Origin: an uncultured Deferribacteraceae bacterium
GTDB lineage: Bacteria; Chrysiogenota; Deferribacteres; Deferribacterales; Mucispirillaceae
Assembly: GCA_947041165.1 (NCBI GenBank)
Contig: CAMRCY010000012.1
Location: 1-54,134 of the forward strand
Direction: 5' to 3'
DNA length: 54,134 nt
In this document: one piece after another, positions 1 to 54,134 of the stretch
Layout: each line of letters starts with the position of its first letter
Numbering within the stretch: the first letter of the stretch is position 1
Position numbers and translations under genes: made by a program
The notes under the pieces: generated by a model
Told to the model about the DNA's origin: nothing
Databases searched by the model: none
Seen by the model: only the letters and a program-made list of their open reading frames with translations

Positions 1-446
1 GTGTCAAATATTGCTATGTGATCTATGTTTGGCAAAATACCCATCGCTGCATCGATACCATCTATGTTTGCAGGGTTATGTAACGGAGCTAAATACGACA
101 TAGAACGAATGCTTTCTATAATCTCTTTCGTTAATTTTACCGACTGAGTAAACTTATCTCCACCATGAACAACTCTATGTCCAACTGCAGAAATCGAACT
201 CATATCCTCTATAACTCCATTCTCTTTATCCGTCAACAATTTCACCATAGCCTTAATAGCCGTTGTGTGATCCTTGATTGATAGATCTATATCTTTACTC
301 TTATTTTTGTCACTTTCTTGAGAGATTATCGGATCATCCAACCCTATACGCTCAACTATACCTTTAGCCAAAAGATGCTTCTTTGAATAATCGTATAACT
401 GATACTTTAGTGATGAACTACCACAATTTAACGCTAATATAATCAT
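1..446 (-). CDS. ackA: acetate kinase, N-terminal part (cut by window edge)
   Basis: The reading frame on the minus strand starts at an ATG at 446 and runs off the left edge. It encodes about 148 residues, beginning MIILALNCGSSSLKYQLYDY, which is the nucleotide-binding N terminus of acetate kinases (the N-x-G-S-S-S-x-K motif). The later segment HRVVHGGDKF (Arg/His of the acetate and phosphate site) is also typical. The enzyme converts acetyl phosphate plus ADP to acetate plus ATP in the cytoplasm. It lies 36 bp downstream of pta in the same direction, so the two form the usual Pta-AckA acetate overflow and acetate activation pair. Only the first third or so of the protein is visible, so nothing can be said about an intact C terminus. 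Confidence 0.95.
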   Translation of the reverse strand, partial: MIILALNCGSSSLKYQLYDYSKKHLLAKGIVERIGLDDPIISQESDKNKSKDIDLSIKDHTTAIKAMVKLLTDKENGVIEDMSSISAVGHRVVHGGDKFTQSVKLTKEIIESIRSMSYLAPLHNPANIDGIDAAMGILPNIDHIAIFD

Positions 447-482
447 ATGCTAAACATACCTTCCATTAATTAATATATAAAA

Positions 483-1514
483 CTAATCTACTTGTAATGA
501 TGTTATCGCAACAACATTTACAATATCATTTGCAGAACAACCTCTTGATAAATCATTAATAGGTGCTGCAAGTCCTTGTATTATAGGACCTATCGCTTGA
601 GCATCTGAAAATCTCTCAACCAATTTATAACCGATATTTGCAGATTCAAGATTTGGAAAAACTAAAACATTTGCACGACCTGCAACTTCACTATCAGGTG
701 CCTTACTTTCTGCAACTGATGAAATTAATGCTGCATCTAATTGCATTTCGCCATCAACTTTAAGCTCTGGAACTCGTGACTTAATCTCTGCTAATGCTGC
801 AACCACTTTATCTACTGATGGAGATGACGCTGAACCTTTTGTTGAAAAAGATAGTAACGCTACTCTTGGCTCATCTTTAAGAAACAATCTAAAATTCTCT
901 GCTGTGTTAATTGCGATATCTGCAAGCGTTGATGCATCTGGTTCTGGATTAACTGCTGAGTCTGCAAATAATAGTACTCCGTTATGTCCAAACTCACACT
1001 TTGATGTTACTAAAATAAAACATGATGAAACAGTTTTCATTCCTGGTTTTGCACCTATAACTCTTAGTCCTGAACGTAAAACATTTGATGTAGTGTTCGC
1101 AGCTCCTGCAACCATTCCACCTGCTCTTGAGTCTTTGATAAGCATGCAACCGAAAAATAATTCGTTACGAATAGATTTCTCAGCCTCTTCCATTGTCATG
1201 CCTTTAGCCTTTCTACTCTCATAATATCTTTCAATATAGTCATTTAATAATGTATCCTTTTCATGATTAAAAATATTCAATCTTGATTCATCAATATTTT
1301 TTATATCTAAACCATGCTTACTGCTTAACTCTGACAAAATTTTATCTTTATCACCTAAAACAATTAATTTAGCTATCCCTTCTTTATATACTCTAGCTGT
1401 TGCCTCAATAGTTCTCGCATCATACCCTTCTGGGAGCACAATGGTTCTACCTAACGCTTTCGCCTGCTCTTTCATATCTTTAACTATATCTGAATCACAT
1501 ATACTTATGCTCAT
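483..1514 (-). CDS. pta: phosphate acetyltransferase
   Basis: The 343-residue protein has the size of the short, single-domain phosphate acetyltransferases, without the N-terminal DRTGG/P-loop extension of the long enterobacterial form. Recognisable segments are ILPEGYDxRT-like [14 protein letters not shown] near residue 27, [15 protein letters not shown] near 138 and the C-terminal [16 protein letters not shown] and [17 protein letters not shown] motifs of the PTA_PTB family. It interconverts acetyl-CoA and acetyl phosphate in the cytoplasm. It is followed after 36 bp by ackA. A small hairpin (TTATCA / TGATAA, 1527-1543) sits directly before the GGGAG ribosome site in the leader. Phosphate butyryltransferase is the only real alternative; the adjacent ackA makes Pta much more likely. 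Confidence 0.95.
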
Positions 1515-1526
1515 TTAAAAACTCCC

Positions 1527-1543
1527 TTATCACTCAATGATAA
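1527..1543 (-). promoter_or_regulatory. small hairpin abutting the pta ribosome site
   Basis: On the minus strand TTATCA-TTGAG-TGATAA forms a perfect 6-bp stem with a 5-nt loop. It is followed at once by the GGGAG Shine-Dalgarno sequence of pta. It could modulate translation initiation, but a 6-bp AT-rich stem in an AT-rich leader may also be chance. Confidence 0.25.
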
Positions 1544-1682
1544 ACTTAATTTCAAACCAAAACTAAAACTTAAATCAACTTAATTTCTAACCTAAATTAA
1601 ACTTAAAATAATTATAATGTCTAAACTAAAACTTCGCACAAAACTTTAAACAAAAACTAAGTTTAAGTCTAAGCATTTAAAA

Positions 1683-2045
1683 CTAGATTATAGAGTAAGT
1701 TGCCTTAGAGTCTGCCGACTCCCATACATGTACTGTTTCCATTTTATCTGGATAACTTTTAGCTAACTCATCAAAAATAAACTTTGATATATTTTCCGCA
1801 GTAGGGTTCACTGTTGTAAACGGTTCAATCTCATTTAAATATTTATGATCTAATCTTTCAAGTATAGTCTTTAACGCTATTTTAAATAATTTAAAATCTT
1901 CAACCATACCTGTTTTATCTAAATCATTTGAACATAATATAGCCTCTACTATCCAGTTATGCCCATGTAGATGCTCGCACTTACCTTGATACTCTCTTAA
2001 ATTATGTGCAGAGGAAAAATCACTCTTTATTGATACTCGATACAT
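1683..2045 (-). CDS. queD: 6-carboxy-tetrahydropterin synthase (QueD/PTPS family)
   Basis: The 120-residue protein is the usual length for bacterial QueD. The zinc ligands are visible as His14 (FSSAHNL) and His27/His29 in CEHLHGHNW, with the catalytic Cys at position 23. The C-terminal NPTAENISKFIF and VWESADSKATY segments are also characteristic of the T-fold PTPS family. QueD converts 7,8-dihydroneopterin triphosphate to 6-carboxy-tetrahydropterin on the way to queuosine and other 7-deazapurines. No other queuosine genes are next to it here. A eukaryote-type 6-pyruvoyl function is less likely because the CxxxHGH spacing and short length fit QueD. Confidence 0.9.
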   Translation of the reverse strand: MYRVSIKSDFSSAHNLREYQGKCEHLHGHNWIVEAILCSNDLDKTGMVEDFKLFKIALKTILERLDHKYLNEIEPFTTVNPTAENISKFIFDELAKSYPDKMETVHVWESADSKATYSII

Positions 2046-2130
2046 TTATTACTCACCTTAATTTATTTTATTTAAAACCACTCTAACCTGCCGTAAAACT
2101 ATCTATATTAGACATTTAGCACTTACCCTA

Positions 2131-2262
2131 GTTCAATCTATTTATTGCATTAAACATTAAAAATTCGATAAATCTATAGCATTAAAACACTTAATAGTTC
2201 AATCTATTTACTGTACTAAAATATTCTAAATTCGATAAGTTCATAGCATTAAAACTACATAC
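2131..2262. repeat. 66-bp direct duplication in a 338-bp gene-free stretch
   Basis: The gap between queD and the next gene (2046-2383) has no convincing gene. It contains two imperfect copies of a 66-bp unit (2131-2196 and 2197-2262), each starting GTTCAATCTATTTA and ending in a TAGCATTAAAAC segment. The copies differ by scattered substitutions, which suggests an old tandem duplication. No promoter is called with confidence. Confidence 0.6.
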
Positions 2263-2383
2263 CACTTATAATTTTATAACTGATACTCATCAGCTATATC
2301 GTAACTTAGCACAATCTATTTAACAACTATTATATCTTGCTGATACAATATACTCAATTTTATCATCAATTAAACCTGTTAAA

Positions 2384-3277
2384 TTATTTCTTTTCAACAC
2401 GCTGGAGAAGCCAATATACAAAACCAATTATCAGAACTCCTAACAATAGGAGAAGTGAAAATTGATAATTTTCATCATGCTTTAATGTCATTATAAGGAG
2501 ATCTCGAATAAATGCGATTAAAACTACTCCGACAAATATCGATATCTTAAAACTATCTCCCCGTAACATCTGTATCTCAGAGTGCAATAACTCTCCTAGC
2601 ACCCAAACAATAAGCAACGAACCTAACGCTGTGATAAATAATTTATTCATAGGTACTGTGTCAAATGTATTAAACACATCATACACAAAATAAGTTACAG
2701 CACCCATCGTCATAACTACTAAAAATAATATTAAAAGTGTATGAACCATAACAGAAAATTTTTCTGCATATTTTATAACATAATCTTTTACTCGAATATC
2801 AGATTTTAAACCTGATTTATGTATTAGATAATCATGGTTAACCATATACTGAGATAGATCTAACATCTTCGAAAATGATTTTGATACCTCTTGATACTCC
2901 CAATCTGTATGCGCTAAATTATAAATCTGTTCCATAAAATACGTTCTTATAAATGAGAAAACATTTGACATACGGTCATCTATATAATACTCATGTGAAT
3001 ATTGTGAAAGATTAAAATCCATTAAAAAAGTAACGATATCCTTCGAAGCCTTACCACTAATTATAGCATCAAACCATGAACCTAAATGATGACTGTAATT
3101 TTTACTCATCATCTCCTTTACACGGGTTGGCATATCATACTTCTTCGCTATATAATCGGTAACCAATATAACAAACTGCTCTCTCTTATCAATTAAACTA
3201 ACACCAATTCTTCGTATATTATCTTGATCCCTTTCACCAATATCAAAACTTCTTGATAACTCTTTAAGCCTAAACAT
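2384..3277 (-). CDS. membrane protein: protoglobin-like N-terminal region plus PsiE-like membrane domain
   Basis: The protein has 297 residues. Residues 1-150 are soluble and helical, and resemble the globin-coupled-sensor/protoglobin fold (DKREQFVILVTDYI, SHHLGSWFDAIISG, then RTYFMEQIYNLAH with a possible haem-proximal His). Residues 170-295 contain about four hydrophobic helices. The stretch around 228-265 (GELLHSEIQMLRGDSFKIS and then FVGVVLIAFIRDLLI) is the signature of the phosphate-starvation-inducible PsiE family. The parts together suggest a membrane-anchored gas, redox or stress sensor with an unknown output. The PsiE match rests on motif memory and is fairly secure; the globin assignment is weaker. 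It is 40 bp downstream of a thioesterase gene in the same orientation. Confidence 0.65.
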   Translation of the reverse strand: MFRLKELSRSFDIGERDQDNIRRIGVSLIDKREQFVILVTDYIAKKYDMPTRVKEMMSKNYSHHLGSWFDAIISGKASKDIVTFLMDFNLSQYSHEYYIDDRMSNVFSFIRTYFMEQIYNLAHTDWEYQEVSKSFSKMLDLSQYMVNHDYLIHKSGLKSDIRVKDYVIKYAEKFSVMVHTLLILFLVVMTMGAVTYFVYDVFNTFDTVPMNKLFITALGSLLIVWVLGELLHSEIQMLRGDSFKISIFVGVVLIAFIRDLLIMTLKHDENYQFSLLLLLGVLIIGFVYWLLQRVEKK

Positions 3278-3317
3278 TACAACAACTCCTCTACTTTATA
3301 TAAAACTCTTCTATAAC

Positions 3318-3827
3318 TTATAATTTACAACACTCAACAACTTTAGGATGATACTCTTTATTCTCATCAAATATTAAATACTGTTTTGTTTCATCCATCT
3401 TATCTTGAGATGTTTGAAAGAAAATACCTTTTGATATCGTATAAACATCTTTCTGATCTATATCCGTGATCATTCCTTTTGATGTTGCAAGTCCCCTTTT
3501 CATCTCTACAAACTCTGTTGAAACAAGAAGTTTTATATCTGGTTGAACAGGTTTTTTGAACGTAACTTCTAACGATCTCGTATATAAAAAACAACTAGAA
3601 TCCGAGTAAAGAAAAGCAGCCCAACCCATCGCTTCATCAAGCAATGCAGAAAGTACACCACCGTGAACAGTGTTCAGATAACTTATATATCTTTTATCGA
3701 TATCAATATCTATAAAAACTTTAGACGTATTCTCAATAGCATAAAACTCAATAGATAATCCATGAGGATTATCATGTCCACAAATAAAACAACCTGTAGA
3801 GTATGGGAGATGTAACTTCTTGCTCAT
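3318..3827 (-). CDS. PaaI-type hotdog thioesterase
   Basis: The protein is about 169 residues when started at the ATG at 3827. An in-frame GTG three codons upstream overlaps the AGGTGG ribosome site and is therefore rejected. The N terminus YSTGCFICGHDNPHGLSI and the central VHGGVLSALLDEAMGWAA (hotdog helix with the HGG-x(6)-D/E active-site pattern) place it in the PaaI/DUF4442 acyl-CoA thioesterase group. It probably hydrolyses an acyl- or phenylacyl-CoA in the cytoplasm; the substrate is unknown. The next gene downstream is the PsiE-like membrane protein; a link between them is not evident. Confidence 0.8.
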   Translation of the reverse strand: MSKKLHLPYSTGCFICGHDNPHGLSIEFYAIENTSKVFIDIDIDKRYISYLNTVHGGVLSALLDEAMGWAAFLYSDSSCFLYTRSLEVTFKKPVQPDIKLLVSTEFVEMKRGLATSKGMITDIDQKDVYTISKGIFFQTSQDKMDETKQYLIFDENKEYHPKVVECCKL

Positions 3828-3938
3828 AACCGCCACCTATAAAAATAATTTCCCTTACGCATCTATAACTAACTACAGATACATAAAGGAATTAAGTTTG
3901 AAAACATTTTAATTTCGTAACAATCTAACTAAAAAATA

Positions 3939-6482
3939 TTACGACCATTTAGCTCTATTAAGTTCAAATGGATTTTTTAATAATTTATGAAATGGTGTAA
4001 CTAGAAATCCAACCTTTAATTTACCAGGTAATCTAACCGTGTACTCACCTTCATAATTAGACTCTTTATCATTCGCCTTACAGCAAGTTAATCTTATAAA
4101 TTCTGGCTCAATAAATTTGCCTGGCTCACCGTTATATTCAACAACTGCAAACACACCTAAATGTTCTGCAGGAGTTTCGTTCGTGTTTATACTTGCTTTA
4201 AGAGTTATTTTTTCATTAACTGAAAAACTCTTCTCAACTATCTCTGTATTACCAAATGTAACTCCATCCCAACGCTCTAGAATTAAGTTGTTCCACTCGA
4301 TATACTGTTTCCCTTCTTTATAATCAGATGCTGAAAACTCTTTATGTAATCTGTGTAAGTTTACATAATATTGATCTGTATAATCTTTTAACATTCTTGA
4401 TGAGTTAAAGAATTTTGGTATAGTTTTAAAATTTTCTTTAATCATAGCTATCCAATCTTTTGCCATACCATATTTATCTCTTGTATAAAATAATGGAACA
4501 ACATCTCTTTCAAGTCTATTGTAAATATCCATACCTTCAATATGATCTTGGTAAGAATCATCTGGATACTCTTCACCTTCACCGATCGACCAACCATTAC
4601 TACCGTTAGCACCTTCAACCCACCAACCGTCTAGTATAGATAAGTTAAGCCCACCGTTTGCTGATGCTTTCATTCCTGATGTTCCTGATGCTTCCATAGG
4701 ACGTCTAGGATTATTTAACCATACATCAACACCACGTGTTATATATCTTGCAACATCGATATCGTAATCTTCAACAAATACGATAGACTTCATAAACTCA
4801 GGTTTACGTGCAATAGAAATAATTTGTTTTATAATCTCTTTTCCTGCATTATCTTTTGGATGTGCTTTACCTGCGATGATAAACTGTACTGGACGGTCAG
4901 GATCGTTCACCAATTTAGACAATCTTTTCTCATCCATAAATAAAAGATACGCTCTTTTATATGTTGCAAATCTTCTTGCAAAACCAATTGTTAAAGCATT
5001 CGGATTAAGTACTATATCAGCATTTACAACTTCTGATAATGAACCACCTCTTCTTTTAATACTGTTCTTTATTCTGTTACGAATAAATGTAACAAGTCTG
5101 CCTCTCTGATTATCACGCATTTCATGAATGATATCATCAGGAATATTAGAACATTTATCCCATATATCAAAATGATACGGTTTCCACATCCAATCTTCAG
5201 ACACATATCTATTAAGGATATTTTTCATATCAGTTGACATAAATGTTGGCAAGTGAATACCGTTCGTTACATGTCCAATCGGCACTTGTGAAAGTAAAGC
5301 TTGTGGCCACATTGATTGAAACATCTTACGACTTACAACGCCGTGTAACCATGCCACACCGTTACGATAAGTTGATAGATTTATTCCACATACTGCCATG
5401 TTAAATGGTTCTTTATCATCGGCTCTGTTTTTTCTGCCAAAACTCATTAGTAGGTTTAAGTTAAGTCCTATATCTGCATATAAACCTGCGATATAATGCT
5501 TGATCATCTCTATTGGGAAAACATCAAACCCCGCTGGAACTGGTGTATGAGTTGTAAATAAAGTAGATTTACGAACGTTTTCAATAGCTAATCTTAAATC
5601 TAAACCGTTTTCAACATAACCTTTTATACGCTCTAATGATACAAACGCTGGATGTCCTTCGTTTAGATGATAAACAGTTGGTTTAATACCAGCAGCTTTT
5701 AACGCTCTACAACCAGCGATTCCTAAAATCATCTCTTGTTTAATTCTCATATCTGTTTCGCCGTCGTATAGCTTGCCTGTGATCGCTCTATCTTCAACTT
5801 TGTTTTCAACTAGATCAGAATCAAGAAGAATTATTCTCATAAGTCCAACTTGTAACTCCCAAACTCTAACTTTAACATCGTTGTCACCGATTTTAAGATC
5901 TACATATATATCTTCTTTTTTATCGTTCTTAACAGGTTTGATAGGCATCTCATAAAATTCATTATTTGGATACTCTTCTTGTTGCCAACCATCTGAATTT
6001 GTGTATTGATGAAAATATCCATGACGATATAATAATCCTACAGCTATAAGTGGAATACCCATATCTGATGTAGATTTACAATGATCGCCTGATAAAATAC
6101 CTAAACCACCAGAATATAATTGTACTGATTCATGAATACCATACTCAGCAGAAAAATATGCAACTAACATATCTGAATCATTTTGATACTCAGTACCGTA
6201 CCAACGAGGTAGTTTCATGTATTGCTCAAACGACTGATGAACAATATTTAACTCTGACATAAATACTGCATCATGAATTAACTCATTAGCTTTTGTTTTA
6301 TCTATTGAAGAAATTACTGCGATTGGATTATGAAGAGAACTATCCCAAACTGATGGATTGATTGATTTAAAAAGCGATGTTGCAGGAGTGTTCCACGCCC
6401 ACCAAAGATTATTAGCTATCAACTCTAAAACTTTAAGTTCTTTAGGTAAAGAAACTTGAATTTCATACTCACGAATATTCAT
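3939..6482 (-). CDS. glgP: alpha-glucan (glycogen) phosphorylase, DUF3417 type
   Basis: This 847-residue enzyme matches the alpha-glucan phosphorylase subgroup that carries an N-terminal DUF3417 segment (residues 15-50, ELIANNLWWAWNTPATSLFK). The catalytic core has the glucan/phosphate site SAEYGIHESVQLYSGGLGIL near 110 and the THTPVPAGFDVF motif near 312. The pyridoxal-phosphate lysine lies in RRPMEASGTSGMKASANGG at about residue 605. It phosphorolytically releases glucose 1-phosphate from glycogen or maltodextrins. It appears monocistronic; no other glycogen genes are nearby. Family membership is very secure, while the preferred glucan (glycogen or maltodextrin) cannot be read from sequence. 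Confidence 0.95.
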   Translation of the reverse strand: MNIREYEIQVSLPKELKVLELIANNLWWAWNTPATSLFKSINPSVWDSSLHNPIAVISSIDKTKANELIHDAVFMSELNIVHQSFEQYMKLPRWYGTEYQNDSDMLVAYFSAEYGIHESVQLYSGGLGILSGDHCKSTSDMGIPLIAVGLLYRHGYFHQYTNSDGWQQEEYPNNEFYEMPIKPVKNDKKEDIYVDLKIGDNDVKVRVWELQVGLMRIILLDSDLVENKVEDRAITGKLYDGETDMRIKQEMILGIAGCRALKAAGIKPTVYHLNEGHPAFVSLERIKGYVENGLDLRLAIENVRKSTLFTTHTPVPAGFDVFPIEMIKHYIAGLYADIGLNLNLLMSFGRKNRADDKEPFNMAVCGINLSTYRNGVAWLHGVVSRKMFQSMWPQALLSQVPIGHVTNGIHLPTFMSTDMKNILNRYVSEDWMWKPYHFDIWDKCSNIPDDIIHEMRDNQRGRLVTFIRNRIKNSIKRRGGSLSEVVNADIVLNPNALTIGFARRFATYKRAYLLFMDEKRLSKLVNDPDRPVQFIIAGKAHPKDNAGKEIIKQIISIARKPEFMKSIVFVEDYDIDVARYITRGVDVWLNNPRRPMEASGTSGMKASANGGLNLSILDGWWVEGANGSNGWSIGEGEEYPDDSYQDHIEGMDIYNRLERDVVPLFYTRDKYGMAKDWIAMIKENFKTIPKFFNSSRMLKDYTDQYYVNLHRLHKEFSASDYKEGKQYIEWNNLILERWDGVTFGNTEIVEKSFSVNEKITLKASINTNETPAEHLGVFAVVEYNGEPGKFIEPEFIRLTCCKANDKESNYEGEYTVRLPGKLKVGFLVTPFHKLLKNPFELNRAKWS

Positions 6483-6684
6483 TACAAACTCCTACTTATT
6501 TTATTGTGGAAAGGCATGTACTAAACAACGTACAAGTTTTATATACTAAACATTTTTAAAAAAACTAAAATATTTTTTACATACGAAAACATTATAACTT
6601 CATTTATGAAACTTGAGAGATATATTGAACTTTTAAATATCTGTGAACTTAAAATATTTGACGAACATTAATTATCTATTTAGC

Positions 6685-7122
6685 CTAGACATCAGTTGAA
6701 CCGAAACCTTTATCTGATCTAACAGTTATTGATATATCATCTGCGAACTCAAAACGTGCTTGCTCATATTTTGCAAGAACAAGTTGTGCGATACGGTCAC
6801 CTATCTTATAATCGAACACTTTATCTGAATGATTTATAAGTATCACTCCGATCTCGCCTCTATAATCAGAATCTATCGTTGCAGGAGAGTTTAGAAGCGT
6901 TATACCGTTCTTTAAAGCAAGCCCACTGCGAGGACGAAGTTGCATCTCATACCCTGTTGGGATCTCTACGCAAAGTCCAGTTTTAACAAGCTTAATCTCT
7001 CGTGGTGCGATCGAACCGTTCTCATTTGATCTTATATCTGCACCAGCTGATCCTACCGTTAAATATATCGGTAAACTCTCATCCGTTAATGAGCTATTCT
7101 TTAAAACCTTAACTGTTAACAT
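6685..7122 (-). CDS. dut: dUTP diphosphatase
   Basis: The 145-residue protein is the size of trimeric dUTPases. All five motifs are present: GSAGADIRS (motif 1, residues 24-32), LRPRSGLALKNGI (motif 2), LLNSPATIDSDYRGEIGV with the catalytic Asp (motif 3), KIGDRIAQLVL (motif 4) and the C-terminal RSDKGFGSTDV (motif 5, which closes over the substrate). It hydrolyses dUTP to dUMP and pyrophosphate. That supplies the dTMP precursor and keeps uracil out of DNA. It lies 202 bp before glgP in the same orientation. Confidence 0.97.
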   Translation of the reverse strand: MLTVKVLKNSSLTDESLPIYLTVGSAGADIRSNENGSIAPREIKLVKTGLCVEIPTGYEMQLRPRSGLALKNGITLLNSPATIDSDYRGEIGVILINHSDKVFDYKIGDRIAQLVLAKYEQARFEFADDISITVRSDKGFGSTDV

Positions 7123-7273
7123 TCTATTATACCTTACGATTAACTATTAATCTATTAATTTTGTTTACTACTATTTGGTTACAACATACCCAACTATTAA
7201 GGTAAACGATAATATAAAATAAATCAATACAATTTTATTCTTTTATATGTTTATATTTACTTTTTGAGAGATT

Positions 7274-7312
7274 AAAAAAATCCCTACACTCTGGTTATAA
7301 GCATAGGGATTT
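7274..7312 (-). terminator. intrinsic terminator of the lipoprotein gene
   Basis: On the minus strand AAATCCCTA and TAGGGATTT form a perfect 9-bp stem (7304-7312 with 7278-7286) around a 17-nt loop, followed by a T run. It sits about 25 bp after the stop of the lipoprotein gene at 7337. Confidence 0.85.
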
Positions 7313-7336
7313 ATATGTTAAATTAAAAAATTGTGA

Positions 7337-8485
7337 TTATTGTGCATTATCATCTTTTAACGGCATAAACCACATAGGATCATCCTGCATAACTTCTATA
7401 ATGAATATGTTCTTAGTGTCATCAGGTAATGGATTATTTGGAGATTTTGGACTATGATATATAAATGACACATAATTAACTCCATCAACAAACGCCCATG
7501 CAGCAGTAGTTGTGTCTGTTAATTTCGTTGCCTCTGGAACAGCGAGGCCAAATGAATAATCAAATCCACCTATAAAAGAAGGAGCAGACGATTTTGGATG
7601 AGATATATTTTCATACTGTCCACCAGTTTTACGTTGAGTATCAAGATATGTTCTAAAAGCAGTATAATCATTAATATCAGAAACTCTTATCTCATAACCT
7701 TTCTTCGTATTTTTATATGTAACAAGTGTAACCATTTGTTCAGCTGTTATAAAGTCAGGTTTAGTAGGTTTTATTGTATTCGGCAATTTAGCTATAGCAT
7801 CTGCATAAGTTAATTCTTCTGTAGTTGATATTTCGCCTTTAGCGAACGGATCTTCAGTTGATATATCTAATCTGTATGTATACTTATCATCAGCTTGTAA
7901 CGCTTTATAAACTTTAGAGTTTTTGCCTAAATGATTTATAGAAACAAAGTAACCTGATTTAACAGTACCGTTATCTTTAAGCACCCATGTTGCAGAGTTA
8001 TTTTCATTAACACCAAATCCTAAGTCTACGAGTAATGTCCCAATTGCTACTTTAGCCGTGTTAGGTATAGCATAATGTGTTACAAAACTTATATTATCCC
8101 ATAAATTTGCACCTGTCAAAGTTGATAAAAATGGTACTGGACCAGTCATGCTACCACCAAAGTCTGTACCAACTTCTGCTGAGTCAGATTCTCTCACAAT
8201 TATTGTAACTTTATGTTTCTCAGAATTATTATCATATATAACTTTATCTGCAACTGTTGGCGTACCTGTTGGTGTAGCCAAACCAGTATCAGGATCTGCT
8301 ATTGTTGACAATCCTTCTGGAAATGCAATATCTGCCCATTTAACATTTGTAGCTATTACTGGTGGAATTGTAGGTTTTGGTGGAACAACAGGATTCTTGC
8401 CGTCATCTGTTTTGTCTGTCCCTTCACTGCAAGAAACCATTGCAAAAACTAATAATGGTAACATCAATAACATAAACTTTTTCAT
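7337..8485 (-). CDS. lipoprotein of unknown function
   Basis: The start is placed at the ATG at 8485 (MKKFMLLMLPLL). The in-frame ATG at 8497 overlaps the GGAG ribosome site that serves the second ATG. The 382-residue product has a typical lipoprotein signal peptide ending AMVSC, so Cys19 of this start is probably lipidated. A Pro/Lys/Asp-rich linker (residues 20-45, VVPPKPTIPPV) follows. The remaining 340 residues are rich in beta-prone segments with no domain I recognise. The gene is well isolated: a consensus promoter (8518-8546) lies before it and a strong terminator after it, so it is probably expressed as a single gene. It may be a surface or periplasmic protein. Confidence 0.85.
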   Translation of the reverse strand: MKKFMLLMLPLLVFAMVSCSEGTDKTDDGKNPVVPPKPTIPPVIATNVKWADIAFPEGLSTIADPDTGLATPTGTPTVADKVIYDNNSEKHKVTIIVRESDSAEVGTDFGGSMTGPVPFLSTLTGANLWDNISFVTHYAIPNTAKVAIGTLLVDLGFGVNENNSATWVLKDNGTVKSGYFVSINHLGKNSKVYKALQADDKYTYRLDISTEDPFAKGEISTTEELTYADAIAKLPNTIKPTKPDFITAEQMVTLVTYKNTKKGYEIRVSDINDYTAFRTYLDTQRKTGGQYENISHPKSSAPSFIGGFDYSFGLAVPEATKLTDTTTAAWAFVDGVNYVSFIYHSPKSPNNPLPDDTKNIFIIEVMQDDPMWFMPLKDDNAQ

Positions 8486-8517
8486 AATACTCTCCATTTT
8501 TTATGTAAACAGACGAT

Positions 8518-8546
8518 ACTATATCTGATGAATTGGAAAGTGTCAA
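8518..8546 (-). promoter_or_regulatory. sigma70-type promoter of the lipoprotein gene
   Basis: On the minus strand TTGACA (8541-8546) and TATAGT (8518-8523) are separated by exactly 17 bp, close to consensus. The predicted transcript start is about 25 bases before the GGAG ribosome site. Confidence 0.8.
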
Positions 8547-8730
8547 GCTTATTAAGTAAGTATATCTTTATTATAAATATATACTTAAAACATAATAATT
8601 ATATAGATTATTTACCATAACAAGAATAATCATATTGTCAAACACTCTAATAATTAATACTCTAATGAACTATCCATCACAACAGAAACTCACAACCCTA
8701 AAACATATTAAACCGTTACACTTACATCTA

Positions 8731-9288
8731 CTATTTGCCACAATTATAATACTCACACCCAACAAGATGATCGTTGATCATTCCGATCGCCTGCATATAC
8801 GAATAACATATTGTTGAGCCTACAAACTTAAAGCCTCGTTTCTTCAAATCCTTACTAATTATATCTGATATATCGCTCGTCGCAGGCATATCAATAGTAG
8901 TTTTAAACTTATTATTAATAGGCTTATTATTCACAAACTCCCATATATATTTCGCAAATGTGCCGTACTCTTCTTGTATCTCTATAAATTTCTGTGCGTT
9001 ACTAACTAACGAATTAATCTTTAATCGGTTTCTAATTATCCCTTTATTATCTAACAATCTATCTTTATCTGATTGATCATATTTAGAAATTTTATCTATA
9101 TCAAAACCCGAAAACGCCTCTCGCATCGCCTCTCGTTTATTCAATATAATAGCCCAACTTAACCCTGCTTGCATCATCTCTAATATTAAAAACTCAAACA
9201 AAATCACATCATCATATTTTGGAACACACCACTCAGTTTCATGATATCTTCGCTCTAAATCTGTAGTCATCCAATTACAATTATTCAT
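8731..9288 (-). CDS. tag: DNA-3-methyladenine glycosylase I
   Basis: Started at the ATG at 9288 (MNNCNWMTTD), 9 nt after a GGGAG ribosome site, the protein is 185 residues, the normal Tag length. The longer reading to 9324 would add 12 residues not found in this family. The zinc-snap ligands are visible: Cys4, His16 (RRYHETEW) and the C-terminal His and Cys of NDHLVGC. The recognition and catalytic region PKYDDVILFEFLILEMMQAGLSW with its Glu also fits. Tag excises 3-methyladenine from alkylated DNA. The gene is separate from the lipoprotein gene downstream. Confidence 0.95.
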   Translation of the reverse strand: MNNCNWMTTDLERRYHETEWCVPKYDDVILFEFLILEMMQAGLSWAIILNKREAMREAFSGFDIDKISKYDQSDKDRLLDNKGIIRNRLKINSLVSNAQKFIEIQEEYGTFAKYIWEFVNNKPINNKFKTTIDMPATSDISDIISKDLKKRGFKFVGSTICYSYMQAIGMINDHLVGCEYYNCGK

Positions 9289-9384
9289 CAATATTATCTC
9301 CCACTTCATAATATCTATTATCACAATACTTATTTTATTAATTAGATAATCGCACTCATAAACTCATATCTTATTCATAAAAAA

Positions 9385-9427
9385 AAAGCCCCTTCTACTA
9401 TTGTTTAAAATAATAAAAGAGACTTTA
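9385..9427 (-). terminator. intrinsic terminator at the end of the pnp operon
   Basis: On the minus strand an imperfect stem (AAAGTCTCTTTTATTATT with AATAGTAGAAGGGGCTTT) is followed by an uninterrupted run of nine T. It lies about 60 bp past the pnp stop codon and closes the rimP-pnp operon. Confidence 0.8.
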
Positions 9428-9485
9428 TATTAATATTATATCAAAATTACATAACTACAAAATATGTAATCTAATCATTTAAAAA

Positions 9486-11594
9486 TTAATCTAATAAAGC
9501 TTTACGTGATAACTCGATACGACCTGATCTATCTTTACCGATATATTTAACATCTATCTTATCACCAACATTCACGTGATCAGCTATATTGTTGATACGC
9601 TCATGAGAGTATTGTGATACATGCAATAGACCTTCAAGTCCTGGTAAAATCTCAACAAACGCTCCGTATTCCATAACTTTTTTAACTGTTGATGTATACG
9701 TTTCGCCTTCAATCGCTTCTGCAACTGATAGTTGAATAAGTCTTAGAGTTTCCTCAATGATCGCTTTATCTTTACCGAAAATATTAACTATTCCGCCGTC
9801 TGCTATATCAATAGATGCTCCAGTTGCTTCAATTATCGCTTTGATATTTTTACCTTGTGGACCTATTAATGCTCCAGTTTTTTCTGGATTAATATGTAGA
9901 ACTTGGAAACGTGGAGCTGATGGAGATAACTCCGCCCTTGCCTCAGGTAACGCTTTCAACATCTCACCCATAATAAAACTTCTACCAGCTTTAGCCTGAT
10001 CTAATGCTTTACTCATTATATCTCTTGATAAACCTTTGATTTTGATATCCATCTGTAAAGCTGTGATACCTTTATCTGTTCCGGTTACTTTAAAATCCAT
10101 GTCGCCTAAATGATCTTCTAAGCCCATGATATCTGTTAAAATAACATACGATCCATCTTCCTGCATAACTAAACCCATAGCAATTCCTGATACTGGTGAT
10201 TTAATCTGCACACCTGCATCCATCATAGCTAATGAAGCACCACAAACCGATGCCATTGATGATGAACCGTTTGATTCTAAAATCTCTGACACAACTCTTA
10301 ATGTGTATGGAAAATCTTCATGTGGTGGAACCATATCCATAACTGCACGTTCTGCTAATGCTCCGTGTCCGATCTCACGTCTACCTGGTGCACCCATGCG
10401 TCCTGTTTCACCAACTGAATATGGAGGGAAATTATAGTTTAACATAAATTTCTTCTCAACTCTTCCACCGATATCATCGATAATCTGTGAATCAGTTTTT
10501 GAACCTAATGTTAATACTACTAACGCTTGTGTTTCACCACGTGTAAATAGTGCCGATCCATGTGCGAAAGGTAGAACTCCACATTCAATATCAATAGGTC
10601 TAACTTCATCTAAAGCTCTACCATCAATTCTTGAATGAGTTCTAACTAACTCATCTCTAAATACGATCTTCTCAACTTCTTTAGCAACGTCTTTATATAA
10701 ACCAACGTTCGCTGCATAATCATCAGCATTTTTAGCTTTCATATATTCAGCATACGCATCTTTAACATTATCAATAGCTGTATATTTTTCTAATTTGCCA
10801 TCAATTTTGAACGCTTTTCTGAAATCATCACTATATTTAGAACAAGCATCATCTAAGATATCTTTAGGGATAGAAAAATCTGTATAAGTCATTTTTGGCT
10901 TACCACAAGTTTTTCTAAAATCTTCCTGTACACCAACTATCAGTTTGATCTGATCGTGTGCTAACTCTAAAGCTTCAATAACTTCTGCCTCAGTTGAGCA
11001 ATCCATTCCTGCTTCAACCATTGATAAAGCATCTGCTGATCCAGCTACTATGATATTCATAGTTAATTTATCGTAATCCTCAAACTTAGGATTAACAATC
11101 AATTTGCCATCAATCTTACCTATACGAACAGCAGCTGATGCCGTGTTGTAAGGTATATCTGATATAAGCAACGCAAATGATGCTCCGTTTAATGCTAAAA
11201 CATCTGGTTGATTAATACCATCTGCTGATAAAACTGTTGCAACAACCTGTGTTTCATTTCTAAACCCATCGTCAAATAATGGACGAAGTGGACGATCTAT
11301 TAACCTTGAAGTTAATGTTTCTCTATCTGATGGCTTAGTTTCACGTTTAATATATCCACCAGGTACTCTACCAACTGAATACATCTTCTCTAGATAGTTT
11401 ACCGTTAATGGAAAAAAATCTTGATACTTCTCAGGTGCTCTACCAGCAACAGCTGTTACAAGAACCACTGTGCCACCTTGTTTTACCCATACAGCACCGT
11501 TTGTCTGCTTAGCAACCCAACCCGTTTCAATAACGATAGGGCATTCTGTATCTGGAAGAACAATCGTACACGAATGTTTTTTCTTTTCTATCAT
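9486..11594 (-). CDS. pnp: polyribonucleotide nucleotidyltransferase (PNPase)
   Basis: The 702-residue protein has the full PNPase layout. The first RNase PH domain (residues 10-140, with RPLRPLFDDGF) is followed by a helical linker. The second RNase PH domain (about 315-540) carries the catalytic GRREIGHGALAERA and LTDIMGLEDHLGDMDFKVTG motifs. A KH domain follows (about 555-615, IGPQGKNIKAIIEATGASIDI), then an S1 domain (about 625-695). It degrades RNA 3' to 5' by phosphorolysis. It ends the rimP-nusA-infB operon, directly downstream of rpsO, with only 6 bp between them and an AAGGAAG ribosome site. In other bacteria pnp is autoregulated through its leader; no such structure is evident here. 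Confidence 0.98.
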   Translation of the reverse strand: MIEKKKHSCTIVLPDTECPIVIETGWVAKQTNGAVWVKQGGTVVLVTAVAGRAPEKYQDFFPLTVNYLEKMYSVGRVPGGYIKRETKPSDRETLTSRLIDRPLRPLFDDGFRNETQVVATVLSADGINQPDVLALNGASFALLISDIPYNTASAAVRIGKIDGKLIVNPKFEDYDKLTMNIIVAGSADALSMVEAGMDCSTEAEVIEALELAHDQIKLIVGVQEDFRKTCGKPKMTYTDFSIPKDILDDACSKYSDDFRKAFKIDGKLEKYTAIDNVKDAYAEYMKAKNADDYAANVGLYKDVAKEVEKIVFRDELVRTHSRIDGRALDEVRPIDIECGVLPFAHGSALFTRGETQALVVLTLGSKTDSQIIDDIGGRVEKKFMLNYNFPPYSVGETGRMGAPGRREIGHGALAERAVMDMVPPHEDFPYTLRVVSEILESNGSSSMASVCGASLAMMDAGVQIKSPVSGIAMGLVMQEDGSYVILTDIMGLEDHLGDMDFKVTGTDKGITALQMDIKIKGLSRDIMSKALDQAKAGRSFIMGEMLKALPEARAELSPSAPRFQVLHINPEKTGALIGPQGKNIKAIIEATGASIDIADGGIVNIFGKDKAIIEETLRLIQLSVAEAIEGETYTSTVKKVMEYGAFVEILPGLEGLLHVSQYSHERINNIADHVNVGDKIDVKYIGKDRSGRIELSRKALLD

Positions 11595-11600
11595 AATTTA

Positions 11601-11870
11601 TTACTTCCTTATGCCTAACGTCTCAATGATTTTTTTGTAGCTATCAAATGATTTTCTTTTTAAATAATCTAACAATTTTCTACGCTTACTAACCATCATA
11701 AGTAATCCACGTCTTGAGTGGTGATCCTTCTTATGAGTTTTGAAGTGTTCTGTTAAATGCGTAATACGTGCAGTTAATAATGCAATTTGAACCTCTGATG
11801 ATCCCGTATCTGTACCGTGTAGTTTAAAAGTCTCAATTACCGATTGCTTTTTCTCTTTCTCTGTTAACAT
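11601..11870 (-). CDS. rpsO: 30S ribosomal protein S15
   Basis: The 89-residue protein is the canonical S15 length and carries [22 protein letters not shown] and [21 protein letters not shown]. The latter includes the residues that contact helix 22 of 16S rRNA. It binds early in 30S platform assembly. It sits in the conserved truB-rpsO-pnp order, 54 bp after truB. Confidence 0.98.
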
Positions 11871-11924
11871 AAATATCTAATACCTCCGACATATTTCTTT
11901 TTTTTCTATTAATCTAAAAATTTA

Positions 11925-12827
11925 TTAATTAAAAACATTTATTAATTTTAATCTGCTATTTATTACTGTAGCCGTTGCAACGATATTTCCAGAATTATCC
12001 TCTATAAAAAGATTGTCCTCTGTTAAGTCTACCGTTTCAATACTTACAAAATCAGCCGTTCCAGGTGTTGCACCATTCAATAATCTTGGTAGAAAATCAT
12101 CTATTATTGTGACCCTCTTCCAATTAGTTAGAACATCCCTTATATCTATGATCGACTCTTCTAATCTATCTTCAACACTCAACATCTCTAAATGTTCACG
12201 ACTGCTTGAGTTTGATATATCAAAATAACCGTTCTTCGCTCTAATCAATTGACTCATCACTGCGTAACTTCCAAGAGTGTCGCCTGCTGTGTCTATAATC
12301 GATCTAATGTATGTTCCCTTACCACATACTACCTCAATTGTAGAAAAAGGATAGCTATAATCTAACATCTTGATAGATTCTATATCCATCTCTGCAACAC
12401 CAGCATCTTCAATCAAGCCCTGTCTAGCTAATTTATACGCTCTAACACCATCAATCTTTTTCGCAGAAAACGATGGAACTGTTAATGTTTGCTTACCACA
12501 CATGCCTTTTAATACTTCAACCAATCTTTCCTCAGTTGGGATTATATCGGCGTTCGTTGACAAAACATTACCTGTTGTATCAAAACTATCTGTTTTCATA
12601 CCTAACTGCATCTCTGCAATATATGTCTTCTCTCTGCTCATTAAGTGCTGAACAAATTTAGTTGCGTTTCCTAAACATATCGGTAAAATACCCTCTGCTA
12701 ATGGATCAAGCGTACCTATATGTCCTGCTTTCTTAACTCCGTAAAGTTTACGAACGTATGAAACAGCTTGAAACGATGAGATATCTTTCTCTTTATAATA
12801 ATTTATTATACCAAAAATTTCACTCAT
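11925..12827 (-). CDS. truB: tRNA pseudouridine-55 synthase
   Basis: The product is about 300 residues. Motif I KKAGHIGTLDPLAEGILPIC (near residues 34-53) contains the catalytic Asp that isomerises U55 in the T-loop of tRNAs. Later motifs include VPSFSAKKIDGVRAYKLAR and VCGKGTYIRSI. The ATG at 12827 overlaps the last 8 bases of rbfA (ATGAGTGA). An in-frame TTG one codon upstream is less likely. The overlap suggests translational coupling to rbfA. A degenerate C-terminal stretch after about residue 230 resembles a reduced PUA-like domain. Confidence 0.95.
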   Translation of the reverse strand: MSEIFGIINYYKEKDISSFQAVSYVRKLYGVKKAGHIGTLDPLAEGILPICLGNATKFVQHLMSREKTYIAEMQLGMKTDSFDTTGNVLSTNADIIPTEERLVEVLKGMCGKQTLTVPSFSAKKIDGVRAYKLARQGLIEDAGVAEMDIESIKMLDYSYPFSTIEVVCGKGTYIRSIIDTAGDTLGSYAVMSQLIRAKNGYFDISNSSSREHLEMLSVEDRLEESIIDIRDVLTNWKRVTIIDDFLPRLLNGATPGTADFVSIETVDLTEDNLFIEDNSGNIVATATVINSRLKLINVFN

Positions 12828-13347
12828 CAATCAACTTCTCTTTTACTAAATTCTTATCAGTTAAATTTGTACCAGTTGAGTTTTTAACTATAGATTTCGC
12901 ATCTGTAGAATTCATACCAACTGATTTTTCATCTACTAAATCTACATTCACCGAACTTCCACCTGTTGAGTTTTCATTCATTGAATTTTCACAAATAGGA
13001 TTTAAGTCTACAGAATTCTCTTTTATAAGAGCCTCTATCTTAGCACCATATTGTTCAACTTCGTCAAATAAAAATTCTATCTTAGGAACTCGTTTAAGGT
13101 GTAAAAGTTTCGTTAACCTCTTATGCAGATACCCTGTTGTACGTACTAAAGCTTTCTTTATCGTTCCTAACTCTTTTCTATTATAAGTTGTGAAAAATAT
13201 CTTGGCAATTGACAAATCTTTCGTCACCTTAACTTCTGTAATCACAACATCTTTAACTTTAGGATCATCTATCTCGTTACTTAAAACCTCAGCAACACTC
13301 TGACGTATTAGTTCAGAAACACGACGCATTCTTAAACTATCACTCAT
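12820..13347 (-). CDS. rbfA: ribosome-binding factor A with a pentapeptide-repeat tail
   Basis: Residues 1-109 form a standard RbfA KH-like domain (RMRRVSELIRQSVAEVLS, then DPKVKDVVITEVKVTKDLSIAKIFF). RbfA is a cold-shock 30S maturation factor. The protein continues for 66 residues past the usual end in a tandem repeat of five residues (13 units). Examples are ENSVD, ENSMN, ENSTG, EKSVG, KNSTG, EKLID, so the protein is 175 rather than about 115-130 residues. The tail is polar, rich in Asn, Ser and Asp, and probably disordered. The end overlaps the truB start by 8 bases. The core assignment is secure; any role of the tail is unknown. Confidence 0.95.
   Translation of the reverse strand: MSDSLRMRRVSELIRQSVAEVLSNEIDDPKVKDVVITEVKVTKDLSIAKIFFTTYNRKELGTIKKALVRTTGYLHKRLTKLLHLKRVPKIEFLFDEVEQYGAKIEALIKENSVDLNPICENSMNENSTGGSSVNVDLVDEKSVGMNSTDAKSIVKNSTGTNLTDKNLVKEKLIDE
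12823..13020 (-). repeat. 15-bp coding repeat, about 13 units, in the rbfA 3' end
   Basis: From residue 110 to the stop codon the rbfA sequence can be cut into 5-codon units of the pattern x-[NK]-[SL]-[VTIM]-[DGN] with no interruption of frame. The units are diverged by substitution, so this is an old in-frame minisatellite. Confidence 0.75.
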
Positions 13348-13396
13348 ATATCAACCTACCATACTTAAATGAACAAACTTAAAGTAAATATAATTA

Positions 13397-16300
13397 TTAT
13401 ACTTGCTCTTTACTCTCATTTTTCGCCTTTAATTCTTCTCTTTCAACATCTGCTAACGTTCTTTTCTCTTCTGTCATTTCGTATGCTTCTAATATATCGC
13501 CAGGTCTGATATCTTGATAATTCTCTAAAGATATACCACACTCATATCCTGCAACAACTTCTTTAACATCATCTGTAAATCTTCTTAATGTTCCGATTTT
13601 ACCTTCATATACAACAATTAAATCTCTAACAATTCGTATAAGTGAGCTTCTTGAAACTTTCCCCTCTAATACAAATGATCCTGCAATCTTACCGATTTTC
13701 GGAACTGAGAATAATTGTCTAACTTCTATTTTACCAGATACAACTTCTTTAATATCAGGATTTAATAATCCTTCTAATGCTGCTTTAATATCATCAATCG
13801 CTTGATAGATTACAGAGTATAGTTCAATCGATACTTTCTCTTTATCTGCTAACCCTTTAGCATTATTATCTGGTCTAACATTAAATCCGATAACAATAGC
13901 GTTTGATGCTGCTGCTAGAGAAATATCTGATTCTGTAATTCCACCTATTCCATCATGAATAATATTCACTCTAACTTCTAGGTTAGATAGTTTAAGTAAT
14001 GATGATGATAATGCTTCTACAGAACCTTGTGCATCTGCTTTTAATATAATATTAAGGTCTTTTAATTCACCCGTTTTCGCTTTTGAGAATAATTCCGCTA
14101 ACGTTAATTTACCAGTTTTAGATTGAAGATTTTCTTTAATCTGAGAGTTTCTTAATTCAGATATCTGTTTAGCTGTTTTCTCATCAACTGATAAAAATCT
14201 TTCTCCTGCTTGAGGAACTTCACTAAATCCTAAAATTTCGCATGGTACTGAAACTGATGCCTCTTTTAACTGAACACCTTTAAAGTTGAACATCGCTCTA
14301 ACTTTACCAAACTGTGTTCCAGATATAAACGTGTCACCTTTTCTTAATGTACCGTTTTTAATTAGAACAGTTGCAACTGGGCCTTTCTGCTTATCAAGTC
14401 TTGACTCAATAACAACTCCATCTGCCATCCTGTTTGGATTACCTTTAAGATCTAATACCTCTGCCTCTAATAAAACTCTCTCTAATAGTTCACTTATTCC
14501 AACACGCTTTTTAGCTGATATCTCTTGGAATTGATGTTCTCCACCCCACTCCTCTGAGATAATACCATGTTCTGATAACTGTTGACGAACTTTATCAATA
14601 TTTGCGCCTTCTTTATCTATCTTGTTGATCGCAACAACGATACGAACACCCGCTGCTTTTGCATGATCTATCGCTTCTTTAGTTTGTGGTTTAACTCCAT
14701 CATCTGCTGCTACAACCAATATAACAATATCTGTAAGCAAAGCTCCCCTTGCTCTTAATGTTGTAAACGCTTCATGTCCTGGAGTATCTAAGAATGTGAT
14801 CTTACCTGATGATGACTCAACTTCATATGCACCTATATGCTGAGTTATTCCACCCGCTTCACTATCAACAACCGATGTTGAACGAATAGCATCAAGTAAT
14901 GATGTCTTACCGTGATCGACGTGTCCCATAACTGTAACAATCGGTGGACGTTTAGCTAAATCACTAGGCTCATCTATCTCAACTGGAAGAAGATCCTCTT
15001 CTGTTAATATAGTGATATTCACATTTATATCGTACTCTATAGCTAATAATTGTGCCGTGTCTGCATCAATCGCTTGATTAACACTCGCAATTATACCCAT
15101 ATTAAATAACTTCTTCACCAATTCAGTAACTTTAACACCGATCATCGCACTGAAATCTGATAAGACTATTCTCTCACCTATTGAAACCTCAGTTGGTCTG
15201 ATAAATAAGTTAGGCTGAACTGGACCTTTTCTTCTAGGTCTTCTATCATTTCTTGATCTGTAATTACTACGACCATTGTTTGTTCTCTGTCTTTTGAAAT
15301 CACTATCAAAACTTGCTAAATCAGAGATATCAATAGTTGGAGCTACTCCACTTTCTACCTCTTTCTCGATATTAAGTTCTTCTATACCCTCTTGAATTGC
15401 ATTAGTCCAGTTTTTACTTTTCTTAGCATCCTTTTTAGCCTTAATACGTTTTGCATCTATATCTTTCTGTGTTTCTTCAATCTTCTTCTTAACTACCTTA
15501 CGACGTTCTTCTTCCGACATTAATCCAGGTGTTTCAATCTTGCCTTTCTGTGGACCTGTTGATGATCTATATCCAGGATTATTTCCATCTGCTGGTCTAT
15601 TGTTACTACCATATCTGTTGTAACCGCCACCTGCACCATCTTGAGAGTATGGTCTGCTACCACCTGCTCCTGCTCTATTATCTGGTCTGCCATCTCTATT
15701 ATAACCACCACCTGTACTACTAGTGTTGTTATACGGAGGTCTGCTACCTGTATTGTTATTATAATTATTATTGTATGGCGGTCTACTACCTGTATTATTG
15801 TTATTGTAGTTACTGCCACCTGTACTGTTGTAGTTACTGCCACCGGTACTGTTGTATGGTGGACGACTGCCTGAACTATTATTGTAATTGCTAGTGCCTG
15901 ACGTATTATACGGAGGTCTACTGCCTGTAGAACTTGTGTTATTTGTGTATGTTCTACTGTTGCTATTAGTAGTATTCGTATATGTTCTAGCTGTACCGTT
16001 ATTGTTGAAAGCTCTACTACCATCACTATTAAGTGGTGTGTTAAAATCTTTTGTTCTTGGTGTTGGAGCTCTAACTCCTGTTGAAGTTGCTGTTCCAGTT
16101 GTTCCTGTTGGAGTTGCTGTTCCAGTTGGAGTTGCTGTTCCAGTTGTACCAGTTGGCGTTACCGTTCCAGTTGTACCAGTTGGCGTTGCTGTTCCAGTTG
16201 TACCTGTTTGCGTTGCTGTAGCTGTTGCTTCAGTTGGAGTTGCTGTACCCGTTTGCGTTGCTGTTCCAGTTGTTCCAGTTGGTGTTGCTGTAGCTGTTGC

Positions 16301-16933
16301 TTCAGTCCGATCTGCTATTGTGCCAGTTGGAGTTGGAGTTGCTGTAGCTGTTGCTGTTGTGCCAGTTGGAGTTGCTGTTCCAGTTATTCCTGTTGGAGTT
16401 GCTGTAGCTGTTGCTTCAGTTGTCCCAGTGGTAACTGCTTTATCTATATTAACTACTTCTGCATTGCTACTATTTGCATCAATGCCTTTAGAAGCCGTTG
16501 TTGTATCAGTTAATTGAACGCTCTCTTGATTAACCATATTATCAGTTGCTTTTGCAGAGCTTACAGTATTCGCTTTCGTCTGCTCTCTTCCTTCATCAAC
16601 CATTTTAATACGTTTATCTAGTTCAGCTTTCTTTCTTAAAAGATCTTCTTTACTGATCATGCTTTTAGCAACACTTGGAGTACTTTTGCCTAAAACAACT
16701 TCTTTTATTTTTACGCCACTTTTATGACGTTCCATAGCTTTTTTTAACATCTCTTGTCGTTTATCAAGAGAGGTTTTCTGTTGAGATTTGTCATTTATAA
16801 GCGATAAATCATTATCTGATACCGTATCATCTGATGATGAAACCGATACTCCTACTCCATTTAACTTCTTTATCATCTCTTCTGGATCAATACCAACATT
16901 TTTTGCAGCTTCTGAAACCTTATATACAGCCAT
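13397..16933 (-). CDS. infB: translation initiation factor IF-2 with expanded low-complexity linker
   Basis: The 1178-residue protein is longer than typical IF-2 (about 700-900). Residues 1-50 form an IF2-N domain. The G domain begins near residue 660 with GHVDHGKT (G1), GGITQHIG (G2), DTPGHEAF (G3), NKID (G4) and SAKK (G5). Domains II, III and IV follow to the C terminus. Between them lies a long linker: residues about 165-290 are a Thr/Ala/Pro/Gly repeat (units like TGTATP), and residues about 340-460 an Asn/Tyr/Gly/Pro repeat (units like SRPPYN). A charged helix and a second IF2-N region (about 580-640) come next. The enzyme places initiator tRNA on the 30S subunit. It follows ylxR by 45 bp in the nusA operon. 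Confidence 0.97.
15560..15945 (-). repeat. SRPPYN/SNYN coding repeat within infB
   Basis: Several near-identical units containing GSRPPYN and GGSNYN (Asn-, Gly- and Tyr-rich) follow one another in frame in the IF-2 linker. The nucleotide units share a GGTGGACGACTGCC-like or GGAGGTCTGCTACC-like core on the plus strand. Confidence 0.8.
16070..16435 (-). repeat. Thr-Ala-Pro-Gly (TGTATP) coding repeat within infB
   Basis: About 120 residues made almost entirely of Thr, Ala, Gly and Pro in units such as TGTATP and TEATATATQ. At the DNA level it is a GTTGCTGTTCCAGTT-like tandem array on the plus strand. That also creates a long valine-rich open frame on the opposite strand, which is a by-product. 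Confidence 0.85.
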
Positions 16934-16978
16934 TTAATCTCCTTGATTATATTGCAAGTAAACAATTCTTGATAACAA

Positions 16979-17245
16979 CTAAGTACGCTCTTTGACGATA
17001 TAAGAAACAATCTTTGCTGATAGATTATTACTACCTAAAAAACGTAACAGAACACCGGTTTTAAACATCTTATTATAACATTTCATATCACTGCAGATAT
17101 ATGCACCTCGTGATTGAAACCTCTGCCCGATATCTAAAGAAACCTCTTCTAAGTGCTTATCATAAACTAACCTTAGTAGTTCATTCTTAGAAAAACTACC
17201 TTTACACGAAACGCAACTTCTTTTAGGAATGTGTTTCAAGTTCAT
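16979..17245 (-). CDS. ylxR: YlxR-family RNA-binding protein (DUF448)
   Basis: An 88-residue protein with the YlxR fold signature: N-terminal RSCVSCKGSFSKNELLRLVYD (two Cys, residues 11 and 14), then SRGAYICSDMKCYNK with two further Cys. The family is a small nucleic-acid-binding protein, sometimes linked to RNase P and transcription control. It is encoded almost universally between nusA and infB, as here. It is 96 bp after nusA and 45 bp before infB. Confidence 0.92.
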   Translation of the reverse strand: MNLKHIPKRSCVSCKGSFSKNELLRLVYDKHLEEVSLDIGQRFQSRGAYICSDMKCYNKMFKTGVLLRFLGSNNLSAKIVSYIVKERT

Positions 17246-17341
17246 ATAAATAATACACCTTAACCTAAACTAAACCGTAATATTATTATTGAAATCATAC
17301 CCAATATTAAGAGCGTATCAACAACATTTATTAAACTAAGC

Positions 17342-18811
17342 TTATCTAGGATCTTCTTGTTCAATATTTGTGTCACTATCTGATAATGTAGCCGATTTAT
17401 CAACATCTCTCAAAACATCTTCTGTTATAGGAGCTAAATCGCTATCGTCATTGTTAAATATACTATCCACATTATCATCGTCTTCACTATCACCATTATC
17501 TTCATCACCTTTACCACTCTCTATCTCTTCTAATTTAGCAGTAAGATAATCGATCGTATAGTTGATAAGCTCAACAGCTGTTTCGTCATCTACATCTAGT
17601 GCAGCTTTAACTTCATCAACTTGAGCATCTGATAATTTCACAACATCATCTAGTCCAGCTTCAATAAGCATTGATATCTGTTCTTGAGTTAATGTAGTTA
17701 TATTTTCTAAATTGTATAAAACATAAAATTGTTTCATCTCTTCTTCTTGAACTTCTAATCGTTGTGTTCTGATCTGTGCATACTCAGACTCTTTTAACAC
17801 ATCAAGTCGCCACTCTGTTAACATCGCTGCTAATTTCACGTTTTGACCTTTTCTACCGATTGCAAGTGATAATTGATCATCTGGCACAATTAACTCTAAT
17901 GTTTTATCATCTTCTATCACATTAGTTAATGTAACTTGTGCAGGAGAGATCGCATTACATACAAATTGTACAGCGTCAGGTGACCACTCTATAACATCTA
18001 TCTTCTCGCCTTTAAGCTCGTTAGATATAGCCATAATTCTTGAACCTTTCATACCGATACAAGCACCTCTAGGATCAATATTGCTGTTTGTTGTTGATAC
18101 TGCAACTTTAGCTCTGTCACCAGGTTCTCTCGCAACTGCATTAACTATTACTATTCCTTCAAATACTTCAGGAATTTCTGCTTCAAATAATTTCCTCAAA
18201 TAACATGGATGTGTTCTTGATAAAATTAATTGAGGCCAATTTTTAACCATTTTAATATCTAATAGTAAAGCTCTGATATAATCGCCACGACCATAAAACT
18301 CACCGTTAATCATCTCTCTACGTGGAAGAACAGCATCTGTTTTGCCTAGATTAACAATAACATTGTTATTATCCATCTTTAAGACTACTCCATTTACTAT
18401 CTCACCTATTTTATTTTCGTACTCATCCATTATGAAGTTACGTTCAACATCTCTTAATTTCTCTAAAAGTTTCTGCTTAGCAACTAAAGCCGATTGACGT
18501 CCTAAATCCTCAAGAGGTGTAGGTATCATTAAAATATCACCCAGTTGTGGATCTTCTTTAAATGCTTTCGCCTCTTCTAACGGTATTTCATACCAGTTAC
18601 TAGTTTCTGACTCTGAAACTTCTTTAGGTATATATATGTTAATTTCACCTTTATCTATATCAACGTCGATCTCTGGCTCTAAGTATTTACCTATCTTTTT
18701 AACTACTGCTGCAAAAATAGCATCTTTTAACGACTCGGCTAAGATATCTTTTGAAATACCCTTTTCTCTACTCAACTCGTCAACAAATCTTACTATCTCT
18801 TTACTGTTCAT
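17342..18811 (-). CDS. nusA: transcription termination/antitermination factor NusA
   Basis: The 489-residue protein has the N-terminal RNA-polymerase-binding domain (residues 1-130, VDELSREKGISKDILAESLKDAI). It continues with an S1 domain (about 135-200) and two KH domains (about 205-345, REPGDRAKVAVSTT then DPRGACIGMKGSRI and LAIGRKGQNVKLAA). A helix-hairpin-helix-like region (about 365-430) and a strongly acidic tail (about 435-489, Asp/Asn/Glu-rich) complete it. NusA binds elongating RNA polymerase and modulates pausing and termination. It is the second gene of the operon, 67 bp after rimP. The acidic tail is in the place where some lineages carry autoinhibitory acidic repeats. Confidence 0.98.
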   Translation of the reverse strand: MNSKEIVRFVDELSREKGISKDILAESLKDAIFAAVVKKIGKYLEPEIDVDIDKGEINIYIPKEVSESETSNWYEIPLEEAKAFKEDPQLGDILMIPTPLEDLGRQSALVAKQKLLEKLRDVERNFIMDEYENKIGEIVNGVVLKMDNNNVIVNLGKTDAVLPRREMINGEFYGRGDYIRALLLDIKMVKNWPQLILSRTHPCYLRKLFEAEIPEVFEGIVIVNAVAREPGDRAKVAVSTTNSNIDPRGACIGMKGSRIMAISNELKGEKIDVIEWSPDAVQFVCNAISPAQVTLTNVIEDDKTLELIVPDDQLSLAIGRKGQNVKLAAMLTEWRLDVLKESEYAQIRTQRLEVQEEEMKQFYVLYNLENITTLTQEQISMLIEAGLDDVVKLSDAQVDEVKAALDVDDETAVELINYTIDYLTAKLEEIESGKGDEDNGDSEDDDNVDSIFNNDDSDLAPITEDVLRDVDKSATLSDSDTNIEQEDPR

Positions 18812-18878
18812 TATGCCTCCAAGAACAACATCTATGAAAATCTTACTATATATTTTATAACAAAACCATATTAGTTAT

Positions 18879-19346
18879 CTATTCTACTACCAAATACTCT
18901 AATTTAGCTTTCTTTATATCACTTATTGATACCTCAAACGTCTTACTCTCTGTTTCTGAGTATAAAGTTAATGTATCCTCTTCTGCTGATTTAATTATTC
19001 CGTTATACTTCTTTCTGCCATCTTCCGCTTTGCTCTTTGTTTCAATCTTGCAAACGTAGCCGATACTTCTTTTATAATCTAAAACACCTCGAAGTGGTCT
19101 GTCAAGTCCAGCTGAGGTTACCTCAAGTGTATACTTATCGTATGGAATCTTATCTTCATTAGCATCTAAATATTTTGATGTAAGTCTACTAATAGTAGTT
19201 ATGCGATCAAGTGATAGGTCTGCACCATCAAGAGTAATACGTAAAACTCTGCCACCTTGTTCTTTAGCAAAGGTTATATCAAATAACTCTATATCACTCG
19301 GTATAATTGGTGATAAATAAGATTTTAATTCGTTTAAAAACTGCAT
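18879..19346 (-). CDS. rimP: ribosome maturation factor RimP
   Basis: The 155-residue protein is the usual RimP length. It contains GGRVLRITLDGADLSLDRITTISR and YTLEVTSAGLDRPLR, the hallmark motifs of the N-terminal domain, followed by a C-terminal Sm-like domain with YNGIIKSAEEDTLTL. It helps mature the 30S subunit. It is the first gene of the nusA-infB operon, as in most bacteria. Confidence 0.96.
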   Translation of the reverse strand: MQFLNELKSYLSPIIPSDIELFDITFAKEQGGRVLRITLDGADLSLDRITTISRLTSKYLDANEDKIPYDKYTLEVTSAGLDRPLRGVLDYKRSIGYVCKIETKSKAEDGRKKYNGIIKSAEEDTLTLYSETESKTFEVSISDIKKAKLEYLVVE

Positions 19347-19408
19347 TAATAAGCCTTAACTAAGTCTATAATAGTAACAACCTCGATATAAAAAAAGACG
19401 AAAAAAAA

Positions 19409-19424
19409 GTGGATTATATTCCAC
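19409..19424 (-). terminator. short hairpin plus T run in the rimP leader (possible attenuator)
   Basis: On the minus strand GTGGA-ATATAA-TCCAC (extendable by G-U pairs to 8 bp) is followed immediately by eight T (19401-19408). It lies between the promoter at 19454-19483 and rimP. The stem is short, so it would be a weak terminator or attenuator. Confidence 0.5.
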
Positions 19425-19453
19425 CCCTCTACAACATAAAATACAACTTTATT

Positions 19454-19483
19454 CTTATACCATAACGAACATATATATGTCAA
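19454..19483 (-). promoter_or_regulatory. promoter of the rimP-nusA-infB-pnp operon
   Basis: On the minus strand TTGACA (19478-19483) is followed after 18 bp by TATAAG (19454-19459). It is the only strong promoter in the 248-bp divergent region on this strand and points toward rimP. Confidence 0.75.
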
Positions 19484-19500
19484 GAAATATCTATTTTTAC

Positions 19501-19528
19501 TTGCTATATGTTTATTGTGTGCTATTAT
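19501..19528 (+). promoter_or_regulatory. promoter of cysK
   Basis: TTGCTA (19501-19506) and TATTAT (19523-19528) are 16 bp apart and point toward cysK. A near-palindrome follows in the presumed leader. Confidence 0.5.
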
Positions 19529-19544
19529 CTCTGATATCAGAAAA

Positions 19545-19566
19545 AACTGTGTGAAAGAAAACAGTT
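19545..19566. promoter_or_regulatory. inverted repeat upstream of cysK, candidate operator
   Basis: AACTGT and ACAGTT form perfect 6-bp arms separated by 10 bp, just downstream of the putative cysK -10 box. The spacing fits a dimeric regulator. The binding factor is unknown, and a short RNA hairpin is an alternative. Confidence 0.35.
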
Positions 19567-19594
19567 AAAAAATTATATCATAAAAGAGGTAGAT

Positions 19595-20521
19595 ATGAAA
19601 TACGCAAAACAGATAACAGACCTTATAGGCAAAACGCCGCTACTTAAAATTGACAAACTCCATAAACAAAATGCAAATATATTTGCTAAGTTAGAGATGT
19701 TTAATCCACTATCGTCAGTTAAAGATAGACTAGGAAAAGCACTTATCGAATCAGCTGAAAAAAAGAACCTAATTAAAAAGAATACTATACTTATTGAGCC
19801 AACATCTGGAAACACAGGTATTGGACTTGCATATATTGCAGCTAGTAAAGGTTATAAACTTATTCTTGTTATGCCTGAGAGTATGAGTATGGAAAGACGT
19901 ATGTTACTTTCTGCACTCGGTGCTGAACTTATATTAACTAAAGCTGAACTTGGTATGAAAGGCGCTATCGCTAAAGCTACTGAACTTGCTGAGAGTAATA
20001 AAAATTACCTTATGTTGCAACAGTTTGATAACCTTGTTAATAAAGCTATGCATAAAAAAACTACTGCTAAAGAGATTATTGAAGATACTGATGGTAAAGT
20101 TGATTACTTTATTGCAGGTGTTGGAACAGGCGGAACTGTGTCAGGTGTTGGAGAAGCATTAAAAGCTCTTAACCCTAATATTAAAATTATCGCTGTTGAA
20201 CCTAAAGGATCTCCTGTGTTATCAACTGGTGTTGCAGGACCTCATAAAATACAAGGGATCGGAGCTGGATTTGTTCCTAAAAACTATAACCCTAAAGTTA
20301 TCGATGAGATCGTAACTGTTGATGATGAAACAGCTGGAAAATTTGCTAGAAAATCAGCTAAAGAATTAGGATTATTAATCGGTATATCATCAGGCGCTGT
20401 CTTATCTGTTGCTGTTAAAATTGCTGCTAGAAAAGAAGCTAAAAATAAAAATATCGTAGTGCTTCTACCTGACTCTGGTGAAAGATATCTATCTACTTGG
20501 TTATTTCAAGAAGATAAATAA
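19595..20521 (+). CDS. cysK: cysteine synthase A
   Basis: The 308-residue protein matches O-acetylserine sulfhydrylase. Lys43 in NPLSSVKDR binds pyridoxal phosphate. PTSGNTGIGLAYIAASKGY (residues 69-87) is the substrate loop, GTGGTVSG binds the PLP phosphate, and SSGA is near the C terminus. It makes cysteine from O-acetylserine and sulfide. An AGAGG ribosome site precedes the ATG. metY follows on the same strand after 128 bp with its own promoter. No serine acetyltransferase gene is nearby. Confidence 0.96.
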   Translation: MKYAKQITDLIGKTPLLKIDKLHKQNANIFAKLEMFNPLSSVKDRLGKALIESAEKKNLIKKNTILIEPTSGNTGIGLAYIAASKGYKLILVMPESMSMERRMLLSALGAELILTKAELGMKGAIAKATELAESNKNYLMLQQFDNLVNKAMHKKTTAKEIIEDTDGKVDYFIAGVGTGGTVSGVGEALKALNPNIKIIAVEPKGSPVLSTGVAGPHKIQGIGAGFVPKNYNPKVIDEIVTVDDETAGKFARKSAKELGLLIGISSGAVLSVAVKIAARKEAKNKNIVVLLPDSGERYLSTWLFQEDK

Positions 20522-20546
20522 ATTAGAAATTATAGAGTGATAGTAG

Positions 20547-20575
20547 TTGGCAAATTTCACCTATATGCATAATAA
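20547..20575 (+). promoter_or_regulatory. promoter of metY
   Basis: TTGGCA (20547-20552) and TAATAA (20570-20575) are separated by 17 bp in the cysK-metY gap. I see no SAM riboswitch or T-box in the remaining 70 bp. Confidence 0.55.
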
Positions 20576-20649
20576 TATAGTGGAATTAAATAAATTAAAA
20601 TTAATAAATTTTTACCAGTAGTAAAAGAAAAATGAAGTAGGATGTAATT

Positions 20650-21933
20650 ATGAAACAGAAATTTGAAACGTTAGCGATACACTCAGGACAAACAGTGAAT
20701 CAAAATACCATGGCTAGAGGAATTGAGATCTGTCGTTCAACGGCATTTTTATTTAGAAGCCACGAACATGCGAAAAATCTTTTTGGACTTAAAGAACTTG
20801 GAAACATTTATTCAAGACTTACAAACCCAACTAACGCAGTATTAGAAGAACGTATCACAGCTTTAGAGGGTGGTGCTGCATCAGTTGTTGTAGCTTCAGG
20901 AACATCTGCTATACATTACACAGTTATTAATATCGCTGAAATGGGTGATGAAATCGTAGCATCTGATAGATTGTACGGTGGAACATATACAATGTTTAGT
21001 GCGATCCTACCTCAATTTGGTATAACTACAAAATTTGCAGATATCAATAAACCTGAAACTTTTGAAAAACAGATCAATGAAAAAACTAGAATGATCTATC
21101 TAGAGTCGATCGGTAATCCAACATTAGATGTTGCTGATATTAAACTTTTTGCAGATATGGCTCATAAACATAATCTACCACTTGTTGTTGATGCAACTTT
21201 TTCAACTCCTTACTTAATGCGTGCTATTGAACATGGTGCTGATATCGTTATAAACTCGCTTACTAAATGGATAGGTGGACACGGATCTGCTATCGGTGGA
21301 GTTGTGACTGATGCTGGTAAATTTGATTTCTCTGATAAGAAATTTAGCCTATATAATAAACCTGATGCAAACTATCACGGAATGAAATGGGCAACAGATT
21401 TACCTGAGCCTTTAGCACCTATTAAATTTGCATTACGTCTTAGAACTGTACCACTTAGAAATCTTGGTGCTTGTTTATCTGCTGATAACTCTTGGATATT
21501 TATTCAAGGGCTTGAGTCGCTTTCTCTTAGAATGGAAAGACACTCTGAAAATGCACTTAAAGTTGCTGAGTATTTAAATAAACATGATAAAGTTGAATGG
21601 GTTAGATATCCAGGACTTGCAACTGATCCATCGAACGCACTTGCTAAAAAATATCTTAATAACGGATTTGGTGGCATGGTTGTTTTCGGTATTAAAGGTG
21701 GACTTGAGGCTGGTGGAAAATTTATAGAATTGTTAAAATTGTTCTCTCACGTTGCAAATGTTGGGGATGCTAAATCTTTAGCAATTCACCCTGCATCAAC
21801 TTCTCATTCACAGATGACAGAAGAACAACTTATAGGTGCTGGTGTTAAAACCGATCTTGTAAGATTGTCGATCGGGATTGAACATATTGATGATATCTTA
21901 GGGGATATCAAAGAAGCGTTAGATAAAATATAA
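20650..21933 (+). CDS. metY: O-acetylhomoserine sulfhydrylase
   Basis: The 427-residue protein belongs to the Cys/Met-metabolism PLP enzymes. It begins FETLAIHSGQ, has ALEGGAASVVVASGTSAIHY and binds PLP through Lys206 in NSLTKWIGGHGSAIGG. The ~425-residue length, with an insertion after the lysine (DANYHGMKWATDLPEPLAP), is that of MetY rather than the ~380-residue cystathionine enzymes. It makes homocysteine directly from O-acetylhomoserine and sulfide. It follows cysK, so the pair supplies both sulfur amino acids. A terminator closes the unit. Confidence 0.93.
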   Translation: MKQKFETLAIHSGQTVNQNTMARGIEICRSTAFLFRSHEHAKNLFGLKELGNIYSRLTNPTNAVLEERITALEGGAASVVVASGTSAIHYTVINIAEMGDEIVASDRLYGGTYTMFSAILPQFGITTKFADINKPETFEKQINEKTRMIYLESIGNPTLDVADIKLFADMAHKHNLPLVVDATFSTPYLMRAIEHGADIVINSLTKWIGGHGSAIGGVVTDAGKFDFSDKKFSLYNKPDANYHGMKWATDLPEPLAPIKFALRLRTVPLRNLGACLSADNSWIFIQGLESLSLRMERHSENALKVAEYLNKHDKVEWVRYPGLATDPSNALAKKYLNNGFGGMVVFGIKGGLEAGGKFIELLKLFSHVANVGDAKSLAIHPASTSHSQMTEEQLIGAGVKTDLVRLSIGIEHIDDILGDIKEALDKI

Positions 21934-21990
21934 TTAGAGCTATAATTTTAAAAGTAACATTTTAAGATTAATGTTTTAGAGTAAATTATG

Positions 21991-22037
21991 AGAGTAATCT
22001 GTTGATACAAAATATCGATAGGTTACTCTTTTTTTAT
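21991..22037 (+). terminator. intrinsic terminator after metY
   Basis: AGAGTAATC (from 21991) pairs with GGTTACTCT (22021-22029), leaving a loop of about 20 nt that can itself fold. Seven T follow directly. It lies about 60 bp past the metY stop. Confidence 0.85.
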
Positions 22038-22150
22038 TGATAAATACTCTGTGTGCGATTGCAAACTGTGTGCCTTAGCTGATTGCGTACGAATGTGATA
22101 AAGTTTGCTTACTCAATTGATGTTCATGCGACTTACGTGTTAGAATTTGC

Positions 22151-22850
22151 AACTTGCGTGCATGTGATTTATGTGCGTGTGATTTGCATGCGTGTGATTT
22201 GCGTGCATGTGATTAGTGTGCGTGTGATCTGCATGCGTGTGATTTGCGTGCATGTGATTTGCGTGCATGTGATTTGCGTGCATGTGATTTGCGTGCATGT
22301 GATTTATGTGCGTGTGATTTGCGTGCATGTGATTAGTGTGCGTGTGATTTGCGTGCATGTGATTTATGTGCGTGTGATTTGCGTGCATGTGATTAGTGTG
22401 CGTGTGATTTGTGTGCATGTGATTAGCGTGCATGTGATCTGTGTGCGTGTGATTAGCGTGCATGTGATTAGTGTGCGTGTGATCTGCATGCGTGTGATTA
22501 GCGTGCATGTGATTTATGTGCGTGTGATTAGCGTGCGTGTGATTAGTGTGCGTGTGATTTATGTGCGTGTGATTTATGTGCGTGTGATTTGCGTGCGTGT
22601 GATTTGCGTGCGTGTGATTTGAGTGCGTGTGATTTATGTGCGTGTGATTTATGTGCGTGAGATTTATGTGCGTGTGATTAGCGTGCATGTGATTTGCATG
22701 CGTGTGATTAGTGTGCGTGTGATTAGTGTGCGTGTGATTTATGTGCGTGTGATTTATGTGCATGTGATCTGCGTGCATGCGATTAGCGTGCGTGTGATCT
22801 GCGTGCATGTGATTAGTGTGCGTGTGATTTGCGTGCATGTGATTTGCATG
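22151..22850. repeat. 15-bp GC-rich minisatellite, about 46 uninterrupted units
   Basis: A unit of consensus GCGTGCGTGTGATTT recurs every 15 bp for about 700 bp, with no insertion or deletion (GAT stays in register throughout). Variation is almost confined to the CpG positions (GCG to GTG or GCA, CGTGT to CATGT) and the last bases of the unit. The array is much more GC-rich than its surroundings and is mostly alternating purine-pyrimidine. Degenerate units extend to about 22040 on the left. Because the period is a multiple of three, both strands carry long open frames with 5-residue repeats. I regard these as a by-product because no ribosome site or normal start context precedes them. It is the main content of the gene-free stretch between metY and the next gene. 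Confidence 0.95.
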
Positions 22851-22908
22851 CGTATTTCAACAATCGCAACGTCAACCATAAATATTCGCAAACTTAACCT
22901 GCTCTTTA

Positions 22909-23361
22909 CTAAATATTTATGATTACAGCCGTTTCATCGCAGTTCGGATATTTTGGACATTTAAGACAATCTGTCCAGATCTTTCTTGGCAGTCCTTCTA
23001 TATCTGTTATATGAAAACCGTTATTTGTAAAAAAATCAACTCTATACGTCAACGCAAAAATAGATTTAAACTCGTAACTCTTTGCTTTCTCCAATTTATA
23101 CTCTAACAACTTTCTGCCGATCCCCTGCCCTTCATACCCTTTCTTTACTGCAAATGATCTAACCTCTGCGATATCTTCCCACATAGGATGTAACGCTATT
23201 ACACCTACTATCTCATTACTCTCATTCACATATACTGAAAATTCATACAGCTTTTCATAAATCTCACTCAAGCTAACTGCCAACATCACACCATCTGATG
23301 CATACTTATTAACTAGCTCATGGATCGCTCCTGCATCTGACACTACACAATCTTTTATCAT
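22909..23361 (-). CDS. GNAT N-acetyltransferase, probable short N-acetylglutamate synthase
   Basis: Started at the ATG at 23361, 6 nt after a GGGA ribosome site, the protein is 150 residues (an upstream GTG would overlap that site). The GNAT core is clear: EVRSFAVKKGYEGQGIGRKLL contains the acetyl-CoA pyrophosphate loop. The C-terminal LPRKIWTDCLKCPKYPNCDE, with its three Cys, is characteristic of stand-alone bacterial N-acetylglutamate synthases that replace the long ArgA in many lineages. It would acetylate glutamate for arginine biosynthesis. No other arg genes are adjacent, so a different acceptor amino acid remains possible. Confidence 0.8.
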   Translation of the reverse strand: MIKDCVVSDAGAIHELVNKYASDGVMLAVSLSEIYEKLYEFSVYVNESNEIVGVIALHPMWEDIAEVRSFAVKKGYEGQGIGRKLLEYKLEKAKSYEFKSIFALTYRVDFFTNNGFHITDIEGLPRKIWTDCLKCPKYPNCDETAVIINI

Positions 23362-23444
23362 ATCTTTTCCCACACTCAGTTATATTAAAATACAGTATCG
23401 TATATCATAATAATATTTTCAAGTAATATCTTAACTATATATAC

Positions 23445-23473
23445 TAGACATAATCAATGTAATATTGTAATAT
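23445..23473 (+). promoter_or_regulatory. promoter of the pyrRBC operon
   Basis: TAGACA (23445-23450) and TAATAT (23468-23473) are 17 bp apart. Transcription would start only about 25 nt before the pyrR ATG. That leaves no room for the antiterminator/terminator leader of Bacillus-type pyr attenuation. Confidence 0.55.
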
Positions 23474-23504
23474 TGTTCAAAATATATTTTAATTTGGTGG
23501 TTAT

Positions 23505-24050
23505 ATGATTAACGAAAAGGTTATTGTTGAGTCAGTAGAAGTAAATTCTATCCTTGAAAGAATGTCTTTGCAAATAGTAGAAACATCTCCCGATTTAAAT
23601 AACCTTGCAATTGTTGGTATAAAAAGAAGAGGCGTTAATATCGCTAATAGACTTACTAATCATATGAATAATTTTAATAAAAAAGGGTTTCTATACGGTG
23701 AGCTTGATATAACTTTATATAGAGATGATCTTACAGAAATTAACTCTATCCCTGATGTTAAAAAATCAACTATTGATTTTGATGTAAATAATAAAATTGT
23801 CGTATTAGTCGACGATGTCTTATACACTGGGAGAACTATTCGTTCTGCAATCGAAGCTATATTAGATTTTGGTAGACCTCGCAAAATACTCCTCGCTGTA
23901 CTAATAGATAGAGGACATAGAGAACTACCGATAGAAGCAAATTTTGTCGGTAAATATATTCAAACAACATCAAATGAAGTTATCCATGTGAAAGTGAAAG
24001 AGATAGACGGCATAGATGACTGTGTTGCAATCGCTACAATAGAGAAATAA
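23505..24050 (+). CDS. pyrR: PyrR: pyr operon regulator / uracil phosphoribosyltransferase
   Basis: The 181-residue protein has the PyrR length. The PRPP-binding motif is VVLVDDVLYTGRTIRSAIEAI, and IVGIKRRGVNIANRL near residue 30 is the PyrR-specific start of the fold. PyrR converts uracil plus PRPP to UMP and, in Gram-positives, binds pyr mRNA. It is the first gene of pyrR-pyrB-pyrC, 31 bp before pyrB. The short leader and absence of a visible binding loop argue against classical attenuation here. Confidence 0.95.
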   Translation: MINEKVIVESVEVNSILERMSLQIVETSPDLNNLAIVGIKRRGVNIANRLTNHMNNFNKKGFLYGELDITLYRDDLTEINSIPDVKKSTIDFDVNNKIVVLVDDVLYTGRTIRSAIEAILDFGRPRKILLAVLIDRGHRELPIEANFVGKYIQTTSNEVIHVKVKEIDGIDDCVAIATIEK

Positions 24051-24081
24051 ATAACAAATATAAAATATAAAGGATCGCTTA

Positions 24082-25011
24082 ATGTATAAACATAAAGATT
24101 TTATATCGACTAAAGAGCTAACCTTAGATGAGATCGATTTTATCCTAACATCTGCTGAAGCTTTTCTTGAAATAGGTAAAAGAGAGATCAAAAAAGTTCC
24201 AACTTTAAAAGGTAGAACTGTCGTTAATCTCTTCTTTGAAAACTCAACAAGAACTAGAACTTCTTTTGAGATCGCTGGGAAAAGATTAGGTGCTGATGTG
24301 ATTAATATATCTGGATCAACTTCATCTGCTGTGAAAGGCGAAACATTACTTGATACTGTTCGCAACATTGAGGCTATGAGTGCCGATATTATCACTGTGA
24401 GAGACTCTCACTCTGGATCTGTTAAATTCCTAGCAGATAATGTGGAAGCATCTATCATCAACGCAGGAGATGGTCAAAATGAGCATCCAACTCAAGCTAT
24501 GCTCGATCTACTGACCATAAAACAACATAAAAAAGATCTGAATGGATTAAATGTGTCTATCATAGGTGATATCGAACACTCTAGAGTTGCTAGAAGTAAT
24601 ATACATCTTATGAAAAAATTTGGTATGAATATAAAAGTTTTCGGCCCTCCAACTGTGATACCTAAAAATGTTGAAGTGCTAGGTGTTACCGTTGCCCATA
24701 ACATAATCGATGCTGTAAAAGATGCTGATGTTATTATTGTGCTTAGAATTCAGCGTGAGAGAATGGGAAAACTACTTATTCCTTCTAATAGAGAGTACTG
24801 TCAAATATTTTCTATCACTCCAGAAATTATGAAAAATGCAAAAAACGATGTTATGATCTTACACCCTGGCCCAATCAATAGAGGTATAGAAATTTCATCA
24901 GTTGTTGCTGACTCAAATAGATCATTTATTTTAGATCAAGTAGAGGCTGGTGTTGCCGTTAGAATGGCGATGCTCTCTATATTAGCTTTCAATAGATCAG
25001 GTGAATTATAA
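24082..25011 (+). CDS. pyrB: aspartate carbamoyltransferase, catalytic subunit
   Basis: The 309-residue protein shows the carbamoyl-phosphate motif FFENSTRTRTSFE (residues 53-65) and the conserved HPTQAMLDLLTI. The aspartate-binding loop near the C terminus reads RIQRERMGK and HPGPINRGIEI. It makes carbamoyl aspartate, the committed pyrimidine step. No pyrI regulatory subunit is encoded next to it. pyrC begins one base after its stop codon. Confidence 0.97.
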   Translation: MYKHKDFISTKELTLDEIDFILTSAEAFLEIGKREIKKVPTLKGRTVVNLFFENSTRTRTSFEIAGKRLGADVINISGSTSSAVKGETLLDTVRNIEAMSADIITVRDSHSGSVKFLADNVEASIINAGDGQNEHPTQAMLDLLTIKQHKKDLNGLNVSIIGDIEHSRVARSNIHLMKKFGMNIKVFGPPTVIPKNVEVLGVTVAHNIIDAVKDADVIIVLRIQRERMGKLLIPSNREYCQIFSITPEIMKNAKNDVMILHPGPINRGIEISSVVADSNRSFILDQVEAGVAVRMAMLSILAFNRSGEL

Positions 25012-25012
25012 A

Positions 25013-26296
25013 ATGAAAAATATACTTTTAACAAATTGCAAAATTGTAAATCATAACAGCACAACAGAAGGCGATATATTAATCGCTGGTGACAAGATTA
25101 AAGATATACTACCGATCGGTTCTCTATCTCCAAGCATAGAAGATTTAGAGATTATAGATTGCTCTAACCTACTAGTTTTACCTGGACTAATAGATATGCA
25201 TGTTCATATGCGTGAGCCTGGACATGAGTATAAAGAAGATCTACGATCTGCTGCTGAGGCTGCTGTCGCTGGTGGTGTAACATCTGCCTTATGTATGGCA
25301 AACACATCACCGTGCGTTGACAACTCATTTATCGCATCATACATACATAATAAAAGTTTGGCTGATGGCTTAATTGATATCTTTCCATACGGTACTGTAA
25401 CTAAAGGTATGAAGGGAGATGAGTTAACTGAAATGGGTGATATTCTAAACGCTGGTTCAGTTGGATTTTCTGAAGATGGTTATACGATCATGAACGCTGA
25501 AGTTATGCGTCGTGCCTTAGAGTATGTTAAATATTTTAACTCGTTCATCGCAGTTCATGCAATTGATGTAAATCTTCAAGGAACTGGTTCTATGAACGAA
25601 GGTGAAACATCTACAATGAACGGACTTAAAGGAATTCCATCTGAATCTGAATCTGTGATCGTAGCTAGAGATATTCAACTTGCAAGGTTAACAGGTTCAA
25701 GAGTTCACATCTGTCATATATCAGCTAAAGAGTCTGTTGAGCTTGTACGTTTTGGAAAGGAACAAGGGATTATGGTTACAGCTGAAGTTACTCCTCATCA
25801 CTTTTCACTCACTGATAAAATGTGTATGGATTATAACACTAACTATAAAATGTCGCCTCCACTTAGAGAACAGAAAGATATCGACTCTATAATTGAAGCG
25901 TTGAACGATGGTACAATTGATTGTATCGCAACCGATCACGCTCCTCATCAAGCTGATGAAAAGTTTGTAGAGTTTGCGTCAGCTCCAGTTGGTATTATAG
26001 GGCTTCAAACAATGATACCTCTAACCATTAAACTTATTGATGAAGGAAAATTTACATGGGAAAGTTTTGCAAGAACTGCATCATACAACCCTGCTAATAT
26101 CATCGGTAAAACAGATAGAGGAGAGATTGCAAGAGGCAAGAAAGCCGATATCACAATCATTGATCCAAACGATAAATATGTTTTCAATGAGAGTGTTAAT
26201 AAATCTAAATCTGTCAACTCACCATACTTTAACAAAGAACTTAAAGGCAGAGCTGTGAAAACAATTAAGAACGGTAAAATTGTTTTTGAAGTTTAA
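25013..26296 (+). CDS. pyrC: dihydroorotase
   Basis: The start is placed at the ATG at 25013, eight bases after AGGTGA. An in-frame GTG at 25001 overlaps pyrB and the ribosome site. The 427-residue protein is a class I (long) dihydroorotase. It has the metal pair DMHVHMREPG near residue 60, ALCMANTSP, HICHISAKES and the metal-binding ATDHAPH. It closes carbamoyl aspartate to dihydroorotate. Three active-site His/Asp groups are intact, so it is not the inactive PyrC-like partner seen with some PyrB complexes. Confidence 0.96.
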   Translation: MKNILLTNCKIVNHNSTTEGDILIAGDKIKDILPIGSLSPSIEDLEIIDCSNLLVLPGLIDMHVHMREPGHEYKEDLRSAAEAAVAGGVTSALCMANTSPCVDNSFIASYIHNKSLADGLIDIFPYGTVTKGMKGDELTEMGDILNAGSVGFSEDGYTIMNAEVMRRALEYVKYFNSFIAVHAIDVNLQGTGSMNEGETSTMNGLKGIPSESESVIVARDIQLARLTGSRVHICHISAKESVELVRFGKEQGIMVTAEVTPHHFSLTDKMCMDYNTNYKMSPPLREQKDIDSIIEALNDGTIDCIATDHAPHQADEKFVEFASAPVGIIGLQTMIPLTIKLIDEGKFTWESFARTASYNPANIIGKTDRGEIARGKKADITIIDPNDKYVFNESVNKSKSVNSPYFNKELKGRAVKTIKNGKIVFEV

Positions 26297-26486
26297 AAAT
26301 AGTTATAAATGTGGTGATTGTATAATTTATTGATTGTTCAAATAAAGGCGATAGCGATAAAAGAATTAAAGAGTGTAGAATTTGGACTATAAGAAAATAG
26401 ATATTTTCTAATACGTTTTATACTATATAATAACTGTAATTAATAACTTCCATAATCAATTTATAGATAAGCGTTACAGGGAGATA

Positions 26487-26880
26487 TTAACACTTTAAAG
26501 TTGGAGAATAATGTGCTTTAGATCGCTCTTCTGAATAACAAGTTTCAACAGCCTCATAACAAACTGCTCTTATATATTTCAGTCCAATATAATTATCATA
26601 ATCTATACGAAGCCATCAATATTTGTAATACAACTGTAGTACCCTAAAGTGTACAGGAAAAAAAATTACTGGTAATTCTGACAAGTTAAATTGAGTAACC
26701 ACATATAAATTACCACTCTTCCAAACCATTCATCTTGTGGAAAGGTTCTGTGATAGATAGACAGATAAGGAAGTCTACCAAACTTGCTACCAATTAAATT
26801 AGTAGCATCATCTGTTGCTTCAATCTCACAATATCACGTTCAATAGGTTTTATCTTTTTCTAAAACTATTTCACTCTTTC
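26487..26880 (-). pseudogene. decayed DUF1963 (YwqG-like) gene
   Basis: No frame is open across this stretch, yet minus-strand fragments in different frames read as consecutive pieces of a DUF1963/YwqG protein. SKFGRLPYL (about 26769-26800) is followed by QFNLSELP (26670-26693), the family's Q-I-N-F-x-E-L-P equivalent. LGYYS comes next (about 26632-26646), then IDYDNYIGLKYIRAVCYEA (below 26606). Several frameshifts and at least two stops separate them, and the N and C termini are missing or unrecognisable. The remaining 26297-26486 has no gene. DUF1963 proteins have no firmly established function. The call is from memory of the family and should be checked by a frameshift-tolerant search. Confidence 0.65.
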
Positions 26881-26926
26881 TCAATTTTATAAACCTATAA
26901 AACTAGAATTAGGGTTTTTATGAAAT

Positions 26927-27598
26927 TTATAAATCAATATTAAATCTACTATGTTTTGCAATTTTTATTATTTTTATTTTAGCCAACATTTTCTCATACT
27001 CTATTGATAAGTAATCCTCTGCCCCATTCTTTTTTATATACTCTCTAAAAATTGATGAAACACTATCAATATAATCTTTAGGGATACTATCCATTGATAG
27101 CGATATAATATGACTAAAATAATCTAAAGACTCATGGTGAGGTTTGATTTCGGGGATAGATAAAATATAATTCCACCTCTTAACCCATAAATCAAATTGT
27201 GGAAATTTATAGATGTTTTTAACGATAGCTAATGCAATTTTGTCACTCTTATTAGTCTTAAACCTACTGAGATATTTATATGCAACATCAGTTGTGTAAT
27301 TGTATTTTGTAGATATAAATCCGATAGCTGATACTATATTTCGCACCACTATTTCATTGTCTTTATACTTATCACCGATATTCATAAGCTTTACAATATA
27401 TTTCATGTTTGCAAAAGCTTCTTTTCGATACTCTGTATTTTCGTCTGCTGCCTCTCTATTTATTAAAATAGATATTTTTAAAACTTCACTTTCTGTCAAT
27501 TCAACAACTTCGTTTAATAACGTATTTATAGTTTCTAGTTTAACTATAAATTTTTCACGTCCCTCAACATCAACAATCTCAACAATATCTAAATCCAT
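26927..27598 (-). CDS. hypothetical protein, all-alpha
   Basis: I do not recognise this 223-residue protein. It has no signal peptide and no membrane segment. It is predicted to be almost entirely helical, with repeated amphipathic stretches (KISILINREAADENTEYRKEAF, then NEIVVRNIVSAIGFIS) that could form HEAT- or ARM-like repeats. It follows the gene at 27643 by 44 bp in the same direction and precedes the DUF1963 remnant. The three lie together between the pyr operon and the exported-protein cluster. Confidence 0.6.
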   Translation of the reverse strand: MDLDIVEIVDVEGREKFIVKLETINTLLNEVVELTESEVLKISILINREAADENTEYRKEAFANMKYIVKLMNIGDKYKDNEIVVRNIVSAIGFISTKYNYTTDVAYKYLSRFKTNKSDKIALAIVKNIYKFPQFDLWVKRWNYILSIPEIKPHHESLDYFSHIISLSMDSIPKDYIDSVSSIFREYIKKNGAEDYLSIEYEKMLAKIKIIKIAKHSRFNIDL

Positions 27599-27642
27599 CT
27601 AACTTCCCTCTTCTAAATAATTAAATCTACCAACTATAAAAC

Positions 27643-28377
27643 TCAATCAAGAATATATAATTTATTCTGTTTTATATATTTTTCAAAATTTTCATACCTA
27701 TCTGAATTTTCTAAATAATCGCCGTAAGCATCGTATGCTACCGTGCATAACTCAAGAAAATCTGCATCATTTTTATTCAACTTTTTTGATAACTCTTTTA
27801 AGATATTTAAGTCAATTTTAAATTTAGCTAAAACTTCAAGATCGTTACATATAACACAAGTCGGAAGCTCGTGTAGTGAGAAACCTATTGAAGAAGATAT
27901 CAACGCATATTTACTCTCAAGTGTAGCTCTATCATCAGGATAAACCTCTAACACTTTATTTACAAGTTCAAGAGGTTCATACTTATATTTTGACACAGCA
28001 CAAATAATAGATAGAGGGCTATTATAACCATTGACTGTATAGTGCCTGTAACCTGAATTAGTATTTCCATCCATCAACTTAACATCTATAATCATTGAAA
28101 ATACGTATAGTAACGATTTTAAATCACCAGCTTCAATATCACGCAATACGCACGGAGCTAAAACTTTCTCCATAAATATATGATCATGTTTGAGCTGAAA
28201 CCCTTCTAACGAGTTGCTAAACTCAATAATTTTATCGATATCAGGTATTTGTTCATACTCTGTATTTTTCCAAATAGTTAATACGATATGACGTTGCTTT
28301 TTATCCTCTTTTTTAAAAAGTTTGTAAAAGGGATATTTTATATAAATATCTCTAAAATCATGTAACATATCTACCAT
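27643..28377 (-). CDS. hypothetical protein
   Basis: The 244-residue cytoplasmic protein has a good GGGGA ribosome site 6 nt before the ATG. I do not recognise a family. The sequence is mixed helical, rich in Lys, Asp and Tyr, with a few Cys (PTCVICND near residue 182). The segment YNSPLSIICAVSKYKYEPLELV resembles an ankyrin-like helix pair but does not repeat. It is the first of two same-strand orphans, possibly co-transcribed. Confidence 0.6.
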   Translation of the reverse strand: MVDMLHDFRDIYIKYPFYKLFKKEDKKQRHIVLTIWKNTEYEQIPDIDKIIEFSNSLEGFQLKHDHIFMEKVLAPCVLRDIEAGDLKSLLYVFSMIIDVKLMDGNTNSGYRHYTVNGYNSPLSIICAVSKYKYEPLELVNKVLEVYPDDRATLESKYALISSSIGFSLHELPTCVICNDLEVLAKFKIDLNILKELSKKLNKNDADFLELCTVAYDAYGDYLENSDRYENFEKYIKQNKLYILD

Positions 28378-28418
28378 AAAACATCCCCATAACTTAATAG
28401 TACAAACTAATTAATTAC

Positions 28419-29840
28419 TTATTTATATTTAGAGTTAATCTTTTTATATATCATTTCAACTTGTTCAACTGCACTGCCTAAATAATTTTTAGGATCTGTT
28501 AACACAACAATCTCTTCATCGCTCAACAGTAATGATAGGTCTTTATCGCTTTTTAATAAATCAGTGAATGACATACCAGCTGGTGCATTTTTCACAGCTT
28601 TTTTCATCATATCGTACGCTTTGCCACGTCCAACTTTGTCCACCAAAAAATTCATCACAGCTTCTGACATAACAAAATTGTTAGACGATCCAAAATTGGC
28701 TAACATCTGATCTTTATTGATTTTCAATTTATTGATCATAGCCGTTGCACGATCAATTGATGTGTTACTAATCATAAATGATTCAGGAATAATAGACCAT
28801 TCAAGTATCCACGGAGCACCTTGTCTAATATCATTATGGTTCATCATATCAGGTGCTGCACAAGCATACATTTTGCCATAATATGAAAATGAAACCATAA
28901 ACTCTGATGCCCTAGGATTACGCTTATGTGGCATAGTTGATGATGCTCCACTCTCTCCTTCTGATAGTTCTCCGATCTGATTTCTGCCTAAATTATTTAC
29001 ATCTAAACCTAAGCGTCCGAGCGTTGATGTGATTAATGCTACTGTTTGAACAACCTCAACATAACTATCTCTACTTGGGTTCCACGGCGTTAATGCGATA
29101 GGAAGTTTTAACTCTTTTGATACTAATTTCTGAAGCTCTAACCCTTTATTTTTATATGGCGCTAATGTTCCTACTGTGCTTCCAAACTGAAGATATATTC
29201 TCGACTCCACCTCTTCTAAACGAGTGTAATGCCTATCAAGCTCACCTATGAAAGTTGATAGATAAAGTCCGAATGTTGTAGGGATCGCATCTTGTCCATT
29301 ACTTCTTGCAACCATAATTGTTGATCTGTTTTTATAAGCAACATTATTTAGTAATAATATCAGTTCTTTTAAATTTGTTTTTGTGATACCGATCGCTTGC
29401 TTTATCTGCATAGATGTTGCACTATCCATTATATCTTGAGTTGTTGTGCCTAAATGAAGATAGTTTTTCACATCCATATTGCCCTTAGCTCTTAACTGAT
29501 CAAGCATACCTTTTATGCCTCTACCAACTTTACGAGTTTGACTGCCGAGCTTCACTAGATCGATATTTTTAATATCTAAAATCTCTATTAAAGACACCGA
29601 TGCAGATTTAGGAATTATACCTAATTTAGCTTGAGATTTAGCAATAGCTGATTCCACTCTCAACCAATTTGTGACTAATGACTTATCATTAAATATATTC
29701 CTGATCTCTTCATTGCTAAATAAAGAAGAGTATATCTCTGACTCAAATACCGATATAGATGAGTAACTATTATCGCTTTCATTTGCAAAAATAATAGTTG
29801 CTGGAAATAATAAAATTAGAAAAAAACTCAAGAATTTCAT
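28419..29840 (-). CDS. exported fumarase/aspartase-superfamily lyase (PcaB/PurB-like)
   Basis: The start is the ATG at 29840 (MKFLSFFLILLFPATIIFAN), four bases after AAGGTG. The earlier ATG has no such site. Residues 1-19 form a clear signal peptide cleaved after Ala, so the enzyme should be periplasmic or secreted, which is unusual for this cytoplasmic family. The superfamily signature is present as GASSTMPHKRNP (residues 298-309), and His129 (LHLGTTTQD) matches a conserved active-site position. The region aligned to RTHGQ of adenylosuccinate lyases reads RSNGQ, with Asn181 replacing the catalytic His. The segment GAPWILEWSIIPESF resembles 3-carboxymuconate cycloisomerases (PcaB), which also lack that His. 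The reaction is unknown. No purine or protocatechuate genes are near. Confidence 0.75.
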   Translation of the reverse strand: MKFLSFFLILLFPATIIFANESDNSYSSISVFESEIYSSLFSNEEIRNIFNDKSLVTNWLRVESAIAKSQAKLGIIPKSASVSLIEILDIKNIDLVKLGSQTRKVGRGIKGMLDQLRAKGNMDVKNYLHLGTTTQDIMDSATSMQIKQAIGITKTNLKELILLLNNVAYKNRSTIMVARSNGQDAIPTTFGLYLSTFIGELDRHYTRLEEVESRIYLQFGSTVGTLAPYKNKGLELQKLVSKELKLPIALTPWNPSRDSYVEVVQTVALITSTLGRLGLDVNNLGRNQIGELSEGESGASSTMPHKRNPRASEFMVSFSYYGKMYACAAPDMMNHNDIRQGAPWILEWSIIPESFMISNTSIDRATAMINKLKINKDQMLANFGSSNNFVMSEAVMNFLVDKVGRGKAYDMMKKAVKNAPAGMSFTDLLKSDKDLSLLLSDEEIVVLTDPKNYLGSAVEQVEMIYKKINSKYK

Positions 29841-29892
29841 ATGACACCTTTTGTTATAAATTTGATATTTACTGAAACTCATCACTTATTAT

Positions 29893-29994
29893 AGTAACTT
29901 AAACAATCACCACAATAACTTTAAAATAACTCTAGTAACTTTAAAATCACCTAGTAACTTAAACAATCACTATCATAACTTTAAAATCACCAAC
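29893..29994. repeat. 60-bp tandem duplication between two genes
   Basis: The segment starting AGTAACTTAAACAATCAC occurs at 29893 and again exactly 60 bp later at 29953. A partial internal copy (AGTAACTTTAAAATCACCT) lies between them. The last unit ends at the stop codon region of the next gene downstream on the minus strand. Confidence 0.6.
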
Positions 29995-30475
29995 TAGCAT
30001 CTTCACGTATCTTGTTCCAGTAATATATCATCTTACTACAATCTGCCTTTATCTGACAATCGTAATTTTGTCGTTTATTCTTAATATTTATACAACCATT
30101 AAAAATAGCTCTACTCTGGTTACGGTTTGCATAATATTCATATAAAAACTCAAATGTCCATTTACCACTATTCACATTTGAAATAAATTTATCTAATGAA
30201 ACATCTACTCTACTTGTATAAAAAAATTTCTTAAATAAATTATACCTTTTGAAAATATAAATATTGCTCCACGTATCAAAATCAACAAAACGAAGTTCCG
30301 ACTTCTCTGTGCGTAATAGATTTTTGTATGGGTTCTGTTTATTCTTTTCACCTATCCAAAACCCATAGTCATCAAACTCCATAACTAGATCATCACCATA
30401 ATTGTGTGATTTTTGTAACCACACAATCATGAAGTATGATATTAGGATAATCATTTTATATGTGAATTTCCACAT
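29987..30475 (-). CDS. hypothetical protein with N-terminal membrane anchor
   Basis: The 162-residue protein begins MWKFTYKMIILISYFMIVWL, a signal-anchor or uncleaved signal peptide. An aromatic- and Lys-rich soluble part follows, with three Cys (NGCINIKN, NYDCQIKADCSK) that could form disulfides outside the cytoplasm. I recognise no family. It lies 26 bp after the DUF302 gene in the same orientation, so it may be co-transcribed with it. Confidence 0.55.
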   Translation of the reverse strand: MWKFTYKMIILISYFMIVWLQKSHNYGDDLVMEFDDYGFWIGEKNKQNPYKNLLRTEKSELRFVDFDTWSNIYIFKRYNLFKKFFYTSRVDVSLDKFISNVNSGKWTFEFLYEYYANRNQSRAIFNGCINIKNKRQNYDCQIKADCSKMIYYWNKIREDASW

Positions 30476-30501
30476 ATAAAATGTTTCCTATTTTATGATA
30501 T

Positions 30502-30933
30502 TTATTTTTTAATTTTTATTAATTTCTTCAGAAGTCCATTCATATTACTTATTATTTTTTCACTATTTGGCGTTTTAATATCTGTTGGTAATGATCTTGT
30601 CTGTGCCCATACTTTACCATTATCATCTTTATAAATTGCTATTTTTAATGGAAGTTCATAACCCCATGCAGGGTTTGATTTCATTAATTTAGTTCCTACT
30701 TTAGGATTACCAAAAATAATAACTACAGATGGATTTATTTTAATCCCAACTTCTTTCGCAGATTCTTCATGATTAATTACGGTAAATATCTTCAACCCTT
30801 TAGACTTAATATCTTTCTCTAAAATTTTCACTGCCTTATCAACAGGTACAGATAACTCATTTTTTAAAACTTCTTGTGCAAACAATTGCGTTGCAAACAT
30901 AAGTAACGCTAATACTAATATAATTTTTTTCAT
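30502..30933 (-). CDS. exported DUF302-domain protein
   Basis: The start at 30933 (MKKIILVLALLMFATQLFAQ) has an AAGGA ribosome site 9 nt upstream. The 143-residue product has a signal peptide cleaved after FAQ or LFA. A DUF302 domain follows (about residues 20-140) with the typical pattern: SVDKAVKILEKDIKSKGLKIFTVINH, then NPSVVIIFGNPKVGTKLM and ELPLKIAIYKD. DUF302 proteins adopt a TT1751-like fold; their biochemical role is unknown. It has its own predicted promoter (30966-30994). Confidence 0.85.
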   Translation of the reverse strand: MKKIILVLALLMFATQLFAQEVLKNELSVPVDKAVKILEKDIKSKGLKIFTVINHEESAKEVGIKINPSVVIIFGNPKVGTKLMKSNPAWGYELPLKIAIYKDDNGKVWAQTRSLPTDIKTPNSEKIISNMNGLLKKLIKIKK

Positions 30934-30965
30934 GACATTTTTCCTTTTATTTCTTTGATACCCAT

Positions 30966-30994
30966 ATTGTAACATATTTGTATACTACATACAA
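30966..30994 (-). promoter_or_regulatory. promoter of the DUF302 gene
   Basis: On the minus strand TTGTAT (30989-30994) and TACAAT (30966-30971) are 17 bp apart, 33 bp before the start codon. An imperfect inverted repeat (30999-31026, CACTAT arms) lies directly upstream and could be an operator. Confidence 0.5.
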
Positions 30995-31073
30995 CAATGA
31001 CACTATCTTAATTAAAAAATAGTGCCACTTATATTATAAAATATTATAAATCAAACCAATCATTATAATAAAA

Positions 31074-32240
31074 CTATTCAGCTTCTAAAACTTTTACTGC
31101 CTCTTCTTCCTCAACAATATTGCCTTTACTATCTACTGCCTCTGCTTCAATAACTTCAACACTATTGCCTTTTGCATCCTCTACTTTTGTATCCATAACT
31201 TCAATACTATTGCTCTTGTTATCTTCAATTTTTATATCGATAACTTTAACGCTGTTGCCTTCTTTATCTGTTTTTTTAACATCGATAACTTCTACACTGT
31301 TACCTTTATCACCAACAGCTTTAACATCTGTTCCTTCAACTTTATTGCCTTCTGCATCTTCTGCATTAATTTGAATAACTTGAGCTTCAACCGTACCGTT
31401 ATCAACCCCAGTTTCTATAGCTTCAATTACTTCTTCCTCAGTATCATCTAATATCATAAGGCTTGATAGTAATAATGCTAGATCTTCTTTTGTGATATCA
31501 CATGGAACAATATCTCTTGCTCTATATAACAGTAATCCGTTATCATCTATTACTGTTGCTTCATTTGAAGTGTTATAACATTTACCAGCTTGTAATACAT
31601 TGTTATCATAAATAAATTCTGCATAAGTGTTGCCACCTGCATAATAATATTTCTCTGCACCAGATTTATTATCATTTATATACATAGCCTCATATTGTAG
31701 AGAACCGTTATCTTTATCTTCATATGATTTAACTGAGCCATTTAACATATCTGCTGAGTATGTACTCTCCCATGATATTGTTCCACTTGGATAATAATTT
31801 TTACTAACGCCACTTAATGCACCGTCAACAAAATTGCTCTCGTTAGTAAGAATACCTTTATCTGTAAAAGTTTTTTTAACACCATTGATTTTTCCGTTTA
31901 CAAAATTTGACTCAATCCAAATAGCTCCATTATCATAATACTCACGTAGATAACCATTTAAATAACCGTTCTTATAAGTGGCTTCAACTAACTTTTTTTC
32001 AACTAAAACTTCTGTACCACTACTGTTATCCGATACCATATACGAATCAATAAGCGTACCCGTGATACCATTACCTTTTTTATCTACACATTTTCCGTAT
32101 ACCGTATCACACTTTACATCACTTGATACATAAGTTATAGCTTCCACTTCAACTGGAGCTTTTGTTGCAACTTCTTGTGTGTGACCAATTGCAGTAGTTA
32201 AAAAAACCGACATAAAAATAATTAAAAAACTGTTTTTCAT
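31074..32240 (-). CDS. exported MORN_2-repeat protein with a tandem-repeat tail
   Basis: The 388-residue protein starts with a signal peptide (MKNSFLIIFMSVFLTTAIG). Residues about 70-225 hold six or so MORN-variant repeats (NGYLNGYLREYYDNGAIW, NGKINGVKKTF, GALSGVSKNYYPSGTISWES and so on). This is the pattern of the YwqK/MORN_2 family. The C-terminal part (about 295-385) is made of near-identical 15-residue units such as DKGNSVEVIDVKK. The MORN part probably forms a rigid beta-ladder; the acidic tail is likely extended. No function can be assigned. YwqK-type proteins act as antitoxins in some bacteria, but the signal peptide makes that less likely here. Confidence 0.75.
   Translation of the reverse strand: MKNSFLIIFMSVFLTTAIGHTQEVATKAPVEVEAITYVSSDVKCDTVYGKCVDKKGNGITGTLIDSYMVSDNSSGTEVLVEKKLVEATYKNGYLNGYLREYYDNGAIWIESNFVNGKINGVKKTFTDKGILTNESNFVDGALSGVSKNYYPSGTISWESTYSADMLNGSVKSYEDKDNGSLQYEAMYINDNKSGAEKYYYAGGNTYAEFIYDNNVLQAGKCYNTSNEATVIDDNGLLLYRARDIVPCDITKEDLALLLSSLMILDDTEEEVIEAIETGVDNGTVEAQVIQINAEDAEGNKVEGTDVKAVGDKGNSVEVIDVKKTDKEGNSVKVIDIKIEDNKSNSIEVMDTKVEDAKGNSVEVIEAEAVDSKGNIVEEEEAVKVLEAE
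31085..31375 (-). repeat. 45-bp coding repeat in the MORN-protein tail
   Basis: Five to six 15-residue units with the core GNSVEVIDxK repeat in frame at the C terminus (GDKGNSVEVID, TDKEGNSVKVID, EDNKSNSIEVMD, EDAKGNSVEVIE). They are 60-80 percent alike by eye and show only substitutions. Confidence 0.85.
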
Positions 32241-32355
32241 AAATAAATCTCCTAGACTTTATAATGTGACCGATACTAACTAAATAAATAAACTAAAAAT
32301 AACCCTAACCTCTAAACAATACTAAAAAAAACTCAATACTAAATTATCAATATTT

Positions 32356-33933
32356 TTAAGACTTTATCAACCTATAATTTATGGAGTCTATTAATGCTTG
32401 ATAACTTGCATCAATAATATTTTCTGCAACACCAACTGTTGCCCAACTCTCTCCTGTTTCATTATCTGTTGATAATATCAACACTCTAATCGTTGCCTCT
32501 GTGCCGTTATGCGATGAAAGTATTCTAACCTTATAATCAGATAAAACTATATTATCTATCTTTGGATAAAATTTTGATAACGCTTTTCTGATCGCAATAT
32601 CTAACGCATTAACAGGACCGTTACCGATCGCGGCTGTATGTTCTTGTACTCCATTCACCTCAAGCATAACCGTTGCTTCTGATGCTCTAGCTTCTTGATC
32701 TATCTCGTTAATCTCATCTATTACTCGATACTTTTTGATATCAAAAAATGTAGGTAGTTTATTTAAACTTTTTAATATTAATAGTTCAAATGATGCCTCA
32801 GCTCCTTCGAATTGAAATCCTCTATTCTCTAACTCTTTCAATTTGTGAAGTAGTTTTACAATAGCCTCATCGTTACTATCTATATCTATACCGAAATCTT
32901 TCGCCTTATATATTAAATTACTCTTACCTGATAAATCTGATAATAAAACCCTCTGAGTATTACCAACTAACTCTGGACTTATATGCTCATACATCGACGA
33001 ATCTTTTAATATTGCTGAAACATGAACTCCACCTTTATGTGCGAATGCTGATTTTCCAACATACGGTTGATGAATGTCATGCTTGATATTTGCAAGCTCG
33101 TTCACAAATCTTGATAGAACTCTGATCTCTTTTAAATTCTCTTTAGGGATACAATCATACCCGTATTTAAGTTGTAAATTAGGGATAATTGATACAAGAT
33201 TTGCGTTGCCACATCTCTCACCAAATCCATTAATCGTGCCTTGAATATGTGTAGCACCATTTACAACTGCTAATATAGAGTTCGCAACTCCAACATCTGA
33301 ATCGTTATGAGCATGTATGCCGAACGGGAAATCACCTAACTTCTCTTTCACAGCTTTAACAATCTCTATAATCTCACTCGGTAAACAACCACCATTTGTT
33401 TCACATAATATAACGGTGTCAGCTCCAGCATCTCTTGCTGTTAACAACGTCTGTATAGCGTAATCTGGTTTTGACTTATATCCATCGAAAAAATGTTCAG
33501 CATCATAGAATACTTTATCAACTCTTGATTTTAGATATCTAATCGTATCATCAATCAACTCTAAATTCTCTTCAAGTTTTATGCCTAAAGCCGTTTTAAC
33601 ATGAAAGTCCCACGTCTTGCCGAATATTGTAAGATTAGGAACATCAACTTTTAGTAACGCCTCTAATGTTTCATCTGTTTCAGCCTTTCTATTCACTCGT
33701 CTTGTTGATCCGAAAGCTGTTATTCTTGATGCATCAATCTTCTTCCATTTGATCTCGTTGAAAAACTCTATATCTCGTGGATTTGAACCTGGCCATCCAC
33801 CCTCTATATAATCAATTCCGAAATCAATCAACTTCTCAGCTATACGGACTTTATCCGATACCGTAAAATTGATCTCCTCGCACTGAGTACCATCTCTTAA
33901 TGTTGTGTCATATATAACTATTTTTTTACTCAT
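32356..33933 (-). CDS. cimA: (R)-citramalate synthase
   Basis: The 525-residue protein starts with the DRE-TIM metallolyase signature (IYDTTLRDGTQCEEINF, residues 7-23) and has HAHNDSDVGVANSI and the NGFGERCGNANL segment. A LeuA-type allosteric dimer domain spans about 385-525. The EGGWPGSNPRD motif near residue 44 and the length distinguish citramalate synthase from 2-isopropylmalate synthase. It condenses acetyl-CoA and pyruvate to citramalate, opening a threonine-independent route to isoleucine. It is the last gene of the hom-lysC cluster, 81 bp after lysC. Confidence 0.93.
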   Translation of the reverse strand: MSKKIVIYDTTLRDGTQCEEINFTVSDKVRIAEKLIDFGIDYIEGGWPGSNPRDIEFFNEIKWKKIDASRITAFGSTRRVNRKAETDETLEALLKVDVPNLTIFGKTWDFHVKTALGIKLEENLELIDDTIRYLKSRVDKVFYDAEHFFDGYKSKPDYAIQTLLTARDAGADTVILCETNGGCLPSEIIEIVKAVKEKLGDFPFGIHAHNDSDVGVANSILAVVNGATHIQGTINGFGERCGNANLVSIIPNLQLKYGYDCIPKENLKEIRVLSRFVNELANIKHDIHQPYVGKSAFAHKGGVHVSAILKDSSMYEHISPELVGNTQRVLLSDLSGKSNLIYKAKDFGIDIDSNDEAIVKLLHKLKELENRGFQFEGAEASFELLILKSLNKLPTFFDIKKYRVIDEINEIDQEARASEATVMLEVNGVQEHTAAIGNGPVNALDIAIRKALSKFYPKIDNIVLSDYKVRILSSHNGTEATIRVLILSTDNETGESWATVGVAENIIDASYQALIDSINYRLIKS

Positions 33934-34014
33934 TTCTGCCCACTAATTTATTGTAACATTGTTAATAATATTAACATACTCTACATACACTCTATATCAC
34001 TATAACATAAACTG

Positions 34015-35229
34015 CTATGATATAAATGTGTCGTGTAATGCTTTTACAGCACGCTCTGTTGACTTCTCTTCTATTACACATGAAATCTTGATCTCGCTAG
34101 TTGAGATCATATCTATATTGATATCGTTCTTATATAACGTGTTAAACATTTTTGCTGCAACTCCAGAGTGGCTCTTCATACCAACTCCTACAATTGATAC
34201 TTTTGCAATATCTTCATTTGAAGTGATACTTATTGCACCAACTTTCTCTGCAAGCTCTTTACATACTGCTAATGATTTTACGAGATCAGTTTTTGGAAGA
34301 GTAAATGAAATGTTCGCAACTCCATCTCTTGCTGTATTTTGTATAATTATATCTATATTGATATTAGCCTCTGCTAAACCAGTAAATATATCCGATGCTC
34401 TACCTGGTTTATCTGGCACTCCTGATATAGTTATTTTTGATTGATTTTTATCAGACGTAACGCCTGTGACCATAACCTTTTCCACTGCATTCTCCTCCTT
34501 TGATGTTACTAATGTTCCTGGCAGATCCTCTAATGATGATAAAACTACTATATCAACATTGAAGTTCATACCAAGCTCTACAGATCTTGATTGCAATACT
34601 TTAGCTCCAAGTGATGCTAACTCTAACATCTCTTCATGAGATATAACATCTATCTTCTTCGCATTTGCAACAATACGAGGATCAGCTGTGTATACACCAT
34701 CAACATCTGTATATATCTCGCAACAATCAGCCTTTAAGGCAGCTGCCACTGCAACAGCCGTTGTATCTGATCCACCTCTGCCTAATGTTGTTATATCTAA
34801 ACTTTCTGGATCAAAACCTTGAAAACCTGCAACAACACATACGAAACCTTCATCTAACGCTTTAACTAATCTCTCACCTGTAACACCTAATATTCTTGCC
34901 TTAGAGTGAGATTTATCTGTTTGCATGCCTATCTGTATGCCTGTAAATGATTTTGCCTTATGTCCTATTGATATCAACGATTGAGCAAGTAACGGTGCTG
35001 ATGCACTCTCACCTGTTGAAACTAATTGATCGTACTCTCTATGTGAGTAATCTTCATCTATCTCATTTAATAATTTTATCAACCTGTCCGTTTCACCAGA
35101 CATAGCAGATACAACCACGATAACTTTATGTCCAGCATCAACCTTCTTTGCAACAAGCGTTGCAACATTCTTTATCCTATCAACCGAACCTACTGATGTT
35201 CCACCGAATTTCATTACTATTAAAGACAA
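34015..35229 (-). CDS. lysC: aspartate kinase
   Basis: The start is the TTG at 35229 (MSLIVMKFGGTSVG). It lies five bases after a strong GGAGGG ribosome site, which decides the start; the ATG at 35253 has no such site. The 404-residue protein has the kinase motif KFGGTSVG (residues 7-14), TLGRGGSDTTAVAVAAAL and two C-terminal ACT domains (about 260-400). The latter suggest feedback control by lysine or threonine. It phosphorylates aspartate, the first step to lysine, threonine and methionine. It is 78 bp after the apgM-like gene and in the hom-apgM-lysC-cimA cluster. Confidence 0.96.
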   Translation of the reverse strand: MSLIVMKFGGTSVGSVDRIKNVATLVAKKVDAGHKVIVVVSAMSGETDRLIKLLNEIDEDYSHREYDQLVSTGESASAPLLAQSLISIGHKAKSFTGIQIGMQTDKSHSKARILGVTGERLVKALDEGFVCVVAGFQGFDPESLDITTLGRGGSDTTAVAVAAALKADCCEIYTDVDGVYTADPRIVANAKKIDVISHEEMLELASLGAKVLQSRSVELGMNFNVDIVVLSSLEDLPGTLVTSKEENAVEKVMVTGVTSDKNQSKITISGVPDKPGRASDIFTGLAEANINIDIIIQNTARDGVANISFTLPKTDLVKSLAVCKELAEKVGAISITSNEDIAKVSIVGVGMKSHSGVAAKMFNTLYKNDINIDMISTSEIKISCVIEEKSTERAVKALHDTFIS

Positions 35230-35307
35230 AACACCCTCCGTATACTTATACATATATATATTCTAAATATTCTAATTATTATTAAAACTTAAATCTAAAC
35301 TTTAACA

Positions 35308-36462
35308 TTAACCCTTAATAAAAAACTCTGCTACTTTATACCCATCTTTAAACTCGAACGATGGTTTCACTTTCTCATCGTAACTTATATTTTCATCAGG
35401 CTTAATATCTGATCCCCAAATGATCGCTGGAACTTTATCATTCACATGAGTTTTAAGTTCAACAGGCGTTGGATGATCTGGTGTTACCATCACTCTATAA
35501 TCCTTGAACTTCTTCATGCCGTCAATTATTATCGGTAACATGATTTCATCTATCAACTCTATAGACTTAATCTTCATATCTATATCACCTAAATGTCCCG
35601 CTTCATCTGGTGCTTCAAGATGAATAAATACATAATCTTTATCTTTTAACGACGCAATACCGTACTCAGCTTTACCTTTAAAATTTGTATCAACTAACCC
35701 TGTGATATCTGGAACTTCAATAATATCTAAACCTGCAGAAATACCTATCCCTCTTAAAAGATCAACAGCTGATATAACTGATCCTGTTAAGTTGAACATA
35801 TCTTTATACGTTGGAAGTTCTGGACGTGATCCCTCTCCCCATAGCCATATACTACTTGCTTTACCTACTTTTCCATTACTCTCAAAAATAGGTTTTGATC
35901 GCTCTATTATATCTAATAAAAAATCAGCATCTTTTCCTTTTGGAAAATGTGATAAAACAACCTGATCTGTAATATCATGCGGTGGAGTTGTTACAATATC
36001 TAACGATCTATCTTTAACAACCATTAAGTTTCTGTAACTTACACCTTGATAAAACATAATATCATCATCTTTGAAAACTTTGTTAAGTTCATCAATGATA
36101 TATTTGCCGTTCTCATTTGATATATGATGAGCTGAAAAAGATTCCATTACATCATCTTTAATCGTTACAAAATTGCATCTCATCGCAATATCATTTTTAC
36201 CTAAATCAACACCGATTGATAACGCTTCAAGTGGAGATCTGCCTGTATAATATTTTCTAGGATCGTATCCAAAAATAGATAAGTTACAGATATCACTTCC
36301 AGGAGGCATGCCTTCAGGTGTTGTATGGATAAACCCTGCAATACCCTCTTTTGCTAATCTATCAAGGTTAGGAGTTTTGGCTACTTCCATTATCGTTTTG
36401 CCATCTAACTTATCTATTGGACGATCTGAAAGTCCATCTGTTAATAATACTAAATATTTCAT
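35308..36462 (-). CDS. apgM-like phosphoglycerate mutase family protein, proposed homoserine kinase
   Basis: The 384-residue protein belongs to the cofactor-independent phosphoglycerate mutases of archaeal type. Metal-binding Asp9 is in LLTDG. Ser56 in PPGSDICNLSIFGYDP is the phospho-acceptor position, RCNFVTI follows, and TPDHPTPVELKTHVNDKVP supplies C-terminal metal ligands. It lies between hom and lysC. Genes of this family in that position have been proposed (as an HMM subfamily) to act as a replacement homoserine kinase. No thrB is seen in the window. Sequence alone cannot decide between mutase and homoserine kinase; context favours the latter. Confidence 0.8.
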   Translation of the reverse strand: MKYLVLLTDGLSDRPIDKLDGKTIMEVAKTPNLDRLAKEGIAGFIHTTPEGMPPGSDICNLSIFGYDPRKYYTGRSPLEALSIGVDLGKNDIAMRCNFVTIKDDVMESFSAHHISNENGKYIIDELNKVFKDDDIMFYQGVSYRNLMVVKDRSLDIVTTPPHDITDQVVLSHFPKGKDADFLLDIIERSKPIFESNGKVGKASSIWLWGEGSRPELPTYKDMFNLTGSVISAVDLLRGIGISAGLDIIEVPDITGLVDTNFKGKAEYGIASLKDKDYVFIHLEAPDEAGHLGDIDMKIKSIELIDEIMLPIIIDGMKKFKDYRVMVTPDHPTPVELKTHVNDKVPAIIWGSDIKPDENISYDEKVKPSFEFKDGYKVAEFFIKG

Positions 36463-36616
36463 ATAATCCCTTATCTCACAAAAATATATTTTGTAACTGC
36501 TTAAATCTATGCTCTACGCTTAGTTTATAATAAACTTATCTTCAATTCATCTATGTGATAAGTTTGATGACGATCTGTGTGTTACACATCCAATATCGCA
36601 AATTATTACAACTAAA

Positions 36617-37924
36617 CTAAATCTCCATTCTTATAACAACTGGTTTCTCAACAACTATTGAAAGTTCACCTATCTCTTTAATCGCTTTATTCAATAGATT
36701 GCCTTCAACCTCGTGAGTCATAAATATTAATGGAACTGTTTTGCCATCTTCTGAAAAATCTCGTTGTAACGCTTTATAAACACTAACGCCATTTTTTGCT
36801 AAGATATTAGTTATGATAGATAAAACACCGATCTCATCTTTAACCATAAAACGTAGATAAAATGATGATGGAATTGAGTCCATAGAAACTATCGTAATAT
36901 CACTCTCTTCTGTAAACCCTAGTGGAGTTTTAGCATCTATATTTCCTGAACTTAAAGCCTTAGCAATAGCCACAACATCGCCTGCAACAGCCGAACTTGT
37001 AGCATCCCCTCCTGCACCTCTTCCATAAAATAAAGTCTTGCCTACTCTATCGCCATCTAACATCACAGCGTTGAAAACTCCGTTCACCGATGCTAACAGA
37101 TTATCGTTATCTATTATCGTTGGACGAACTGATATCGCAACTTTATTATCTACCCTCTTAGCTATCGCTAAAAGCTTTAATGTGCAATCAAACTCACTTA
37201 TTATCTGTATGTCTGTAAACGATATATCTCTAATACCTTCAACATCAACTGACTCATACGGAATATATTTTGAGAACGCTATTGATGATAATATCGCAAT
37301 CTTATGCGCCGTGTCTATGCCATCTATATCAAACGTAGGGTTCGCCTCAGCGTATCCTTTAGCTTGAGCATCACCTAAAATCTCATCAAACGGTTTACCT
37401 TCACTACTCATTCTACTTAATATATAATTGCATGTGCCATTTATAATACCGTAGATATCATTTATGTTGTTAGAAACTAAATCATCTTTTAGAACTCTTA
37501 TTATAGGGATACCACCACCTACTGATGCCTCATACCCTATCATAACATTATGTTTTTTAGCCTCTTCAAAAATCTCTCTACTATTAATCGCAAGTAACGC
37601 CTTGTTTGCAGTCACAACCGATTTGCCAGCTCGTATAGCCTCTAACATAATCTCTTTAGCGATCGTTACACCACCGATTAGTTCAACTATTATAGATATA
37701 GAACTATCTGACAAAATGTCCTTATATGATTTGCTCTTGATCTCTACATGTGGTAGATATTTATCATCACGCTTATCTATGTATAGATCAACGATAGCCT
37801 TAACTTTTATAGATATACCTGTCTTTCTTCTAACTACTTCATAATTATCTATTAAAGTCTGTACAGTCGCTGATCCAACAACTCCGTAACCTACTACTGC
37901 AACATTAATAACATCTAAACTCAT
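36617..37924 (-). CDS. hom: homoserine dehydrogenase
   Basis: The start is the ATG at 37924, about ten bases after AAGGA; a TTG two codons earlier is too close to that site. The 435-residue protein has an N-terminal NAD(P)-binding fold (VAVVGYGVVGSATV) and the catalytic region EASVGGGIPIIRVLKDDL with GIINGTCNYILS. A C-terminal ACT domain (about 350-430) implies threonine feedback. It reduces aspartate semialdehyde to homoserine. It heads the cluster with a good promoter at 37976-38004. Confidence 0.96.
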   Translation of the reverse strand: MSLDVINVAVVGYGVVGSATVQTLIDNYEVVRRKTGISIKVKAIVDLYIDKRDDKYLPHVEIKSKSYKDILSDSSISIIVELIGGVTIAKEIMLEAIRAGKSVVTANKALLAINSREIFEEAKKHNVMIGYEASVGGGIPIIRVLKDDLVSNNINDIYGIINGTCNYILSRMSSEGKPFDEILGDAQAKGYAEANPTFDIDGIDTAHKIAILSSIAFSKYIPYESVDVEGIRDISFTDIQIISEFDCTLKLLAIAKRVDNKVAISVRPTIIDNDNLLASVNGVFNAVMLDGDRVGKTLFYGRGAGGDATSSAVAGDVVAIAKALSSGNIDAKTPLGFTEESDITIVSMDSIPSSFYLRFMVKDEIGVLSIITNILAKNGVSVYKALQRDFSEDGKTVPLIFMTHEVEGNLLNKAIKEIGELSIVVEKPVVIRMEI

Positions 37925-37975
37925 AATCAATATATCCTTTTTTAAAAACTATACACCTACACAGAACAAAGTATT

Positions 37976-38004
37976 ACTTTAATTCATTTTCTTAATCAAG
38001 TCAA
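37976..38004 (-). promoter_or_regulatory. promoter of the hom-lysC-cimA cluster
   Basis: On the minus strand TTGACT (37999-38004) and TAAAGT (37976-37981) are 17 bp apart, about 50 bp before hom. Confidence 0.6.
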
Positions 38005-38287
38005 TCACCTTAACAGTTTTTTAAACATAGTGCGATCAACATTAAATAGTATCAGAACTCTTAATCAACCCATACTTATCATATCCATTATGATACTCTT
38101 AACCACATACTTAATATATCTAACAAATATCAATAGTACGTAATATAATGAATAATATGGACTATGATTTAAATTATAACCCATTATTATTAAAAACAAA
38201 CAATTCATTATATTAACAGTAATTCAAATAATAAAAGATATATTTCTTACCTTTAAGACCTAATTAGTATTAAATTGTAATTTATAG

Positions 38288-38316
38288 TAGACTTATTTCA
38301 TCTTTTTTTCTATAAT
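38288..38316 (+). promoter_or_regulatory. promoter of the acetate transporter gene
   Basis: TAGACT (38288-38293) and TATAAT (38311-38316) are 17 bp apart, with a T-rich spacer. The leader of about 70 nt contains the hairpin at 38338-38367. Confidence 0.6.
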
Positions 38317-38337
38317 AAGATAAATGAATAAACCATT

Positions 38338-38367
38338 TCTCTACTGTTAATCAGTTTACTGTAGAGA
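38338..38367 (+). promoter_or_regulatory. leader hairpin before the acetate transporter gene
   Basis: TCTCTAC (38338-38344) and GTAGAGA (38361-38367) form a 7-bp stem ending just before a purine-rich stretch. It may stabilise the mRNA or act as an operator. Confidence 0.35.
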
Positions 38368-38392
38368 GGGGAATAAAATCAGGGGTTGAATA

Positions 38393-39013
38393 ATGAATGT
38401 TGAAGAAAGAAATGTTAGACCTATTATAGCAGATCCTACGGGGTTAGGTCTTTTTGGATTGGGAGTTGTTACCTTAGTTGCATCAAGTCAGAAACTTGGA
38501 ATTACTACAGGGGTTTCCTTCATTGTTCCTTGGGCTATTTTTCTAGGATCTATTGCACAGTTCGTTGCTTGTATTGTTGATTTCAAAAAGAACAATGTTT
38601 TTGGTGCAACAGCTTTCGGAGCATTCGCTATGTTTTGGCTAGCAGTTGGTATGAGTTGGACGATTTCAACTGGTGCTTTAGGAGCTGATTTAGCAGCAGA
38701 TGCTGATCCTCTACAATTAGGGTTTGCATTTTTAGCATATCTTATATTTGTGTTGTTTATGACTGTCGCTGCTGTTGAGACGAATAAACTATTATTCACT
38801 ATTATGATCTTTGTTGATATCTTACTCGTAGCTCTTACTTTAGGTGCATTTGGTATTGCAAAAACAGAGATGATGTTGCTTGGTGGAATAGCTGAATTGT
38901 TAGTTGCTTTATCATCATTTTATGGTTGTGCAGCAGTTGTTTTAAATAACCAATTTGGAAGAATTTTCTTACCTGTTGGTAAACCGTTTGGAATATTTAA
39001 AAAACAACCGTAA
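38393..39013 (+). CDS. acetate uptake transporter (GPR1/FUN34/YaaH family)
   Basis: The 206-residue inner-membrane protein has six hydrophobic helices. The family's N-terminal motif is visible as ADPTGLGLFGLGVVTL, with Asp where NP is usual. The segment FAMFWLAVGMSW is the conserved region around the acetate constriction. Members (SatP, AceP) carry acetate and succinate with protons. It has an AGGGG ribosome site and its own promoter and terminator. Together with pta and ackA it indicates acetate as a metabolite of importance. The weakened NPxG motif leaves some doubt about substrate. Confidence 0.88.
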   Translation: MNVEERNVRPIIADPTGLGLFGLGVVTLVASSQKLGITTGVSFIVPWAIFLGSIAQFVACIVDFKKNNVFGATAFGAFAMFWLAVGMSWTISTGALGADLAADADPLQLGFAFLAYLIFVLFMTVAAVETNKLLFTIMIFVDILLVALTLGAFGIAKTEMMLLGGIAELLVALSSFYGCAAVVLNNQFGRIFLPVGKPFGIFKKQP

Positions 39014-39069
39014 TTAATAATCAATAAACAATAATTAATAAATAATAAATAATAGTTAATTGTTATAAC

Positions 39070-39108
39070 AAGCTTGTCATAGGTGAACCTTATGGCAAGT
39101 TTTTTTTT
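39070..39108 (+). terminator. intrinsic terminator after the acetate transporter gene
   Basis: CTTGTCATAGG and CCTTATGGCAAG pair over 10-11 bp around a TGAA loop and are followed by nine T. It lies about 60 bp after the stop codon. Confidence 0.9.
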
Positions 39109-39152
39109 ATTAATTTATTAAAGATTAGCATTATTATTGAAGATTGGCATTA

Positions 39153-41153
39153 TCAATGTAAATCTTTACTCTCTTCAAACTCTAATGCAAATTTTGTGAT
39201 ATTAACCTGCTTGCCTGTTATAATCAATTCATCTCTATCTGCTATATAGAACGATGATCCTGGTGATACCAGTAACTTCCCTTCCCTGCGTACAGCTATT
39301 ATATTAACTGAAAATCTATATCTTGCATCGATATCTCTTAACGACTTATCTGATAACGATGATGCAACAGGAACAAAGATACTACCAACATTAACGCCAG
39401 CTAAACCTAAACTCTTATCTGCTTGATCTCTTTTTGATCTATATTTGATATTTCTTTTCACATCTATATTACGGATCTCTTTCTCAATATCTTCAAAACC
39501 ATCTGATGGTAGATAGTAAAGATTTAAAACATTGCTAAGTAATGAGATAGTTGTTTCAATTTCATCAACCACAACCTCTTTCGCACCTAACGCTTTAAAC
39601 TCTGTTGATGTTGATAGATATCTTGATCTAACGATCATTGGGATTGATGGATATAAACGATTGATAACTTCTACTATATGTTTTGTGTTACTATTATCTG
39701 CATATGACATAACAACTGCACGAGCATATTTTAAACGTGCATGTGCTAAAACTACTTCATCTGACGCATCGCCATATATGATAGGCGTGCCTTTTGCATT
39801 CTCTTCTCTAACTGTTGATGGGTTCATCTCTATAATAATATATTTGATATCAAATTTGTCTGCAACTTTTGCTATATTTTTACCTGCTAAGCCGTACCCA
39901 ACTATAACGATATGATCCTTAACAGCTGGAAGACGTTTACCCGCTTTATAAAAATAACCGTTCTTAATTCTTGACGGAATAGGAAGCTTGTTAACCAAAT
40001 TAGATAACTTATCACCATACTGAATAATAAATGGAGTAGCACCCATAGTTAAAACCGAAATCGCTATAAACTTAGATAAATCAAGTTCACTCAATAATCC
40101 AACCGTTACCCCTACTGATGATAATATAAATGAAAACTCTCCAACCTGTGCTAATGAAAACCCTGCCCTTGCAGACATTTTTGTCGGATAGCCAACTAAA
40201 TTCATCGATAAAGCTGCAATTCCACCTTTTACCAATATAATCAAAATCGCCATGCCAAATATATACACAGGCTCTGCAATAAACACATCGAGATTTATTA
40301 ATAAGCCAATAGACACAAAGAAAAAGCCCGTAAACACATCTTTAAAAGGTATTACGTTTCCTAATGCTTGATATCCATACCCTGTCTCTGACACAACCAT
40401 TCCTGCCAAAAATGCACCTAATGCTAAAGATAGACCTGCTTTATTTGTTATAAATGCAACTGTCATACATATTAGAACTATCGATATTAAAAATAACTCT
40501 CTACTTTTTGTTTTTGTTACTTGTGAAAGGATCGGTGGTACAAGAAACCTTGCAACAACAAATAATAGAACGATAATTACAATCGCTTTAACGAACGTAA
40601 ATAATATCTGTACTGCCGATGTTTCAGCCTCAGCTGCAAGCATAGGAGCTATTAACATCATCGGAACTATTATTATATCTTGAAATATAAGTATCGCAGT
40701 TGATGCTCTACCTGGAGGTGACTCAAGCTCTGATCTTTCAACCAATAGTTTCAATACTATAGCTGTTGATGATAATGCGATTAACATACCCATAAATACT
40801 GCACGGTTAAATGTTTGTCCCGTAAATATATAGAATAATGTAAAGAATATTATTGTTATTAAAACTTGAAGCGAACCTGCACCGATCGCTAATCGTTTAA
40901 GTGATATTAGTTGTTGAAGTGAAAACTCTAACCCTATTGTAAATAAAAGTAGAACCACTCCTATCTCTGCAAGGGTATCAACAGAACTTACTCCTGTTAT
41001 TAATGAAAATCCGTTTGGACCTACTAGTAGTCCTGTTATTAAATACCCTATTATCCCTGGTATCTTTAGCCTTGAACATAAAAGAAGTGAAGCCGTTGCA
41101 AAGAAAAATATAACAGTTATATCTTGAAGCACCAAGATATTGACATCGTGCAT
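39153..41153 (-). CDS. CPA2-family monovalent cation/proton antiporter with TrkA domains
   Basis: The 666-residue protein has about 12 membrane helices (residues 1-385). These contain LLLFTIGLEFSL, ALSSTAIVLKLL and GLSLALGAFLAGMVVSETGY, all typical of KefB/KefC/YbaL transporters. A TrkA-N nucleotide-binding domain follows (about 410-530, HIVIVGYGLAGKNIAKVADKF), then a TrkA-C domain (about 580-660, VPVASSLSDKSLRDIDARY). It probably exchanges K+ or Na+ for protons under nucleotide control. A GGGGT ribosome site precedes the ATG. Its promoter has an overlapping palindrome. The exact ion is unknown. Confidence 0.9.
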   Translation of the reverse strand: MHDVNILVLQDITVIFFFATASLLLCSRLKIPGIIGYLITGLLVGPNGFSLITGVSSVDTLAEIGVVLLLFTIGLEFSLQQLISLKRLAIGAGSLQVLITIIFFTLFYIFTGQTFNRAVFMGMLIALSSTAIVLKLLVERSELESPPGRASTAILIFQDIIIVPMMLIAPMLAAEAETSAVQILFTFVKAIVIIVLLFVVARFLVPPILSQVTKTKSRELFLISIVLICMTVAFITNKAGLSLALGAFLAGMVVSETGYGYQALGNVIPFKDVFTGFFFVSIGLLINLDVFIAEPVYIFGMAILIILVKGGIAALSMNLVGYPTKMSARAGFSLAQVGEFSFILSSVGVTVGLLSELDLSKFIAISVLTMGATPFIIQYGDKLSNLVNKLPIPSRIKNGYFYKAGKRLPAVKDHIVIVGYGLAGKNIAKVADKFDIKYIIIEMNPSTVREENAKGTPIIYGDASDEVVLAHARLKYARAVVMSYADNSNTKHIVEVINRLYPSIPMIVRSRYLSTSTEFKALGAKEVVVDEIETTISLLSNVLNLYYLPSDGFEDIEKEIRNIDVKRNIKYRSKRDQADKSLGLAGVNVGSIFVPVASSLSDKSLRDIDARYRFSVNIIAVRREGKLLVSPGSSFYIADRDELIITGKQVNITKFALEFEESKDLH

Positions 41154-41190
41154 ATATGTACCCCAATTAAATAATTAATAACATAATTAA

Positions 41191-41219
41191 AAAATAGTCT
41201 AGTTGACAAGAAATGTCAA
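41191..41219 (-). promoter_or_regulatory. promoter of the antiporter gene with overlapping palindrome
   Basis: On the minus strand TTGACA (41214-41219) and TATTTT (41191-41196) are 17 bp apart. The -35 box is one arm of TTGACAagaaaTGTCAA (41203-41219), so a bound dimeric regulator would cover the promoter. The TetR gene next to it is an obvious candidate, but this is only inference. Confidence 0.5.
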
Positions 41220-41532
41220 TAGTCGCACATAAACAAGTGTGTTGACTTATATATATAACTTTAACATTTTGTTGTAAGATTAGTGATAATAAAAGGATTT
41301 AATGTGAAAGATGTTTTATAAATGAGAAAATAGAAACCGTAATATAATAATATAAAACTCAAAATATCTAAAACTAACTTATTATATAAAAACTAAAAAT
41401 TGACGTAGTAGACTACTATACGATCTATAAAGCAGTTAGTTAATTAATTAAAACTCATTAATTATTTGCGTATTAATAATTTTGATATAGATATAAAAAC
41501 AGTTACTGAAAAAAAGAAAATAAAGACAGACA
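41220..41532. other. gene-free stretch between the antiporter and TetR genes
   Basis: Roughly 310 AT-rich bases without a credible gene. A near-palindrome TAGTAGACTACTA lies at 41406-41418, just past the 3' end of tetR. I see no T-run terminator. Confidence 0.5.
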
Positions 41533-42138
41533 CTAATTGTTTGTAAAGTTTAAACCTTTGATAAAAATATCTATATGATAATGCAGAAGCTCTTCTACTT
41601 CCTTTATCGGAAGTTTTAGCACGATAAATGCAAAATATAATGTTGAATGAAGAAGCATTACTAAGCGTTTGTATAATTGCTCAAGATCTACACCTGCTGG
41701 GATCTCTCCATTATCTTGAAATTGTTGAAAAAGACTGCTATTAAATTTTAAAACAAATTCTCTCCTATCTTTACTAATCAACAAATACTCGTTATTGTTA
41801 TCATTAGGGATCAACATAAAAAAAGTTAAAAAATTATTCATATTTTTTTCATACATTCCTGCTAATATATGCGCTGCATGATGAATCTCTTCTGAAAAAG
41901 ATTGCTTATGTTCAGCTACATCTAATACGGCGTAAAACTCTTCTCTTATAGATTCCATAGCTGCGATTAATAAACCTTTTTTACCACCAAAATAACGAGT
42001 TATAAGGGACTCATTTAGACCAGCAACCACTGCTATATTCTTGTAAGTTGCTCTCTCATAACCATGTTTAGCAAAAACAACTATAGCCGCACTAATTAAC
42101 AACTCTTTACTTTTTGCCTTATCTCTTTTTTTAAACAT
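41533..42138 (-). CDS. TetR/AcrR-family transcriptional regulator
   Basis: The start is placed at the ATG at 42138 (MFKKRDKAKSKELLISAA), about 11 bases after AGGAG. Longer frames reach 42225 but have no ribosome site and add residues not typical of the family. The 201-residue protein has a TetR helix-turn-helix (residues about 14-58: LLISAAIVVFAKHGYERATYKNIAVVAGLNESLITRYF). A helical ligand-binding domain without a recognisable subfamily follows. An inverted repeat at 42224-42261 upstream is a candidate autoregulatory operator. Targets are unknown; the antiporter gene is its downstream neighbour. Confidence 0.88.
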   Translation of the reverse strand: MFKKRDKAKSKELLISAAIVVFAKHGYERATYKNIAVVAGLNESLITRYFGGKKGLLIAAMESIREEFYAVLDVAEHKQSFSEEIHHAAHILAGMYEKNMNNFLTFFMLIPNDNNNEYLLISKDRREFVLKFNSSLFQQFQDNGEIPAGVDLEQLYKRLVMLLHSTLYFAFIVLKLPIKEVEELLHYHIDIFIKGLNFTNN

Positions 42139-42223
42139 TCTTAATTTCTCTCCTATTTCATACAACATCTTAGTAATAAGAAACAATCTTGCTTTACAGT
42201 AATAATTAAGAGTATACATTATC

Positions 42224-42261
42224 AACTATACAAACAAAGACATATTAATTTGTTTATAGTT
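42224..42261. promoter_or_regulatory. long inverted repeat upstream of tetR, candidate operator
   Basis: AACTATACAAACAAA (42224-42238) pairs with TTTGTTTATAGTT (42249-42261) apart from a two-base bulge, with about 10 bp between the arms. A related half site, TTTGTATAGT, recurs near 42376. The rest of the 42139-42508 gap has no gene. Confidence 0.45.
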
Positions 42262-42508
42262 CTATGCAATATATAAACTATGATATAAGCATAACCTATA
42301 AGTTATAAAAAAAAAAGTATCATTATCTCTATAATAATCTTTAATTAATAACATTATATTACGATAATTGTTTATTTGTATAGTAGTTTCTTATTGATAA
42401 AAAAATGATGATAATAAAAATAGCCAAACCACTATTTATTATGATATAATATATCTATCCTATTAGATAACTGACTTAAATATAATACGGATAAGGATGG
42501 ATAATTTT

Positions 42509-42730
42509 ATGGCAGAAATCAAATATGAAATCGTTGAAAAACTTGGTCTATTAGCAGAAACTCCAAAAGGCTGGAATAAAGAACTTAACTTTGTTAAATG
42601 GAACGATTATGATCCTAAGTATGATATTCGTGAATGGTCTCCTGATGGAACTAAGATGGGTAAAGGTGTCACTCTTACTAAAGAAGAGATTATCGCGTTA
42701 AAAGATATCTTAAACAAACTTGAGTTATAG
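42509..42730 (+). CDS. PC4-like single-stranded-DNA-binding protein (YdbC family)
   Basis: Started at the ATG at 42509, eight bases after AAGGATGG (an ATG at 42497 overlaps that site), the protein is 73 residues. The pattern MAEIKYEIVEKLGLLAETPKGWNKELNFVKWNDYDPKYDIREWSP and GKGVTLTKEEIIALKDIL matches YdbC, a bacterial member of the transcriptional coactivator p15 (PC4) fold. The family binds single-stranded DNA as a dimer. Its cellular role is unknown. Confidence 0.85.
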   Translation: MAEIKYEIVEKLGLLAETPKGWNKELNFVKWNDYDPKYDIREWSPDGTKMGKGVTLTKEEIIALKDILNKLEL

Positions 42731-42783
42731 ATAAAAAACTACTACTCAAAAATATTGTTTATATTATTTTATAGAGGATATTT

Positions 42784-43413
42784 ATGAATAAAGATAAAAA
42801 CATCTTAACGAGAGAGAAAGAAAGTGCTGAATGTCCGCACTGCAATACTCTTTGTCACTGGGACTGGCTTGAGTTTGGTGGAGATTATCTATCTTATCAA
42901 TTTCATGATAACGATTACGCTAAAATACTATTTGCACAATGTAAAAACTGCGAACAAGATGTTCTGTTTTATAAAGATATATTAATCTTTCCTCTTGCTA
43001 AAAAAGAGAAAGTTAATACTGATAGTTTTAAAAAATATCCCAATGCATTAAAGTTACTTAATGAGGCTTTTTCAATTGCAGAACTCTCTCCTCACTCAGC
43101 ATTAGCTCTTGCTAAAATGTGTTTAGAAACACTTATTAAAGAAATTTTGAGAGAGAATAGAATAAGAGTGAGTACATACCTTGAAAATGTTAACGCACTC
43201 GTTGATGAAAATATTGTCGATGAAAATATTAAAAACCTCGTAACTGATGTTCGGATTATCGGAAATCAAGGTGCTCCTGTTTTTGATATAATAGATATAA
43301 CTACACCTGTATTAAGTGAAGATGTTCTCATTGTGCTGAAAATCGCAACCCATATCACTAAAACTATCACCGAACACGAAAAACTTAAAAACGATCTTAT
43401 AAGTAAGATGTGA
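42784..43413 (+). CDS. DUF4145-domain protein with N-terminal zinc ribbon
   Basis: The 209-residue protein has two CxxC pairs (Cys17/Cys20 in ECPHC and Cys53/Cys56 in QCKNC) forming a zinc ribbon. A helical DUF4145 domain follows (about 70-200, SPHSALALAKMCLETLIKEIL and VRIIGNQGAPV). DUF4145 domains are found in some restriction-associated proteins, but no restriction or modification gene is seen here. It is 53 bp after the YdbC-like gene on the same strand. Confidence 0.8.
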   Translation: MNKDKNILTREKESAECPHCNTLCHWDWLEFGGDYLSYQFHDNDYAKILFAQCKNCEQDVLFYKDILIFPLAKKEKVNTDSFKKYPNALKLLNEAFSIAELSPHSALALAKMCLETLIKEILRENRIRVSTYLENVNALVDENIVDENIKNLVTDVRIIGNQGAPVFDIIDITTPVLSEDVLIVLKIATHITKTITEHEKLKNDLISKM

Positions 43414-43677
43414 TGCATTCTGCGTAATATAACAACAAATTGTAACAGTGTAGTAATCCCGACTATATAATATCTAAGATTTTCTACAACTATTAACGAT
43501 ATGACCTGCTCTTAATATATCTAATTGTAACATCAACTAATCAGTTATCTATTGATTAATCTTAACAATGTAATATATTTAATATATGTAATTTTAAGAA
43601 CTTTTAATCGTTATTTTTGTCTAAGTTCTAATAATTTAGTAGTGAAAAGTTATATATATACAGGTAGGTAATATTAT

Positions 43678-44892
43678 ATGTTTATAAAAATGAGAAGCAT
43701 TTTAAACATTTTTTTAATTTTAATGATTGTTGGGTTGTTTTCAGCTTGCTCAAATGATTCGGTTATACCTCCAACTGGCGACGGTGGCACTGGTGGCGAT
43801 ACTGGTGGCGACGGCGGTGATACTGGCGGTGGTGACGGTGGTGGCGACGGCGGTGGTGATGGTGGTGATGGTGTAATTGGCGAGATTTTCAAACCGTTTA
43901 ACAATGATCTATATTTTGGAAGAACTAAGTTGACTGATGAAAATGAACTAAAAGTATACGATCTGACACTTAAAACTATGTTAGATAATTACACTACGTT
44001 AGTTGGCGATCAAGGTGCAACTTTTCCAGTTGAAAATAGTATCAAAATTGATCTTAAAGGAAACAATATAAAAGGTATTAAAAATAAAGAACAACTTAAT
44101 AAAATAGTGTCATTTCTTGAAAGTGATGAACCTAGATTATTTCATATAAGTAAAACTATCCCTATGTCGATCTCTAACATATTTCAGTGGGATAATTTGA
44201 ATAAACCGTTTGGTAAAGATAGTGATGGCAATATTACTGAGTTTTATGTTCGTATTTATGATGAATATAGTGATTATAAAAAATATTCTACAGATATGAA
44301 TAAAATGGAGATTAGAGTTAAAACAATTTTAAAATCTATGGGAGATATCTCTACTAAAACTAAACCTCAAATTGTAAACATAATTCATGAAAAACATCAT
44401 GAACAAGTTACTATCGGTTTCACAGGTGGTGTTCCTAGTTCTGATATTAGAGGTGCTTTTCTAAATCCTAACTCACAGGGACATTATGTTGTTACTGTTG
44501 ATGGACACTCTCATACGCTCCTATATCTTCTGCAACGCTTAAATACTAAAGCTATTTATATAACTGGTACGTATCAAATTGATAACCAGGATACGGGTGC
44601 TACAGAAAAACATCTTCATTCATGGAATAAAGTAGATGTTGGGGACGGTAAATGGTATAATATGGATCCTGCATCTGATGATGATTTACAAGTAGACCTA
44701 CCTACAACTGGAGCTCCTGGACCTGGTGGACCTGGATCTAAAAATTTCTTCTTAAAATCTGATGCAGATTATCAAGCGAGATATATCGGTGTAAATAAAA
44801 ATGAAACCGATCAATCTATCGGATATTTATTGCATGGAGTTTCGATACCTGCAACACCAGTAAGTAGTTTAGATCCTGTAGAGTATCAATAA
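43678..44892 (+). CDS. transglutaminase-fold lipoprotein 1, catalytic Cys lost
   Basis: The 404-residue protein starts with a lipoprotein signal (SILNIFLILMIVGLFSAC). A tether of Gly/Asp/Thr (about residues 31-65) follows, then the mature domain starting IFKPFNNDLYFGR. Compared with its two downstream paralogs, it has Val274 where they have the catalytic Cys. His314 (HSWNKVD) and Asp330 (YNMDPASDD) of the Cys-His-Asp triad remain. The nearby DGYSRS of the paralogs reads DGHSHT. It should therefore be inactive as an enzyme and may act as a binding or regulatory partner. It is the first of three tandem copies. Confidence 0.8.
   Translation: MFIKMRSILNIFLILMIVGLFSACSNDSVIPPTGDGGTGGDTGGDGGDTGGGDGGGDGGGDGGDGVIGEIFKPFNNDLYFGRTKLTDENELKVYDLTLKTMLDNYTTLVGDQGATFPVENSIKIDLKGNNIKGIKNKEQLNKIVSFLESDEPRLFHISKTIPMSISNIFQWDNLNKPFGKDSDGNITEFYVRIYDEYSDYKKYSTDMNKMEIRVKTILKSMGDISTKTKPQIVNIIHEKHHEQVTIGFTGGVPSSDIRGAFLNPNSQGHYVVTVDGHSHTLLYLLQRLNTKAIYITGTYQIDNQDTGATEKHLHSWNKVDVGDGKWYNMDPASDDDLQVDLPTTGAPGPGGPGSKNFFLKSDADYQARYIGVNKNETDQSIGYLLHGVSIPATPVSSLDPVEYQ
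43768..43878 (+). repeat. Gly/Asp coding repeat, lipoprotein 1 tether
   Basis: A run of GGTGGC/GGCGAC-type hexamers and nonamers encodes about 35 residues rich in GGD and GGT. Copy number differs from those in the two paralogs. Confidence 0.85.
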
Positions 44893-44904
44893 GTTTTACG
44901 GCAT

Positions 44905-44924
44905 ACAAACAAAGTTTTGTTTGT
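44905..44924. repeat. near-perfect 20-bp palindrome between lipoprotein genes 1 and 2
   Basis: ACAAACAAAG is followed by TTTTGTTTGT, a 9-bp stem with a two-base loop, about 13 bp after the stop codon of the first lipoprotein gene. It could be an RNA hairpin or protein site; no T run follows. Confidence 0.5.
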
Positions 44925-44967
44925 GGTTAGTTTGTGAAAAGTAAGTAGTAATAAAAGTGAGTAAGTT

Positions 44968-46161
44968 ATGTTTATTGAAAAAAGAAGTATTTTAAACATT
45001 TTAATAGTTTTGATGACAGCATGGTTGGTTTCAGCTTGTGCCGATGGATCATCTTTTGTGCCAAAGAAAGATAATGGTTCTAATGAGAATATAGATCCTG
45101 ACGGTGACACTGGCGGTGGCGATACTGGCGGTGGTGATACTGGTGGCGGTGGTGATACTGGCGGTGGCGACGGTGGAACTGGCGGTGAAGGTGGAGATGT
45201 TGTAATTGGCGAGATTTTCAAACCATTCAGCAATGATCTATATTTTGGAAGAGCTCACTTAAACGCTCATGAACAGAAAACATACGATCTAGTATTAAAA
45301 AACACGATGACTAATTACACAGAGCGACTTTCAATATATCTTGATGATGATGGATATGAAGTTGAAGGAAGAATAAAAATTGATCTTGCTAAAAACAATA
45401 TATTAAATATTAAAACTTCTGAGAACATCAATAAAATTATAGCGTTTGCTACAGATGATGAACCTAGGTTATTTCATATAAGAACTTCTGCTAGATCTTC
45501 TGCAACGGGAGATGCGACTGTTTCGTATCTTAAAGACACTAACGGAAATATCAAAGAGTTTTATATTCGTATAGGTATGAGATATGAAAAATATTCAACA
45601 TACGCAGATGAAATGAATACGATGGAGATTAGAGTTAATAATATTCTAACAGCTGTTGGTGATACATCTAAAATGAGTAAAGCTCAAGTCGTTAGAAAAC
45701 TTCAAGAAGAATATCTTGCAACTGTGTCGTATGGACAGAAAGGTTCTCCCTCAGATATGCGTGGATCGTTCTTAAAACCTGCTGATACTTACTACGGCTA
45801 CTATAAAGTTTTATGCGAAGGTTATTCTCGTTCAATGTTGTATCTTCTTCAACGTTTAGGATTTAAAGCTATCTATATTAATGGCTCAGCTTTTGATGGT
45901 GAAAAAAAACTTCTACACGCTTGGAACAAAGTAGATATTGATGGGAAGTGGTATAATCTTGATTCTACTTGGGATGATGATAAACCTGGAAATTCTACTG
46001 CTTCATTTAAATATGATTTCTTGAAATCAGATGTAGATTTTTCAACAAAACATCCAGAACCTCAAAAAGATCAAGATGGAGCAAACACTGGATACTTGAT
46101 GTTTGATGTTAATCTTCCTGCTTCAGCTTCTAAAAGTTTAACTCCTGCAGAATATGAATAG
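44968..46161 (+). CDS. transglutaminase-fold lipoprotein 2
   Basis: The 397-residue paralog starts at MFIEKRSILNILIVLMTAWL and has the lipobox LVSAC. A Gly/Asp/Thr tether (about 43-75) comes next, followed by the mature domain beginning IFKPFSNDLYFGR. The catalytic triad is intact: Cys283 (LCEGYSRSM), His317 (LHAWNKVD) and Asp332 (YNLDSTWDD). This is the transglutaminase-like cysteine protease/peptidase pattern also seen in bacterial secreted proteins that cleave or cross-link peptides. It would sit on the outer face of a membrane. The substrate is unknown. Confidence 0.85.
   Translation: MFIEKRSILNILIVLMTAWLVSACADGSSFVPKKDNGSNENIDPDGDTGGGDTGGGDTGGGGDTGGGDGGTGGEGGDVVIGEIFKPFSNDLYFGRAHLNAHEQKTYDLVLKNTMTNYTERLSIYLDDDGYEVEGRIKIDLAKNNILNIKTSENINKIIAFATDDEPRLFHIRTSARSSATGDATVSYLKDTNGNIKEFYIRIGMRYEKYSTYADEMNTMEIRVNNILTAVGDTSKMSKAQVVRKLQEEYLATVSYGQKGSPSDMRGSFLKPADTYYGYYKVLCEGYSRSMLYLLQRLGFKAIYINGSAFDGEKKLLHAWNKVDIDGKWYNLDSTWDDDKPGNSTASFKYDFLKSDVDFSTKHPEPQKDQDGANTGYLMFDVNLPASASKSLTPAEYE
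45100..45203 (+). repeat. Gly/Asp coding repeat, lipoprotein 2 tether
   Basis: Units such as GGCGGTGGCGATACT (GGGDT) repeat about five times in frame, then degenerate. Confidence 0.85.
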
Positions 46162-46318
46162 TGTTATGGTTTTTTAGTTTTATTTTGATTGTTATAATTT
46201 TATAATTACGTTTTTATAGAACCATGTTTATGGTTACAGTTAATGTAGTTACGAGTAATATAAATCCATTTTATGGTTAGTTTCTAGAATAAGCAATAGT
46301 TCCAACAGTAGGTAGTTT

Positions 46319-47482
46319 ATGTTTATGATGAAGACAGTTATTTTTAATATATTTTTGGTGTTAGGGTTTTTAATACTCATTACCTCTTGTGCAGAGAACT
46401 CTGCTTTTATGCCTAATGGTGATAATAGCTCTAGTGAGGACGGCAGTACTGGTGGAGATGGTGGGACTGGTGGCGATGGCAGTACTGGTGGAGATACTGG
46501 AACTGGTGGAGATGGCAGTACTGGTGGCGATGGGACTATCGGTGATAACAACGCTATCTTCAAACCTGCTAACAAAGAGTTATATTTTGGAAGAGCTAAT
46601 CTAAACACTGATGAGCAAAAAGCATACGATCTTGCATTAAAAACCATGCTAGACAACTACTCATCTATTGTGACTAATGATGGAGCTGGTGGAAGAGTAA
46701 AAATTGATCTAGGCAAAAACAAAATATTAAATATAAAATATAATGAACAACTAAAGAAAATTGTATCTTTTATAGAACAAGATGAAGCTAGGTTATTTCA
46801 TATATCTAGCAATTCACCGATGGCGAACCCTAGTGGATTTGGATATACCTATAAAAAAGATGCATACGGAAATATTACAGAATTTTATATTCGTATACAT
46901 AGAACGTATTTGAGTTATGAAAAATATCGTGATGACATGAAAACTATTGAACTTAAAGTATCTGCAATAATAAAATCAATAGGCGATACATCTAAACTTA
47001 CTAAACCTCAAATAGTTAGAAAGCTTCATGAAGAGTATCTTGCAACTGTTGCTTATGGTGGTATGAATTTTAGTTCTGCAGGAAATATAACTGGATCTTT
47101 TCTAGCACCGATATCTACTGATTATTTTAAACGCTATCTTGTTATCTGCGATGGTTACTCTCGTTCAATGCTATATCTTTTACAACGCTTAGGGCTTAAA
47201 GCGATATACATTATAGGAATGACTCCTGAAGGTTTTCATGCTTGGAATAAAGTAGAACTTAACGGAGAGTGGTATAATCTTGATTCTACTTGGGACGACT
47301 CTATGACATTAAACTCTACTAGTTCAAGAAAAGAACATTTCTTAAAATCAGATGCTGACTTTTCACCGATACATCCTAAACCTCAAATAGATTCTGTTGG
47401 GAAAAAAACAGGATATTTACCTTTCGGTGTTAATCTTCCTGCCTCTGCTAATAAAAGTTTAACTCCTCAAGAATATAATTAA
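46319..47482 (+). CDS. transglutaminase-fold lipoprotein 3
   Basis: The 387-residue third copy has an AGGTAG ribosome site. Its signal peptide ends LILITSC (lipobox), and a Gly/Thr/Asp/Ser tether lies at about 39-75. The mature domain starts IFKPANKELYFGR, and the triad is intact: Cys277 (ICDGYSRSM), His307 (FHAWNKVE) and Asp322 (YNLDSTWDD). It ends SANKSLTPQEYN, like copy 2 (SASKSLTPAEYE), so the C termini are conserved too. Copies 2 and 3 look more alike than either is to copy 1. Confidence 0.85.
   Translation: MFMMKTVIFNIFLVLGFLILITSCAENSAFMPNGDNSSSEDGSTGGDGGTGGDGSTGGDTGTGGDGSTGGDGTIGDNNAIFKPANKELYFGRANLNTDEQKAYDLALKTMLDNYSSIVTNDGAGGRVKIDLGKNKILNIKYNEQLKKIVSFIEQDEARLFHISSNSPMANPSGFGYTYKKDAYGNITEFYIRIHRTYLSYEKYRDDMKTIELKVSAIIKSIGDTSKLTKPQIVRKLHEEYLATVAYGGMNFSSAGNITGSFLAPISTDYFKRYLVICDGYSRSMLYLLQRLGLKAIYIIGMTPEGFHAWNKVELNGEWYNLDSTWDDSMTLNSTSSRKEHFLKSDADFSPIHPKPQIDSVGKKTGYLPFGVNLPASANKSLTPQEYN
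46437..46545 (+). repeat. Gly/Thr/Asp coding repeat, lipoprotein 3 tether
   Basis: Units of the type GGTGGAGATGGCAGTACT (GGDGST) repeat with slight changes, about 36 residues in all. Confidence 0.85.
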
Positions 47483-47812
47483 AACGCTTCTTTAATAATT
47501 ATAAAATAGATGTTGTATGAAAATATTTTTGTGTAATTGTAAAAATGTTGCATAACTAAAATAACTTCCATTGATAATAAATAGTGGGATTATAAATAAG
47601 TTGCAGTTTAACTATTTTTTTCATATATCTATCATTATAAAATTTATGTGATAATACATAGCCATGATTATAAAACTTATATGAGTATATTCTCATTAAA
47701 CAATATACGTCATCCCTCTTCTCGTATATCCTCATTACTTATCATTGCCCTACTCTCTTTTTTTTATTCTCTCAAATATAGAGATCAAATTTACATACGC
47801 CTCTCTTAATTG
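47483..47812. other. gene-free stretch before the rapZ promoter
   Basis: The 330 bp between the third lipoprotein gene and rapZ's promoter contain no open frame of note and no clear terminator. A pyrimidine-rich tract (about 47710-47770) is the only distinctive composition. No hprK gene, which often precedes rapZ, is present. Confidence 0.55.
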
Positions 47813-47841
47813 TTGATATGGTAGGAAAATTCGTGTACAAT
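47813..47841 (+). promoter_or_regulatory. promoter of the rapZ-PTS cluster
   Basis: TTGATA (47813-47818) and TACAAT (47836-47841) are 17 bp apart, about 45 bp before the rapZ ATG. Confidence 0.65.
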
Positions 47842-47887
47842 TATTTTATGTATAGTCATACAAATTCTTTTCTCTTGAGGCAAATTT

Positions 47888-48745
47888 ATGGATAATCGGT
47901 GTGATATGATTGTGATATCTGGCTTATCAGGAGCTGGTAAATCATCTGCTATTAAAGTTATTGAGGATATCGGATATAACACGATCGACAACGTCCCTTT
48001 AGAAGTCGTTGAAGGGGTCGCTAATATATTCTATGCCACTGGCAAACCTATCACTAAGATTGCACTTGTTATCGACTCTAGATCTAAAGATAGCTCTCTT
48101 GCTTTAACCACAATTAAAATGCTTAAAGATAGGTATAATGCAAAACTTATATTTATGGACGCTCTACCTGAAACCATAATTAAAAGATATAAAGAAACTA
48201 GGCACACTCACCCGCAAGGGAAAGATCTGCTTGTTGCGATCAATAATGAAATTGACATAATGAGTGATATAAAAGATATCGCTGATTACGTCTACATATC
48301 TGATAATAAAAGCGTGCATGATATCGCTTATGAACTTAAAAACTTCTGTGATAAAGATAGCTCACTTTTACTCTCACTATCTGTTCAATCTTTCGGATTT
48401 AAATACGGTGTGCCTATTGAATCGGATCTTGTATTTGATGTTAGGTTTCTTAAAAATCCATACTTCGATCCTGAACTTAAAAAATTCACCGGACGTGATA
48501 AAGTGATAGATGACTTTGTTGCAACAGATAAAAACTATCATCTGTTCTTAGATAAACTTGTTGATATGTTACAATTTCTACTCCCTCTATATATCAACGA
48601 AGGGAAAAAATATCTCAACATATCGATAGGCTGTACAGGTGGAAAACATCGATCTGTTATGATTGTTGAAAACCTCGCTAAAAAAATAGATATGATGAAT
48701 ATGAAGATAGATACCATGATTAAACATCGTGATATTGACAAATAG
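47888..48745 (+). CDS. rapZ: RNase adapter / nucleotide-binding protein RapZ
   Basis: The 285-residue protein has Walker A GLSGAGKS (residues 12-19) and IDNVPLEVV. The C-terminal domain has the conserved DVRFLKNPYF and IGCTGGKHRSV motifs. In Escherichia coli RapZ directs RNase E to the small RNA GlmZ and so controls glucosamine-6-phosphate synthase. Here it opens a PTS cluster, its usual position in many bacteria. A GAGG ribosome site 7 nt before the ATG supports the first Met. Confidence 0.95.
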   Translation: MDNRCDMIVISGLSGAGKSSAIKVIEDIGYNTIDNVPLEVVEGVANIFYATGKPITKIALVIDSRSKDSSLALTTIKMLKDRYNAKLIFMDALPETIIKRYKETRHTHPQGKDLLVAINNEIDIMSDIKDIADYVYISDNKSVHDIAYELKNFCDKDSSLLLSLSVQSFGFKYGVPIESDLVFDVRFLKNPYFDPELKKFTGRDKVIDDFVATDKNYHLFLDKLVDMLQFLLPLYINEGKKYLNISIGCTGGKHRSVMIVENLAKKIDMMNMKIDTMIKHRDIDK

Positions 48746-48817
48746 GTATAAAAACAAATATACTATATTAGAAGTAGATAAATAATATCTATTCAATTAT
48801 TTTGGTTTGGTGATGTA

Positions 48818-49228
48818 ATGGTAAATATTGTAATTTTAACGCACGGTTTGTTTGGTGAAGAGTTGTTTAAAGCTTCTGAAATGATAGTTGGTAAACAAGA
48901 TCGTGTTGAGATACTTTCTATACAAGATGGTAGTTCTGTACATGAAATCGCTGCACAACTTGAGGCTATTGTTAATGTTAATGGACAATATGGAAGTATC
49001 ATCTTTACGGATATGTTTGGTGGATCGCCATCTAATATATCGATAGGGTTTCTTGATAGTGGTAAATGTGAAGTGGTGTCTGGAGTTAATCTTCCGATGT
49101 TATTAAAAGTGTTCTCATTAAGAAATGATACTGATTTATCTGTTCATGAACTAGCTTTACAAACTGCTAAAGCAGGAAATGATTCTATTAAAGTTGCTGG
49201 AGAAATTCTGCATAAAGATATATTGTAA
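48818..49228 (+). CDS. PTS mannose-family EIIA domain protein
   Basis: The 136-residue cytoplasmic protein has the EIIA-Man fold. The phosphorylated His9 is in LTHGLFGEEL, and FTDMFGGSPSNIS is the characteristic second motif. It accepts phosphate from HPr and passes it to EIIB. It lies 72 bp after rapZ and 93 bp before EIIB, all on the plus strand. Confidence 0.93.
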   Translation: MVNIVILTHGLFGEELFKASEMIVGKQDRVEILSIQDGSSVHEIAAQLEAIVNVNGQYGSIIFTDMFGGSPSNISIGFLDSGKCEVVSGVNLPMLLKVFSLRNDTDLSVHELALQTAKAGNDSIKVAGEILHKDIL

Positions 49229-49321
49229 TTGTTCGTATATAAAAACTGAAACTCAATTATAGATAGTCTACTTTTCATTCGTATCTCCCCTATCTTAAAA
49301 TGTTTTATAACATGGTGTAAA

Positions 49322-49834
49322 ATGGAGCGTATAATCTTTCGAGTTGATGATAGATTTATTCACGGACAGGTGATTGAAGGATGGATTAATCACTTCCGTA
49401 TTAAAAATATTATCTTAATAAATGATAGTATCGCTGATGATGTTAAGAAAACTTTCATCTATAAATCTATTATGCCAAGAAATGCAAAACTTGAAGTTAT
49501 GAGTATCGACTCTTTTCTACAGCTTGATATTTTAAATGAATATAAAAAAGGATATCTTCTTATTATAGTCGGATCTATTAACGACTTAAAATTGATCAAC
49601 TCTAATATCCCTCTTGAGCATTCATATATAAACATCGGTTGTTTGGCTACAAGTAACCACGATATACCAGTAACTGATAACTGTTTTCTCAATCAAGAAG
49701 AGTTAGATTGCTTAGTTCATATATCAGAAAAACACTCTAAAGATATCTATGCTCATAAACTTCCATGGGAAAAACCTATCAATATAAACGATATACACAA
49801 TAAACAAATGAATATTAAAAAGATACAAGAATGA
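49322..49834 (+). CDS. PTS mannose/sorbose-family EIIB protein
   Basis: The 170-residue protein has the EIIB-Man active site His14 in RVDDRFIHGQVIEGW. INDSIADD and KLPWEKPININDIHN complete the match. It passes phosphate to the sugar entering through IIC-IID. Its stop codon overlaps the EIIC start by four bases (ATGA), so translation is coupled. Confidence 0.93.
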   Translation: MERIIFRVDDRFIHGQVIEGWINHFRIKNIILINDSIADDVKKTFIYKSIMPRNAKLEVMSIDSFLQLDILNEYKKGYLLIIVGSINDLKLINSNIPLEHSYINIGCLATSNHDIPVTDNCFLNQEELDCLVHISEKHSKDIYAHKLPWEKPININDIHNKQMNIKKIQE

Positions 49835-50502
49835 GCTTAGCACAGGGGATTTTATTATTCTTCCTATCTGGATTTGCATCCCTTGATAGAGTGGCTGGAA
49901 TAAACATAATGCTATCTCGTCCGATTGTTATAACTAGCATAATCGGTATCGCTTTTAATCAAATCCTTATATGTATTCTAATCGGTGCTATCTTTGAATT
50001 TATCGGTATGCTCGAAGTCCCCGTTGGAACAGTTATACTTAAAGATGATACATTCGCTGGATACTCATCTTCTGTGCTTATATCATTAGGTGCAATATCT
50101 CACAATAATCTATCTATCCTACTTGCAATTATTTTAGTTACACTTATGATCTATCCTGTAACATTAACCGATATTTATTGTCGAAAATTGAACAAGTTGA
50201 TGATTACTCGAGCCTTTAATGAAACTAAATCAAATACAAATAGTGACGGGTTTTTAATACGAATAGGTTTACTTGTATCTTTTATTCGTGGAGTAGTGGT
50301 TTATAATTTAGCAACATTTTTAATATTTCTTACCCTGCACAATATAGGTTATTTCGCTAAACAAGAAGTTTCTCCTATATATTATTTAGTCTTATTATTT
50401 ATCCTATTGATGGGATGTTTATTTAGATTTCTTAACGGTGAACTTTTTATGAAGCTCATCTTTCTTGTTATAGGCTTTATAGCTTCATGGATAATATTAT
50501 GA
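49831..50502 (+). CDS. PTS mannose/sorbose-family EIIC permease
   Basis: The 223-residue integral membrane protein has about six or seven hydrophobic segments. GFASLDRVAGINIMLSRPIV near the N terminus and FEFIGMLEVPVGTVI match the EIIC-Man family. It forms the sugar channel with EIID. It overlaps EIID by four bases (ATGA). Confidence 0.9.
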   Translation: MSLAQGILLFFLSGFASLDRVAGINIMLSRPIVITSIIGIAFNQILICILIGAIFEFIGMLEVPVGTVILKDDTFAGYSSSVLISLGAISHNNLSILLAIILVTLMIYPVTLTDIYCRKLNKLMITRAFNETKSNTNSDGFLIRIGLLVSFIRGVVVYNLATFLIFLTLHNIGYFAKQEVSPIYYLVLLFILLMGCLFRFLNGELFMKLIFLVIGFIASWIIL

Positions 50503-51218
50503 AACTATTATTGAAAGCTCTTCCAACACTTGTAAAGAGTATCTTTTATCAAGCTAATTGGAATATTGAAAATATGCAAGGCACTGGATTTTCTTGGTTA
50601 CTTAAAGATTTATCAAAAAGATTTAAAATCAGTTTTGGTAATGTTAAAGGTAATGAACGTGCTGATTATTTTAACACTAATCCATATTTTGTAACTTTTA
50701 TGCTTGGAATATTTTTAAAAGAAGCAGAATCAGGCAAACCAGTTGATCAATATAAATCTACTTATGCATCAGTTTTTGGAGCGTTAGGTGATACTTTTTT
50801 CTGGCACTCATTACGCCCTCTCACTTTCTTCCTATCCCTGTTTATTGCGGTATACGAACCGATGTTTGCTATGTTTTTCTATCTTATATTTTTTAATATA
50901 TTCAATATAGGTTTTAAATTTCTTGGATTTTATTTAGGATATAATTACGGCACAAATGTTATTGATGTCTTTCGTACTGTATCATTTGCAAATTGGTCTG
51001 ATATAGCTGATATGGCAACAATCTTTCTCATGGGTGGAACATTAGCTATTGTTGTAAAATATGTTAGCAATAGTGATGCTATAAACTCTATAGCTATATT
51101 TAAAACAGCTATCTTTTTTATTGCAGGTTTTACTACATCTAGGTATGTGAGCGCACCGTTCACACTGATTATAGGTGCAATGATCGTTACGGCTATTATG
51201 CTTTTACAAAATATTTAA
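50499..51218 (+). CDS. PTS mannose/sorbose-family EIID permease subunit
   Basis: The start is the ATG at 50499, coupled by ATGA to EIIC; the earlier frame to 50487 lies inside EIIC. The 239-residue protein has FYQANWNIENMQGTGFSWLL and FNTNPYFVTFMLGIFLKEAE. The GALGDTFFWHSLRPLTFF motif, with the conserved His, is the EIID signature. It is followed by HPr after 12 bp. Confidence 0.92.
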   Translation: MKLLLKALPTLVKSIFYQANWNIENMQGTGFSWLLKDLSKRFKISFGNVKGNERADYFNTNPYFVTFMLGIFLKEAESGKPVDQYKSTYASVFGALGDTFFWHSLRPLTFFLSLFIAVYEPMFAMFFYLIFFNIFNIGFKFLGFYLGYNYGTNVIDVFRTVSFANWSDIADMATIFLMGGTLAIVVKYVSNSDAINSIAIFKTAIFFIAGFTTSRYVSAPFTLIIGAMIVTAIMLLQNI

Positions 51219-51230
51219 AGTGGGTATTGA

Positions 51231-51503
51231 ATGAAATTACTTAAAGATTCATTTCTAATAAAAAATAAATTGGGACTTCACGCAAGAGCCGCTGCAAAAT
51301 TTGTTAATATTGTGACAAAATATAAGTCTGAGGTTACTGTTATTAAAGATGATAAAAAAGTTAATGGCAAAAGTATTATGTCATTGATAATGCTAACTGC
51401 TCTACTTGATGATACAATCGAAGTGTCTGTTCAAGGAGATGATGCAGGCGAGTGTATCAAAGATTTAGAAATGCTTGTTGATAATAAATTTGGAGAAGAT
51501 TAA
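51231..51503 (+). CDS. ptsH: phosphocarrier protein HPr
   Basis: The 90-residue protein has active-site His17 in LGLHARAAAKFV. The regulatory serine site VNGKSIMSLIML has Ser48, at the position of Ser46 in Bacillus HPr, the target of HPr kinase. It transfers phosphate from EI to EIIA. It ends with a one-base overlap with ptsI (TAATG). Confidence 0.96.
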   Translation: MKLLKDSFLIKNKLGLHARAAAKFVNIVTKYKSEVTVIKDDKKVNGKSIMSLIMLTALLDDTIEVSVQGDDAGECIKDLEMLVDNKFGED

Positions 51504-53230
51504 TGATAATTAAACAAGGTATTTCTATTTTAAATAATATCATTATCGGTAAAGCTTATCTTATTGATAGAAACAAAATATTTGTGCGTGGATCTAAAAT
51601 TGAAGATGTTGAAAAAGAGAAAGAAAGATTAAAAAAAGCAATTAAAAAAACAGTTGCTGTTTATGAAAGATATAAAACTTTATTTGAAGACAGAAAAAGT
51701 AGTGCCGAAATATATGAGGCCTATCAACTTATTTTAGAAGATGAACTATTTACTGGCGAAGCTTTAAAACTGATAGAGAAAGATAAAATTAACGCTGAAT
51801 ACGCTTTAAAAAGAGTTCGAGATCACCTAATCAATACTATGCTCGCTTCTAAAAGTGATTATATAAAAGATAGAATTTACGATCTTGAACATCTCTATCA
51901 AAGAGTGCAAGGTGAACTTACATCTAAAAATTATCAATCAATCGATAAGGCAACAACTGGTGATATAATTATATCGCACGATCTAATCGCTACTGATATT
52001 GATATTATGATATCTAAAAAAATTCATGCGTTTGCAACTGATATCGGTGGTAAAACATCACACAACTCTATCATCGCTAAATCAGCTGGGATACTCGGAA
52101 TTGTTGGACTTAAAAATATATACGAAATAGTTAATCATGGAGATTTAATAATTATCGATGGACTCCTATCAACTATAATTATCAACCCAGATAAAACAAC
52201 TTTAGAGAAATATACGCAACGAAAACTAGCGTTAAAAACTTATCTAAACTCTGTTCAGGAACTTAATAATACTATTACTAAAAATGGAGTTGAAATCACT
52301 CTATCTGCAAATATCGACTCTAACTCCGATATAGATGCAGTTAATAAAAATAACCTATCTGGAGTTGGATTATATAGAACTGAGTTCTTATTTCTAAGAG
52401 ATCAATCCATCACTCAAGACGATCAATATAATATATATAAATCAGCCTCTGAAAAATTAGAGAATAAACAGTTGATCCTTAGAACATACGATCTGGGTGG
52501 AGATAAACTAACTCATAACCAACATCAATATGAAAAAGATTCTGTGTTTGGACTTAGAGCAATTAGATATTGTATGCAAAATAAAGACTTCTTTAAAGAT
52601 CAAATCACAGCTATACTTAGAGCATCTTATAACAATAACATCAAAATAATGCTACCAATGATCTCATCTGTTGACGAACTGATAGATGTTAAAAAGTTTA
52701 TCGAAGAAGTTAAAGATGAGCTTAAAGCAAAATCTATAAAATATAACGACAAAATTGAAATAGGAATAATGATAGAACTGCCTGCCGTTGCGGTGTCTAT
52801 TAATAAATTTATTAACTACTCCGACTTCTTCTCTATAGGCACAAATGATCTGATACAATACACTCTAGGAGTTGATAGAACAAACTCTTTAGTTGCTGAT
52901 TATTATAACCCACTGCATCCTGCTATATTACAGATGTTGTCTGATATTTTTCTAGCTACTGCAAGTGCAAATAAAGAGGTTTCTGTGTGTGGAGAGATCG
53001 CTGGTGATTATAGATATCTACCTCTGCTTCTGGGGATTGGTTATAGATCTTTCTCTATGAATCCTCAATCATCTCAAGCTATACAGAAACTGATAACTGA
53101 ACTTGATACTACGAAATGTAGAGAACTATTTGACACAGTGCTTAAGTGTGAAACCATTGCCGAAACTACAAAAATACTTGAACTATTTTTAGACGAGAAT
53201 TTTAAAAACCTCTTCTCAGAATCTCTTTAA
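51503..53230 (+). CDS. ptsI: PEP-protein phosphotransferase (enzyme I)
   Basis: The 575-residue protein is full length. The swivelling His domain has active-site His187 in GGKTSHNSIIAKSAGI. The PEP-binding barrel shows LYRTEFLF, RTYDLGGDK, GIMIELPAVAV, FFSIGTNDLIQYTLGVDR and the catalytic Cys496 in VCGEIAGD. It starts the PTS relay from phosphoenolpyruvate. It completes a self-contained PTS with EIIA, B, C, D and HPr. Confidence 0.97.
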   Translation: MIIKQGISILNNIIIGKAYLIDRNKIFVRGSKIEDVEKEKERLKKAIKKTVAVYERYKTLFEDRKSSAEIYEAYQLILEDELFTGEALKLIEKDKINAEYALKRVRDHLINTMLASKSDYIKDRIYDLEHLYQRVQGELTSKNYQSIDKATTGDIIISHDLIATDIDIMISKKIHAFATDIGGKTSHNSIIAKSAGILGIVGLKNIYEIVNHGDLIIIDGLLSTIIINPDKTTLEKYTQRKLALKTYLNSVQELNNTITKNGVEITLSANIDSNSDIDAVNKNNLSGVGLYRTEFLFLRDQSITQDDQYNIYKSASEKLENKQLILRTYDLGGDKLTHNQHQYEKDSVFGLRAIRYCMQNKDFFKDQITAILRASYNNNIKIMLPMISSVDELIDVKKFIEEVKDELKAKSIKYNDKIEIGIMIELPAVAVSINKFINYSDFFSIGTNDLIQYTLGVDRTNSLVADYYNPLHPAILQMLSDIFLATASANKEVSVCGEIAGDYRYLPLLLGIGYRSFSMNPQSSQAIQKLITELDTTKCRELFDTVLKCETIAETTKILELFLDENFKNLFSESL

Positions 53231-53323
53231 TTAATTGAATATAAAATTAAAATTAATTATTTTCGTTTTATATCCGAAACTAAACTTACAAGTAAATTAT
53301 TTAAATGATTTTGAGAGGGTTCG

Positions 53324-53821
53324 ATGGTTCTAATAAAAATGAAATATGTATTAATTATTTTTTCACTAGTTTTTTCTTTCTACATGCTTAATGCATGCAC
53401 ATACGACAAACAATTAAAGGCAGCTATTGAACCCACTGTTGTTGCTAAAAATATTGTGCCTGTAAATAATATACCGATGAACCACCTTGATATAAAGGCT
53501 GAAAACTATTTAGGTCAAAAAATATCAATTACGAATTTCTCAACTGCAACGTTCACTATAACTAATATGTTTTCTGATTCTATAAGTTTTAAATACTCTC
53601 AAATAGAGAAAGTTGAACAAGTTAATAATGATAATATTAACGCTTGTAACGCTAAAGGCGTTTTTAGAGTTCTAGAACCTCTTGAGAAATGTTTTATAGA
53701 TATGATCATTGAACCAAATAGTAATATTCGTGGTACAGAAATAGTTATTGATTATAAAGTTAATAACGATGATAGAACTTATCAAGCTGTGTATCAAGTA
53801 AACGACTTTCTATTATTCTAA
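53324..53821 (+). CDS. small lipoprotein with an Ig-like domain
   Basis: The 165-residue protein has a signal peptide ending MLNAC (lipobox), so it is probably lipidated. The mature part (about 50-160) reads as beta strands with the pattern ATFTITNMFSDS, then LEPLEKCFIDMIIEPN and GTEIVIDYKV. This is like the abnormal-spindle/HYDIN Ig-like fold used by secreted bacterial proteins. The family call is tentative. Its stop codon lies inside the first unit of the 89-bp repeat. Confidence 0.65.
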   Translation: MVLIKMKYVLIIFSLVFSFYMLNACTYDKQLKAAIEPTVVAKNIVPVNNIPMNHLDIKAENYLGQKISITNFSTATFTITNMFSDSISFKYSQIEKVEQVNNDNINACNAKGVFRVLEPLEKCFIDMIIEPNSNIRGTEIVIDYKVNNDDRTYQAVYQVNDFLLF

Positions 53822-54134
53822 AATAACTAAACCGTACCCTATTCGCACTATATACAATTAATTACGATATTTAACATAACGTCGTGTATAAAGATTTATA
53901 TCTATTCTAAAATAACCAAACCGTACCCTATTCGCACTATATACAATTAATTACGATATTTAACATAACATCGTGCATAAAGATTTATATCTATTCTAAA
54001 ATAACTAAACCGTACCCTATTCACACTATATACAATTAATTACAATATTTAACTTAATGTCGTGCATAAAGATTTACACCTATTCTAAAATAACTAAACC
54101 GTACCCTATTCACACTATATACAATTAATTACAA
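53816..54134. repeat. 89-bp tandem repeat, at least 3.6 units, running off the window
   Basis: Units beginning TTCTAAAATAACTAAACC occur at 53816, 53905, 53994 and 54083, exactly 89 bp apart, differing by a few transitions. The first unit begins with the last codons and stop codon of the lipoprotein gene. No open frame, spacer or dyad of note is inside the unit. The array continues past 54134, so its full length is unknown. It fills the gene-free end of the window. Confidence 0.95.

Follow-up and report, generated by a model that had tools for sequence, protein, structure and literature searches.

VNTR loci, small tandem repeats of the kind scored in MLVA typing, are commonly used for strain typing (PMC2884548). 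Like other bacterial minisatellites, they consist of a short unit repeated head to tail in intergenic DNA, with unit variants spread by duplication and with fast turnover. Palindromic units and BIMEs (REP elements) are also intergenic repeats and often lie past the ends of genes, and CRISPR arrays are made up of regularly spaced repeats. Here we describe a 15-bp array in a window of 54,134 nucleotides, the whole stretch of DNA that was analysed (contig CAMRCY010000012.1 of assembly GCA_947041165.1, from an uncultured Deferribacteraceae bacterium, whose genome size, kinship groups and phylum suggest a gut organism placed beside Mucispirillum; genome G000 below). With minisatellites and VNTR loci the array shares the short head-to-tail unit, the intergenic position, the spread of unit variants by duplication and the fast turnover. 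It differs from a typical VNTR in its many copies (46.7), in being GC-rich within an AT-rich genome, in belonging to an unusually dense set of arrays in its genus, and in being known from a comparison between species. Unlike REP elements and BIMEs it has no dispersed family, the single match to its unit in G000 being the array itself, and arrays at separate loci have no motif in common above chance; an interspersed family of the REP/BIME type was rejected on these grounds, as no motif was clearly common, beyond the null, to 22 GC-rich arrays. Unlike a CRISPR array it has no spacers, and its units abut at 15-bp spacing. None of the titles and abstracts that were searched described repeats like these in Deferribacterota. 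In our assessment, the array is very probably a non-coding, neutral or nearly neutral minisatellite of the VNTR type in a convergent spacer, made by slippage or unequal recombination and with no sequence-specific function.

The array, its setting and its units

The initial annotation had described an indel-free, GC-rich 15-bp array in perfect register, lying past a terminator and facing a convergent gene, and both parts of this description are borne out, the first by TRF and the second by gene calls and a terminator scan (Table 1). All 46 full units could be tabulated without a break in register, and the head-to-tail unit falls within the range of roughly 10-60 bp that characterizes minisatellites and VNTR loci. 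Degenerate copies of the unit extend upstream of the core to about 22050. The GC content of the array is 0.46, as against 0.33 for the window. An artefact of assembly is an unlikely origin for the array itself: exact repeats within it run to 69 bp at most, so that ordinary short reads are able to order the units.

Table 1. Features at and around the array (window positions)
Feature	Position	Strand	Evidence and remarks
Cys/Met metabolism PLP-dependent enzyme gene, upstream convergent	20650..21933	+	Pfam PF01053, E=9.8e-131
Rho-independent terminator of the upstream gene	21990..22037	+	Terminator scan; alignment
Degenerate repeat-like left border	22050..22153	+	Part (GATTGCAAACTGTGTGCCTTAGCTGATTGCGT...) common to G000 and congener G002
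Core 15-bp minisatellite	22154..22853	+	TRF: period 15, 46.7 copies, 83% matches, 0% indels, score 861; 15 unit types among 46 full copies
GNAT acetyltransferase gene, downstream convergent	22909..23373	-	Pfam PF00583, E=1.6e-12

The upstream PLP-dependent enzyme, which is O-acetylhomoserine sulfhydrylase-like by inference, has orthologues that are 95-96% identical in three congeners (G001, G002 and G003). In the alignment the stem and T-tract of its terminator are kept in all four members of the genus, and conservation ends directly past the terminator. On the other side, orthologues of the GNAT gene adjoin the array in G001 and G002 (90-91% identical); in G003 no GNAT flank of the site turned up. 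The window also holds in-gene repeats (e.g. TGGCGGTGGTGATACTGG) within several of its open frames, at 16076-16422, 43783-43869, 45109-45198 and 46442-46544.

The consensus unit of the initial annotation, a rotation of TTGCGTGCGTGTGAT, is matched exactly by only two of the 46 units, the commonest types being TTGCGTGCATGTGAT (n=10), TTATGTGCGTGTGAT (n=9) and TAGTGTGCGTGTGAT (n=8), and variation is confined to unit positions 1, 2, 3, 4, 5, 9 and 12. A scan for higher-order structure within the array found no prominent unit lag once 12 tests were allowed for. A search of viral contigs with the array gave no match, and two distant matches (L003 and L004), found in 1.3-Mb genomes belonging to the same class, were set aside as repeats of another composition, CA-rich or otherwise.

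The variation had been called CpG-focused, and this stands insofar as 44 of the 76 departures from consensus in the 46 units fall on CpG sites (positions 4, 5 and 9). It does not stand for position 8, the C of the second CpG, which never varies, or for the non-CpG positions 1, 2 and 3, which vary in 5, 14 and 11 units, respectively. The same count of 44 is what favors the associated proposal that deamination of methylated cytosines at CpG has shaped the units, a proposal that we regard as very improbable on several grounds. At the level of unit positions, three of the four CpG positions vary as against four of the 11 others (Fisher p=0.28). The changes are asymmetric, with G9>A in 18 units whereas C8>T is absent, and the frequent T2>A transversion (14 of 46 units) is not a product of deamination. 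While the CpG observed/expected ratio is 1.82 in the array, its value of 0.82 in the remainder of the window does not amount to strong depletion. Furthermore, about 15 single changes suffice to connect the 15 unit types, so that most of the departure counts reflect copying rather than new mutation, and the copies are inherited and non-independent. A seeming rule that each unit has one CpG and no more, seen in 40 of 46 units (Fisher p=1e-6), was rejected likewise, since the test assumes independent copies and a few founder types account for the two CpGs being negatively associated.

The same site in three congeners

Repeat DNA is present at the orthologous spot in G001, G002 and G003, whose contigs end in or beside the repeat. 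Its organization is different in each: the array of G002 has a period of 52 bp, that of G001 an alternating 13/15 spacing with an 84-bp higher order, and that of G003 an irregular spacing of 11-16. Units and periods at one locus thus differ between related genomes, as is characteristic of VNTR loci, in a comparison that is between species, with one genome per species. In G001 a telomere-like (AGGTTT)n run is seen directly after the conserved terminator (L015:2868-2926), reaching the contig end.

The G000 array has no BLAST match in its congeners, and the proteins of the flanking genes are 90-96% identical among them. The arrays of G001 and G003 match each other at 73-80%, which indicates shared ancestry. 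The simplest reading is that of one ancestral array whose units have been replaced much faster than the genes have changed. The comparison with congeners thereby backs simple expansion, one of the origins entertained by the initial annotation, and it speaks against another, a sequence-specific protein-binding array, because both the unit sequence and its spacing differ among the congeners.

As a neutral minisatellite, the array would have originated from a short GT-rich seed and grown as whole units were duplicated, either by slippage during replication or by unequal recombination, and such duplication would both spread a few founder variants and keep the register. It may persist because the two 3' ends have nothing essential between them, and its turnover would be fast enough for sister species to differ in their units at the site. 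Slippage or recombination as the maker of the array, and its neutrality, are what we infer; the array, its orthologous position, the turnover of units, the excess across the genus and the scarcity in divergent spacers are shown by the data. One feature sits uneasily with a minisatellite, namely the strict absence of indels over 700 bp, which the mixed spacing of the G001 and G003 arrays does not match.

Coding, RNA and structural readings

Read in a plus frame, the array yields CDL(R/C/H)A, which resembles pentapeptide repeats, and a minus-strand frame across it is open for 232 aa. These could be the traces of a decayed or hidden gene, the more so as variation in the CDLxA frame is mostly synonymous or limited to one residue, but we hold such a gene to be exceedingly unlikely. 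The CDLxA frame contains 15 stop codons (14 TAG and one TGA), neither of the two open frames tested in the array has a match in Pfam, and the congener spacings of 13/15 or 52 bp cannot hold a frame; as the unit length is a multiple of three, open frames are expected anyway. A pentapeptide-repeat-like gene was rejected for the same reasons, as the stops and the non-triplet congener spacing leave no frame open across the relatives.

A further proposition is that the array is transcribed as a GU-rich RNA forming long hairpins, which would serve in attenuation of read-through or as a structured RNA. A plus-strand RNA of 20 units is predicted to fold at -130 kcal/mol (z=-7.6), and the array region has 19 terminator-like sites as against 2.0 in shuffles. 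However, when the 15 columns were permuted in the same manner in every unit, nine of 150 control arrays folded as well, which weakens the z-score, and the arrays of the three congeners fold no better than shuffles (z +1.3, +2.9 and +0.7). The matches in an Rfam search were all far below the gathering scores. Structure is hence not kept across relatives, and we rejected a structured RNA; the broader proposition appears highly unlikely.

The one property of the array that could hint at function is its alternation of purines and pyrimidines. The alternation reported in the initial annotation is real: it extends to 0.795 of the steps, compared with 0.50 in shuffles and 0.49 in the rest of the window, and is the highest among 110 intergenic arrays of the genus (95th percentile 0.69). 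By this sequence measure, the excess of alternation, the array would qualify as a candidate Z-DNA element. The orthologous arrays of the three congeners also alternate at 0.62-0.68, where 0.50 is expected, and such an excess in four orthologous arrays (0.62-0.80) could mean constraint rather than ancestry, against a neutral minisatellite. Alternating repeats past a convergent terminator might absorb supercoils as Z-DNA, or block collisions of transcription and replication, with the alternation conserved and not the sequence; the location of this array is of that kind. Yet the congener values are within what other arrays reach at their upper end, the longest alternating run spans only 12 bases, with the GATT part of each unit interrupting the alternation, and the common ancestry of the four arrays, which would account for their like style, is a simpler reason than function. 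We therefore consider a structural DNA element unlikely.

Tandem arrays across the genus

Tandem arrays abound in this genus, as judged from sampled stretches of 315-454 kb per genome. Their density per 100 kb is 18.5, 10.8, 16.5 and 13.0 in G000, G001, G002 and G003, compared with 3.2 in a genome from another genus with the same GC (G005) and 0.8 in one from a third genus with a GC of 0.48 (G004). With the first kilobase of each stretch excluded the values are 15.7, 8.9, 14.6 and 9.7 in the four genus members, as against 2.9 and 0.8. Counting only intergenic arrays that have about three or more copies and are 100 bp or longer, there are 16, 6, 9 and 3 in the genus, versus one in G005 and none in G004. 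In G000 arrays occupy about 24% of the bases of convergent spacers, 15% of codirectional and 3% of divergent ones, these fractions being approximate since gene context came from a simple ORF caller. The scarcity in divergent spacers is as expected if promoters are spared.

Turnover is likewise not confined to the present locus. In other orthologous spacers, with flanks that are mostly 80-93% identical, the array is usually missing or has a different unit: gain, loss or replacement at these sampled sites too. Two further GC-rich, short-unit arrays were noted in G000, one of 17 bp x17 (CTAACCGTGCCAACTGC; L033:1-297) and one of 18 bp x25 (ACCGTTGCAAACTCGCAC; L038:12397-12853); the counterpart of the latter in G003 is an AT-rich spacer that yielded no array. 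A search for a seed motif common to all arrays found AACT only slightly enriched (99 occurrences against 81 expected). One tetranucleotide microsatellite (AACT/AGTT) is seen repeatedly, in runs of 13-14 copies, in three of the four genus members (L032:1-54, L064:8138-8194, L081:9925-9977 and L090:16195-16251).

In the four genus members, 5 to 13 of the 20-21 stretches sampled have their start within an array, which suggests that tandem arrays are behind the assembly breaks in these genomes. The contig end of the window lies within an 89-bp x3.7 array (53807-54132), and nine of 20 other sampled G000 contigs start within a tandem array near position 1 (L032, L033, L034, L037, L039, L042, L043, L046 and L049).

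Simple loss of mismatch repair was rejected as an explanation for the repeat load, given that MutS and MutL were found in all four genus members. The MutS proteins of the genus (L151-L154, from G000, G001, G003 and G002, respectively) have, ahead of the conserved C-terminus, a long low-complexity stretch rich in Asn, Ser and Asp, and their open frames span 914-946 aa, as against 847-903 aa in the other two genera. MutS2 is 764 aa long in all three congeners and has no match over the cut-off in G000, which could be due to an assembly gap; G000 also bears the highest array load. We regard the Asn/Ser-rich stretch and the MutS2 miss as leads, not as explanations of the load. A lineage-specific process, such as changed repair or replication, might keep creating and replacing spacer arrays despite MutS and MutL, with selection keeping the alternation at the present locus, through all change of sequence, to buffer DNA topology between the convergent genes; this combination strikes us as distinctly improbable.

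What this analysis adds is the finding that the arrays at this spot in three congeners differ in unit and period from that of G000, in a genus loaded with tandem arrays. On its own the G000 array is an ordinary kind of locus; it is the load of minisatellites in the lineage that is unusual. Array loci of this sort could serve in strain typing. The broader point, which is testable, is that an uncultured genus related to Mucispirillum carries several-fold more tandem arrays than its relatives, and that these are replaced between species although MutS and MutL are present.
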